The position numbers and the translations under genes are program-made. The notes under the pieces were generated by a model. That model saw only the letters and a list, made by a program, of their open reading frames with translations, was not told where the DNA came from and did no database searches. This document shows, one piece after another, positions 1 to 64,000 of a stretch of DNA of 64,000 nucleotides (positions are counted from its first letter, which is position 1; the number at the start of each line of letters is the position of its first letter). The stretch spans positions 225,737 to 289,736 of the forward strand of contig KL197730.1 of NCBI GenBank assembly GCA_000697665.1. The letters run 5' to 3'. The DNA comes from Jaapia argillacea MUCL 33604. Its lineage: Eukaryota > Basidiomycota > Agaricomycetes > Jaapiales > Jaapiaceae.

Positions 1-1539
1 CAAGTTTCGCAGTTGGTTGATCGATCCTTCAACTTGACAGAACTGCGGGAGCCATCATTCTGCGGATTGCGTACGACTATCACGTCAAGGAGGTGAACGA
101 CCCATTCGTCGAGCTCGTGGACAAAGCTATCCAGGAGTTTTCCATCATAACCACCCCAAATGCATATCTTGTTAACGTATTTCCTATTCGTAAGTATCAT
201 AATGACCCTTTAAACTCCTTCGATTCTTACTAGTTTTGCTCCAGTACGATATATCCCTTCCTGGTTTCCGGGCGCGGGCTTCAAGCGGACGGCAACTGCA
301 TACAAGCAGACTTGTACGGATATGGCAACACTCCCTCTGCGATACGTTGAGGACCAAATGGTATCTTCTTGACTTTTTTTTTCTTGCATCTGAATGTTCT
401 CATTGTCATGAAGGCGGCTGGGAATGCTTCTCCTTCCTTCAGCTCCGCTCAGCTAGCTAGACAGCTAACGGATGAACAATATATAACAATGAAGTGGGCG
501 GCAGCTTCGTTATATGGAGGTAAGTTGTATCTCTGTTCAACGAGATAATCGGACCTTATGCATCGGAATGTCCAGGTGGTGCTGATACCGTGAGCCTAGT
601 CGAACTGTTGGCACGGGAGCATATCACTTACCCGTGCCTTTTAGACGGTTTCATCCCTCCACTCCTTCCTTCTCGCCATGACTTTATTCCCAGAAGTCCA
701 ACAGAAAGCGCGCTCGGAGATCGACACAGTTGTAGGCAACGATCGGCTACCGTCCCTTGCTGATCGAGAGCACTTGCCGTATATCGATGCTCTTGTCAAG
801 GAAGTCCTTCGCTGGCATCCGGTCGCTCCTCTTGGTGGGAATTCTCCCTTTCTGATCGCAAATGTTCTCTGATCTGGATATGGCAGGTTTGCCCCATAGG
901 GTGGTGAAAGACGACGTTCACGAGGGCTACTTCATCCCGAAAGGCTCTATGGTCATTGCAAACATATGGTTTGTGTTCGTCTTGGTCTATGAGTTAGTTG
1001 AAAAGTAAAGGTGACTTCAGGGGTATCCTACACGATCATCAGGTTTACGCCAATCCGATGGACTTCAATCCCGATCGTTTCTTGTCTGCACCAGGACACG
1101 ATGCTGAGGTTGACCCCCGCTCCTTCTGCTTTGGATTCGGAAGGCGGTACGTCCGTGTGGAGATTAATCTCAGGTGCACGTACTGACGCGAACATTGTCT
1201 GGAGGATTTGTCCAGGTTGGCATAATTTGCATCCGTTGACTGTTCACAGACTCAAAAGGGGATTCTTAGGTCTGAAACTAGCTGACGCGTCTGTCTTCCT
1301 CTCTTGCGCGATGACTCTCGCCGTATACGACATCTCCAAGGCGATTGATGTCAATGGCTCTCCCATTTGCCCAATCGTAGATTTTACCGATGCTACCGTT
1401 AGGTGCAGATCTCGTGCCTCCCGCAATTGTATTGTTACTGATATAACCTCCGCGCGGTACCAGCCATCCAAAACCCTTCAAGTACACCATAAAACCGAGA
1501 TCCGCGAAGGCTGAAGCTTTGATACGATCCGACTCTTGA
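1..1539 (+). CDS. Cytochrome P450 (OrdA/CYP64-like), 5' end outside window
   Basis: Haem-thiolate monooxygenase, probably ER-anchored; the N-terminal anchor lies upstream of the window. Hand-spliced exons (about 41-189, 245-360, 414-519 and onwards) give the conserved blocks in order: [13 protein letters not shown], the I-helix GGADTT (split by an intron), the K-helix ExxR motif in [19 protein letters not shown], and the haem loop FGFGRRICPG. The C-terminus is [13 protein letters not shown] followed by a TGA stop at 1537-1539. The haem-ligand Cys sits on an 11-nt exon at 1205-1215. These blocks match fungal P450s annotated as O-methylsterigmatocystin oxidoreductase-like; that label does not fix a substrate. 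No break was seen in the visible part. A decayed paralogue follows at 2041. Confidence 0.9.
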
Positions 1540-2040
1540 GGGACGCTCTTCTTCCTTATGCCGCTGGCTTCTTGTACTTATGGTTGTGATCGTGACTTCT
1601 CTGTCGTTTCTGTGCGCCAAATGTCAGTCCAACTAGGATGACGAGATAACGGAGCAAAGTTCAACTTGACTTCCGGAGATTAGCTGGTCGTAACAACCAG
1701 TCACCGGTCAAGCCAGCTGACAGCCTGCAGCATGAGATGAAGTCGCTCTTCGCTTGTAACCTTAACTTTCGGCGCCGCTTCTTCCGCCGTGCACATTCAA
1801 GCTCTTGGCAGACTAACACCTATTGGCTCTTCTATATCTTCGCCGTCATACCCTATCGTAGTTTCATCCCTGGAGTCAATGGATGAACACGATGCGACGA
1901 CTCAGATATCATACCTGACAATCCACCTGCTGTTTCAATCAATTCAACCATACTTCCTGCCCAGTGAAACTCCACAATTAATACTTATATGAAACCGAAG
2001 CTTCATATTTGCCCTCTCACCTCCATCTTGACGCGTCAGC
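1540..2040. other. Spacer between the two P450 copies
   Basis: No gene recognised. It would hold the 3' end of the first P450 and the old promoter of the second. AT-rich stretches occur just before 2041, but no specific motif can be supported. Confidence 0.4.
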
Positions 2041-3610
2041 ATGCAGCTCACCGCACTCGATATCGTACTGGGAACAGCAGGCATTCTCCTCGTAACGAAC
2101 CTTGTCGGCGCTATCAGACGGCGAGCACCACTCCCCCCGGTCTCAAAGGCACCCCCCGAACCGGGAACGCACCCGATATGCCAAAGCAGCAGTTCCGGAT
2201 GACTTTCAAAAACTGGGGAGAGCAATTCCGAGTCGGCAAGTAGCCAAACTTCGCCTTCCTTATCACCGCCCATAGTGTCGAGCTGATCGGTTGATCGTTT
2301 ACTAGGAGATATCGTCCATGTGAGCCTACTTAGCCAACCCATGAGTATTTCTACTCGGACGGACCATCCTTGGAGATGTACCATATGACGGGCTGGAATG
2401 GGGCTGTTACACTCCAACCTTACGGGGATCGATTTCGTGAGATAAGGAGAGCGCCGCATGGTGTTATGGCGAGTAAATCGAGTATAGAGTCTCTCTATCC
2501 GATCGTCGATGAGGAGACGAGGAAGTTTGACAAGGGTGTTGGATGATCCTGGCAAGACGGTGGCGTGGATTCGACAGTTTGTTTCTTTCGCCAAGTTTTC
2601 ATACCGAGGTTTGAAGTTGACCATATTCGATTGTTCACTCACCGACAAACGCTTTCTAGACCATTTCGTCGCTAAGTATTATACTCCTGGCATGCTGGCC
2701 ATGATTTCATTCCCAGAAGTACTAGTCCAGAAGAAAGCACATGCGGACTCGGAAATTGACGCGGTTGTAGGTTAGCGATCGGCTGCGCAGATCGGGATAG
2801 TTTGCCGTACACCGACGCACTTATAAAGGAGGTTTTTCGGTGGCATCCTGTTGTTCCCCTCGGTAAAGGGCCCTCTCCTTGCGTAACGAATGCTTCGCTA
2901 ACCAGGACATGGTATGTAGGTGTACCACACAGAGTGACGCAGGACGACGTCCATGAGAACTAGTACTTCATCCCGAAAGGTTCGATTATAGTCGTGAACA
3001 TATGTTTTGTTTGTCCACCTTTCGGATAACGTCGATAGAGACATAAACTCGACTCCAGGGGTATTCTACACGACTCTAAAGTGTATGCCAAGCCTATGGA
3101 GTTCAACCCCGATTGTTACTTGTCCGCTCCTGGACACGTTGCCGAGCTTGACCCTCAGGCTCGTTCCATCTGCTTTGGTTTTGGAAGGCGGTGAGCTCTC
3201 ATTTTTTTATCTCCGCGAATAGCGTAGTTCTCATCGATCGCTTATTACTTCAAGGATTTGTCCAGGTAATCACCGAATTCATCCTTTGATAGCTCAGACG
3301 CTCAAAATGGTATTTGCAGGCCTGAAACTGGCTTGCGCGATGATACCCTCCGTATTTGATGTCTGCAAGGCCACGGAGGCGGATGGCTCGTTTATCGAAC
3401 CAATTGCAGAGTTTACGGACAATACAATCAGGTGCGTATCTCCCATTGCCTCAAGTTGGACTCCGTTGTAGCTAACATATCGCTTCTACCCACCCAAAGC
3501 CCCTCAAGTACGACATCAAACCGAGGTCGGCGGAGGCTGCAGCCATGATACGATCTGAACATTATTCAGTGAGGGTATATGCTGTCACCTTTCCTACCCG
3601 TAACTAGATA
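2041..3610 (+). pseudogene. Cytochrome P450 pseudogene, tandem copy
   Basis: The ATG at 2041 opens a typical P450 membrane anchor (MQLTALDIVLGTAGILLVT). The proline-rich hinge (PPGLKGTP, then GNAPDMPK) continues in another frame, so there is a frameshift near 2140. The middle is shortened: the segment around FVSFAKFSYRG runs almost directly into [17 protein letters not shown], without the PSWFPGAG block or I-helix seen in the neighbour. In-frame stops follow (after DAVVG, and within the block matching EGYFIPKG). The 3' part is well preserved, including the 11-nt haem exon at 3255-3265 and the tail KYDIKPRSAEAA. It is most likely a tandem duplicate of the upstream P450 that decayed. Confidence 0.82.
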
Positions 3611-4137
3611 TCGACCCACAAGACCTCCATATGTCAGGATCGTCAGTATTTCCATCAACGGAATCACGACTGTAAGTAAGCGTGCCGTTGGGTTTCGGAG
3701 TGTATTGTGCATGGATCAGCGCACAGCAATATTCCCGCATAACCTTATGTGTGCTTCGATCTCCCTATTACAGTATGTGTGTCCCTGTCCCTTCTCACTC
3801 CGGCGTTATTTGTTCCCCGAGGGTGAGTGTATGTCATCACCAGTGAACTCTCTGGCCTTCACGTCTTGCCTCATTGTCAGTCAGTGGTATACGCACACAA
3901 ATCTTGTCAAGTGATCATCGCATCTAACAACCTTCATTTCCCTGGGAGTCGACTCCCAGGTGGTAAATATTCGTGACTACTGCTACAGATCCGTGCCCGC
4001 AAATATGAGCAGGAAATAATTACATGTACATCCATCCGTGCCATATCTTACTTCTGCCTGCAGTCCATTTCGTGACATCCCCGAAAAATGTCTATGGGGT
4101 TTTGCGCCGTCTGACTCCTCCTTCAGTCAAACTAGTG
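3611..4137. other. Intergenic spacer, convergent 3' ends
   Basis: It lies between the P450 pseudogene (plus) and the MFS gene (minus), which converge. No gene was recognised. The only distinct structure is a perfect 20-bp palindrome at 3941-3960. Confidence 0.5.
3941..3960. repeat. Perfect 20-bp palindrome
   Basis: CCTGGGAGTCGACTCCCAGG is its own reverse complement over all 20 bases, and the flanking bases do not extend it. It lies between converging genes. There is no T-run typical of Pol III termination. It could be a factor-binding site, a transcribed hairpin or chance. Confidence 0.8.
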
Positions 4138-6411
4138 TTATACAAACCAACCCTTCCCTCTCGAACGAACAAACAAGATCCTTGAGAGTAGCATCATGCA
4201 GCAACCCATGCTAATACAAACCTGAGCATTCGAAAATAGGGAGAAAATGGGTCAGAAATAGGCAGACAAAACTGAAGTAGAAGACGAAAGCAACGATAAC
4301 ACCCCGTAGTGCATGACAGAAGGGTTCGGAAAGATGGATGCAAGATGGAAGCAAAACTCACCCCACTAAATGTGATCCCTCTCCACCAAGAATACTCAGT
4401 ATTCGTTCCTAATAATGCACCCTCGATAGGCGTCCCGATCAACATCGCGAGACCGACGATCGTGAACGCAATACCCATCCGTACCCTGTACCAAGAAAAT
4501 TCACAGTCAGTCAACCATGATTCACTGACTTGACTCAGGTTATTGTAGACGCACCCTAGTTCACCCATATGCCGTGACATCATCACCAACAAGGAAGGGA
4601 TCAACGAAACATCTATCCCAATCCTAAAATCAGTCAAAGGTTGCAAAGGGAGAGTGAGACGACGCACACGCCCCACTGAAGAACCCAAAAACGCCACCGA
4701 CACCAATCAAACCTCCAACACTGCCAGCACCAAATATCGCGAACACCATAGTCGAAGAGATGAGCATGCAAGGTAGTATCATATTGTACACCCCGACACG
4801 GTCTGCTAAGAATGGGGGGACCAGTCGGCCGAGGATCGAGCCGCCATTCAAGATCGCTAGCTACGGGAGAGGAAGATGAGGTAAGAATGGACTGAGTTGG
4901 AAAACGGGCTTACTGAGTAGAAGGATAGGTTTTCATTGACGCCATGCTGTTCTGCGAACAATTGCATATAAAAAACTGACAGAATATTTATTGTCAATAA
5001 ATGATAATATGGGGAATGGACGACAGAACTCACAGGGAAAGAACAAGCCGATGTTGGTCAAGAACGCTCTGAAATTCAATCCATGCACGATCAGACAACA
5101 GATCGGACAAGACAATCAGTCACCTACCCGCAAATACTCGAAACATATGCCCAGTCCCTAATTATCCCTTTCAAGTCCACTGGCAAACCATTACTCCCGG
5201 CTGGACCACCACCTTTCGCCCCCATTCCCCTCCCACCCGCACTTCTCCCTCTTCCTTTCCCCACCCTCATGATGAGGTTCGCCACGACTAGTAAACCTGT
5301 CACACAAGCCGCGCTGACCTGAACGCCGAGAACGAAGCCGCCGTCCCCATGAGCGAAAAGTCTGTTGAGCATGATGGGGAAGACGATCCCGCCGACGCTT
5401 GCTCCTGTTACGACGATTCCTGTAGCTAGGGCTCGGCGATTTTTGAAGTGATGGGACACTATGGAGAGGGATGGGAGGAATAGAATGCCTTGGCCTAATC
5501 CCACTCCGAGTCCTTGTGCCAGGAAGACCTGTGAATTCGGAGATATGTGAGCAATGGGCGGTATTGATGGCGGTTGAAACCATGATCGGATCACGACGAT
5601 TTGCACGTACTTGGTAGTATTGATGTGGTTTGACAAGTGAATGCATGAACATCGAGAAGACATAGATTACGGATCCGATAGCGTTTGTATGGTGGCTAGG
5701 AGAAGATATCCGTTATTATCGCTGCCAGAGCCTGAGGATATCACGGCGCACAAGTAACCGGCGTCAAAGGCCCTGCCCACGAGGACACCAGGTGCATAGA
5801 GTAAGAAGAGTTGAACGCTGCCTATCCAGCTGTGGGTGAATTTACTCAGTGAACCTGCCACCCTATTTATCCGAGAAGCTCACCTGATTTCGGAGGCACT
5901 TTTGTATGACAGAAAATCCCTTGTGTAAAACGCTGGGGCGGCACTGTCAGTGCCACTGGCCCACGCAGCGCGCCCCGATAATAGACTTACCTTGGTACAC
6001 GCCAAAGGCAGAGACATGGCTACAAGACATGGTCAATTCAGGGGGACCGCCCAGCAGGGGAACTAATTACCCAAATGTGGAAAACTGGATCATCCAGCTA
6101 GACATGGGATCAGCGAATATGAAACAAACGACGAGTCAGGAAACTCACGCTCCAGCGATCGTCAACCAGGCTCTCCATCCACCATCAGGGGGATCGTTAA
6201 CGGCCGAGTGTGGGGTGGTCTCGACCTGGACGTCGTAACCACCGTTCTCACACTCTGCCAGGTGATCGGTCTTCTCCAGGATCTCAAAAGATTGAGTGGA
6301 GCCAACGACAGTGGAGGACAAGACTGCAGATACGTTTGTCGTCGAGCGATTATTATCGAAGGAAGGAGGCATGAGGGGATGGATGGGGGGAGGGCGAGAG
6401 GAAAGAAGCAT
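4138..6411 (-). CDS. Monocarboxylate-transporter-like MFS permease
   Basis: Starts at ATG 6411 with a hydrophilic N-terminus of about 70 residues, then the family signature DPPDGGWRAW at the start of TM1, which is diagnostic of MCT/MCH-type MFS proteins. Later exons give GVGLGQGILFLPSLSIVSHHF, RALATGIVVTGASVGGIVFP, NGGSILGRLVPPFLADRVG (the loop before TM8), and RMGIAFTIVGLAMLIGTPIEG near the C-terminus. The last exon appears to end ...FVRSRGKGWFV with TAA at 4138-4140. At least six introns are needed and no obvious break was seen. The substrate is unknown: fungal members include riboflavin and carboxylate carriers as well as orphans. Confidence 0.87.
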
Positions 6412-9210
6412 GGGAGGGGGGTAATTAGAGTGTCATTAATATTAGAAACGCATCGAGGGCTTATCCGTAAGGTCTGTCACTGGGACGTGCTAACTGCGGT
6501 GTGCTGCTCGGAGCCTCTAGATCAAAATTTCACAAGAGCGAGTGAACGGAGGCTGAAGGGCAAACGATCGACGCGAGAGTTGTGGGCGAACGGCGTCCAA
6601 ATGGGGAAACTCGCGTGGCAACTGCTGATCGGTGACATATTTAGGTAATTTTTTTAACGCCGGCGTTCCATCTGCGGCTCTTCACGTCAATTTAGACTCC
6701 TGTAGAACACCGTAACTTACCGTAATTTGAATACCGGGGCTACATTGTGAGTGCCCCATTTCTACTTCTCTAACGTCCATCGAAACCTTGGCGATGTCGC
6801 ATCGCAAGAAACCTGGGGAAATGTCGCAGCAAATTTCAGGTGTTCGCAACTCAGGTGTAAGAGATGACCATTGTACGACAGCGCTTTAAACACGTTCGAA
6901 GTTCCCAGTGATAAGAATAACATCACTCACTCAGATAAATATGTTCCCTGTCAAACATCAATCATTCATCCCCGCTTCCGGAACCCTCGCCCCTAGACTG
7001 CTCCATACAAATTCACCACCCTTTATCCAATTCTTCTCCTAACCGACCGTCATCTCCACGGCCATCCCTCGGTGATCGATACACATCTTGTCAGCCCGAA
7101 GGACGACCCTCGACACCACCCTGCATGATACGGCGAGGTTTGCGCGCGTCATGTCGGCCGTCCACCCTCTCCTTCCCACCCTGCGAAGTCTCCGAGTATC
7201 AATATAATTAGGCGGAAAACACGAGCTGCGCGACTATAGGCGGAACGCACATTTGCTGGCCACGGTTGAGGGTGTAGGGCGGAAGCGAAGACGGTGAGGT
7301 GAGCAAACTCAAACCGTATGTGTCGAACGCTACTCATGCAGCCTCTCACAGGGGGGCCAGAAGGCCAAGCCTACCGGCCACCTGGTCGTGATTCTGGCTT
7401 GTCAGGTGCCGATTATTGTAAAATTTGGATTTTTGATGAGTGATTATCTCCAGTAGCGAAGACGTCAAATGAACTTACCGTCCTTCCACGACTTTACCAC
7501 TCCTATTCCATTAAATTACGGCCAACACTCGGTTTCCCTTCGGTGATGAGTTCACCCTGCAATGTGATCGCCTCAATCGAGCGTGGGCTCCCCGCAAGGC
7601 CCCACGTACCTCCATATAGTCGAAGTGCAGCGGCGTCTTTAGCTAGCAAACAAGCTCGTGGACCGCGGAAAGCAAAAGCCAAGATAACATGACTAGCTTC
7701 CGAAAAAATTTGTTTCGCCATTTGGGCCCCAGCGCCGCGTCGCCACCGGGAAATGTGAATCTCTGGCCGAAATACAAGAGCTAGTCGGCCAAAAACGTCC
7801 GTCGTATCGATGGCAAGGGAGCTCACATTGACAAACACATCAATTCTTCGCGATTTCATCGTCGACACCAGGAACGCGATTCGTGCACGATAACGATCAG
7901 GCGACTCGGGCACAGTCAATGGCCGAGTGTTATTTGCAAGCTAAGATACGACAGCCGCGGTGACCAGCTTCTCCTCGCAGGAGCAAGTAGAACAGGTACC
8001 TGCCTGGTCAATCATACATCTGGACCCTCAATTCAGACGAATAATCCAGCAAGAAAGCCACAACTCACCGCGAAAACGATGTTTCCATCAAATGAAACTT
8101 TCCAATACCCAACCAGAGCTCACTTTCACATTACCGTGCGCGAAACTTCGCGCTCTGGCGATGCCACCTGCAAGTTCCGGCAACTCTCTTTGCTATCATC
8201 GGGTCCCCATTTGTCGACTCTATAGGCCATCAAATGAGGGCTACATTTCGCTATTGGTCGACGGTGGAGAAGACTATCGGGTATGGGGGGCTGCAATCCG
8301 GGGCCCCTTCCCCTAGTGCATCTAGCCACCGGTCTATTTGCCAGGTGCTGGCCACTTGACCGGTAATGAAACTATCGTCCATTCCGGTTAATGTGATCAC
8401 CGCTGAGCAGACTAGCTCCATTTGGTCATATGCTTTGCCGCAGGGCGCTTGGGACACAATCACGATGTCGTCCTTGAGGTCACTTCCGACCTCACTTCGA
8501 ACTCTGCGACAAGGATTTGTTCATCAGCAAGATGGAGGGGAAAGTTCTCCTCGAGGAAGAATGCCAGATTTCCAGGAACGATATGGATATCGCCAGTCAA
8601 CGAGACGCGGTGCCGCTGGATGAAAGCCTAAACTGAGCCAAGTGGAAACTCAAGAGACCGGTTGCTTTTGCCGAGCAACGAGGCGCGGCGTTCTAATGGG
8701 AAGTTGAATAGACCTTCGGTAAGCAACCGTTTGAATTGAAGCAGGGCGCACTATGCGAGGTTGCCGGACACGCTCCAAACACTGAAAACAGGCCGAGAGC
8801 ATCAAGCAACAGATAACACGCTTCCCAGTCGTGGTCATCATTTGCAGGATGAAGGTTGGCAGTTCCTGGCTAGCACAGCTAACAGGACACAATCGACTTC
8901 ACTGGTCGGAAAACCTGGGAGGTGAGACAGAGCGAAGATAAATAGAGAAAACTGTAAATTCTGCGGTTCGGGAAGGTGGCTGTTGGGCACGCGAGGGCGG
9001 CGTTGCGGCTCGGTAAATGCTAAAATAGTGTCGCCGCTTAGACGCGGCTCCGTCATTCTCAATTGCTGGCTTGCTTTGATGTCGATTTGTCAATGCTTTC
9101 CTGACTCAACCGTTCTCCTGGACGGCAGAAGTCTGACATAACTCATCTTTCGTCCAAATCCTCAATCTTGGTCTTGGATCGTTCAATTCTCGTCTGATAT
9201 ATGTGTTAGA
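6412..9210. other. 2.8 kb with no recognised gene
   Basis: The left end must contain the promoter of the MFS gene (minus) and the right end that of histidinol-phosphatase (plus). The longest open frame is at about 7503-7919 on the minus strand. It matches no family I know and opens on TTG after an in-frame stop, so its only ATG is internal. I do not call it a gene. No tRNA, repeat or transposon ends were seen. Confidence 0.4.
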
Positions 9211-10342
9211 ATGCCATACAGTCATCACTCTCACTCCGGCCAGTTTTGCAAGCACGCCTTGGGGACGTTGGAAGACGTGGTGCTTGAAGCTATAAAGCAA
9301 GGGTTTGAAGTGTATGGACTCACGGAACACGTCCCCAGGTATCGAGATGTTGACTTTTATCCTGAAGAGGTATGTCAATTTGCGCGATGCCATGTTCTCG
9401 GTCATCTGACTGTTTTCTCTCGTCCTGAAATTTCTACCAACGCCGCTCGGTCAAAAAGAAAGATCTCCACGTATCCACCCTCGTTGAACAATTTGACGCA
9501 TTTATTGCCGAAGCTCACCGCTTGAAAGCGTGCTACGCCTCTCAGATCACCCTCCTCGTTGGCTTGGAAACAGAATACATCACAGAGCTCGACCTGAAGA
9601 TGCTGGACGACCTACTTGAAAGATACGGCGAGAAGGTCGAGTTCATGGTGGGGTCCGTACACCATGTTGACAGTACACCCATCGATTTCGACCAAGCCAC
9701 TTTCCAGAAGTGCTTAGAATCCTTTCCCTCCAAGTCCCACAGCAACGCAGATAACCCGGAGGCCCAAACCCACGAACAAATGAACACCCTCCTCTGCACC
9801 TATTTCGATTCCCAATACACCGTACTCGCTCGGTTTCACCCTGAAGTTATCGGCCACATCGACCTGTGCCGTCTTTACAACCCAAGTCTGAGGTTCTCAG
9901 ATTATCCGGAAGTATGGGAGAAATTAGAGAGGAATATTATCACCGGTGTGGAATATGGCGCGCTTTTCGAGCTCAATGCAGCGGCGTTACGGAAGGGATG
10001 GGAGGGGAGTTATCCTGGAGAGGACGTTATCAAGGTACTTCGACGTCACGGGCACTGCCGGTACGCTGGGCAGCTTTCTCATCCATATTCGCACAGCTCA
10101 TTCAAAAACACGGTGGACGATTCGCCCTTTCCGATGACTCTCACGGCCCTCATGCTGTGGGGCTCAACTACGATCGGATGGCTAGTTACCTTCGAAAAGT
10201 CGGGATCGACGAGGTTTGGTACTTGAAAAGAACCGACTCCGGCCCGGTGAACGCTGCAGCGAGGCGAATGGCGGCCGTCAAGGTAGATGGTAACTGGTGG
10301 GAACACCACTTTTGGAAAGGACGGCAGAGTACAGTGGCTTGA
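9211..10342 (+). CDS. Histidinol-phosphatase (PHP-domain, HIS2-type)
   Basis: Hydrolyses L-histidinol phosphate to histidinol, the penultimate part of histidine synthesis; cytosolic. Starts at ATG 9211 with the metal-binding PHP opening MPYSHHSHSGQFCKHA, then YGLTEHVPRY. After a first intron (donor after YPEE at about 9369) come ITLLVGLETEYI, VEFMVGSVHHVD (metal site), ARFHPEVIGHIDLCRLYNP and EYGALFELNAAALRKGW. A second intron near 10033-10096 leads into KHGGRFALSDDSHGP, whose Asp-Ser-His is the terminal metal motif. TGA ends at 10342. Length of about 310-320 residues agrees with yeast His2p and the HisK family. No frameshift was seen. Confidence 0.93.
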
Positions 10343-13300
10343 AGGCCAAAAGTGAATGAGGATTTGTAAGTACGACAACTTTCAGATGATAACTCGTCTA
10401 AGTTTGGCGATTCTGGTGTTGATGCTAGATACCATCTCCGCCACTTAGGTGTGACCATCCCAATCAATCTTGCTGATGACTGACTTTCTTCCCGTAAAGA
10501 GAATGAATGTGCATCTAACCCGATGGCAACGTGCTGGAGCTGGGCATAGCTCATGCAAAGTTGCATGATTTAACCTTTCCACTCCCCAGCCGAGCCATAG
10601 GGCCACAGGCGATCAGATGGTCAGTCTATCACTCCTCCAACTCATTATTTCGTGAACAATCAATGTCATGGTTTATCTCACTTCGCTCACTCCCGAGCCT
10701 GATTTTCTTCTTCATGTTGCTTTTTTGGACCGGTTGGGGTTGGATCGCACCCTAGACGGCATTTGGAGTGACGCGCAGGAAGCTCCAAGCAAAGCACCCT
10801 CGGATTGTTTTCATTCCGGATGTTCTTTCTTCCACTTGACCTGCTGTCTCTTGCATTTATCTCATCGATCCTCCTATCTCCTTTTGATACCCCACTCGTT
10901 TTTACACCCACACCCATCGAAATAGTCAACGGGGTGCCGATGCAAAGGAGATTATGTTGGGGTTGAGTCGTTCCTAAGGTTAACTTTGGTTCTTGACTTC
11001 TCTCTCACGAAGAAATCGGGTCGGTGGCGTCGCAGAGGTGTGGGGAGACGGTCAAACAATCCGTGCGCCTGGTCCCCCGCCCCACGAACTCATCACGCTT
11101 CAGCGTGCAGACTACCTTCCAGAATATTCCACATCGAATGGTTGATGGTCGATCCGTCAAAGCAAGTCCTCAGCTTATTGTTGGAACTTGTCAGCCCAGC
11201 GCCGAAGGTTGAGAACTTACTTCGGCCCCATGACCAAAGGGCTCTTCACACCGTTACAAACACTTGTTTCAAGGCTGGTACTTTTAGAATATCACTTGTT
11301 TTCAATCTTACCTGGCTTGATATATCCAGATACCAGTCCGACTCACGCGCAATCTGCGAGTATTGCAAAATGCCTACTTGTATAGATGTCAGTATGTCTT
11401 GCCAAAGTTGTACGTCATCGCAATGTTTATTCAAGTTCCTATCCCATGTCGTAATATGATGGTGCCCCATAGGTATGAAACCGGAGACAGTGAACATCGA
11501 TGTCAATCCAAGCTAAACTTGTGTCGCTATCTGACCACGACGGTCAGGTTCTCGCACCCAACCTTGAATCGAAGTTCTGCCGTTACACTCAAAGGCTGCT
11601 TCCGAAGATAACAATACGCCAACTTTTGATGTCGTTCTTAAATAGGCATCCAGCATGTTCTGGCTCAGGCCCCATCTGCGTTATGCGGGAGCCTGTCCAA
11701 GGCATGGTTTGCATGTTCAGGGTATCTATACTGCAACGGTTCTTCCTGCCCATTTCCCCCACCGTGGTCGTCGAACACTGCACTAGCTCACGGCAGGTAT
11801 TTTGAGTTTCAGGCAGCTTCTGAACTGGACTGGACATCTCCGCGCCTACCTTGATCAAAGTGAGCCTTGACAACAACTTGACAATGTCTAAATTGTGTTG
11901 ACCGATCGCCCCAATCATGACGCAGAACTAGCCTCATCAAAGTTCGACCTACATACCATGTGGGCTCCAAATGCTTCCTGACGTCGAGGCATAAAATCCC
12001 TCGACTCGGCGAGTCACGAGTGGAGGAACCAGTGAAGAGACTGCCCCGGTCATTCCCTCGTTCATACACACCATGAGTCGGTCCATGACTTGTCCGAGAA
12101 GGTACTAGGCATGGCGAGCCTTGCCAATTCCCCTATCGATGTGCATCCACGCAACGTTTACCGGATTCCTCCCTTCGCTGATCTAAGACAGGTTACCGAT
12201 CAATCTTCTTCGCTGCGACGTTACGCCGTATAAGGTCCTCTTCGAACTTCGAGGAGTCGCCTTCGTTGACTGGGAGCATCGTATACATACCCCGGTCCGC
12301 GAGGAAATTTCAAATCGAGGAGCTCATGAAGCAGAGCCTGGGCAATATCTGGCATATTCCCTGGCTCCGATCCACTCCCGTCTTTGCCTCGAGTCTGTTT
12401 CATTTCGTCCGAGGGGAACTGGATATGGCCAGTATCGGAGATCCGCGATAGAATCGTGGCAAAGTCTCCTTACTTTCGTCTCTTCGGGCGACGCCGCGCC
12501 CATGCTTGCAGGTGCCTTGATGCAAATTCTTACACGGAAGAACTGCTCTCAGAGACCCTCCCTGCCAATTACCATATGCAGTCTACTTTGTTGCTGGCCT
12601 GAAATTATCGAATTCCACTCTCCATGGCGTGCCCTCTTACGACAAAGACGGTGATGACCTTCAATTGGCCTTTGTCTTGTGACCGACACCCACCTTGGTG
12701 AATCAGGTTTTGGCTCGTGCCCTTCGGCGCCACCGGTGCGTTATCCAGTCAAATCTGAATGTACAAGGCATTGCACTGTATAAGTGACGGGTAGTCGAAC
12801 TTTGCGCCTTTTAGTCGGGCTGTGGTCCTATCCGTCTGGATCATTGGCAACATACCGATCGCCCCACTATTACCAGAGATATTCAAGGATACCCCCGGAA
12901 GAAGACATATGCTCCAAGTTGGCGTCCAACGGATCGGATTCAACGCCGCCTGTTTAGACAGATGACCTGGTCCCTGTTCGAGGTGCTTGTGTTTATGTTT
13001 TCCCGCTAATGGTAGATGTTTAAAAGCAGGCGATACTAGAATGCCCTCATCCCCATATCCTCGAAACAATCGTTCGCGGTGAGTCGGTGTTGGGATCGAT
13101 TGTGAATCCTCATCTCATTGCAGGTGGGGAGATGTGTCACGTCGACGTGCAGATGCCAACCCACTCTTGCGGTCACCCGGAGGCCATTTCAGAAGAAAAG
13201 GTCTTTGACCTCTTGTGCTCTCGTTGGCGTAGGATTCACCAAATACTTTGCAGGTCGACTGTGGCCGCAAAAATTGCTCCTACAGTGCCCAGCATCCAGC

Positions 13301-13619
13301 GGGGTGTAAACCGTGCTCCTGCAACAAGACGTGGGCGTTCCCGTTATCTGAATAATCCACTGACGAAATTATGAACAGCATGGGGCCTCGCAAGAGCATC
13401 ACCAGTGGGAATGTAGACAAGCCTTGCTACCGATGCAACAAGCAAGCCCGATAGTGGAGTAACCGCTACGATTTAATACCTCCTGTACAACAATCACCTT
13501 GAGTTTGCTTCTTGATAATATGCTTATGTAAATTCTTCGGTGAATGTCTCCAGCACGTGCCAGATTCGTTTGTATATAGTTAGGTTCCGTCCCTGGGCTT
13601 GACGGTCAACAGTGACACC
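10343..13619. other. 3.3 kb with no recognised gene
   Basis: Many small open frames on both strands, none carrying a motif I recognise and none linking to others through convincing splice sites. It may hold a decayed gene, a non-coding RNA or old repeat sequence. The final stretch should contain the promoter of the URC4 gene; a TATATAG sequence lies near 13573-13579, about 45 bp upstream of its ATG. Confidence 0.4.
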
Positions 13620-15268
13620 ATGAACACCACTAGCCAATTTACGCCCACAGTAACTGCTGCTTATCTTCGCACTCTACCAGCCATCCGGGAGAGATGCAAC
13701 CGAGTATACGATCTGGCAAAGAAAGGGAAGCTTGAGTACTTTGAATACCATGAGGATCAGGAATCAAGAGCTGCCGCTTTCTGCGTCGAGATTATGAAGG
13801 TAAATGATTAACATTCGCCATCCCTGTGATCAGCAACTTTACATCTTCGTGGCTTCTCAGCGTGATTTTGGTTCAAGCTTTGATAGCGTACGTTGGAACA
13901 TCTTTGTCAGGCGCACCTTTCAGCTCAACGTGGCGCCTACAGATTCCTCCTCATGGTCGCTGGAGACACCTCGACGCTGGTCTCCCTCGCGTTGAACCTC
14001 TCATTGAGAGATGGAAGGCATCCGAAGGCCTCGATACCAAGGAAATCACTAAACGGCTCATCGATTTGTTCCTTGTATCCGTTCTTCTCGACGCTGGAGC
14101 GGGGAACAAATGGGTGTATCATGACGGTCAATCGGGGCAGAAGTTCAGTCGATCGGAAGGTCTGGGAGTCGCTAGCTTCCAGATGTTTGAACAAGGGTTC
14201 TTTTCTGGTGACGCTGGCCAGCCCTACAGGGTAGATGGTATCATGTCCACTGCTCGTCCTTCGTCGGGACCTTTGAGTTGACGTACCTAAAGCCAGGGGC
14301 TTATCGCAAGTGACATCTGCCAAAACGGCTGCTGCGATGCAGGTTACTGACACCAATCCTGTCGTCGGCATTGAAGGTCGTACTTCTCTGTTGTTTAATC
14401 TCAGTCAAGCCCTCAATTCCAATCCAAACATCTTTGGGAGAGATGCAAGACCCGGAAATCTTATCGGTGCATCAGCATGCTGTTGATGCAGGCGATTGAG
14501 CATTGACCCTGTGATAGATTTCCTCGAGAAAGAATCCAGGATGGATGGCAACATCCGTCATGTCCCAATCGCCGCTCTATGGCACGCACTCATCGAAGGT
14601 CTTGCCCCTATCTGGCCAGACAGACTAACCCTTGGCGGAGTATCGTTGGGTGATGTTTGGCCTTGCAACGCTCTGAAAGCCTCCGCAGCTTCCGAAGAAG
14701 ACACTTTCGTACCTTTCCACAAGCTGACCGGCTGGATCACATACAGCTTGATCGAACCGATGCAGAAACTGCTCCACTGGGAATTCGATGGGATTGAAGA
14801 TATGACTGGATTGCCAGAGTACCGTAATGGTATGCCATACCACCTGTCCTCCCAGAATCGGAAGGGCAGTGCTAATGTTTCTGCATCCGTCCAGGCGGTC
14901 TCCTCGTGGACTTCGGTGTCCTTTCTCTGCGACCTAACGTTATTCCGAAGTCTTTCTATCCAGACCCGTCGACAGGCATTCCCCGTCTGCCCCCATCACA
15001 TCCTGCCATCGTGGAATGGCGGGCGATGACTGTGATTGAACTGTGAATCATGTCTAATCATTGTCATGGCGATTTTTCTGATCCCCCTTACAGGGATCGC
15101 ATTGCTGATTTGATCCGCTCGACACTTGGACTATCTCGCGAACAGCTGTCCCTGGCCCAGGTCCTGGAAAGCGCCACTTGGAAAGGAGGCAGGGAGATCG
15201 CGAAACAGAAGCGCCCTGAAGCTGGTGGTCCCCCCATCGATATTGACAGTGATGGAACAGTGTTTTGA
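13620..15268 (+). CDS. URC4: URC4/DUF1688 family uracil catabolism protein
   Basis: DUF1688 includes Lachancea kluyveri Urc4p, required with Urc1p for the URC pathway that uses uracil as a nitrogen source; its biochemical step is not settled. The ATG at 13620 gives MNTTSQFTPTVTAAYLRTLP. Exons joined by ordinary introns read PPHGRWRHLDAGLPRVEPL, LLDAGAGNKWVYHDG, SEGLGVASFQMFEQGFFS, EGRTSLLFNLSQAL, VPIAALWHALIEGLAPIWP, LTGWITYSLIEPMQ and GLPEYRNGGLLVDFGVLS. A penultimate exon carries FYPDPSTGIPRLPPSHP, and the end is LESATWKGGREIAKQKRPE with the stop at 15266-15268. Every conserved block is present, so this copy appears whole. It converges with transporter copy A, only 107 bp away, and its 3' end recurs as broken copies near 18.6, 25.1 and 29.0 kb. 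Confidence 0.92.
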
Positions 15269-15375
15269 GCCAATCACATCCAGATTCATTCTGAGTAGAA
15301 GGCGGGTATTGTACAAAATAAAAAGTCCCTGCAAGGTGTAGCGTCTAACGTGTGAATCAATGCGATGCATCGATT

Positions 15376-18080
15376 TCACCGTCGTTTCAGCTCCCGCGAA
15401 AGTCGCAAACATAACACAAACGCAGCGGCGGCCGCAATGCCTCCCAAGCTATCAAACTTGGTTCATAAAGATTAGAGAAGTCCGACGGAATGCCACTTAC
15501 CGGAAGATAATGGCAACCGAGTTGGGGCCGTCGGCTTGATCAACCTCACCGTCTTCATCTCTCAGGAATAGCAACTCATTCAGAGTGTTGTTTGCAGGTG
15601 TTGCCAAAGTGACATTGCCGATGGGTGGTGTATTGCCTGGATGGTGACCGTGAAGAACAGACTTTGTTGGCTCGAAGATAGCAAATATGATTGAGGAAAG
15701 CCCTGTGACCAGGAACTGTGGGATGACGATGAAGATATTGTGGATCCCCTATTCACCGCGTATGTGAGTCATAATACCAGAGGGGAAAGAGGAAGGCATA
15801 CGAGAATGACGCCGGCTTTTGCACTGAGATCGCCTCCTCCGACCTTCTTTGCGCCTGCAAGGGGTGTATCCTCTCTTAAGGCAGGTCGACTAGGACTTAG
15901 TCTCGCCTCGGGATGTTGCATGAGGACGGACTCGTGCGCCCGTACTCTTACTTCCCCGTTCCCTCCTTCCACGGAAACCGAGGATCGGCCGGACACCACA
16001 CCCTCTTCCTCCTCCTCCTCCTCGTCCCCAACCACTAAGAACCTTCTCTCCTCCGAAGTTCGATCCCGAAACGGAGAGTCTCCTGATCTTCGGTTGCGGG
16101 TGTCGCCGAGTAGAATAGACGCGGCATCAGGATCCGGATCGTCGCTGAGAGTAAATGTGTCGGAGCGAATAGCCTCGCCGAGCTAATTTGAAACAGAAGT
16201 TGACGACGAAGAAGGGGAGGGACGGAGCGTCAGTGATCTGGAATTAGGTGACAAAGAAGAACCGATAAGTGCGCTCGGCATACCAGGGAGAAGGGCACCC
16301 ATTGAGTGATAGCCCACGCGAAGCCAGTTAAACTCATAAGGATCGTCGCTCCTGCTACACTTGATGTAAAGCTAAATTCCGTGATCCGGATAAGCATGAC
16401 TCAGGGCACGGACAAGTGAGCAGGAGACACTTACAGGGTGGCACCCATACAACATGCGAAAAGAAGATGAGAAGCAGCCCACAAGGTAGCAAGGTGGACC
16501 TTGCAGGCCTGAGGGCTCTTCACCTCAAACCATTCATTCCCATTCCTCTCCTTCTCAGCTTCTTCATCGTAGGCGAACAAAGGTGCCAAGAAGTTTGTCA
16601 CCAGACTCAACACCGCGCTATAAAGCATCGCTCTGGTTCCCAATCTGGTAGCTTCAGCGTCCCAGCGCTCGATTGCGCCGTCGTCGGCATCGGCGGGAAG
16701 AGGGTTGGCTCGTTTGTACAGCTCACCGATGTAGACCGTCGTGTAGAATAACACGGGGAACCATCCTAACCACGCGCTAAGGGATGTCAGTCTCGTGGGC
16801 GTACAGGCAGAAGACTTACTCACAAAAACTGGATGAAACACTGCTCGGGTTGAGAAGAGAGCGGGATATTGATTTATCATTACTAACGAGACCAACGAAG
16901 ATGAGAGAACAGGGACGCACAATCTGCCGAATGACCCTAGGGAGCTTGAGCATATTGTCCCACAATAACTTCATCTCGGCTACAAGGCCCTTTTCGGCCT
17001 GACTGTGACCAAGTGTTCAAAACCAAGTTTCCCAAGACAATAAGTCATACATACCTCGTGGAAGCCACCAAAACCTTCTCCTTTACACAGTACGACATTA
17101 TCGAGTGGGTAATGATGAGAAGGACCGCAGTGATGATTGACAAAACTTCAAGCTCCGTCTTGCCCAGCATGGGGAAGATGGATGTCAGGTCGATGTTTCC
17201 GCTGCGTGGTTTGAAGGATGAGATCGACTGGACAACAATTGAAGGCCCACTTACACGAAGAAACCTGCGACGCTTCCAATACCGAGCATACGAGCGGCCC
17301 ACGCGTTTCCACTGGCTTGTTCGGACGTTGGAAGAGTATCAACAAGCAGAGCACGATCGACAGCTTGCACTGACAACACATTGATAAGCTGAATTCGGGA
17401 TATAAAGTCTGTGGCAAAACATATGCGGACCTGCGTTCACAGAAAAGTCGATGCAGTAAATTGATAAGATGGCCAGCCAGATGGTGAGGATATCATTCTA
17501 AGACCTCCTCAGTACATAATATCAAACATACCATTAAATGGGATCAACTTACCGCAGTAGTTGCTGACATGGTGAATATCCCGGCAAATTGTCTCGTGAA
17601 TCCGAGAAGGAGGACTGCAAAGACACACAGAGCGACTCCTGATAGCATATACGGTCTCCGTCGTCCAAATCTTGATTTTGAGTTATCAGCAAGGACACCT
17701 GGAATGTACGAGCACCACGTCAGCGCACGTTCGGAGCTATTATGATGGGGGAAACATACCAATTACAGGCTGGACAATCAGGCCAGAGAGTGGACCAGCG
17801 AGGAATACAACTGCCATGAGCGACTTCTTCAGCCCCAAGGAGAGCAGATATGGTGACGCTTCACACCGACTCTATGTCAATATTCGGATGCTGAATGTCG
17901 TAAGTCAAGCGCACCATACGACATCTCAACCGACCATAACACCTGCACGCCGAGGAGACCTATCGTCAGAGTTGGGAGTTGGAGCCATCTTGGACCCAAA
18001 ATCTTCGAGACGCCTGTCAGTTGCGAGCCATCCTCCCGCTCTCCTTCCTCAGTCACGGGTAGTGCTGAAAAGCCTGTCAT
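15376..18080 (-). CDS. Sucrose/alpha-glucoside-type transporter, copy A
   Basis: GPH-family member (plant SUT / S. pombe Sut1-like), expected to couple H+ to disaccharide uptake at the plasma membrane through 12 TM segments. The start MTGFSAL at 18080 is fixed by an in-frame TAG two codons upstream. Exon 1 ends LWSVEMSY and splices into ASPYLLSLGLKKSLMAVVFL. Then follow VLADNSKSRFGRRRPYML (loop 2-3 signature), AVDRALLVDTLPTSEQ, FPMLGKTELEVLS, the TM-rich WFPVLFYTTVYIGELYKRAN, a long variable loop rich in Glu and Ser, and IFIVIPQFLVTGLSSIIFAI with FEPTKS. The last exon ends CLRLSRELKRR, TGA at 15376. About 600-650 residues. Copies A and D share more variants than either does with B or C. Sugar specificity cannot be read from the sequence. 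Confidence 0.86.
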
Positions 18081-18615
18081 CAGCTAAGGTGAAGCTCTGC
18101 TTAGTACCCCAGTTCTAAAGTCGCCTGAATCCAAGTCTACAGCAGTTCAGTTTGTCGGTCCTGATATAGATGGTGGCCGACACTGTATCAAGCACAGTGT
18201 ATCAAGATGAGGAGCCTTTGGGCTGCGCGGTCGTGGCGCTGGTGCCAACGGAGAATAGGTGTGACTAATATGTAACGGTGTGACATGCTGAACTCGATCG
18301 AAATCTTGGAAACAGAATAGAACAGAATCTTCGGCTTTGTTTTTCCAATGTCTGGTTCCTCACTACCTTACTTCCCTCGTCGTCACCTGGTCGAGATAAT
18401 CATTATGGTGCGTACAGAACTGCAACTACTCCGGTGCAATCTTCTTCTGTCATTGACTTGTTCAATATGCGTTGCCTTTCTGTGACCGTCTGGATAAACC
18501 CAGCAGATCTCTACCGGCGGAACCTAAGAGTTTTCCCCGGAACACTAGCTTTCTCAAGTACTCTCAGGATATTCAGGATGTTGCGACGAACGTTAACCTT
18601 CTGAGACCTGGTCAG
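18081..18615. other. Upstream region of transporter copy A
   Basis: It should contain the promoter of copy A. The first 200 bp align with the same position upstream of copy D (both contain 'ggtgccaac' and 'catgctgaac'). Beyond about 18300 the similarity is lost, so unit A is shorter than the others. Confidence 0.5.
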
Positions 18616-18619
18616 GACT

Positions 18620-18963
18620 TCAGGGACTTGTCAGATGGCTAATCGACTTTGATTTGCCCTCCCTGCGACTTAACGCTACCCGAAGGCTTTCTATCTGGAC
18701 CCTCGACAGGCATTCCGCACCTGCCCCCATTCTGCCATCGTGGACGAGGACGGTGATTGAACTATAGGGCCCGCCTTATTATTTTCATCGATCCTACTGT
18801 ACAGCGACCACATTGCAGATAAGATCCGCTGGCAATATCTCGTGCGCAGTTGACCCTCGCCAAATTCCGGGCAAGTGCCACCTGGATTAGAGGCAAGGAG
18901 ATCGCGAAATAGAAGTGCTCTAATGCTGGCGGGCCCCATCGAGATTGACAGTGATGGAACAGT
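18620..18963 (+). pseudogene. Broken 3' fragment of URC4 (unit B)
   Basis: Aligns with 14893-15268 of the intact gene: the stretch reading ctcgacaggcattccgc matches the STGIP codons, followed by 'ctgccatcgtgga', 'ggcaaggagatcgcgaaa' and 'attgacagtgatggaac'. Small indels and an in-frame stop (cgaaaTAG where the intact gene has cgaaaCAG) exclude function. It carries only the last two exons, so it came with the transporter as a passenger. Confidence 0.85.
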
Positions 18964-18980
18964 CCTTGAGACAACTTCAT

Positions 18981-21634
18981 TCAGTAATTTCGTCGGCGTT
19001 TCAGCTCTCGCGAAAGTCGCAAGCACAACACAAACGCAACGGCGGCCGCGATGCCCCCCAAGCTACAAAGGTTTGTTTATAGAGATCATCGGAGTTCAGG
19101 GAACGCCACTCACCGGAATATGATGGCCACCGAATTAGGGCCGCCGGCCTGATCTACACGATCGCCATCCTCGTCTCTCAGGAATAGCAAGTGGTTCAGA
19201 GTAGTATTTGCAGGTGCCGCCAAAGTGACATTGTCGATGGACTGTGTCACCCCTGCATGGCGATGGTGAATAACAGACTTTGTTGGCTCGAAGATAGCGA
19301 ATATGATCGAGGAAAGCCCTGTCATCAGGAACTGTGGGATGACTATAAAGATATTGTGGATCCCCTATTCACCGCGTATGTCAGTCATTATACCAGAGGG
19401 GAAAGAGGAAGGCGAACGAGAATGACGCCCGCTTTTGCACTGAGATCGCCCCCTCCAACCTCCTTTGCGCCTTCAAGGTGCGTATCCTCTCGCACTCTCA
19501 ACTCCCCGCTCCCCCCTTCCATCGAAACCGACGACCGACCAGACATCCCATCCTTTCCCTCTTTCTCCTCATCCTCCTTCCCTTCCTCGACCAGCAAGAA
19601 CCTTGTTTCCTCCAAAGATCCGTCCCGACATGGAGAGTCTCCAAACCGTAGGTTGTTGGTGTCGCGAAGTAGGATAGATTCATCATCAAGATCAGAACCT
19701 TCGCTGAGGGGAGCTGCGTCCGAGCGAATAGCCTCACCGAGCTAATTTGAACAGGAATTAACGACGGGGGAAGAACGGTGCGTCAGTGATTCGGAATTAG
19801 GTGACGAGGAACAACCACTAAGCTATACGGTTGGCTTACCAGGGAGAAGGGCACCCAATGAGTGATAGCCATTGAGAACCCAGTCAAACTAATAAGGATT
19901 GTCGCGCCCGTCACGCTTGATGTGAAGCTAGAATTCAGTGTGCCGGATAAGCTTACCTCGGGACACGTACTAGTGAGCAGGGGAAACTTACAGGGTGGCG
20001 CCCATACAGCAAGAGAAGAGGAGATCCGAAACAGCCCACAATATAGCGAGGTGGACCTTGCAGGCCGGAGGGCTCTTGGCTTCGAACCACTTATTTCCAT
20101 TCCTCTCCTTCTCAGCTTCTTCGCCATAGGCAAATAAAGGTGCCAAGAAGGTCGTCACGAGACTCAATAGGGCGCTGTAAAGCATCGCTCTGGTCCCCAA
20201 TCTGGTAGCTTCAGCGTCCCAGCGCTCGATTGCGCTGTCGTCGGCGTCGGCAGAAAGAGGATTGGCTCGTTTGTACAGTTCACCGACGTAGACCGTTGCG
20301 TAGAAGAAAACGGGGAACCGTCCTAACACCGAGCTAAGGACTGTCAGTTTCGTAGTCCTACAGTTTGAATATTCACTCACAAAAACTGGATGAAACACTA
20401 CTCAGGTTGGGAGGCACGGGGGGAACATGTACCGTCATCAACAGGACAAGGAGGATATGGAAAGATGGACGCACAATCTGTCGAATGACCCTAGGGAGTT
20501 TGAACATGGTATCCCAAAATAACTTCAACTTGGCCACAGCACCCTTTTCGGCTTGGCTGGAACCATAACATTTTAATCGGTGCGACAAAAAAAAGACAAC
20601 AAACGACTCGTACGTCGTTGGTGCCACCAAAACCTTCTCCTTTACACAGTACGACATCGACAAATGGGTGATGATGAGAACGATGACGGTTAGAATTGAC
20701 AAAACTCCGAGCTCCGTCTTGCCCAGCATGGGGAAGATGGACGTCAGGTCAATGTTTCCGCTGCATGGTTTGAAGGATGAGATCGACTTCACGGTGAATG
20801 AAGGTTGACATACACAAAAAAACCGGTGATGCTTCCGATACCATGCATACGAGCAGCCCATGCATTCCCACTCGCTTGTTCAGAGGTTGGAAGGGTATCA
20901 ACAAGCAGAGCACGATCTACAGCTTGCACTAATGACACATTGACGGGATAAGCTCAGGACAAAGTCAGGAAGGACATCTGCGGACCTATGTTCACGGAAA
21001 AGTCGATGCAGTAAATTGACAATATGGCCAGCCAGATGGTAAGGATATCATTCTGAGACCTCCTCAGCATACATTATCGAATATACCATCAAAAGGGGAT
21101 TGACTTACAGTGGTAGTGTCTGGTAATGTGAATATCCCGGCGAATTGCCTCGTGAATCCCAGAAGGAGTAGTGCCAAGACACAAATAGCGACTCCCGAGA
21201 GCATGTACGGTCTCCGTCGACCAAACCTTGATTTTGAGTTATCGCTGAGGACACCTGGAGTGCACAAGCACCACGTCAGCGCGTGTCCGAAGTTATTATG
21301 AACAGGGAAACACACCGACTATAGGTTGGACAATTAGGCCAGAGAGGGGGCCGGCGATGAGTACAATTGCCATGAAGGACTTCTTCAGACCCAAGGATAG
21401 CAGATATGGTGACGCTTCACAGACTCCAGATCAGTATTCGGATGCCGAATATCACAAGTCAAGCGCACCATATGACATCTCAACAGACCATAATATCTGC
21501 ACGCCCAGAAAACCTATTGTCAGATTTGGCATTTGGAGCCATCTTGGACCGAGAATCTTCGAGGCTCCTCTCAGTTGCGACCCATCTTCCCGCTCCCCTG
21601 GCTTGGCTGCAGCGAGTGCTGAGAAGCCAGTCAT
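18981..21634 (-). CDS. Sucrose/alpha-glucoside-type transporter, copy B
   Basis: Same family and exon layout as copy A. Starts MTGFSALAAAKPGEREDG at 21634 and has VLSDNSKSRFGRRRPYML, NIDLTSIFPMLGKTELGVLS, RFPVFFYATVYVGELYKRAN and TGLSSIIFAIFEPTKSV. The terminal block CLRLSRELKRR is followed by three extra residues (RNY), because the usual TGA reads CGA here and the stop moves to 18981. Closest to copy C (shared 'ttggaccgagaatcttcgag' stretch in exon 1). No interrupting stop was found, but full intron-by-intron checking was not possible. The DNA transposon lies about 1.2 kb upstream of its start. Confidence 0.83.
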
Positions 21635-22798
21635 CAGCGAATGTGAGGCGCTTCTTGATTCCCCGATTCTTCAGTTGCCTGGAACCAACGCTCTACAGAG
21701 ATCTAATGTGTCGCTCCTGATACAGATGGCGGCCAATGGCGTATCCAAGATGAGGAGCCCTTGAGCTGCGCACTCGTGGTGTTCGTGCGGACCAAAAGGA
21801 AGTGATTTACATGCACTGGTGTGACATGCTGAACTTAAACAAATGGTTGCGAGTCGGTCTCTGTGTTGAACAACAGGGACGAAGTGAATGTCGTTATCGT
21901 GGGCGCCTATAGAAACGATGAACCACATACAGACCGACCGTCTGCATGCCCTAGGCCGAGAGGAGATATCATGGCAGCTGGCGAAGGAGCTATTAACTAA
22001 CAAGGGTAGGGTATGACCGAATGGACCACTGGGAACGATCCTCGCGTGTGGCTAAGCAGAGTCCTTCGACACGAACGGAAAACCAAGACCTGGTCTTGTG
22101 AGGCTATACGGAATCCCGATATCAGAATCAGCTCATTTGCTATGGCACCTCCGAATCCGATGCGAGCGTATCCTCGACTAAACTTGTTACGGCGTCTCTC
22201 ATACACAGAATGCATTAATAGAAGAGCAATGTTCTGTATATGGAATCCTCGAGTGACGTGAATGGAAGAAAAGCAGGACACACCATACAGCAAACCCGTA
22301 ACTGATGGATCTCAATGATGGATGTCCGACGAACGCCGGAATCTGGATTGCAGGCTGATGAACTCCAGGAAGTAGCGTAGCCACCGGAGATTGATGTCCT
22401 CAGAGGTTGTTGAGATCACAGCTCACATTTTTGACGGTAGACCGCACACATGTACACATAGGAAGGCAAATACCCAAGAAACTCGACCATAAAGGCCTGC
22501 TAACTTGCAAATTGAGTCTTCATAGTGGTAATGTGATCAGACTTCGAATATCTTTCGAAGGGCGGTAGGTACTTCAAGTTCACGCGACTCAAGTTCACCA
22601 ATCCTCGAAGCCTCGGTACTAAATTCAAATTCCTGGTGATCACGACACCCGTCCTAGAGAACGAAGATTGTCTCATTTGTGTTGGTCACCAAGGTTAATC
22701 AGAGGGTAGTGATTGACCAAGAACTGAAAACGCATTCGCTGCCATAAGTATCTTGATGGACATCCTCAAGCACCGGCAACGTACCCTAAGAGTCCTGG
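21635..22798. other. Upstream region of transporter copy B
   Basis: Non-coding as far as can be seen. It aligns in patches with the regions upstream of copies C (about 28.3-28.9 kb) and D (about 32.1-33.2 kb), for example around 'cagcaggacacacca' type sequence and 'gttggtcaccaaggt'. It is part of the duplicated unit and should contain the copy B promoter. Confidence 0.55.
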
Positions 22799-22806
22799 GG
22801 AAAGGC

Positions 22807-23240
22807 AGGACCCCTGATAATTGCGGTTAATGTCGGTCTGCGCACGGACAAAATTGGCACCCGCGCAGCGGGAGCTCAAGTCGTATCCGGACACCAGGGA
22901 CACCAAAGTTACAGACACCTCAGGGGAAAAGTCCGGACAACGGGTGTCGGTAGGCATTGAGGTCCGTCCAAACTCGGACAAAAATTGGTCCTTTCGACCT
23001 TTAAAACCCAGGCTCCTTAAACCATCCGTCGCTACAGCGTTCTCGCTCCTTCATCCGAGGGCAAGAGGGTGATGTGGCAACTTTGTTTGTACATATGTAT
23101 AGAATTACTATATTAGGCCGAACAAGAGGAGGAGAACGCTGTAGGACGGCTGGCACAAATGGTCATCCGAGGATTCGCCGTTCGACGAATATGGTGTCTG
23201 ACTCAGCCGTCGAAATGCCAGGATTTGCGTCGATAACCTC
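22807..23240 (+). repeat. Left terminal inverted repeat
   Basis: Pairs with 24600-25059. The segment from about 23020 to 23240 (from 'ctccttaaaccatccgtc' to 'cgtcgataacctc') is almost identical to the other arm in reverse complement. The outermost 35 bp also match with a few substitutions; the part between is rearranged. Confidence 0.85.
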
Positions 23241-23712
23241 CAACTTGGGAAGTTAACCTCGGCTTGCTAAGTCAACGTGAAACCCTTGGAAAACACCTTG
23301 TACGAGCAGTGTACGAAGGGGATCATATATATGTGGTCTTTGGGGTACAAGTACAGCACACGGTATGCGAAAGTCAAACTAAGTAAATACAAGTGTCCAT
23401 GACTTCCCCGGCAACATCGTGATTTCCGAGCTCAGGTGGCATCTGAAGCACAGGAGGACTCAAGGAAAGGATGGAACAGAGAAGGTCATGGTTCGTGGAT
23501 GGTCAAGGTGGGGATTGGCGAAAAGGCTGCATGGGAGTGTGTCGATCGGAAAGATGAAATGAAGAGCAGTGGGTAATATACCGAGACCTCGCCTTGGCAA
23601 ACGAAAACCGCATTCGCGGAGAGGAAGGTGACGGAGGACGTAGATGCTGAGAGTCGTGGCAGTTGACAGGGCAATACAAAGTAGCTTCGTAGGTTAATAT
23701 TGCGACAGTACG

Positions 23713-23763
23713 GATGTGGTTTGGGTTCAGATGTGGTTTGGGTTCAGATGTGGTTTGGGTTCA
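23713..23763. repeat. Three copies of a 17-bp tandem repeat
   Basis: GATGTGGTTTGGGTTCA is repeated exactly three times head to tail inside the transposon centre, followed by a partial fourth copy (GATGT). Confidence 0.9.
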
Positions 23764-24599
23764 GATGTTGTGGCGGGATGAAGGGTTGCGGGTGCATGTG
23801 GAAGCGAATGATGTAGTTGGGATGCGGTACCAGCTTGAGAGTGGCTATGATGTTGAGAACGCAAATTGACGCGAGGGCGAGGGCCAGCGTTGCTCGTCCG
23901 GGAGGCGCGTTGCGTGCGAGGGTTAGTCGAGCGGTAACCGGATATTTACGTCCTTCCGAGAGGCTCGCCAATGCTCGACGTGTCAAGGGTGGATTGTCTG
24001 GTCATGTACCACTCCTTTTTCACATCCCGCACGAACAGCCGCCCTCGCGAATATGGACTGTAGGGAAGGACAAGCTATTGAAGTACTGGGTTGGTGACAA
24101 GATATCAATGACCGAGAAGATTGCTCCCTGGGATCGGTTAAGCGACCTCCTACATAGTTGGCAGGATAATTCAAATTTCACAGCAAATCAAGTTGCAAGA
24201 TGTCGCAGTTGTGGTTGATGGGATGGTCAGGGCGTCAGATGTACATAAGTTAAGCAACGAGGTGCTACTTGAGGGCCGCACGTCGAAAAGTCTTCAAGAT
24301 TCTGCGCTGATGGGCCATCGAGGCCAGGGAAACCCAACATGTATACCACAATTCTTGAGGGATAGCAGTTAGTGTCGATGCCGTAGATGTGTTTCTGTCG
24401 AGCACCGGGGATTCAGAAGGGTTCGTTTGGTTGTATTTCGGAGGTGAACATCAGCCACTGAGTGCATAGTGCCTTGATAATTCCAATCGCAAAAGCCCAG
24501 TAAAAAAGAGATGATCCAGATGCGAATTTGCTTTGGATGCGGGGAAACAGAGTGTGGAGTGCGGAGGGAGCAAGTTACTTGGTCGATTTTAGAGGAGCG

Positions 24600-25059
24600 A
24601 GGTTATCGACGCAAATCCTGGCATTTCGACGGCTGAGTCAGACACCATATTCGTCGACCGGCGAATCCTCGGATGACCATTTGTGCCAGCCGTCCTACAG
24701 CGTTCTCCTCCTCTTATTCGGCCTAATATGGTAATTCTATACATATGTACAAACAAAGTTGCCACATTACCCTCTTGCCCTCGGATGAAGGAGCGAGAAC
24801 GCTGTAGCGACGGATGGTTTAAGGAGCCTGTTTAAAACCATGATACCTGAATCAAGAAAATTTATTGCCCTACATAGGCATTTATAAGGAAATTTCGCGT
24901 GAGACAATATTTATGTCGTGCTAATGTCCGGACAAAAAATTGGTATTTTGTGATGTTAGGTCTCCATCCGGACGTACTGGCGACATCCCAAGGGGTGTCG
25001 CGTCCGGACATGGGTCCAAAAATCCCAGACTGACATCAAGCACGATTATCAGGGGTCCT
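24600..25059 (-). repeat. Right terminal inverted repeat
   Basis: Reverse-complement partner of 22807-23240. It holds an AT-rich segment near 24850-24930 that the left arm lacks. Confidence 0.85.
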
Positions 25060-25089
25060 GGAAAGGCTTCCCAACTCATTCAGGACCTC

Positions 25090-25415
25090 ATGATCAGGAA
25101 CGTGCCAGATTGCCGATGAACTTTGTGTGCATTCCCTGCGACGTAACATTATCCTAAAGTCTGTGTACACACCGCCTGCTCCCATTACATCTTGCCATCA
25201 TGGGCGGTGATGGCGGTTGAACTACAGGGCATGCGTTATCATTTTCATTTGGATGCTTTCTGACTGCTACTATTAGACGGCGACCGTACTGTTGATAAAC
25301 GCCGGGCCTATCTCGCACGCAGCTGACAAGTACCATTTGGAATGGAGACAAGGAGATCGCGAAATAGAAGCACGCCCAACACTGGTGGAGAGCGATAACG
25401 ATGTGATAGTCATTT
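25090..25415 (+). pseudogene. Broken 3' fragment of URC4 (unit C)
   Basis: Aligns with the URC4 tail: 'ccctgcgacgtaacattatcc' type sequence near 25133, 'ctcccattacatcttgccatc' near 25178, and 'caaggagatcgcgaaa' near 25350. It has lost segments (the STGIP codons are missing) and has the same cgaaaTAG stop as unit B, which supports a shared ancestor for B and C tails. Confidence 0.8.
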
Positions 25416-25437
25416 GAGCCAACCTCACCCAGTGATT

Positions 25438-28093
25438 TCATCGGCGTTTCAGCTCCCGCGAAAGTCGCAAGCACAACACGAACGCGACAACGGCTGCGAT
25501 GCCTCCCAAGCTATAAAGCTTTGTTCATAGAGTTCATCAGAGTTCAGTGAACGCCACTCACCGGAAGATGATGGCAACCGAGTTAGGGCCGTCGGCTTGA
25601 TCGACCTGATCACTGTCTTCATCTCTCAGGGATAGTAAGTCGTTCAGAGTGGTGTTTGCAGATGCCGCCAAAGTGACATTGCCGATGGGCCGTGTATTCC
25701 CTGGACGGTGATGGTGAAGAACAGACTTTGTTGGCTCGAAGATAGCGAATATGATCGAGGAAAGCCCTGTCATCAGGAACTGTGGGATGACTATAAAGAT
25801 ATTGTGGATCCCCTATTCACCGCGTATGTCAATCATTATACCAGAGGGGAAAGAGGAAGGCGAACGAGAATGACGCCTGCTTTTGCACTGAGATCGCCTC
25901 CTCCAACCTCCTTCGCGCCTACAAGGTGTGCATCCTCTCGCACTCTCACCTCCCCGCTCCCTCCTTCCATCGAAACCGACGACCGACCAGACATCCCACC
26001 CTTTTCCTCTTTCTCCTCCTCCTCCTCCACCTTCCCTTCCCCGACCAGCAAGAGCCTTGTCTCCTCCAAAGACCCGTCCCGAAATGGAGTGTCTCCAAAT
26101 CGTCGATTGCTAGTGTCGCGAAGTAGGATAGATGCGTCATCGAGATCAGAACCTTCACTGAGGGTTGTGCCGGGGCGAATGGCCTCGCCGAGCTAGTTTG
26201 AAGGAAGTTAACGACGAGTAACGGGAGGGACGTGTCAGTGATTCGGAGTTAAACGGCAAATAAGAACCGGTAAGATGTGCGGTCGACTTACCAGGGAGAA
26301 GGGCACCCATTGACCGATAGCCCCTGAGAACCCAGTCAAACTAATAAGGATTGTCGCTCCCGTCACGCTTGATGTGAAGCTAAAATACAGTGTGTCGGAT
26401 AAGCTTAACTCGGGACACGTACTAGTGAGCAGGCACTTACAGGGTGGCACCCATACAGCATGAGAAGAGGAGATAAGAAACAGCCCACAACGTAGTAAGG
26501 TGGACCTTGCAGGCTGGAGGGCTCTTGGCTTCAAACCACTCATTTCCATTCCTCTCCTTCTCAGCTGCTTCGCCATAGGCAAACAAAGGTGCCAAGAAGG
26601 TCGTCACGAGACTCAATACCGCGCTGTAAAGCATCGCTCTGGTCCCCAATCTGGTGGCTTCAGCGTCCCAGCGCTCGATTGCGCTGTCGTCGGCGTCGGC
26701 AGAAAGTGGATTAGCTCGTTTGTACAGTTCACCGATGTAGACCGTTGTGTAGAATAAGATGGGGAACCATCCCATCACAGAGCTGAGGGCTGTCAGATTC
26801 GTGGTCCGATAGGTCGAAAATTCACTCACAAGAACTGGATGAAACACTGCTCGTGTTAGGAGGAGCGGGATGGATATATACCATCATCAATAGGACAAGG
26901 AGGACAGGGAAGGATGGACTCACAATCTGCCGAATGACCCTAGGGAGTTTGAACATGGTATCCCATAATAGCTTCAACTCGGCTACAACACCCTTTTCTG
27001 CTTGACTAGGGCCGAAACATTTGAGAATGAGCGAAAATAAAGTTGATAATCGACTCTCACGTCGTTGACGCCACCAAAACCTTCTCCTTCACACAGTACG
27101 ACATTGTCAAGTGGGTGATGGTCAGAAGGATGACGGTGAAAATTGACAAAACTCCAAGCTCTGTCTTGCCCAGCATGGGGAAGATGGACGTGAGGTCGAT
27201 GTTTCCACTACGTGGTTTGAAGAATGAGACCGACTACAAAGCAAGTGAAGGGTGACATACACGAAGAAACCAGCGACGCTTCCTATACCAACCATACGAG
27301 CAGCCCATGCATTTCCACTGGCTTGTTCAGAGGTTGGAAGGGTATCAACAAGCAGCGCACGATCTACAGCTTGCACTGAGGACACGTGGACAGAATAAGC
27401 TCTCGATAAAGTGAGGAAGGACAAGTGCGGACCTATGTTCACGGAAAAGTCGATGCAGTAAATTGATAATATGGCCAGCCAAATGGTGAGGATATCATTC
27501 TGAGATCTCGCCACCTCGTCAACACGCGATGTCGAATATACCATTGAACGGGATTAACTTACAGTGGTAGTTTCTGGTAACGTGAATATCCCGGCGAATT
27601 GCCTCGTAAATCCCAGAAGGAGGAGTGCAAAGACACAAAGAGCGACTCCTGAGAGCATGTACGGTCTCCGTCGACCAAACGTTGATTTCGAATTATCAGT
27701 GAGGACACCTGGAGTGTACGGGGGCCACGTCACCGTGTGTTCGGAGGTATTATGAACGAGAAAACACACCGACTATAGGCTGGACAATCAGGCCAGAGAG
27801 GGGACCAGCGAGGAATACGATTGCCATGAAGGACTTCTTCAACCCTAAGGATAGCAGATACGGTGACGCTTCACACAGACTCCAGGTCAGTATTCGGATG
27901 CTGAATAACATAAGTCGCTGAGCCCACCATATGACATCTCAACCGACCATAACACCTGCACGCCCAGAAAACCTATCGTCAGATTTGGCATTTGGAGCCA
28001 TCTTGGACCGAGAATCTTCGAGACGCCTCTCAGTTGCGACCCATCTTCCCGCTCCCCTTGCTCTGCCACGGCGAGTGCTGAGAAGCCAGTCAT
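25438..28093 (-). CDS. Sucrose/alpha-glucoside-type transporter, copy C
   Basis: Same family and layout as the other copies. MTGFSALAVAEQGEREDG starts at 28093. Unlike copies A and D it is open further upstream, to an in-frame ATG at 28129 (MDWEARIASHSL), so the start is ambiguous; homology favours 28093. Motifs: VLTDNSKSTFGRRRPYML (loop 2-3 signature with Thr in place of the Arg of the other copies), AVDRALLVDTLPTSEQASGN, WFPILFYTTVYIGELYKRAN, an acidic loop with EEEEKEEKGG, and TGLSSIIFAIFEPTKSV. Ends CLRLSRELKRR, TGA at 25438. Apparently intact. Confidence 0.84.
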
Positions 28094-29029
28094 CAGCGAA
28101 TGGGAGGCAATTCTTGCTTCCCAATCCAATCTTCAGTCGCCTGGAAGCCACAGTCTACCGAGATCTAGTGTGTCACTGCTGGTACAGATGGCGGCTGGTG
28201 GTGTATTCGAGATGAGGAGCCCTTGAGCTGCGCGCTCGTGGTGTTGATGCCAACTGCAGGGAGGTGACTTATACGCACCGTTGTGGCATGCTGAACGTAA
28301 TTGCAGCTTTGAGAGGCGAAGAATCAAGGGTCACGTACATGTTAGGGCATAAAGAAATGGTTGCGAGTCGGTTTCTTTATTGAACAACAGGAATGAATGT
28401 CGTTATCGTGGGCGCCTATAGAAACGATGGCACAAATCCCGACCACCAGGCCGAGAGGCAATCTCATTGCAAAGCTTGCAAATGAGCTATTGACCAACAA
28501 GGGCAGAGTATGGCCTTTAAAATGTGGACCTCTGGGAACTACGCAGAGTTCCTCGACGTGAACAGAAACCCAAGATCGAGGCTTGCAAGACGATACGGAA
28601 TCCAGATATCAGAATCAGCTCATTTGGTATGTCACCTCCGATGCGAGCGTGTCGTCTTCGATATGAATGAAAGAACAGCAGGACACACCACAACAAATCT
28701 GTAACCAATGGATCCCAACAATGAATGACCGACGTCGCAATCCGAGTCGTGGCGGACGGCACGCCACAGTTTTTTGACAGCTGGCAGACTGCACACATCA
28801 GAAGGCAAGTACCCAATTGCAACAAACTCGACCGTAAAGGTCTGCGAACTTGAAGACGAGGGTGAGAAGGAAGGGGATCTAAGTCCTCATAAGTATGCAT
28901 CGTGCGTGGCGACGGCTGTGCTTCGAACTTGCTTCACACGACTGAAAAGTTCACTAACCAGTTGGAACACCTCCGAGTCGGCACAAAATAAAGTCCTGGT
29001 GACTCCCGTATTATAGAACGAAGAGTGAA
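28094..29029. other. Upstream region of transporter copy C
   Basis: No gene recognised; aligns in part with the upstream regions of copies B and D. Expected to hold the copy C promoter. Confidence 0.5.
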
Positions 29030-29318
29030 TATCTGCCGATGTCCTTTGGTCAGGCAATCCCCGCCTTCTCCTATCATATCCTGCCATCGTGCCAGTAGGC
29101 GATGATGGTGACTGAACTATAGCCTGCCTTATCATTGTCATCGGAGGGTTTTCTGATTGCTACTGTACAAGGCGACGGCACTGCTGATAAACGCTGGGCC
29201 TATCTCACACGCAGCTGACCCTGACAAGTGTCATGTGGAATGGAGGCAAGGAGATCGCGAAACGGAAGCGCCCAACGGTGGCCCCCATCGAGATGGGTAG
29301 CGACGTGATAGTCATTTG
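29030..29318 (+). pseudogene. Broken 3' fragment of URC4 (unit D)
   Basis: Matches the URC4 tail through 'caggcaatccccgccttct', 'catatcctgccatcgtg', 'ggcaaggagatcgcgaaacggaagcgccc' type sequence and 'ccccatcgagatg'. It keeps a sense codon (CGG) where units B and C have TAG, and has its own deletions, so it decayed separately. Confidence 0.8.
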
Positions 29319-29339
29319 AGACGACCTCGTCAAGTGATT

Positions 29340-31987
29340 TCATCGGCGTTTCAACTCTCGCGACAGTTGCAAACACAACACAAACGCAACAGCGGTCGCG
29401 AGGCCTCCAACGCTATAAAGGTTTGTTCATAGAGATCATCAGAGTTCAGGGAACACCACTCACCGGAAGATGATGGCCACCGAGTTAGGGCCGTCAGCTT
29501 CATCGACCTGATCACCGTCCTCATGTCTCAGAAATAGCAACTCGTTCAGAGTGGTATTTGCGGCTGCCGCCAAAGTGGCATTGCCGATGGGCCGTATACT
29601 CCCCGGATGGTGACCGTGAAGCGCAGACTTTGTTGGCTCGAAGATAGTAAAGATGATGGAGGAAAGCCCTGTGATGAGAAACTGTGGGATGACGATGAAG
29701 ATAGTGTGGATCGCCTATTCGCCATGTATGTCAGTCATGATACCAGAGGGGAAACAGTAACGCATACGAGAATGACGCCTGCTTTTGCACTGAGATCGCC
29801 CCCTCCGGCCTCCTTTGCTCCTGCAACATATGCATTCTCTCGCACTCTCACCTCCCCGTTCCCTCCTTCTATCGAAACCGATGACCGACTAGAAACGCCA
29901 CTCCCTTCCTCCTTCTCCTCCTCCAGCTCCTCCTTCTCTTCCCCAACCAGTAAGAACCTTCTCTCCTCCGAATATCGATCACCAAACGGAGAGTCTCCTG
30001 ACCTTCGGTTGCAAAGTAGAATAGATGCGTCATCAGAATCCAGACCTTCGCTGAGAGGAGACGAGTCGGAGCGAATAGCCTCGCCGAGCTAATTTGAAAC
30101 AGAAGTTATCAACGAGAAAGGGGAGAAACGTTGCGTCAGTGGTTCGGAATTAGGTCAAAAAAAAACGGTTAAGCTGCGAGGTCGGCATACCAGGGAGAAG
30201 GGCACCCATAGAGTGATAGCCCATGAGAAGCCAGTTAAAGTCATAAGGATCGTCGCTCCTGCCACACTTGATGTAAAGCTAAAATTCCGGGAGCCAGATA
30301 AGCTTGTCTCGGGGCACGTGCAAGTGAGAAGGGGACACTTACAGGGTGGCGCCCATACAACATGAAAAAAGGAGATGAGACGCAGCCCACAACGTAGCAG
30401 GGTGTACCTTGTAGATCTGAGGGTTCTTCACCTCAACCCATTGATTCCCATTCCTCTCCTTCTCGGCTGCTTCGTCATAGACAAACAAAGGTGCCAAGAA
30501 GTTTGTCGCCATAGTCAATACGGAGCCATAAAGCATCACTCTGGTCCCCAACCTGGTGGCTTCGGCATCCCAGCGTTGGATTGCACCGTTGTCGGCATCG
30601 GCAGGAAGGGGATTGGCTCGTTTGTACAGTTCGCCAATGTAGACCGTTGTGTAGAATAAGACCGGGAACCATCCTATCCACGCGCTAAAGGATGTCAGTC
30701 TCGTGGTCCTATAGGTCGAAGATTCACTCACAAAAGCTGGATGTAACACTAATCATGTTGGGAGGAGCGGAGTGAACGTATACCATCATCAGTAGAACAA
30801 GGAGCAAGGACAGCGGAAGTTGGACGCACAATCTGCCGAATGACCCTAGGGAGTGTGAACATGGTATCCCATAATAACCTCAACTCAGCTATAACACCCT
30901 TTTCTGCTTGACTGGAACCGAGATATTTAAAATAGAGCTACAAAATGACAAGAAATGACTCGTACGTCGTTGACGCCACCAGAACCTTCTCCTTCACACA
31001 GTACGACATTGTCAAGTGGGGGATGATGAGAAGGGTGATAGTGATGATTGACAAGACTTCAAGCTGTGTCTTGCCCAGCATGGGAAAGATGGCCGTCAGG
31101 TCGATGTTTCCGCTACGTGGTTTGAAGAATGAGATCGACTACACAGCAAGTGAAAGCTGACATACACGAAAAAAGCTGCGACGCTTCCGATACCGAGCAT
31201 ACGAGCAATCCATGCGTTGCCATTCGCTTGTTCAGAGGTTGGAAGGGTATCAACAAGCAGAGCACGATCTACAGCTTGCACTAAGGACACATGGGCAAGA
31301 TAAGCTCACGATGAAGTCAGGAAGGACATGTGCGGACCTATGTTCACGGAAAAGTCAACGCAGTAAATTGACAATACGGCCAACCAGATGGTGAGGGTAT
31401 CATTCTGAGACTTCCTCAGCATGTAATGTCAAATGTACCATTGAACGGGATTGGCTTACAGCAGTAGTTCCTGGCAATGTGAATATCCCAGCGAATTGCC
31501 TAGTAAATCCGAGAAGAAACAACCCAAAGACAGACAGAGCGACCCCCAAGAGCATGTACGGTCTCCGTCGACCAAACCGAGACTTTGAGTTATCACTAAG
31601 GACACCTGGAGTGCACGAGCGCCACATCAACGCGTGTTCGGAGATATTGTGATTGGGGAAACACACCAATTATAGGCTGGACAATCAGGCCAGAGAGTGG
31701 ACCAGCGAGGAACACGATTGCCATGAGGGACTTCTTCAGCCCCAAGGATAGCAGATATGGCGACGCTTCATACAGACTCCAGGTCAGTATTCGAATGCGA
31801 AATGTCATTAGTCAAGCGCACCATATGCCATCTCAATCGACCATAACACCTGCACGCCCAAAAAACCTATCGTCAGATTTGGTATTTGGAGCCATCTTGG
31901 ACCCAAAATCTTCGAGACGCCTGTCAGTTGCGACCCATCCTCCCGCTCCCCTTCCTCAGCCACGGCTAGTGCTGAGAAGCCAGTCAT
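29340..31987 (-). CDS. Sucrose/alpha-glucoside-type transporter, copy D
   Basis: Same family and layout. Starts MTGFSALAVAEEGEREDG at 31987, with no upstream in-frame ATG before a stop. Exon 1 ends LWSIEMAY and joins ASPYLLSLGLKKSLMAIVFL. Then come VLSDNSKSRFGRRRPYML, AVDRALLVDTLPTSEQANGN, WFPVLFYTTVYIGELYKRAN and VYDEAAEKERNGNQWVE; the loop is acidic (KEELEEEKEGSG). The terminus is CLQLSRELKRR, TGA at 29340. It resembles copy A most: exon 1 shares a run of DNA variants ('ttggacccaaaatcttcgag', 'cctgtcagttgcga') absent from B and C. Apparently intact. Confidence 0.85.
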
Positions 31988-33271
31988 TAGCGAACGCGAG
32001 GCGCTGCTTAATTCTCCGATTTTGAGTCGCCTGGAGCGTACAGTCTACAGAGATCTAGGGTGTCGTTTCTGCTATAGATGGCGGTCGACGTTGTACTCAA
32101 GATGAGGAGCTTTTGGGCTGCGCGGTCGTGATGTTGGTGCCAACCCAGGATAGGTGTGTTTATATGATACGGTGTGGCATGCTGAACGTAAGTAATTCAA
32201 GTGTCGGGAATAAAGAGTCGAGAGTCACGTACATCGTGAGGAGATAAGTAAATGGTTGCGAGCCAATCTCTGTGTTGTACAATGAGAGCTAGGTGAATGT
32301 CGTTATTGTGGGTACCTAGAAACGATGGAAAACCTGCAGTGCCCCAGGCCGAGAGGAAATATCGCAGACGAGCCATGGACAAGGGTAGAGTATGGCCCTA
32401 TCCAGCAATGGGATCGATCCTCGCGTGTGGCCAAGCGAAATCCTAGACGCAACGGAACACCAGAGGTGAGGCTATAAGTACGGAATCCCGACATCAGAAT
32501 CTTGTTTGGTATGAAACCTCAGGCCTCAGGCTCCGATCATTGCGAGCGTCTTATACCCGATGCGAATGGAAGAACGCACCATACAGCAAATTTGCAACCG
32601 ATGTCAATAATGAATGACCGAGCAGCACTGGATTGTAGACTGAGTCGATAGCTGGGAAGACTGGTAGGAAGACGATGCCGACTGTGCTGTGCGTGCGTCG
32701 TGGCAACTTCAAAGAAACTTGAAGGCTAATGCGACGGTGACGCTTAGCCAGACTGTGACATAGGAGTTTGAGAACTGTTGTAAAAACTCTGTGTTCACGG
32801 TGGATGGGGCGACGCATCGGAACGCAAGTACTGAAGAAACTCGACCCTAAAGGTCTGCGAAGACGCGAGGTTGGAATGAAGAAGATTTGAGCCTTCATGA
32901 TCAATACTTTGGTACCATAACGGGAATATCTTAAGAGTGGCTGTACTTGGCTCAACTCAGGTGCGCTGGCAACTCCCTCTCTAGACCCTGGTGGGGACAC
33001 CTCAGTATTACTATTACATTCAAATTCCTGGTGACTCCTGGACCAGAGAACGAAGGGGTGATAATCTTGATTTTGGGCGGGTTAAGTTGGTCACCAAGGT
33101 CAACCAGAGGTTAGTGATCGACCATTGAACACCTCAAAATACACCTAACCAAAGCTCTATGGTCATCCTCAAGCACCAGCAAAATACTCTCCCACTCGCA
33201 TAAATTGGCATCGTGATACTGCGCCTTATGCCAGTATTCGTGCTGCACAACTTAGTAGCGCCAGATACCGC
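31988..33271. other. Upstream region of transporter copy D
   Basis: No gene recognised. It contains the right edge of the array: similarity to the region upstream of copy B continues to about 33190 ('tcatcctcaagcacc') and then ends shortly before the Ca2+ exchanger stop codon. Confidence 0.5.
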
Positions 33272-36125
33272 CTATTCACATGTGAGCAACGAAGCCGTGG
33301 GATCGTATCCTGTAAAATAACGTCAAGTTTCTCGATAACAATTCAGTACAGATGATCTCACCAGGATAGAACCAAAAGGAAACGGCAACCATGAGATAAA
33401 CGTCTGTTGGATTCGAGGTCAGCTAGCTATAGTGAAGCGTGAAATTGACACTTACGGAGGAGGATGGCACCGTCGAACCAATTTGTCTTTCCAGCAACTA
33501 CAGTAAAACTGATCATCCAAACTGAAAGGATCAGGTGTTAAGATCCGTTCGATTGAAGGGAACTCAGGCAATGCTGCTAACCGGCCAAGAAAAGTGCCTG
33601 CGAATAAGTCAATGGCGATAGTCGAGACAATGTTCAAAAAACTTACCACGCATTCAAAAGGATCAAACAGCAGCGTTAGAGGTTTCCCCATTATCCAAGC
33701 AATGCAAATGACAATACTAGGCCATTTTTCAGGAATAAGAAAGGAGAGGAAGCCGCAGTACCATTGCTTACGGTATGATGAAAAGTGCGATTTGCTATGA
33801 CAAGAATTCGTTCAAGTGTTTGGAGGGAGTAGAACAATACACTCACAATGGTAGATCCTACTGCGCTGTATATACTTGACGTGAGGCGGTCCTTAACAGA
33901 GAAGCCGACGGACTTGATACGTTCTTAAGGGATATGGATGAAAATATGGAACACGAAGACGGTAGAATGGAAGCGTATGAAATATACCTGCAGTGTTGCC
34001 ACTTAGTATGGGGATCAAAATTAGTCCGACCCATTCCTTGCTCAGCCTCCCGGACGCAGCGAGGGTGGTCATGGCATTGACAAGCCACTCCAACGTAGGC
34101 ACCACGAGCTAGATATCGCGTCGCTATCAGGTAAAGCGATAGAAGAAAGACTGAAGGAGGCCGATTTACACCAACGGAAAACACCAGGAGGAAGATGCTA
34201 GACAAGACACTGAGATTCGGGACCTCTTTCTCCTCGTCTTCTTCGATGTATTCTGGGACTAGTTCGGGACCTCCAGTTTCGACGTCTGGGGCGATTGTTG
34301 TTCCTGTATCACGATGAGAAGGTGGTATCCTTGCCGGGTATCGAGTAGACACCATTCTGTCTTCATCTCCATGGGGATCGAAGAACACAAATTTGTGTGA
34401 AAATAGTTGGAAGAGAAGGAACCACCCATAGACTAAGGATAAAGTCAGAAATGCCAGAAGAGGGGAAAGGGAATTCACGTACGGATAATTAGAATAATCG
34501 CGACCTGATGAGTGCAGAAGCATGAGATGTGAGATACATGCTTGATGAAGATTCACGCACGGCGTGGCTCATCTTCAGAATGTCGACCCCTTGAGTCTGG
34601 TTAGACAACGGATTACCCTCAGCGTCCAGATTTTGATTAACGGAAAAATGAAATGCTGCGGGTAACAAGACGGAAATGACGGCGAGGGCTAAAAGTGAAG
34701 TGTTGATTCGTGTCATCCCTTCGAAGGGAGGGAGTCAACTTAAGCCAGCCATCAACCGGGGCATGAGCGCACCAGCATTGAAGCCCTGCTCTGAGAAGCG
34801 AACTCCACCGGCAAAGATGGAGAGACCCAGGATAAGTACTAAGTATTTGTCAGGATCAACGACGACGAGCGAAGGTGAACACCAACACAAGTTACTCAGC
34901 ATAGATCCTACCACTAAATGTAGGGGATGTAATATCTGTCTGTGGAACCTAGCATGATGGGCACCACTCACGAGATAATTGGACGACACGAAGCTGGCAG
35001 CTCTTGAGAGCGATGATCTGCGAAATTTAGTCAGACGGATCTACCATGATTGTCTTGCAACAAGGTGCTCACAGCGGAAATCAACTCAACGCTACAAGAT
35101 ACCGTGAGCCATCACGGTGCGCTTTGCGGGACAAGGATAAACGACAAGCCGACATCTCACCTATTTCCCTGCCAGCCAATTAGTTGAGACTTTGTCATAA
35201 ACACCTGATGACCTATCACTTACCATGGTGATTCCGAGCCACATACCGGTGACTGGACCGACCCGAAGTTGCAACTCTTCCGTCGCAAGGCCGATGAGCT
35301 AGGCGTAAGAACGATGTTATGAAGAAGCCAAAGGATACAGCCTAGGACGAAGTGCTTGCATTTCCGAGGGAGATTGCCGTCAGATATGTAACTATAAGAC
35401 ATGAGAAGACTCAGCAGCGAGTCTGGAAGTTTGAGAGAGGGGTTCTCGAATCTCGACTGAGTCGTACAAGCAAACACAAGCCCAGCGGAGTCTCCTCGAA
35501 AATGAAGGGTCCACTATATGCACGTCATTTAAGAAATTGTTGGGGCCACACAATGGTCCAAAGATCTGAGACTTACTGCGACGGGAAGGAAAAATATCAG
35601 CGAATTCAACCCTGGGAGTGACTCAGAATCAACCAAATGAAACTCCAATTCAAGATCCAGAATGCCTACAAGAAGAGAAGAAAACATTCCTAAAGCCACG
35701 AAGTAATCCGGGTGGTTGTCCGACCCTCTTCTCTGGTGCAAGCAAAAGAGTAGCAAGGGTTGTGGATCTTCGGAGGGTTTTGGGCGGAAGTGTTAACGGG
35801 TGTCCATCGGGTCTAGCATTCGGAGAGTGATCCAGCGTGCGTCCAGAGATGCCCGCTAAGGAGCCAAGATCAAACGGTGTCGGTCAGCTAGCGCTGCTAC
35901 CATTGGTATCTGGGTCCAGGGAGACTGGTACCCACAGGTAGCGGAGCCTCGCGGCGATATTGTGGGATGGTGTCGACTGGCGGAAGTTTGGCGAAGCTGT
36001 CGCTGCTCATTCTCGCTTTGGCTCGGAGCGGGAAGGGCAGGTAGAGAAGGATCGGGTGTTGGCACTCGGTTGGGTTGGAGATCGCTCTCTCCTCCGCCAA
36101 GGTCCACGTTCGACGGTGCTGGCAT
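33272..36125 (-). CDS. Ca2+/H+ exchanger (CAX/VCX1-type vacuolar calcium transporter)
   Basis: Exchanges cytosolic Ca2+ for vacuolar H+. ATG at 36125 (MPAPSNVDLGGGESDL) opens a hydrophilic N-terminus, then LLLAPEKRVGQPPG and LNSLIFFLPVA (TM1). Next: LIGLATEELQLRVGPVTGMW, the first catalytic repeat GNSVELISA followed by IIALKSCQLRVVQLSLVGSM, LSVFAGGVRFSEQGF-like sequence, SLLALAVISVLLPAAFHFSV, the acidic loop EYIEEDEEKEVPNLSV, the second catalytic repeat GNTAERIKS and VKDRLTSSIYSAVGST, and WIMGKPLTLLFDPFE. The end is VYLMVAVSFWFYP, then GYDPTASLLTCE and TAG at 33272. GNSVE is encoded by an 8-nt exon (35161-35168) and a 19-nt exon (35073-35091). Both Glu of the repeats are present, so it should be active. 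Some N-terminal exon edges are uncertain. Confidence 0.9.
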
Positions 36126-36410
36126 TGGGACTTGAATCGACAGAGTGGAACACAGAAGAACAGAGACGACGGATGCTGGACATCCATAGTCGTGTTCAGT
36201 TCATATTCATGGTTGGCAGCGCTGCAGCCTCGTGTCCTGAGGTGCGACATGCGGAAATTCATCGGCAAGCAGGGGTGGACTTAGGGAGGCATGGTTGCGA
36301 TATATTACAGTGCAGAGTCAGAGTCAGAGGCATCCAGAGCATACAATTTACCAACTGGAGTGCATGTGAAGGATCGACGCAGGATTTAAAGTACGTAGGT
36401 GCATAAGTGC

Positions 36411-37717
36411 TCAGGATCGACTACTTGCCTTGCCAAATCCGTTGATACTGCCCTCGTCAATGTCATAAACGAGGTTGACGCCATTCTCCTTGCATCGCCC
36501 AACAAGCTCTCTCGTCTTCTGACCTTGAGGTATAAGAGGATGCAAGTTGGCCCCAACGACCTGTATGGAACGAAGCTGGCCTCCCAAGATCACTTCCCTA
36601 CACGTCTCACCCAACACCTCAAAAAACGCTCCCGAATCCCGGTCCCTGGCGATGAATAGCAAAGATCGCAAAGCAGGAAGACACTCGCTCGAAAATCGAG
36701 GGACGACACGATCCGGAAATCGGAGTTCAAGTCGATTTAGCTTCCTAAATACGTGTTTCGTGAAAAACTCTTCGAATAGTTTGGATTCGGCACGTTTATT
36801 GAAGTCGTCGGGTATTAGAGTGAGAGATGTGAGGGTATCTGAGTGAGACGCGATCTCGGATAGAAGGGTTCGAATGTTCGGACCCCAGCGGAGTTCAATG
36901 TGCAGGTCTGTGACCTGAGGGAATAAGGACATAAAGACTCGAAAGTCTCTGTCGGCATCGACGAATGCGATACGAATGAGGTGGAGTGTGGTCACGTTGT
37001 GCATTGCACCGTGATTACTCAAAATCGAAAGGCCGTCGAATAATCCCGACGAAAGAGTGAGTCCTCGGAGCTGGCTATCTGGTAGCAGGTGCTGGAAGAG
37101 ACTGTTGAGATTTAGATAGGCGTGTGAGGATTGCTCGTATCTGATCTCGAGGTGGTGGAGGTTTCGTGCCGAGACAAGCGTTTCCAAAACTCCGTGATGG
37201 AAATATGGGTATCGCATGTCGACTTGAAGACGAGTGATTGTCGGAAAATAAGACAGGATAGCGGGTATCTGAAGGGGCAGGAACGAGCGGGCAAGGCCGT
37301 CAATGTCAGATAATGTGGCGAGGCGTGGCTTCAAGATGGAAGACTTACATAGCCTTCCAATGAATCTGTTGGTCTCATTGTCGGAGAGTTAGTGCAAACG
37401 TGACTGGCCATCATCACAGTCTGCACAAGCTCCGATCGCGGAAGCAAAGCCTTCCCCCCAGCCTCCTCCCGAACCCATTCCAAAGCTCTCTCCGCGTGGA
37501 GTTTGGTCCCGATCACGATCCACTCGAATGTCTTGGGACGAACCATTGTAGCCCAATGGTAAGACACGAGGGAGAGTGTAATGAAATCGCTGGAGAGGAT
37601 CCTACTTGTGGGTGCAGCGCGCGACCATTCGCAAGAATCCTCGTAGAGGAGGTCGACAATGTGTTGGTGAATCTCGGGCGGTAATGAGAACCAGTTGGAC
37701 ATGATCCGAATGGTCAT
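36411..37717 (-). CDS. F-box/LRR-like protein (F-box paralogue 1)
   Basis: Two exons, 37349-37717 and 36411-37268, joined at LEGY/IPAILSYFP. About 408 residues, or about 403 if translation starts at the second ATG (37702, MSNWFSLPPEIHQHIVD). The N-terminal LPPEIHQHIVDLLYED followed by SLVSYHWATMVRP resembles an F-box, the SKP1-binding part of SCF ubiquitin ligases. The rest is a run of leucine-rich segments (VTTLHLIRIAF, VTDLHIELRWG, LTSLTLIPDDF, LNRLELRFPD). It is paralogous to the gene at 41582-42978: same intron position, same EWV.EE...KAL.PR block and same C-terminal pattern. Target unknown. Confidence 0.65.
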
Positions 37718-39033
37718 GTTAATGGACCGATATTACTCTCCCGACGGGGTTGCGAATAGCTACCCTCGAGGTCGACGCTACTTATCGACAAGGGTGAGGA
37801 GGAAGGGACCGGTTGGGGATGTGACAAGACGTCACACGAAGCTTATGAGCGTCACACACTTCCCTCATGACCTCGTCGAAATCACCGACAATGGATGTGG
37901 CATCATTTCGACCATGATGGTATGACAGAGAGGTGATAAGGAGCGTTGGGCCTGGACAAATATCAGATGGAGGGGATAAAGAGAATTGACGGACAAACTT
38001 CTTAATTATCGGTCTCGGCAGAGAATCCACTTGACCAAGAAACTATCTTGTCAGCCCACCTCGCAAAGAGCAAGTAACGGCGGAGACCTTGCTCTCGAGA
38101 GCGATGACACCGAGAACCACCCTAAAACCTTTGGCGAAGGAAAGGATATGCGTTAGTCACTGAAACAAAGGGGCTTACGGTATGAACCCTCGGATGCCGT
38201 TCAGGTGCGAGCTCATTCTCAGTTTTCTGGGTGGTCAAGGGCGATCAGATTCTAGGGGACCAGAGAGCTCACCATATTCCCCATTCATCATCGAGCATAG
38301 GGTGGCGACCTGACGGCAAAAAGTATCGAATGACGTGGGATGCTCACAGAATCAAAAGGCAAAAAGCAGTATGATCGGGACAGCGAAGACGATCGTTCTC
38401 AATGAGGCAGAGATCAGCGCGGAGGGTGCCGCAGATATATGCAGAGATAAGAAGAAGCTAATTTCATGTAGAGCAGATCCCAGAGATCGGAGACGTGCAT
38501 CTTGTCAAGGTTCCCCACAGTGGTCTTCCGGGTTCCAGACCAGAGGCGGGGTACCATGGTACCGTGCTATGAGTGTTTTCCAAATCCAACCCGGTTTGCT
38601 ATGCTGTGGCAAATCTAGCAGGCGGAAAAAAAGTGCTTCGTCGGAATCGCCTGGGACGAACAGAAGCCCAGGTGCAGGGAGACACTTTTGAATTTTGGTG
38701 AGCCGGTCAGGGGTTGAAGCTTGAAGAGTTCGCCAATATTGATTGTGGGCCATGGCTCGAGCGCAGACAGAATGATATAGCAACGGAAGTCAGAAAGCCG
38801 AAGGAGGAGAGGAGGAAGTCCGAACTGTGACGTGATATTCACAGTCACAACGTGACAGCTGTCATCATTAGCGTTCTGTAGGCCCAGCCACTGTTCCCCG
38901 CATCTCCGCACCGGCTTTTGCGTTCGGCTTTCTCAACCTTCCCCGGTAAACTTGCGGTAAACCTGAAAGTCTTGGGCCTTCCGCCACAATTAAAAAAGTC
39001 TGGTCTGACTTGCTGTCTCCTCGTCGAACCGCC
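37718..39033. other. 1.3 kb with no recognised gene
   Basis: Lies between two divergent genes. Open frames on the minus strand (37782-38030, 38505-38783) have no recognised motif. One short stretch near 38350-38420 (minus) could form a single TM helix. A decayed or lineage-specific gene is possible, but I cannot support a model. Confidence 0.35.
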
Positions 39034-41323
39034 ATGATTCGTGCTAGGGGACATAGAGCTCTCGTACGCCAGATTCGTGCTTTACACTCCACTGCTCGAT
39101 GCCGACGGGAACTGTTCGACCCAAGTACCGTTGAGAGGGCTTCCGACGAAGTGGATGTCTGCATTGTCGGTGGAGGGCCTGCAGGTCTCAGTGCCGCCAT
39201 TCGTCTGAAACAGCTGGAGCAAGAAAAGGGGAATGAAGTCCGGGTGGTGGTACTTGAAAAGGGGTCAGAGATAGGTATGTTCAAAATTTCACATACTGGG
39301 TCCTGTATCTCTGTGATTGTACGACCTCCGACGGAGGGTATGTCTCGCCGCAGTAGCGATGTATTCCACGACATCGGAAACCTCTCGCGAAACCGGTGAA
39401 ATAGGACTTTGGTCCAGAGATATTGGTTGGATACCACCTCAGTGGAAGTCCCTGATATGTAGTTGTCTAGCGAACTATCGAAACATCGACGCTACCAGTC
39501 CCATGAAATTACCTTCTTGAAAATATTTGCCCTCGCTATTCGACACGTCGCTCACCGGGTCCTTGTTTCGCAGGGTCTCATATCCTATCCGGTGCTGTGG
39601 TCGAACCCCGTGCTCTCAACGAGCTCCTCCCATCGTGGAAGGACCATCCCGACAACCCCCTCACCCAACCCGCCCTCCACGACCACATGCGATTTCTCAC
39701 TCCCAACAAATCATTCTGGATGCCTCACCCTCCACAAATGTCAAACAAAGGCAACTACATCACCTCTCTTTCCCGCTTTACCGCGTGGCTCGGTTCCATC
39801 GCAGAAGAAATGGGTGTTGAGGTCTACCCTGGTTTCGCAGGTGCCGGTCTCGTCTATGGCGAGGACGGTAAATCCGTTCGTGGTGTAACGACAAACGAAG
39901 TTGGACTGGATAGGCAAGGGAGGATGAAAGATGCTTTCGAGCCTGGTATGGAATTCCGTGCGAAGGTTACTTTGGTCGCCGAGGGTGCCCATGGGAGTTT
40001 GACCAAGCAGCTAACGAAGAAGTTTGATTTGAGGAAGGATTGTGATCCTCAGACGTACGGTATAGGGTTGAAGGAGGTCTGGAGGGTTGATCCGAGTCAG
40101 TATCGACCGGGTGAGGTGATGCATCTCATGGGTTACCCCTTGGATAACAAGACGTACGGTGGAGCTTTCGTCTACCATATGGCGGATGGCCTTGTTACCA
40201 TGGGACTGGTTATTGGATTGGATTACCCAAATCCTTATCTCAGTCCATATAGCGAATTACAGGTTCGCTTTCATCACATGATCTGGTGGTAATGCTAGCT
40301 AACTATCGTGCCTGCAGCGAATGAAACACCATCCTTACTTCCAAACTCTCCTCAGTGGCGACGCTACCCGTATCGCCTATGGTGCCCGAACACTGAATGA
40401 AGGCGGTCTTCAATCCATTCCCAAACTATCTTTCCCAGGAGGTGCCCTCATCGGATGCTCAGCAGGTTTCGTCAATGTTCCAAAAATCAAAGGCACCCAT
40501 AACGCCATGAAAACTGGTATGCTAGCCGCCGAAGCTGCGTATGACGCTGTCGCCAAGACATCACACGAGTCTGAAGAGGCGGCAGACATGACCAAGTACG
40601 AAGAAACCTTCAAGAACAGTTGGGTTTATGAGGAGCTCAAGGAGGTTCGGAACCTTCGACCGAGCTTTAACACTCCACTGGGAGTATTTGGTGGTGTCAT
40701 GTATTCAGGCCTGGATACCTACATCCTCAAGGGTCGTGTACCCTGGACTTTCCGCAACAAGCAAAAAGTCACAGACGCCTCGCATACCAAACGCGCGTCG
40801 GAAGTACAACCTATCAAATACCCTCCTTTCCAACCTCCTTTATCTACCGATCTGTTGACCTCGTTGGCGTTGACTGGGACGAATCATGCCGAAGATCAAC
40901 CTATCCATTTGAGAGTGACAAAGGACGGCAAGGAGGATCTGGAGGTTAGGAGGAAGCATGTGGAGAGGAACGTTGGAGAGTTTGCGGGGTTGCTTGGGAG
41001 GGCTTGCCCGGCGGGTGTTTATGAGTATGTTGAGGATGAGGAGGGTGCGAAGACTGCTGGATGGGGCGGCAAGACTTTGGTTATCAACTCTCAGGTTCGT
41101 TCGGAATGCTTCTGAATGATTCGCCTGGTCTCATGGATTGTTTGGTTCTGATAGAACTGCATCCATTGCAAGTTGTGCGATATCAAGGTGCCGACCCAAG
41201 ATATCAACTGGACTGTCCCTGAAGGTGGAGGAGGCCCTAAATACAGTAAGTGCTCCTCTTTCTCTCTCCCTGCCCCATTCCTTGTCACTGATGGACGAAC
41301 CTCTCCTCTCAGCCATCACATAG
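39034..41323 (+). CDS. Electron transfer flavoprotein-ubiquinone oxidoreductase
   Basis: ETF-QO passes electrons from ETF to ubiquinone at the inner mitochondrial membrane, linking fatty-acid and amino-acid oxidation to respiration. Exons: 39034-39274, 39574-40262, 40318-41094, 41155-41245 and 41313-41323. The ATG at 39034 gives an Arg-rich presequence ([20 protein letters not shown]). Then the FAD dinucleotide motif [88 protein letters not shown] (membrane/quinone loop), and the [4Fe-4S] ligands in CPAGVYEY and [11 protein letters not shown]. It ends GGGGPKYTIT. Every expected block is present. The first intron is 299 nt against 55-67 nt for the others. Confidence 0.97.
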
Positions 41324-41581
41324 GTGAAGACACTGTCGTCGTCTCCTACGGAACCTGTACTCTTTTGTCTATGTTGATTACAAACTGTATCATAATACCA
41401 TCCACTGCTGACCCTGTGCCGGTGGGTATGCCGTCTGATCCTGTTCCCGAGTGTGGTTGTCATCGAAACGAAGTTGGGGAAAATTACATCTACACCAGTC
41501 TCTCCGGCTTCCTTGTGAACTGGTATCCACCCACTAACTAGTGCCAACAACGTCTACCTGCTTCGTGCTCATTGGAACTCG

Positions 41582-42978
41582 ATGGCGCTTCTGGCTGTGC
41601 AGCATACACTCTTCTCGAGTCCTTTTGACCAACCACCACCTATCTTCACTGCAGATCCAAACCTTCGAACTTACACCATCGACGAGAACTCTCCAAAGAA
41701 CCTGCAATGGTCATCTCTACCTCACGATACCCAGCGAGACATCATGGATCACCTCTGGGTCGCTGGCAGAGGCTACTATTTTCTGCACAGGACAATCCAA
41801 TTGCCACTGGTATCCAGGCAATGGGCAGCATTGCTTCGCCCTCTTTTGCTTGCGCGCATCGATATCTGCTGTCCCAGTAAAGGGGAGAAGATACTGGAAT
41901 GGGTGAATGAGGAGATTGAGCACAAGGCGCTCTTCCCTCGCCGCGGAATGGTCAGGCACTTGCGTTTAGTACGCCATTGTGGTTGTCGATTCGTAAAGGA
42001 GGAAGAGGATGAAGCAGCTAAAGTTAAAGGCAAAAAGAAGGGGGCGAAGGGTAAGGGTCTGATACTTCACAAACAGGTTGGTTCTTCACATCGCACAGTA
42101 TTCAACGACATGGCATTATTTTAACGCTGAAATTTTTCACTCCCCCAAAGATGGCTACTCTCATGGGAATGTTTCCCCGACTACGGGAGGTCCGTTTAGA
42201 GTCGCTGGAGTCTGGCAAATACTCGCCCGAGCCACTGCGCGCCATCCAGGAAAGCTCCTTATTCGAGAAGATCAAATTTGTTGGCGTCAGTCATGGCATC
42301 CCCATCGACCTTGGCCCCCTCCTCGAATCCCTGGTTCCCTCCAACCAGAAACGACACCTATATTTCTCCTGGGGTCGTGTCCAATCCCTTTCCACCAACA
42401 TCAGCCCTTTGGAGCACATCACGACATTACATCTACGCCAGATGAAAATGCCCCGGCAATTCTTTGCAGATTTGATGAAGCTCCTCCCAAATATCACCGA
42501 TCTTCGGATTGAGCTGGTCAGCGGGCCTCATTCAGATGATATCTTCAGCGTCATCTCGTCACTTTCGAGCAAGCTACAATCCCTGGCTTTGAACTTCCGA
42601 CTAATGTCTTTCGGAGAGCAATCCAGAGCCAACGACCTCTTGCTCGTCCTCACCGGCCTAAAGTTCCCTCAACTCGCGTACTTTGAGTACACCCCATACC
42701 AGCTTCCTAGGGATACCACGCAGCGATTCACAGATTCTGTGTTTCCCGTACTACGGAGCCTCACGTTCCTGGTCGACGATTCCTTCATCCTTGCAGAGGA
42801 CGTCAGGATTATCACCGACGCTCTGGGCTCTCATCTGAGGCGAGTTCATGTTAGCAAGTCGTGGCTTGGGGCAAACGCGCATGAGGAGAGAGCTGCTAGG
42901 GCGAAGGTAATTGCTGATTGTGCAGAAAAGGGGATCGAGGTGTTGTATAGATCGAAAAATCACGATATGTATGTTTGA
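41582..42978 (+). CDS. F-box/LRR-like protein (F-box paralogue 2)
   Basis: Exons 41582-42076 and 42151-42978 join at HKQ/MATLMGMFPRL; 440 residues. LPHDTQRDIMDHLWVAG and LVSRQWAALLRP form an F-box-like N-terminus. A Lys-rich insert (KVKGKKKGAKGKG) precedes the splice. Leucine-rich repeats follow: ITTLHLRQMKMP, ITDLRIELVSGP, LQSLALNFRL. The C-terminus RAKVIADCAEKGIEVLYR parallels RELVGRCKENGVNLVYD of paralogue 1. It starts 258 bp after the ETF-QO stop on the same strand. A tail-to-head position next to an essential gene does not imply shared function. Confidence 0.66.
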
Positions 42979-43237
42979 GCGCTTGTTGATGGGCGCCGTT
43001 GTTATCAGTAGACGAACGCACGATATTCACGTCGAAACTTCCAACTTATTCTCAAAATTACTTCCCAAACTGATGCAAACACGACTCAAGACAAATGTTT
43101 CCACAAACCGACATGAAACGAACAAATCATGATGCATCAACAATAATTCATGAGGTACTTTGAAAAAGAATGTAAAAACGTCCTCGTACAAGTCCGAAGT
43201 CCATGATCCCAATCTCAAACGACGACAAAACGAATGA

Positions 43238-45598
43238 TCAGCTTCTCAGAGCGACAGGAAGAGGCGGAGAAGGAACTGAAGGAACAACAGGCTTCTTCCT
43301 CCGTCCCAACTGACCACTCGAAGTCAGTTTCCTCAGTAATCGCGTGACGGTCCCTGGTTTCTTTAATCCCGTCCTCTGACCATCCACTGGAGGGTTGGCA
43401 CTAACCACTCCCACCTCCGATACCGGTTCGTCCTGTGGGGTAGAACCAGAAACCGAGGGGAACGCGAGATCCGAAGTGGCCATATGTGTTTGTACCTCGG
43501 GGGTGGGTGTATGCGTCTGTACCTCGGAGGTAGGTATATGCACTTGCGCAGTGGAGGTGGGTATATGCGCTTGGACCTCGGTCGCACGTACACGCGCCTC
43601 CACCTCGGAAGTGGGTATATGCGCCTGCACGTTGGAGGTGGGTATATGCGTTTGGTCGTGAGGATCAGGCAAACACGCAAGCGCCTCCACCTCCTCACCA
43701 GGGCCCCACACCCTAATCTCCACTCCTCCCCTCTCTTCCTCCTTCTCCTCCTCTTCATCAGCCTCCTCAATCGAAACGATCGAACTAGGTCTCGACATCG
43801 ACAAACTCAACATCGAACTCCTCCTCGAACCCGAAGGGCTAGGGCTCGGAGTCGTCCACCCCGAATGTGAAGGCGAAAGAGATGAAGAAGAAGACATCGA
43901 TATTAGACTGTCTATGCCTCTCGTAGAGGAGGAAGCTTCGTTGTATGCGTAGGTATATGGAGGGGAAGGAGGTTCGAGAGGGAGGCTTGTTGAGGAAGAC
44001 GAAGAACGCATGGGATGATGAGGGGTGTAGACCTGGGGTGGTTGAGTGAGAGGTGGAGTGGTTGGAGGTTTGGCTGGCGTGATATGAACGACGGGGACGG
44101 TAGGTTGGGCAGAGTGTCGAGAGAGTTTCTTCCTAACCCAACCAACTATCTTTCCCTTACCCACACCACCTTCCCCTGTGGTACCAGCATCAACAGGAGC
44201 GGGAGTGGTAACCTCCAACTCAACCCTCATCCCAACCTCCAAACTCTTACCCACTGCACGACCCTCATCTCTAAAACTTATACTCCTAGTCCTCCCAGAA
44301 ATCGCGAGCGTATCACCTGACGACCTCGCTCGATTCGTTGAAGTCGAAGCTCTAGGCGTACTCGGTCCAGCAACGTTACTAGCACCATCATTCTCCCCGT
44401 TGGCACCAGCGATGAGACTACTAGTCCGCGACCTCGCAGGTCCGTTCATACTACTAACACTAGCCCTCCTCTTGATATTCTCTCCAACCCTCGAGTTGGC
44501 AGATACGGGCATGACCACACCTTGCGCTGCAAGTGATAAGCGTGAGAATTTGGGCGTTTGGGCATAGGTGTTTTGAAGGAGCCAATTATCGGCCGCTGCG
44601 GCTTTCTTGGCATCAAGGGATGTTTGAGAAGAGGGATTTCGTGTGAGAGGTGCGGGAGGTAGTGGTTTGTGTAATGATCCCGAGGAGTTTTGACGGACCC
44701 AAGAAGGGATAGGTGGGACTGCTGGGATTTCTTCGATTGGGTCTTCCTCCTTCTCTTTCCCGTTACGAGAAGTGTGGGAGAAGGTAAGTGAGAACCGCTT
44801 TGTGAGCGATTTTCGTTTGGAGAGGGAAGATTTTGACGAAGAGCGGGATAACGATGTTGAGGAAGAGGATTGGGAAGGTAAGGTTGAGGTAGAGGTTGGG
44901 ATAGAAGAGGAACTTGATGATGAATGGTCGGAGGAGGTAGGTGAGGTATGGGCATGGGTGTGTGTCGAACTTGAAGCCGCACACGAAGCGTCGAAGTATT
45001 CTGCCACGTTCGCGCTACTCGCAGGTCTCCTCTTGAAAGGAACCTTCGAAGTGGAATCAGAAGCGTAGGCGGAATGTAAAGAGCCAGCCGACGCTGGGCT
45101 TCTCAAAGTCGCCAGATCCGGTGTGGAAGCTATACGGGATGGCTTGTATCGTTTCTTGTCGTCTGTGTTGTCGGAAGCTGATACGGCTGGTCCTGCCAGA
45201 GGGGAGGAACGGAGAGGGCGTGCGCCAGTGGGACGGGTGGGAACCATCATTGTGTGTCGGCGAGAGGAGGGCGTTAAGGACATTGGTGGACGAGGGGAGG
45301 GCGATAAGGAACGAATGTATGGTTGAGGGGAATGATATGTGGGTTGCGTAGTGTGTGCTGGTTGCAAAGGAGTGAGTGAGCTGCTACTGCTGCTTGTGTA
45401 GTCTATCATGCTCTTGGGACGAGTCTAGAAATAGAGTGTTTAGCGCTTCATCGACACATACAAGCAAGGCACAATGCAACAACAAGAAAAGGAATAATGA
45501 AACGAGGGAATAAGCAGAGGTAACCAGGTACTCACGAAACGAGAGTCATTGTAGTTGGAGTCCAAGTGCGGATTAAGCGTTCGAGCGCTCAACGCCAT
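43238..45598 (-). CDS. Ser/Pro-rich protein of unknown function
   Basis: Exon 1 (45536-45598, MALSARTLNPHLDSNYNDSRF) joins exon 2 (43238-45424, TRPKSMIDYTSSSS) across a 111-nt intron; about 749 residues. Largely low complexity, with Ser/Thr/Pro tracts and many basic patches (KRKSLTKRFSLTFS, KGKIVGWVRKKLSRHS, VTRLLRKLTSSGQLGRRKKP), and no TM segment or enzyme motif. Residues around 585-645 are an imperfect 11-residue repeat of the type HIPTSEVQA. Such proteins are common in Agaricomycetes and often phosphorylated; a regulatory or cytoskeletal role would be a guess. I do not recognise a named domain. Confidence 0.75.
43480..43660. repeat. Coding minisatellite, 33-bp period
   Basis: About five to six imperfect 33-bp units inside exon 2 of the Ser/Pro-rich gene, visible on the plus strand as recurring 'ggtgggtatatgcgcctg'. 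The period is a multiple of three, so the frame is kept. Units encode variants of HIPTSEVQA on the minus strand. Confidence 0.85.
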
Positions 45599-46740
45599 CC
45601 TGTCTCCGGTCTCTTCCACGCTGTCTCCAAAAGGGTAGGAAAGTTATGAAAGGATCGATCCTCTGACCTCCAAGCAAGGTATAGCGTACTTGGCAACACA
45701 GCTCAGCTCCAACCTTCAGTCTAAAACTTTGGCACTGGGCGCGGTGAGATTTGGCCGACCAAAATCCCAAACACGGTTCTAACTCTCCGTGTTTTATGTG
45801 AGGCGGCGACAGGTCAGCACCTCCCAGATAGTCGGACACTTTATATTCCTGCATGATAAGTTGGCGTGTACGAGAGTGTACGGCGTGAACGGCACTGCCC
45901 AACGAGGATATTCGCTGCGCATTTTTAAACAATCGAGAAACGGACCGAGGAGAATAATGATTAGCGCCTAGTCCACGGCTTTGGATAACGGCGTCGGCTT
46001 CGAGCGGTTTGAGGTTTTTTTTTCCTTCATCGCATCTGTCAAACTGACAGCGCAGATACCAAGGAAATGGTCGCAGCTTGCTCGTCCCCCAGGCTCCCAT
46101 CCTTCCAATCTGACATCCTACACGTCTCTGGGGAGTCGAGCAGTTCCATTCGGATGAACCTTGTGTAGTTCGGCGAGACGAAGCCGTGGCTGGATGGTTT
46201 CTTTATCGCCCAGTTTCCTGAATCCGGCATGTAGTTGCCCCTCGAGATGTGCGAAACTCGGAAACAGGGTTCCAGATGTAATTAGGTCAAGATTAACCTC
46301 GCCTAATGGGAATAAGGAGTCAAAATCATCTAGTTATCTTATCTTATCCTTCCTTAAAAGGTAACACCGATATAAGCCCGTTATCTTTATGTTTTATGCT
46401 ATGTTTTCTTTCCTACACGATTCTCGCTCCCGCAGGTATTCTTGAATGTGGTCAGTAAACGCAGCTCTCGCGACATGGAACGTGTGCTATGGCATTTCGT
46501 AACATGCAACAAAACGATTCTCATGCCCGTTCAACCCCGTCCACGGTACCGGAATGGGAGGATCAAACAATTTTTGAAGCTGCCAGTTCGCCCCACCTCC
46601 ATACGGCCGGTATCAAAAACCGAAAGCCAAAAACCAAAAAGTGACTTGATGTGATGTCAGCCCTTCTCCCCTGGAACATCGGCATGACGAGGGCTCACCT
46701 ACTTAGCTATCCTAATCCCATTTCCATTCCAGGGTGAAGA
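45599..46740. other. Intergenic, no gene recognised
   Basis: Contains the upstream region of the Ser/Pro-rich gene. Short T/TATC-rich stretch at about 46325-46350 and a nine-T run near 46014-46022. No RNA gene or transposon ends seen. Confidence 0.4.
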
Positions 46741-49600
46741 TCGTGAAGGGAATCAAAGGGCTATTCATAGCCAAACAACCAAAATACATACCCTCTGACC
46801 GCAGGGAAACGAGCCCGACAGCGCTGATCCACGTTTGACAGAAGCTGAAAAAGTCCAGGCACAAGTAATTCACCGTGATATGGGTGGAGCTGCTCTTGAA
46901 TAAACGAGGACCGTGTATGCATCGTTTCCAGGTAAATCCGGAGTGAAGAGACGCTGGAAGTCAGCACCGCGAGATGGGGTATATTGGGATGAAGGCGTGA
47001 AAACGGCTCATCAAGGAGCAAATAATGTTGATGGATCAAGAATGCAGCATGTTTGACGCTCGAGGAACCAAACAAGTCAGAACGGCAGGAGGGTCGGAAT
47101 TGATCGCGGCGAGTGGGCGTATAAGCTACAGAAATCGTTGAGGTTGAGGTTGCTGCCAAGAAAGAAAGAAAAACATGACAGTATCCGCCGCAGCGAACAT
47201 CAACATGAGCAATGCTCTGGATACCATGGCCGTCCTCTACTCCAAGTGCCACGAACCGACGGATACCTGAGAGGGGAGTGGCGGACACCTATCAAGCCAT
47301 CATCCAAGAACCAGAACAGCAACGGTCCAGTGAAAGAACGGTGTGAACGAGAAGGGACACGTTTGTACCTGGAGACCGGAACGAAGGGAAGGGTCGGAGC
47401 CGATAAGGGGGTATGAGAAAAAATCGAAAATTGGAACAATAGGTTTGTAAGTGCGATGCTCACCAATGAATTGACTCGATGGTACTTGGGCAGGTCCGCG
47501 AAACACGGATGTTGAGAGTCGGTACACTGCCTGCTTGGCATTGGCATTAATAAAGAGACGGTGTGGATATAGTGCTGTGGGTACCGAAGCTATTAAAAGA
47601 ATTATGATCGGGAATGAAAGAGACGGTTCTTGAATGCTTAGAAAACCGTGTAGCGTGGCAATTCCAATGGTAACTACCAAAGTGCGAAAAACGGAGACAA
47701 CAGATAACGCACCCAAGTTCTATCGCAAGACACCGTATTACCATATTGGGCGTAAACAGCTCGGCTATAAACTGGAATGATGATGGCTTGGGGATCAGAA
47801 CCGCATCAAAATTGACGTCCAGAGTACAAAGTGCACATACATGGAACCAGCATCGCGTTGAGAGTTGATATATCCCAGGAGCGGTACCTAGCAATAATGC
47901 AAGTATCAGCAATTTTACGGCATTGCGACGAAAGAGGGTACGGCTATGGTAGGCAAGTAGAGGCACGTTTGTTCTTGCAGTCCGGACGAAGAGTAACAGC
48001 CACATCATCCACCCATCATCCAAGAAAAGGTAACGTCGGTGTCGCTGATAATCATTCCCTCCACAGGGACAAACGAATGAATAGACCAAAGGGTTGGTAA
48101 GAAATCTCACCAACTCCTGTCTCTTTGGCCGCCTTCCACATGGTATTCAAAGCAAATTGAAGGAATCCGCGAAAGACGGATGATGAACGTCGGTGGGATG
48201 GGTGAGGGAAATACGCGGACGCCTTGGTGGAGACAGCATGGGTACGGCGCTGTTAATGGCAAAGGAGCTAATAAGATCGTAAGTAGGATCATGAAATGGG
48301 CTGGAAGGTTCTGAGGACGTAGCGTAGAACAGCGTGGCAAGTTCGGGTGACTGTAAGGGTGGTTATATCATATAGTTGGCTAGAAATAGCTTCCCAACAT
48401 GTGTGAGGTGCGAGAGGGTATGGTTCACGCCAACGGGGTACCACCAAAAAGTCACATACGTGCTAGGTAAAACGTTGTCGAGGGGGAAGGATCCGTCGAG
48501 TGCGGAAGGATTGGAAGAGTGTCTGGACTCTGAGTTTATTGTTGGTTCGTTACATGGCAGCAGCGACACGCACCAATAATATGAACAATCCTCAAGGGTG
48601 AGGTCAAACCACGCGGAAAGGGAGTTGAAGAAGACGGAGTTGTTGCTATTGTTAGATGAGATCCGGATGGCCCGACCGAAGTTGATGGATGTAGATCACT
48701 ACAAGCACGGAATTCGCGAATGGCTAACCGAGTGGGTAACTCCCTGAAGAGGCGGCCCGACTTGCAAAAGGAAACATGAACTAAGTGGTGTCTTGAGGTC
48801 GTCATCGTCAGACTTGGGAGTCAGACCCAGGACTTCGATGAGAGAAGGGCAAGGAGCGGGAATCTGAGTGTTTCGTGATAGAAGCTTCCGTCCTGGGCCA
48901 AAGATGGCAGGGGTGGAGGCCCGGCAGCGCCTCAGAGAGAAGGTATCGAGGGAATACCGGATACGTCCCTGACTGTTGAAGAGCTGGGTGGCCACCCAAG
49001 TCCAGCAAGAATTAACAAGTGAATCCTAGGAAGAAGCTGCCCATGGGTTTGATTGTTTCACCTAGTTCATATACACGATGCGATGACTTGGATTAAGGGA
49101 GGAGAACCAGACAGCGACAAGGTGAGGGCAGGAGAGCAGTCGTGGCGAATATATATCCAGACGGCCAAATAGGTGGCATAAGCTGAGTAGCGCAGCACTC
49201 CATGGGTAGGCCCAGAGGGATGTGAAGGAATTCAAAGATTCGCTGCAAGATATGATGCAGGCAGTGCCGTTCGCAACCTTGGGAACCACAGCCCCGTATC
49301 ACACACGTCAATGAATTGCGTATATTGGCCGAGCCTCTGGCGTCGCGCCACGAAAGGGCGGCACCCGGGGAGCGCAGTCGATTCGGTTGATACTACTTGT
49401 CCGTCTCCGAACGGCCGACTATAGAGGACGCGATACCCGAACATGGGCGTAATTCCATCCCTATCCAGGTGGAGGGCCTGAGGCATGAAGCTGTGAATGA
49501 GAAGGGGCGAATGGTTGTGGAATGCACCTGTGGTCAACTCCCGTGTCGTCGGCCTGATGAAATTTTGTCTTACTAACGAAATTTGACGGTGTTGCATCAG
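46741..49600. other. Decayed or unrecognised stretch with two related segments
   Basis: No intact gene model found. Minus-strand frames include hydrophobic segments that could be remnants of a membrane-protein gene (VVTIGIATLHGFLSI and SLSFPIIILLIASV near 47.6 kb; KLLILALLLGTA near 47.9 kb). Segments 47440-47720 and 48090-48370 look like diverged copies of each other: 'tccgcgaaacacggatgttga' versus 'tccgcgaaagacggatgatga', and both encode a minus-strand SVFRG. Family not identified. Confidence 0.35.
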
Positions 49601-50073
49601 TGCATGAGCCGCAGCTGTATTATCTGCTCGTCCTCACCATTGCACTATCCTTGTTTTTCGGCCTACCTTCCCATTCTTGTGTCTTCATGCGCCACACGAG
49701 ACCGCTACAAACCACCCGGAAGCAAATCAATCGATGAAAAAGAGCGTCATAGCCGGCACACACCTCTCCCGACCTCTCAAAATCTCAGTCAGCCAGCAGA
49801 CAGCTGCCACCGGACCTTCATAGCCACCCTGCAATTTGCATCCGCAGAGCCGAAATTCTCTGTCGAGCAATGGGATGAAGTGGCAGGTCGGAAATAGGTT
49901 CCTCTGGCTGTGGCCTGCGCTTCGGTGATGACAACCTGTCATGTGCACACAGCATACCCACGCCTTTTCAGTCTTGACCAAATTCTTCAACCAACAACCC
50001 CTCTCTCTTTTCGTTCTTATTCTGGCTGTCAGGGTGCTGTGAGGGGCTTCGTGTTTTGGACTGGTGAGCTATA
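49601..50073. promoter_or_regulatory. Upstream region of the F-box gene at 50074
   Basis: Assigned as promoter only by position. A pyrimidine-rich stretch (caaccctctctc-like) lies near 49995-50020, common upstream of fungal genes. No defined factor site is claimed. Confidence 0.35.
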
Positions 50074-51560
50074 ATGGTACGTGCGCAGTGTGAGCTGCCC
50101 AAACGATATCCGCGCTGACAGTGGTTACCAGCAATCAACAATCGCTGGAATATTCAGGTTCTTCCGCAAAGTCAACCACGTCAGCCCCAGCAAGCAAGAG
50201 GAGAAGCGAGATGAGTTGGTGGCCTTTGGTGCGTTCCCCGCCTAGTAGGGATGGACTAACGACTGACTATTGCCGTTATCCGTAACTAGACCAGAAATCA
50301 TCGTCGTCTCGTTTATCGCACTTGATTCGAGGATCAAGGTTATCTTGTGATATGTCGTACGATGACGATGCAACTATATGCACTCGACCCAACCCGCTTG
50401 CCGAGTTGCCAGATGAGGTTTTTGCCCTCATCTTCCGTCATCTACCAACCAAAGACCTGTCGCAACTTCTCTTCCTGAATCACTACCTCCACTGCATCGT
50501 CTTCCCAGCATTACTCTCACGCCATCACTTTACCCGGATCACCAGGATCCCTTCCTGTCCCTCCAGTGATGCAGACTCCAAAATCACTCACTGCCCCACA
50601 CACCTCAAATCCCCATGTCCACCAACTTCCCTCGAATCACATTTCCTCGAACTCTCATCTCCCCATCACTTCTCCTGCGTAAAGCTACTCCGACTCTCAC
50701 CTGCTTTCACCTCAGTCCGGTGGTTAGAATGTACTTTCAACGAGGATACCATCCGCCACCTTCCCGAAATCACTCGACTCGTAAACAAACTCTCACACGT
50801 TGGTTCCGTTACCCTCGACTTCGGGTTTGGATCCACCGTCAAGTCTGCCAAGCCTCGTCATCGTTCGAAACCAAAGAAACGAGTGACCGTTCAGTCACTC
50901 GGGGCTTTCCTAGACGCCTTGTCCGGGAAAGGATGCGAGACGTTGGAAGTCGGTAGATGGAGTCACGATCCTTTCGCCATTCACAGCGACTCCATCTCCG
51001 CGCCAGGATCACCTCCTCTCCGCCCATTAACAACCCTCAAGCAATTCAACATCCACCTCTCCTCATTACTCACCACACCTCTCGTCAATTGGACCATCGA
51101 TACCCTAAACTCTTCACCAATCTCATCCCTATCGATCCACTGCGATGATATCTTGACTTCGGTTTGGGTCTACATCCTACCGAGGTTATCGTTACCATCA
51201 CTTACGAGGTTGGCTATCGTGTCGAACACGTTGCCAAATGTGGAGTTTACGGAATTCTTGAGGAGACATGGGTTGATTAATGAGTTGGACGTTGTGAAGA
51301 CGGATGGTGTACTTCCTACCCGACCTTGCACATCGAGGATGTCGATCGATGGACGTTCGACGCCGTCGTTAATCCCAGACGAAGATCGCCTTCTCGTCCC
51401 ACCCAGGCATCGTTCTGCATCGGAGAGTTCATCAGCTGGGTCACTTTCGAGCGTCGATGAGTTTGGTTGTCTCGTTCCGGATTGGTTCGAGTACGAGAGT
51501 AGTGAGTATGATGTTGGTTCTGGCGCTTGTGGGAAGCGACCGTTGTCTGTGGTTAGTTGA
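50074..51560 (+). CDS. F-box protein with ATG-only first coding exon
   Basis: Exons: 50074-50076 (ATG alone), 50132-50228 and 50290-51560. The spliced start reads M, then QSTIAGIFRFFRKVNHVSP, and DQKSSSSRLSHLIRGS bridges the second junction. The F-box is clear: NPLAELPDEVFALIFRHLPT, then LLFLNHYLHCIVFPALLSRH. It would bind SKP1 and recruit targets to an SCF ligase. Leucine-rich segments follow (SVTLDFGFGS, TLEVGRWS, ISSLSIHCDD, SLTRLAIVSN) and a Ser-rich tail. About 455 residues. Without the tiny first exon, the next in-frame ATG would be inside exon 3 (50322 or so is not an ATG; MSYDDD is), losing the basic N-terminus, so the model is preferred but needs RNA support. Confidence 0.83.
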
Positions 51561-51820
51561 GGTGTGGTAGGCTTGGTTGATACGGACAATCTGGGACAAT
51601 GTTGGTGCGCTTTGAACACTTGTCGTGTATTGGATGGACAGTGTTATGTTTACGATCTAATATTCACCATTCCAACTTTCCTTTTTTTTCCCGTCGGATG
51701 TCAATGGGTTGCGACTCTGAGGATGGCGGCCAGAGCGGCACTACCCCCACCAAGTTGACATGGTCGTAGATGTAGATATGCGATTGCGACTCGTTGCAAT
51801 ATATCTCATACCCACAACGG

Positions 51821-51842
51821 ACACCCGCCAATTGGCGGGTGT
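51821..51842. repeat. Perfect 22-bp palindrome opening the U6-like array
   Basis: The sequence is its own reverse complement, centred on CCAATTGG between 51831 and 51832. The related CCGCCAGTTGGCGGGTG recurs near 52128, before the third unit, so the palindrome is part of the repeat. Confidence 0.9.
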
Positions 51843-52620
51843 CCTCCACGAGATATTATTCACGACTGTGTGTGTGACATGCGTAAAAATTGGGATGCTA
51901 CAGAGAAGCGACCCCATTGACCATCATAGCAATTTTTACATATGGCGGCTGTCCTGGACGAGACATTGTTCATGGCTATGTGTGTGACATGCGGGCAATT
52001 TGGGACGCTACAGAGATGCGACCCATCGACCATCGTAGCAATTTTTACGATGCAAAACCGTAGCATGCTGTGTCACGAACACCGAATGGTTGGACACGAA
52101 TTGACGGATGCTGAAATTGGGCGGACCCCCGCCAGTTGGCGGGTGAAAACTGGCGGGTGACCTGGACGAGATATCATTCTTGACTCTCGTGTGCGACATG
52201 CGTAAAAATTGGGACCCTACAGAGATGTGAACCATTGACCATGCTTACGATTTTTATGAGACAAGACCGTCGTATGTTGCATCCCGAAAGTAGGATACTG
52301 AAGGACTGGACCCTAGTTGACGGACGCTAAAATTGGGTCGATACAGGGTGCCGTTTCTTGTCCTAGCACGCCAATTACCGGCCATCGATCGAACTAAGTG
52401 GAAAGCAGGTGAGCGACGTCCAAGCGTGATACTGGAACCCGTGAAAGAGCATGGGAACTCACCTGAGCCATGTTTCGCAAACTTGGGATGATGCTGAGTT
52501 CGTGTGGCAACGCACCAATCATCCGAGTCTCAACCTTCAAATACCCGCTAGTCGAACGAAGCACGTGACTTCAATCGACATACGCAAAAATTGGGCTGAT
52601 ACAGAGTGGCCATTTTTTGA
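51841..52620 (+). repeat. Array of degenerate U6 snRNA-like units
   Basis: At least five segments share a core like nucleotides 15-50 of U6: TGACATGCGTAAAAATTGGG followed by ATGCTACAGAGAAG at 51875-51908, and variants at about 51985-52017, 52194-52225, 52320-52349 and 52575-52611. The real U6 gene at 53768 has TGACATACGTAAAAATTGGA then ACGATACAGAGAAG. The first three units are about 100-110 bp long and also share 'ctggacgaga' and 'tattcacgactgtg'-like lead-ins and 'accattgaccat' tails that U6 lacks. They keep the ACAGAGA box but lack the AGC triad and the internal stem-loop, so they cannot act as U6. Confidence 0.72.
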
Positions 52621-53735
52621 GTAGCGCGCCATTTTTCCGCCATCGCAAAGACTCCTTGGGAATGCGGGTGAATGATGTCGAAGTGTCCGAAATCTGAGTC
52701 ATCATTGGATCTCACCTGAGCCACTTGCCAGAAACTTGGGATGCTAGAGACCAGTTGATACAAGAATACTTACACCCAGTTGCTTTGACGTTGAATTGGA
52801 AGGTAAATGAGTCGCATCTAAAATGACCCATCTCTTGCCGCCGTGCAAAAATTAGCTGCTAAATTCGCCTTGATCGCAAAGTCAGCCAAGTAGTATGCCG
52901 AGGATGTGCGTATGGGAGACTCATTGATCACGGACATGACATTAGCATAGGAAGCGGGGGAAACGAGGGTTGACGAAGTTAGCAATCAAGACAACGGTGG
53001 TTTCAAGGCGCATCTTGTAGGAATCGGGATCAGGCGGCGATGAGCGCGCTCATCAGCACGAAATACAAACGTAGAGCACCTACTTGCGGGGAACCCAAGA
53101 GAAGAGGAATGCAATCGGATTGTCTCAAGCAGGAGGCGAAGTTAGGTCATCGAAGAGGTTGTTAGACTTCCAGCTCGTCCACATGGATTCGGCCAGAATC
53201 CAGATTGACCACGTCATGGCCACATTCCACGGCGACATCGTACCCCGAAGTCTTGGAAATGTGTACACGAGAAGGTAACACAGATAGTAGAAACATGGAG
53301 GTACATAACGTAGCCCTCCAAGATACGACTGGAGATTCGTCGAGAGATTCGAGGATGATTGTTCACATCGGAGCTGGTGACACCGCCTTATCCGTGATGG
53401 GATTTAGACGATAAAAAAATTTGTTTGGGGAGTTGGCAGGCAGGGATTTCGGAACTTTGTGGAGGATGCACATACAGAGCGGACGTTGGCAGAGAAAGTC
53501 GGGACGTGGACCTGCGACCTTGTCCTTCGGTTGACGGAAAAAGCTAGACAAGACGATACAACCCATCCATTGTGGAATACAGTAGAATCCAGCCTTTCAA
53601 AGGGTAGAATCAGGGCATAACAAAGATTCTAGAGATGGTAGACACCAAAGCAAGCGATGACTGCGAACAAGTCCACGAAACGCCGGAAAGTGCCGGATGG
53701 CCTCCCCCCGCGACTCCAGCAATACTCGCTCGTTC
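52621..53735. other. Spacer between the U6-like array and the U6 gene
   Basis: No gene recognised. Short frames only. One more weak U6-like trace ('cttgggatgctagaga') near 52735. Confidence 0.4.
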
Positions 53736-53756
53736 GTTCGAGTCCCCGCTATATTT
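53736..53756 (+). promoter_or_regulatory. Candidate U6 promoter elements
   Basis: A TATATTT box at 53750-53756 lies about 18 bp before the U6 5' end (slightly closer than the usual 25-30 bp). Just upstream, GTTCGAGTCC at 53736-53745 fits a Pol III B-box (GTTCGANTCC). In yeasts the U6 B-box lies downstream or in an intron, so an upstream copy may be chance. Confidence 0.45.
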
Positions 53757-53767
53757 CCTACTACTTA

Positions 53768-53792
53768 TGTCCCCTTCGGGGTGACATACGTA

Positions 53793-53823
<31 letters not shown>

Positions 53824-53893
53824 GGCCCCTGCACAAGGATGACACGCTTCTCCAGAGTGGAAGACCTACGGGTCTCAATATTTATGCATTTTT
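53768..53893 (+). ncRNA. U6 spliceosomal snRNA
   Basis: U6 forms part of the spliceosome active site. Visible in order: a 5' stem-loop (TGTCCCCTTCGGGGTGACA), AAAAATTGGAACGAT, the invariant ACAGAGAAGATTAGCATGG with the ACAGAGA box (53807-53813) that pairs with the 5' splice site and the AGC catalytic triad, and the internal stem-loop CCCCTGCACAAGGATGACACGC. The 3' part has a hairpin (GACC TACG GGTC), and T5 at 53889-53893 is the likely Pol III end. There is no intron in the catalytic core. 5' and 3' ends are estimated from U6 of other eukaryotes. Confidence 0.93.
53889..53893 (+). terminator. Pol III T-run terminator of U6
   Basis: First run of five T after the U6 core (gcaTTTTTc). A shorter TATTT occurs just before it. 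Confidence 0.6.
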
Positions 53894-54098
53894 CATTGAT
53901 TTTCATCATTTTAGCTTCTTTTGTAGGACAGGAATAGCATTGCCACATGTTGATGTGTATTGATTTGAGTTTGCAAACTTGTTACAACTCAATTTTGAGA
54001 GTTGCACCAACCTGAGTTGAAGAGTCAGCTTGATTTGCCACGCATTCTTGGCTCGACTGTGCCAACCAATCAAATTAATGTATTAAACAACTTGTAAA

Positions 54099-57000
54099 TT
54101 AGTCTGCATTGTCTGCCTCCATCCCGCTTTGCAGAAGATCATTGAGTTCAGCAAGTTTGCCTGCATCAAGAAGCTCGCAGATGGCAGCCAAAGTTAGTTT
54201 ACCCTCTGTAGCATAGTCATCTGGGTTCGCAATCCAATCTGATGTGAAATCAAGCCGTTCCCATTTGTACAGGAACTTAAGAATCTGAAGGACTTCAAGA
54301 AGGGCCAGATTGAGTTTGTTTCGCCACACAGTTGTTGTCTCCTTTGCAGACAAGAATATTCGCTTGCAAGGAACAGCTAATGCCTGAACAGGCAGGACAT
54401 CAAGGGCCACTTGATACAGAAGTGGGTAGACAAATACTTTGCTCTGCGAGAAGTGATCAGTAATTCAAGATTGAAATGTTCACGGAATTTTGCTTACCTC
54501 CCAAAATTTCACAAGTGAAATGTCTTGCTCTGCTCCTTGCAAGGTTCCATGTTCCAGGTAATGCCTGAGCTCCTCGTCTGTGACTCTCAGGTCACTCACC
54601 AACTCCTCCACTCCCTGTACTGCTTTTCTTCGTCTGTCATTTCATGTGGCATGGACACAGGAGAAGGGTCACAAGCAGGGGTACTCAAACAACTGGATGG
54701 AGCAGTGGTGACAGAGGAGGAGTGGCGCTGAACATGGAGGAGGCCATCCAAATGATCTGATCCATGGGCTTGGGCATGTGAGGCATAATCAACAACATTA
54801 AAAATTGGCACTGTATTTTTGCAACTTAGAAGGGCCAGAGCAGTTAATGACATCCTCTTTTCACACTGATAGGATAGCATCTATTTCAGATGAGATCTGA
54901 GTCATTAACATACCAGGACCTCAGAACAAGAGATAATTACTCACTGCCTCTCATATCCATTCCTTGGCTTGAACTGCAACTTCTTCAAAACCCATTCCAT
55001 CTTGTAACTGGGGTTGATCACTGATGTATAACAGTCAGATGAAGTGAGAACCAGAGCTGTTAGACAAAGTACTTACACATTGCAAGGGCATTAATTCAAG
55101 AACAGCGATCTTTTGCCATGTATTCCTCAAGCTTTGCAATACCCACCCCAATATAATGTGCCAACTCAGGAATCAATTTTTGAAACTGCCTCCAGGTGAC
55201 AATCAACTGTTCATATACTGGCAGTGCTTGAGATGCTGTTGATGAGTGATTGCCAGATAAAAGTTCTTGAGTAGTGTGGGGAACTTTGAGAACCTGATGT
55301 ATGTCTTGGAGGACACCATGAGTAGTATCAGAGATACAATGTTCAACAAGCTCTTCACGCCATGGATGTGCACAAAAGAGATCAATTCCCCAGAGAAACT
55401 CATCAGAGGTTAAATACCGAACCAGAAGTGAGCGAGACTAACCAGCAAAAGATAAAGGTACCTTCCCATCATCTGAAAAGTTGAAGACCATCATGTGTTG
55501 ACATCATGAAGGAGCTGTAAGGGCTGGATGAAGTTGACTTTGTCAGGCCATGTTTTCTCAGAAGTCTTGTTACCCTTGATAATGACATCTCTTAGGTCAT
55601 GTTGACATTGACTAGACTTGCATAGATGATAGCACTCCGACTGCCATGTGAATGCCTCCAATTGGGTCCATTGATAGTGCATCAGCATATTCCTGAATCT
55701 TGGCACAGCATACAGGATCGCTGTTCATTTCCAAGAGATGGAGAACTGGGTCAATTGGGTTTGTTTTAAGCTCTTCAACTTGAAGAACATGCTTTACAGC
55801 GATGTTCACCACGTGAGGGAAACATCTGACAATAGATGTAATCAGTTGCAAACAAAAGGACAAAAGAAGGGTGTTGACTTGCCTGATACAGTTGCCATCA
55901 CAATTGAAAGGAATGTTTTCTACCCAAAAGAGCTCTTCAAGCCTTGCCACCATGGCATTGCAATTTGAAGCATTGTCCATTGTGATGTGACCCATCTTGA
56001 ATGTCAAGGAACTTGTTATCCAAGGAAAACCAGTGTAAAATGTGATTCATACCTTATGCAGTATCTGTTAAGATTGTTACTTCAACAAAGTATACGATGA
56101 AAGACTTGATACTTCTCTGATGTTATCTAGGCTACAGCCCCAGAAGTAGAATGATGAGAGGATGAGAAACTATCAGAGGTTTCCAGATGAACAATCAGAC
56201 AGAGATCAAGTTGGGACAATGCGAATAAAGATAACGATCTATATTGACAAAGTGAACAAGATGGGGAATACTAGTGAATACAGGGAAGTATTTATACTAA
56301 AGTGAAGCACAGTCCATAGTAAGCACAGTCTGTAGTCTGTAGTCAAGATGAATAAGAATGAGTCAAAGTGAGTCAGAAAGATAGGGGTCCGTAGTGAGGG
56401 GTCAGGAGTCTGTAGTTGATGGTCTGGATCTGTGAGTCAGGGACATAGGGGTCTGTAGTCCATGGTCTGGATCATACTGAAAGGTAGGATGTCGATGTAG
56501 TGTGTAGGTTGGAATGATGAAGGTTGAGTGGGGATGAGTGACAATGCACTAGAGGTCGGATGTGCAGGAGTGAGGATATATTGTAGGGATGTCGAAGGGA
56601 TGTGTACCTGTCCCTTGTGTTCATGAGGAATATGATTGTAGTGCTTGATAATCCCATATATGGGAGGATCAGATATCCATGAGGATTGTTGAATAACAAG
56701 AAAAATGAAAATAGGCATAGCACAGTGTGATTCTTAACAGTATCCCATGTGTCCTGAGAATCTCAAAGAAGACCTTGGCCAAGTGCTTACCACTGTTCTC
56801 ACCCCTGATTTCACAAAAAGCAATAAGGTTGGAGATAATTTGGAGGTTCTCATCCTTAAAGCAAAATGGTGTGTCGCACCCCCAAAAGCATCAAGATTGC
56901 AGTTAGTCCACAAATCAAAAGTATAACAGTGACGGCCAGGCGAATGCTTTGATTTCTCCATCATTGCATAATGGTCCTTCTGATACTGCTCAAAAATCTT

Positions 57001-57641
57001 CATCGTGAGTTGAGTGCAGTGGGGTATTGTGCTGTTATTAAAGTTGTCAAGATTTTGGCCCAAGTACAGAAGTAAGTTGGGGAATTCAGGACATTCAGCA
57101 ACATTGATAGACTTGTAAGAAGGGTTAACATCACGATGGGAAGACAGAAGATCATTTACACATACCTGATCATCTGCCACGACCCACTGAATCAAACATG
57201 TAAGAAAGCCTTCTTGTGTGAAGGGCTCACATTCTGTCACAGGCTTCACCATTGCCCCTGCCCCACCACCTGGCCGAAGACCCCTCAAGATGTGTAACGA
57301 GGTTATATGTATTGAGATGTGACTTTGTAAGATGGGTGTGTAGGGTTGAGGTCATTCCATTACAAACTTTCCAAACCTTCCACTCCCTGAGACCAATGAA
57401 GTACAAGTTAGAAACTGAAGATCAAAACAAGAGAGTCCACATACTTGCACAACTTGCACCCAACATAGGGTGACTTTGGTTGACTTTTCAATATGGGCTC
57501 CTCCTTTGGTGAAGAGCTCTCTGAGTCATCACAACATGGTTCTACATCACTATTGAGAGCTTGCATGAAGTGCCATACATCAGTGGTGTGGGGTACTTGG
57601 GGTGCATAAGTTCTGAGTGAGGAGTAGTTGTTTGTCTTCAA
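54099..57641 (-). mobile_element. hAT-family DNA transposon, transposase remnant
   Basis: Minus-strand exons read an N-terminal zinc-finger-like region (TTDVWHFMQALNSD, then PKSPYVGCKLC), FPNLLLYLGQNLDNF, an RNase H-fold part (HCYTFDLWTNCNLDAFGG; MGHITMDNASNCNAMVARL; PLQLLHDVNT) and the C-terminal dimerisation domain (VLPVQALAVPCKRIFLSAKE, then LALLEVLQILKFLYKWERLD). This order is typical of hAT transposases. The copy is dead: reading frames are broken at several places, and a solo LTR (56066-56739) interrupts the RNase H region. CpG is scarce, suggesting methylation-driven decay. Terminal inverted repeats and target duplication were looked for and not found with confidence, so element edges are unknown beyond the coding part. 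Confidence 0.85.
56066..56739. mobile_element. Solo LTR of an LTR retrotransposon
   Basis: A 674-bp segment with the terminal pattern TGTTAAGA ... TCTTAACA, flanked by a 5-bp direct repeat GTATC (56061-56065 and 56740-56744). It lies inside the hAT transposase sequence, so it is younger than that element. No internal retrotransposon region remains, as expected after recombination between two LTRs. The family cannot be named from an LTR alone. Confidence 0.87.
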
Positions 57642-58771
57642 TGGAAATTGAAGAATGGGAGGGATCAGTGTTTCGGGATGTGGGAATGTGTAGGACAGAC
57701 TTGGTAAGGTCCAATAAGTGACGTGTCCAGTAAATGGAACACGAGAAACTCAACTCGACACAGCAGTAGTGGAGGAGCAATCCCGAGAGGATGATGCACT
57801 TGAGCGAGTACTTGTGTGTGTGTCCGAAACGTCGGGAATCGGGTCAGACTACTCGGAAATCTAAGGATGCGATACAATGAATATAACTGTAGGATGTGTG
57901 ACGGAAACAAACAAAAATGATAGAAAATGAAGAGATCTGAATTGAAATGAACTAAAACTAAGACGTCAGAATAGAAACAAAAGGGGAATACAAATCAGAA
58001 CAAAAAAGAATTCGATCAGATTGAAAGAAAGCATCGAGATAGAACATGAAAGTCAGGAAACATCAACACAAGTTGAAAGTAAGAAAAGTCAGAAATCCCG
58101 AAAACAAAGAAGTCCGAAGCTTGAGACAGTTAGAATCCAAGGGAACACTAGAGAGCGACACAAATGCAAGCTTAGAATGAGAGTGCGAGGGTGAACGACA
58201 TCTGAGAGCAACTCAAGACAAGAGAGATCACGAAAGGTTGGTATTGGGAAAGTAGCTACAGACAAGTTTTTATACCTAAGTACACGAGGTAGCTACAAAA
58301 GAGGATAGGACAAAGGGAAGGGTGAATTTGGGACAACATGAGGGTGATTCAAGTGAGAGAGTGCACAACAAAAGAGGGGGACAAGTTGAAAGTCAAGTAA
58401 CTGAGGTAAAACACACTGAGTATCCTTGGAAGCAGGTGAAGTCCTAGTGAAGGCATATCGGACCAAAAGGGGAAGTGCACAGAAGCCTCGGAAGGAGCAG
58501 GATCTGCAGTAGTCAATCTTGGGAACCTAAAGTGAGTGTCTTCCTGATTGAGGACTCAGTCTTAGAGCACAGACATGAGGTGGAGAAGTTGAGAAGTGAT
58601 GGGTGTGGAGACTGATGTAAGTGTTTTGTAAATCCCTGAGTATCAGACCATTGGAACGTGTTGTGGCAGTGTATCGGGACTTGGAACATCGAGATAAAGA
58701 GCTTCCTGATAAGATTGTTGAGGTCCCATAGGCATGCAAGGTCGTAAGTCCGGAATGGTGAAGAGGGAGCT
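57642..58771. other. CpG-retaining stretch without recognised gene
   Basis: Unlike its flanks it keeps CpG dinucleotides and is rich in short A-tracts (about 57900-58130). No coding motif. Probably a later insertion or the upstream part of the repeat family seen at 58.8-59.6 kb. Confidence 0.35.
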
Positions 58772-59070
58772 TTGAGTCGTATTCCGATGTTTCGGACTCC
58801 TAGGAACATGTGCATTGGGTGTATCAGAGTCGTATCGTCAGGTCAAATACGGTTCTAATCATAGAACATCGGAATTCCTGATACTGAGTGACGAAGAGAT
58901 GAAATCATAGACAACTTGTCTTGAGTTGTATTCCGATGTTTCGGACTCCTAGAATCGTTGGCATCGGGTACATCGGAGTTGTATCGTCGGGTCAAATACG
59001 GTCCTGATTGTAGAACATTGGAATTCCCGATACTGAGCGATGTGGAGGCAAAATAGTGGACATCCGGTCT
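58772..59070. repeat. Two tandem copies of a 149-bp repeat
   Basis: 58772-58920 and 58921-59070 start with TTGAGTCGTATTCCGATG and TTGAGTTGTATTCCGATG and stay alignable to the end ('tactgagtgacg' versus 'tactgagcgatg'). CpGs are mostly kept. Confidence 0.88.
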
Positions 59071-61085
59071 CAGGAGCAATCTCTGAGTTGGAGCAGATAG
59101 GAAATTCCGACATCACCTGGGATACAATCGATTCGGTAGGAAGATTGGGCGTGCCTTCGGACGATTGCATATTTCCGAGTTCAGAATGACGAGGAAGGAA
59201 ATTACTGATAGTCAAGTTTCGTTTGAGATGGGACTGAGCATCATGTGCTTGTCAGGAGTAAGGGAATAGAATGTAGAGTCCGAAATTGTATGAAACTATT
59301 GGATTTGAACAGCTGTGAGGAGAGGGGATGTTGTATGCTCGATTCAATGGAGTTATGGTCGAAATGCTATAACAGTGCGATTCCATGTGTAGGTGGATTG
59401 GGTTCCCCACAACAGCTGTGTTTGCTCGAGGGCCATCACAAAGTGGTCAAAGAGATGGACAGGCAGCTAGTGCAGTGTGAGTCACTGCAACAAGAGTTGT
59501 TGATGTTTGAGATAAAGTCGAGGAGTCATCAGGTGCAATAGAGGGCCCCATGCCACAAACAGTAGCCGTTTGGATGGACATCGGAAGGTTTCCTGTTGCC
59601 AAAGTGGTCTGAGTCATACGAGGGTTTTTCAGTGCACAGGGAGCTGCAGCACCAGGTCCAGCCTTTTGTTTTGAAGGTCTCTTGGTGGGCTCAGTGGAAA
59701 TAGCCTGAGGAGGCTGCTGGGTACTAGTTTGGTATGCATGCAAAGGAGCCAGGGGGTAGGGCTGGTAAGCATATTGCTGAGGGGGGATCTGCTGTGTATA
59801 TGAGTAGGGAAAAATTGAATGCTGATGGGATGACTGTGAATAAACTTGTTGCTGAGAAGGGATGCCATGGTTGTGAAGATATGGAAAGTGAGAGTTGGAG
59901 GAGGGGACAGGATCAGTGAGCAGGAAAGTTGCCTTGGCGTAGCCAGGGGTAAACAGAGGTGGCTTGGTGTGTTGGGGTGTTGTTTGGAGAGTGTTGGAAT
60001 GTGGTACATAAGTAGGATATGTGTTAGAATTCTCATTGAACATTGTCAGGGAGAAGGTGGTTGGAATATTGTGGTGATGCTGCTTACTCCACAGAATTCC
60101 TCTTAAATCTGAAGAAATTTGACATTGTTCAAAATAACTTGTACAATACACATTAATGCCATCCCCAGCGACCGATGAAAAGTGTAGGCGATACATTGAA
60201 GTCGTGGCGGATCTACTGCTGAAGCACCGCCATCCATCAGAAAGTCATTCAGTGTGATGCAGCTCGGGGAGGCTGTTGAGAGGGGAGTAGGTCCAAAGAT
60301 GTTTATATTGGTTATGCCAGACCAGGAGCATGCGGCAGCAGGAGGAGACAACAGGAAGTATTTCACAGTGAGTCTCACCCTTAGATAATCATTTGCAATA
60401 ACATGCAGCTTCTATTTTGGGAACTGCCTGAGAAAATGTCTCTAACTCATTTTTGATTTTGACTTGGTTCAGATTCATTCTTCAAGTTGTGTCGATTTGG
60501 GTAACTCAGTCTGTTGATTCGAACTCAGATCAATGGCAACACTAGACAGGGACTTCTGAGTCTCTTCCTTCAGGCTCCCCAGTTATTAATAGTCCTTCTT
60601 CTCCTGCCATGTCCTCTGCTGCAATCCCCCATGCTGTCACACTGTGGAGAGTCCATTCTCCCTACACACAGATTCACACAGTTCCACAATTTCAACCATA
60701 TCTCCACCAAATCAAATATACAGCAGTCCCCTCTCCTTACATCCGTTTGAACTCACTATTTTCATACAATTTGGACTCTGCATCCTATTCCCTCACTCCT
60801 GACAAGCACAGAAAGCTTAGTTCCATCTCAAATGAAACTCAACATTCAGTAATTTGCTTCCTCATCATCCCAAACTTGGAAACATGAAATTGTTCAAACA
60901 CACACTCATTCTACTCCTTAGAACAATCACATTCCATATCATGCCTAAGTTTTCTATCCACTCATACTCTGGGATTCAACCCAAGGCCTGTAGTCCACTG
61001 TTTGGCCTCCACATCACTCAGCTTTGGGAAATCTCCTATTATTGGATCAGGACTATATTTGATATGACAAGACAATTCTGATGCA
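58965..61085. repeat. Imperfect inverted repeat around a Pro/Gln-rich frame
   Basis: The arm 58965-59560 read in reverse complement aligns with 60530-61085, for example 'ttacatacaatttcggactc'-type sequence against 'catacaatttggactctg', 'ctcctgacaagcaca' in both, and 'gcctccacatc[ga]ctcag' in both. Identity is roughly 70% by eye. The right arm has almost no CpG where the left arm has many; most differences are CG to TG or CA. Spacer about 1 kb. Mobile-element family not identified. Confidence 0.75.
59447..60196 (-). other. Open frame for a Pro/Gln/Tyr-rich peptide in the repeat block
   Basis: A 249-codon frame with QQQVYSQSSHQHSIF, QQIPPQQYAYQPYPLAPLHA and basic KRPSKQKAGPG stretches. No known domain. 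It lies between and partly within the inverted arms, so it is more likely part of a mobile element than a host gene. It starts on an ATG but is open for some distance upstream in other exons-like frames (to about 60378). Confidence 0.4.
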
Positions 61086-62336
61086 TATAATGCCTGAGCT
61101 TTGTTATAGGACTGGGGTTTCAAGTAGATAGACTAGGTACAAGATGTAGTAGGTACTACAATTGGCAACAGAATGATTATCTAAGTCAATAGATAATAAA
61201 AGGCACTTAGGGAAATACAGTTAGTGCTTACCCCAGGTAGCACAACAAAGAGAGACTTATTCCAAGTGAGCAGAGCGATTGTAGCAATAAATCTTTGATT
61301 TTTGGAGAATTTGATGAATTTCTGATTTGGGAGAACTAACTAGACAGAACAGGTTTCACAGACTTACTCAAGTGGTACTAGGATAGCTGGAAGACACTCA
61401 AACATCTGGGAGATATTGAACATGTACACCAGTACTATATGTGTGATGGGTAGGGATCAACCTGTGTTACCACTACAGGAGGTCTTAGTGTCGTTGGAGG
61501 CACTAGTGAGCCTTGAGCCTGGAACTGAGGTGTAGAGACCTCAGCTGCCTCATAGGGAGCAGTTGACTATACATGCATAGCATGCCTTGGGTCCATAGCT
61601 TTCTACAGACACCAGAGGATAATCAACCATGTTGGCATGTGTACCTTTGTGCACATCCTACACAGAGAATGAGAATGCAACCTTGCTGTGATCTCATCTA
61701 GGAAACTGAAAGATCTCACTACTCAGCCCTTTGTAGGAGGCCAAGTCTTGAGAATAGCTGAAAAATAAATAATAGTCCACTTCACACAATTGGCACACCC
61801 ATTAGGGAAGCCAAAGGTGAATAGGCTGGTAGTGATGAATGTATTCTGAAAGAGTAATTACATGAACACATGAAGACTTTCAAACTCTGACTGACTTATT
61901 CCCACACTCAATGTAGAGTGACACTGGAGAGTAACCCTCTGTACACACCCATTACGGTATGCACAGGCTAATAATACCTAAGACTGCCAGGATTCTGAGC
62001 TAATACTATCTGTAACTAGTGGAGGAATCACTCTGGTTGCTTGAGTGAGACATGTAGTCTACTCTTAGAGATTACATAAGGTTGTACAGACAGGTATATG
62101 TACATGGGGCAGAGCTGCAGAAACTCATGAGTGACAGGAAAACTGGGTTTAGGGTTCTTTTGGCTGGCTCAAACTCCCTAATGTCTGACTCAAAGCAGTT
62201 GTAATAATACTTACATTGCTCTAGTACACCCCACAGAATGTCACATAACCTATAAACCTAGCTCCAGGTACCTTAGGAGTATAATAAGATGATGCAAGTT
62301 ACTGGAATTTGTGAGGAGTTATGTAGCACTTGCTAT
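61086..62336. other. CpG-depleted decayed repeat sequence
   Basis: About 1.25 kb with only about three CpG sites visible, many stops in all frames and frequent TG/CA. Old mobile-element sequence is the likeliest explanation; no family can be assigned. Confidence 0.5.
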
Positions 62337-62976
62337 TCAAGTCAAGTACCCCTTAAATGACCGGGAGAAAGTCTCAGCCACCCATTTCCATATAAGGAAG
62401 GCTCGCCACTGACCTTCCTTAACCAGAAGTCGTGGCACGTGACATTTGCGCAAAGTCGAAATGTGGCTGAACCAACGTGAGGCGCTGCCCCACTGCTCTC
62501 TGAGCCACTTGGGGATGTGCGGCATGCCCGGACTCGTTCCCCCTCCTTCCATAACATTCTAGGAGTCTTGTAGAATGTTCTTTCTTGTACTTCAGCCATT
62601 TACCTGGTCCCTAAACCCGGTTTTCCGGTCATTCTATAGTGTTCTATGAGTTTCTGCCCCTTATTATTCGAGAGAGGACATCGTTCTATCTAGCGAGGTA
62701 AACATTACGGCTCAAAGTGTGGATGTTGTAGATAGCCAGCTTGAAGTGCTGAATTATTGCAACTCCCAGGCTCCGATACCAGTTGTAAATGCCCCAAGCA
62801 AAAAAGATGCCGTCCTTGCATAGACCGGATAATTATAACGATAGGAAGCCCTTCTAGGGGCATGTCAAGGTTCCATTCTATTGACATGTCGGAACTCTTT
62901 TGTATCGACACGAATCGCAGCAGTATACAAGATAGCAATAAGAGGTAACGATCGAAAGCAACTTATGATCCCAAAA
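62337..62976. other. Spacer right of the mobile-element block
   Basis: CpG content returns to the level of the gene regions at about 62340, marking the right edge of the depleted block. No gene recognised; it should include the 3' end of the DUF6534 gene. Confidence 0.45.
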
Positions 62977-64000
62977 TCATACTCCCTTGCCCATGTGAGC
63001 ATACACGCCATCCACATCACTATCATGCTTCAGCTTATCATCGTAGTGATTTCCATCAGTCACCGTTACCACTTCTTGGCGTACGTGAACCTGTTGGAGA
63101 CGGATGTTCGATTGGCTCTCCGCACCTCCGGTTGTTGTGCGGAAACGAAGACCATTCTGGTAAGCAGACGGATGTTAGTATAACATCCTGCGATACGACT
63201 AGGTATGCGATGTTAGATGCTTACCTCAGTGTCCAAATCAATGGCAGTCGTACCCAAGTTTTGGAGCGCGCTGCGAGCATTGAGCGTATCCAACAGAGTC
63301 TAATGGTTCAAAATTAGTACGGATCAATTGGTATAGTAGACAGTGAACTCACGTTGGTATAGATTCGCCCAATGGGATATGCGAACATGGCGTATAAGTT
63401 GGTTGTTCGGAGGAGTAGGAAACTGAAGAGGTCTCCGAGGGCAAAAATGGAGACGAAAAGACCAGTCTGAACGGCACCACGGATCAGACGGTTCAGGATC
63501 GTGTTGGTTTTGCGGATACCAGTCCGTGAACGGTAAAGGGCGATTGTAAGGGCCACTAAATGATCGTGGACGGTCTTAGTACGAGCAAACAAAGATCGAG
63601 ATAGAGACTTACAGGTAATGGAAATATCCGCAGCCGTCGAGAAACCAAGCCACATCGCGACGAGTGGCGTTAACGGGGCGAACTTCGTAACACTTTTGGA
63701 AAGGAACTCAGTGGTGCTCAATGAATGAGAAGGGGAGAAACACACTCTTGAATGATCCCAGACTTGACTCCGGCGGTAATACCGGTCACGAACCCGACGA
63801 TGCTCAACGTGCAAATGAATGCCGTGACATACTTGTTCTTGGTCAATCGCAACACACTGAGCGGGGGGGGAACAATGTTCACAACGAGAAAGCGATAGAG
63901 GATTGAGTTTGCATACCGATGAGCGAGGAAGAACTGGGTGATAATCGCCGCAAAGGAAGTGGCGACAGCAGTGAAGGGGATCTCCCAGCTCACGGCTAAG
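62977..64000 (-). CDS. DUF6534-type fungal multi-TM protein, 5' end outside window
   Basis: A basidiomycete-expanded membrane family of unknown function. Exons on the minus strand read FTAVATSFAAIITQFFLAHR, joined to VLRLTKNKYVTAFICTLSIV (intron about 63857-63916), then VGFVTGITAGVKSGI, PLTPLVAMWLGFSTAADISI (TM), and the signature core ALYRSRTGIRKTNTILNRLI, TGLFVSIFALGDLFSFLL and YAMFAYPIGRIYTNTLLDTL followed by NARSALQ. The cytoplasmic tail splices to NGLRFRTTTGGAESQSNIRL and ends VDGVYAHMGKGV with TGA at 62977. At least four TM segments are visible and two or three more should lie beyond the window end. No break seen. Confidence 0.85.

Follow-up and report, generated by a model that had tools for sequence, protein, structure and literature searches.

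The stretch of Jaapia argillacea DNA analysed here, 64,000 nucleotides in length (the window; C22:225737-289736, in a genome of 43.7 Mb and 95 contigs), raises the question of why a series of partial likenesses of the U6 snRNA should stand just upstream of an intact U6 gene. A preliminary description drawn from the letters alone had reported five or more U6-like cores 1.2 kb 5' of a real U6 gene on the same strand, and this account holds: five cores span 51875-52609, followed by a weak sixth, and the nearby gene is complete. The first three units are not, however, regularly placed at 100-110 bp as had been described, the start-to-start spacings of the five cores being 110, 209, 124 and 258; likewise the strong match of unit 1 stands, with a count of 30 rather than 29 identical bases. 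The features concerned are as follows, with U6 positions given as nt:

51875..51908, forward strand: core A1 (unit 1), 30/34 identical to U6 nt 14-47
51985..52018, forward strand: core A2 (unit 2), 26/34 identical to U6 nt 14-47
52194..52227, forward strand: core A3 (unit 3), 28/34 identical to U6 nt 14-47
52318..52351, forward strand: core B1 (unit 4), 24/34 identical to U6 nt 14-47, reading ACAGGG; absent at C67
52576..52609, forward strand: core B2 (unit 5), 27/34 identical to U6 nt 14-47
52721..52754, forward strand: weak sixth core-like stretch, 20/34, which taken alone is within chance
53685..53768, forward strand: U6 upstream region, common to several other U6 loci
53769..53885, forward strand: complete U6 snRNA gene (RF00026, 88.4 bits, E 3.1e-21)

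Just 5' of the gene, at 53736-53747, lies the sequence GTTCGAGTCCCC, which resembles a tRNA B box; it is kept at the three loci bearing the block described below and is not kept at C16.

Chance was rejected as the source of the likeness between cores and U6 on the evidence of simulated windows, a genome-wide pattern count and a model derived from the units themselves. Of 50 simulated windows of 64 kb, 49 gave a top 35-mer match to U6 of 20-23 and the remaining one a match of 26, so that the comparison with shuffled sequence proposed in the preliminary description comes out in favour of units 1, 3 and 5, all of which exceed every control; unit 2 (26) only equals the top control and unit 4 (24) falls below it, and these two are convincing only because of their clustering and common flanks. 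A core pattern allowing up to three mismatches occurs at 16 places in the genome, against none for the reversed control, and 15 of these are U6 genes or the three array-bearing blocks at C22, C52 and C67; the remaining one is C2:1086357, on a contig with no U6 among the matches listed by the U6 family search. Furthermore, a sequence model built from 13 units with U6 left out retrieves U6 from 186 kb of sequence (E 1.9e-8). The Rfam U6 model, also suggested earlier as a check, detects the gene itself but places the five units that it lists at just 15.1-17.8 bits, short of the gathering cut-off of 44, and since a non-array place on C14 scores 16.4 bits, Rfam alone cannot separate the units from chance. 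No other Rfam family came near significance in the block, and a phage collection searched with 51825-52760 gave no match.

We then examined the setting of the cores, which make up the left portion of a longer, transposon-like block that stands some 90-150 bp 5' of U6:

51769 to between 53620 and about 53683, forward strand: transposon-like block of about 1.85 kb, with a well-defined left end
53621..53627, forward strand: CAAAGAT, possible right-hand copy of a target duplication of 7 bp
51819..51844, no strand: perfect 26-bp palindrome containing ACCCGCCAATTGGCGGGT, ahead of unit A1
52122..52145, no strand: second, imperfect palindrome (C22:277863, 2 mismatches)

From 51769 to the end of U6 the window is homologous to C52 (L028 5730 on) and C67 (L029 5915 on), each of which runs into a U6 gene, that of C52 being exactly the window's and that of C67 differing by 1 base. 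The three full copies have diverged, with 75% of the 1470 ungapped columns between 52120 and U6 identical in all three, a level which suggests that movement was not recent. At C16, by contrast, an intact U6 gene is found without the block, some 40 bp occupying the place of 1.8 kb: left-flank homology there (81 bp, 85-86%) ends at L028 5729 and L029 5914, and U6-proximal homology (about 85 bp, 77-80%) resumes at L028 7564 and L029 7666. The interrupted U6 copies of C7 and C19 are likewise preceded by the left flank and are without the block, while the window copy has no U6 left flank, of the kind seen at C52, C67 and C16, to the left of its block. One and the same left boundary emerges from three comparisons, namely C52 and C67 with C16, the window with C52 and C67, and a recurrence of the block's left end at C4 (38 bp, 82%), where no gene was recognised; a left-end pattern, drawn with C4 in view, occurs at 4 places in the genome and its reversed control at 0. 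Based on the U6 loci of C16, C7 and C19 that are without the block, together with this common boundary, we read the block as an insertion, which these alignments support well; deletion of the block at the other U6 loci appears less likely. The candidate duplication, whose left copies at C52 and C67 read CAAGGAT, C16 itself reading CAAAGAT, disappears under an alternative alignment. Terminal inverted repeats were not found in the window and C52 copies, where the first and last 40, 100 and 200 bp score like shuffled sequence (49 to 199 of 200 shuffles), and in the C67 copy the score was raised at 100 bp (11/200 shuffles) and 200 bp (31/200) and not at 40 bp (199/200), the right ends used for C52 and C67 in this comparison having overrun the candidate end by 7 and 9 bases. 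The block is non-coding, with no frame longer than 92 aa from stop to stop.

A widespread genome repeat was also considered and rejected, DNA searches matching the block at three loci, a lower bound; one additional match, a short one at C7, corresponds to the U6 upstream region. The preliminary description had held that membership of the units in a larger, unrelated genome-wide repeat whose consensus had no U6 similarity would overturn its account; a larger repeat indeed exists, but all three of its full copies end in U6, and the account is not overturned. Among the matches listed, nine U6 genes exceed the Rfam cut-off, and the block stands 5' of three of them (C22, C52 and C67). Its retention upstream of three complete genes might indicate a U6 regulatory region, an upstream enhancer or boundary whose cores bind a putative factor that also binds inside U6. 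This is very improbable, as the other six genes (C16, two on C7, two on C19, and C43) manage without the block and the core recurs on C2 away from any listed U6.

Thirteen units from the three loci could be aligned, leaving aside one gapped B unit at C67 and stretches matching only 19-20 of 34. They fall into two types, A (3 in the window, 2 at C52, 2 at C67) and B (2, 3 and 1, respectively). Identity of the 13 units to U6 is 78.8% over nt 14-46, against 23.1% over the preceding 30 nt and 35.5% over the following 26 nt. Flanks are clearly alike within a type (mean local scores of 42.5 and 46.1 for A-A, 26.9 and 29.3 for B-B), whereas A-B flanks score at the shuffled level (11.6 vs 11.6; 11.4 vs 11.9). 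Judged from these comparisons, A and B are two unrelated repeat types, with the core alone common to both and to U6; the earlier characterization of the array as repeats that have flanks of their own around a U6-like core, as opposed to simple gene duplicates, is upheld. All 13 cores carry G where U6 nt 33 is A (A33G), which suggests that one ancestral core, already differing from U6, was spread. TACAG is unaltered in all 13 aligned units, the omitted gapped C67 unit (L029 ~6523) reading TACGCAG, and TACAGAG occurs 5 times in the window copy, 5 times at C52 and 3 times at C67, always on the forward strand, against 0.2-0.3 in shuffles; one occurrence each in the window and C52 copies falls outside the cores.

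These observations bear on the proposal, raised in the preliminary description, that the array consists of decayed tandem U6 genes. Nearness and shared strand favour it, and like U6 pseudogenes the array is U6-derived sequence close to a true gene; unlike them, it keeps nt 14-46 only, in two unrelated repeat contexts and inside an insertion. The core edges are sharp near nt 14 and 45, and no U6 promoter, 5' stem-loop or 3' half was found in any of the three arrays (57 to 197 of 200 shuffles score equally high), which confirms the absence of the latter two. As C16 moreover carries U6 and its flanks with no array, such decay is a most improbable origin and the suggestion falls. The likeness of the cores to U6 is real, and reflects neither chance nor decayed tandem genes; the cores are a component of the block, as opposed to remnants of entire U6 genes. 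Of a second origin suggested earlier, a Pol III retroelement with captured U6 sequence, the retroelement part found no support, while the notion of an element carrying U6 sequence comes near the reading we develop below.

Elsewhere in the window, broken frames on the minus strand (54099-57351) begin about 200 bp past U6; the one piece searched gave no Pfam match, and we take the frames to resemble a decayed hAT-type transposase. An 81% copy of 56066-56756 lies on C14 (L037). Three ORFs of 161-162 aa that resemble one another and share their direction (19257-19745, 25711-26196 and 29607-30092) represent a local gene family, and a 27/54-bp tandem repeat at 43482-43651 falls within a 723-aa frame on the minus strand. 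No tRNA without an intron was found in the window, and a tRNA-SeC with a 411-base intron at 40166 was judged implausible.

The array might alternatively act as RNA, its transcribed units presenting UACAGAG loops as putative decoys or substrates of U6-binding proteins such as a METTL16-type m6A methyltransferase. Under the third origin suggested earlier, the units may be a putative source of small RNAs mimicking the strand that binds the 5' splice site. Three of the seven A units fold with UACAGAGAU in the loop, in the short stem with that loop 92% of cells are paired, slid controls giving 33-64%, and TTTTT, a possible Pol III stop, follows six of the seven. According to PMC7927073, the MAT2A hairpins recognised by METTL16 carry UACAGAGAA and, like the array, form several UACAGAG-bearing hairpin-like units in series. 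The array departs from them in that UACAGAGAA is exact in just one of 13 units (A1) and its stem is without covariation: in the long stem 0 pairs are changed on both sides, and in the short stem 1 pair is, with 132/500 shuffles as good. We regard an RNA mimic as improbable.

The palindrome ahead of unit A1 provided a further handle on the block. Its 16-bp centre occurs at 6 places in 43.7 Mb; when as many as three mismatches are allowed, ACCCGCCAATTGGCGGGT (18 bp) is found 32 times and its reversed control 5 times. The 22 places with at most two mismatches form nine clusters, on C7, C19, C22, C52, C67, C2, C35, C41 and C4, those on C22, C52 and C67 being the blocks themselves; on C2 the palindrome and the solitary core lie 377 bp apart. 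Both on C7 and on C19, U6 copies are split at one nucleotide, after ACAGAGAAG (nt 47/48), by palindrome-bearing inserts in which no U6-like cores were found; by DNA search such U6-internal inserts occur at two loci, a lower bound. We presume that nt 47/48 is near the position of mRNA-type introns in fungal U6 genes; an intron of that kind was nonetheless rejected as the identity of the inserts, the usual 3' AG being missing at their ends when inspected by eye. The C7 insert (C7:602626-619139; L034 3627-3673, L035 7060-7140) cuts U6 with about 16.4 kb, palindrome repeats coming first, and has nested inside it a KDZ transposase element with inverted ends, one piece of which matches PF18758 at E 2.6e-45. 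At C19:24437-25111 (L036 5438-6112) the interruption of U6 falls at the identical nucleotide and consists of 548 bp of palindrome repeats. A decayed U6 on C43 (L033, minus strand near 5089) bears an extra TG where the C7 and C19 copies are interrupted, a candidate excision footprint or variant target.

Comparable arrangements involve what appear to be pieces of tRNA genes. On C35 (L060 425-885), the first 36 nt and a later 22 nt equal C4:401104-401000 at 100%, with a gap of 394 nt against 47, so that the pieces stand about 347 bp further apart than at the matching C4 place, with a palindrome between them; for the first 34 nt there are four additional matching places (97%). We take the first piece to be the 5' half of a tRNA-Ile(AAU), in which case the insert would sit where introns usually do. 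Of the artificial joins of the C35 pieces, 78 were called as tRNA by ARAGORN, and no tRNA-Ile was among the 15/78 examined. On C41 (L059 755-1660) we read by eye what is presumably a tRNA 3' half beside palindromes; the Rfam match there is a sub-threshold tRNA-like mascRNA (20.2 bits vs 42.5), a complete tRNA lies some 640 bp off, and a genome search for similar copies of the C41 insert gave none. By a post hoc tally that includes putative tRNA calls, 8 of the 9 palindrome clusters are associated with pieces of small-RNA genes or with a U6-like core.

Taken together, we tentatively favour, at somewhat short of even confidence, the explanation of the block as a mobile element, old and non-autonomous, which imitates its target gene through its repeats. 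Under this proposal it would be an old non-autonomous DNA transposon, its putative transposase supplied in trans or since lost. The repeated cores would be putative binding sites copied from the corresponding stretch of U6 and still resembling it, and the putative transposase would recognise the core and the matching stretch in the U6 gene alike; the likeness might then draw insertions to U6 genes, which as a multicopy gene would tolerate them. Palindrome-sharing, core-less sequences in U6 and tRNA genes may be sister families with other targets. The core, a module retained in both repeat types and corresponding to a single delimited portion of U6, looks like a site at which element and target would be bound alike. 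Counting for the element are the presence/absence relation with C16, the three homologous copies and the recurring left boundary; the sharp core edges, the sharing of the core alone between A and B, the spread of one ancestral core marked by A33G, and the excess of TACAGAG; and the palindromes in the split U6 copies and beside tRNA pieces, with the proximity of core and palindrome on C2. Against it count the single direction of all the cores, which are not inverted at two ends as in Dada-U6, the ambiguity of the target duplication, and the small number of full copies, only three, all diverged, with the window copy devoid of the U6 left flank. Moreover, the blocks lie beside U6 and not inside it, and the inserts within U6 are core-less, which makes the link from core to target indirect.

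The strongest rival holds that some repeat or transposon acquired a U6 piece of about 32 nt on a single occasion and amplified it along with tandem repeats of its own, the core being idle and the block spreading with U6 by segmental duplication. Descent from a single core, as A33G indicates, agrees with such a passenger, as does the joint copying of block and U6 at three loci; indeed, duplication of one block-plus-U6 locus could yield the three copies with no repeated targeting, which weighs against a targeting element. An idle core sits less easily with the A and B repeats, whose cores match at 19-27 of 34 despite flanks without any likeness, with the intact TACAG of the aligned units (the gapped C67 unit being omitted), or with the recurrence of the core on C2. 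Core conservation leaves the choice undecided: core A3 is identical across the three loci in 33/35 ungapped columns, against 75% from 52120 to U6, whereas three-way conservation of core B2 (0.79) is near the block's 0.75, and in a blind scan 276/1000 shuffles equal the best window. This non-significant result, and a B2 kept no better than the block, speak against the element and, as to the scan, for the passenger, which we consider possible though rather unlikely.

Laccaria bicolor is a basidiomycete. Entries from this fungus are included among the families of Dada, a superfamily of DNA transposons (PMC3706591, PMC8869645). As described in PMC3706591, Dada-U6 carries U6's own CAGAGAAGA in sub-terminal repeats, has no terminal inverted repeats and generates duplications of 6-7 bp; the copied motif was proposed to take part in target recognition, its role as a guide to the target being speculation by those authors, and one-sided Dada flanks were reported and explained as one-ended transposition (section 8). 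Dada-U6 resembles the present elements in its association with U6 and tRNA genes (PMC3706591, PMC8869645), and the block in being without terminal inverted repeats, in having repeats that copy U6 around CAGAGA and in showing one-sided non-target flanks. It differs in inserting at U6 nt 65-70, the block being placed 5' of the gene and the inserts within U6 occurring at nt 47/48, and in copying a 9-bp motif inverted at two ends, where the block repeats about 32 bp one way. CAGAGAAG occurs once in the window copy and 0 times in the C52 and C67 copies. Because target site and copied-motif orientation depart from those of Dada-U6, we do not assign the block to Dada; it appears Dada-U6-like in logic, with a putative transposase. 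In literature other than subscription papers and preprints, no report of elements of this kind in fungi was among the papers listed on Dada in fungi, on inserts in fungal U6 genes and on palindromes in small-RNA genes.

More broadly, it is possible, if doubtful, that target-mimicking mobile elements of fungi colonise Pol III genes, with one family, which would use its tandem copies of U6 nt 14-46 as recognition sites, settling just upstream of U6, and palindrome-sharing sisters inside U6 at nt 47/48 and in tRNA genes near the intron position. If this is true, target mimicry at small-RNA genes would be extended to a fungus, and so long, repeated and sharply bounded a copy of U6 would make motif-guided targeting directly testable by binding and deletion.
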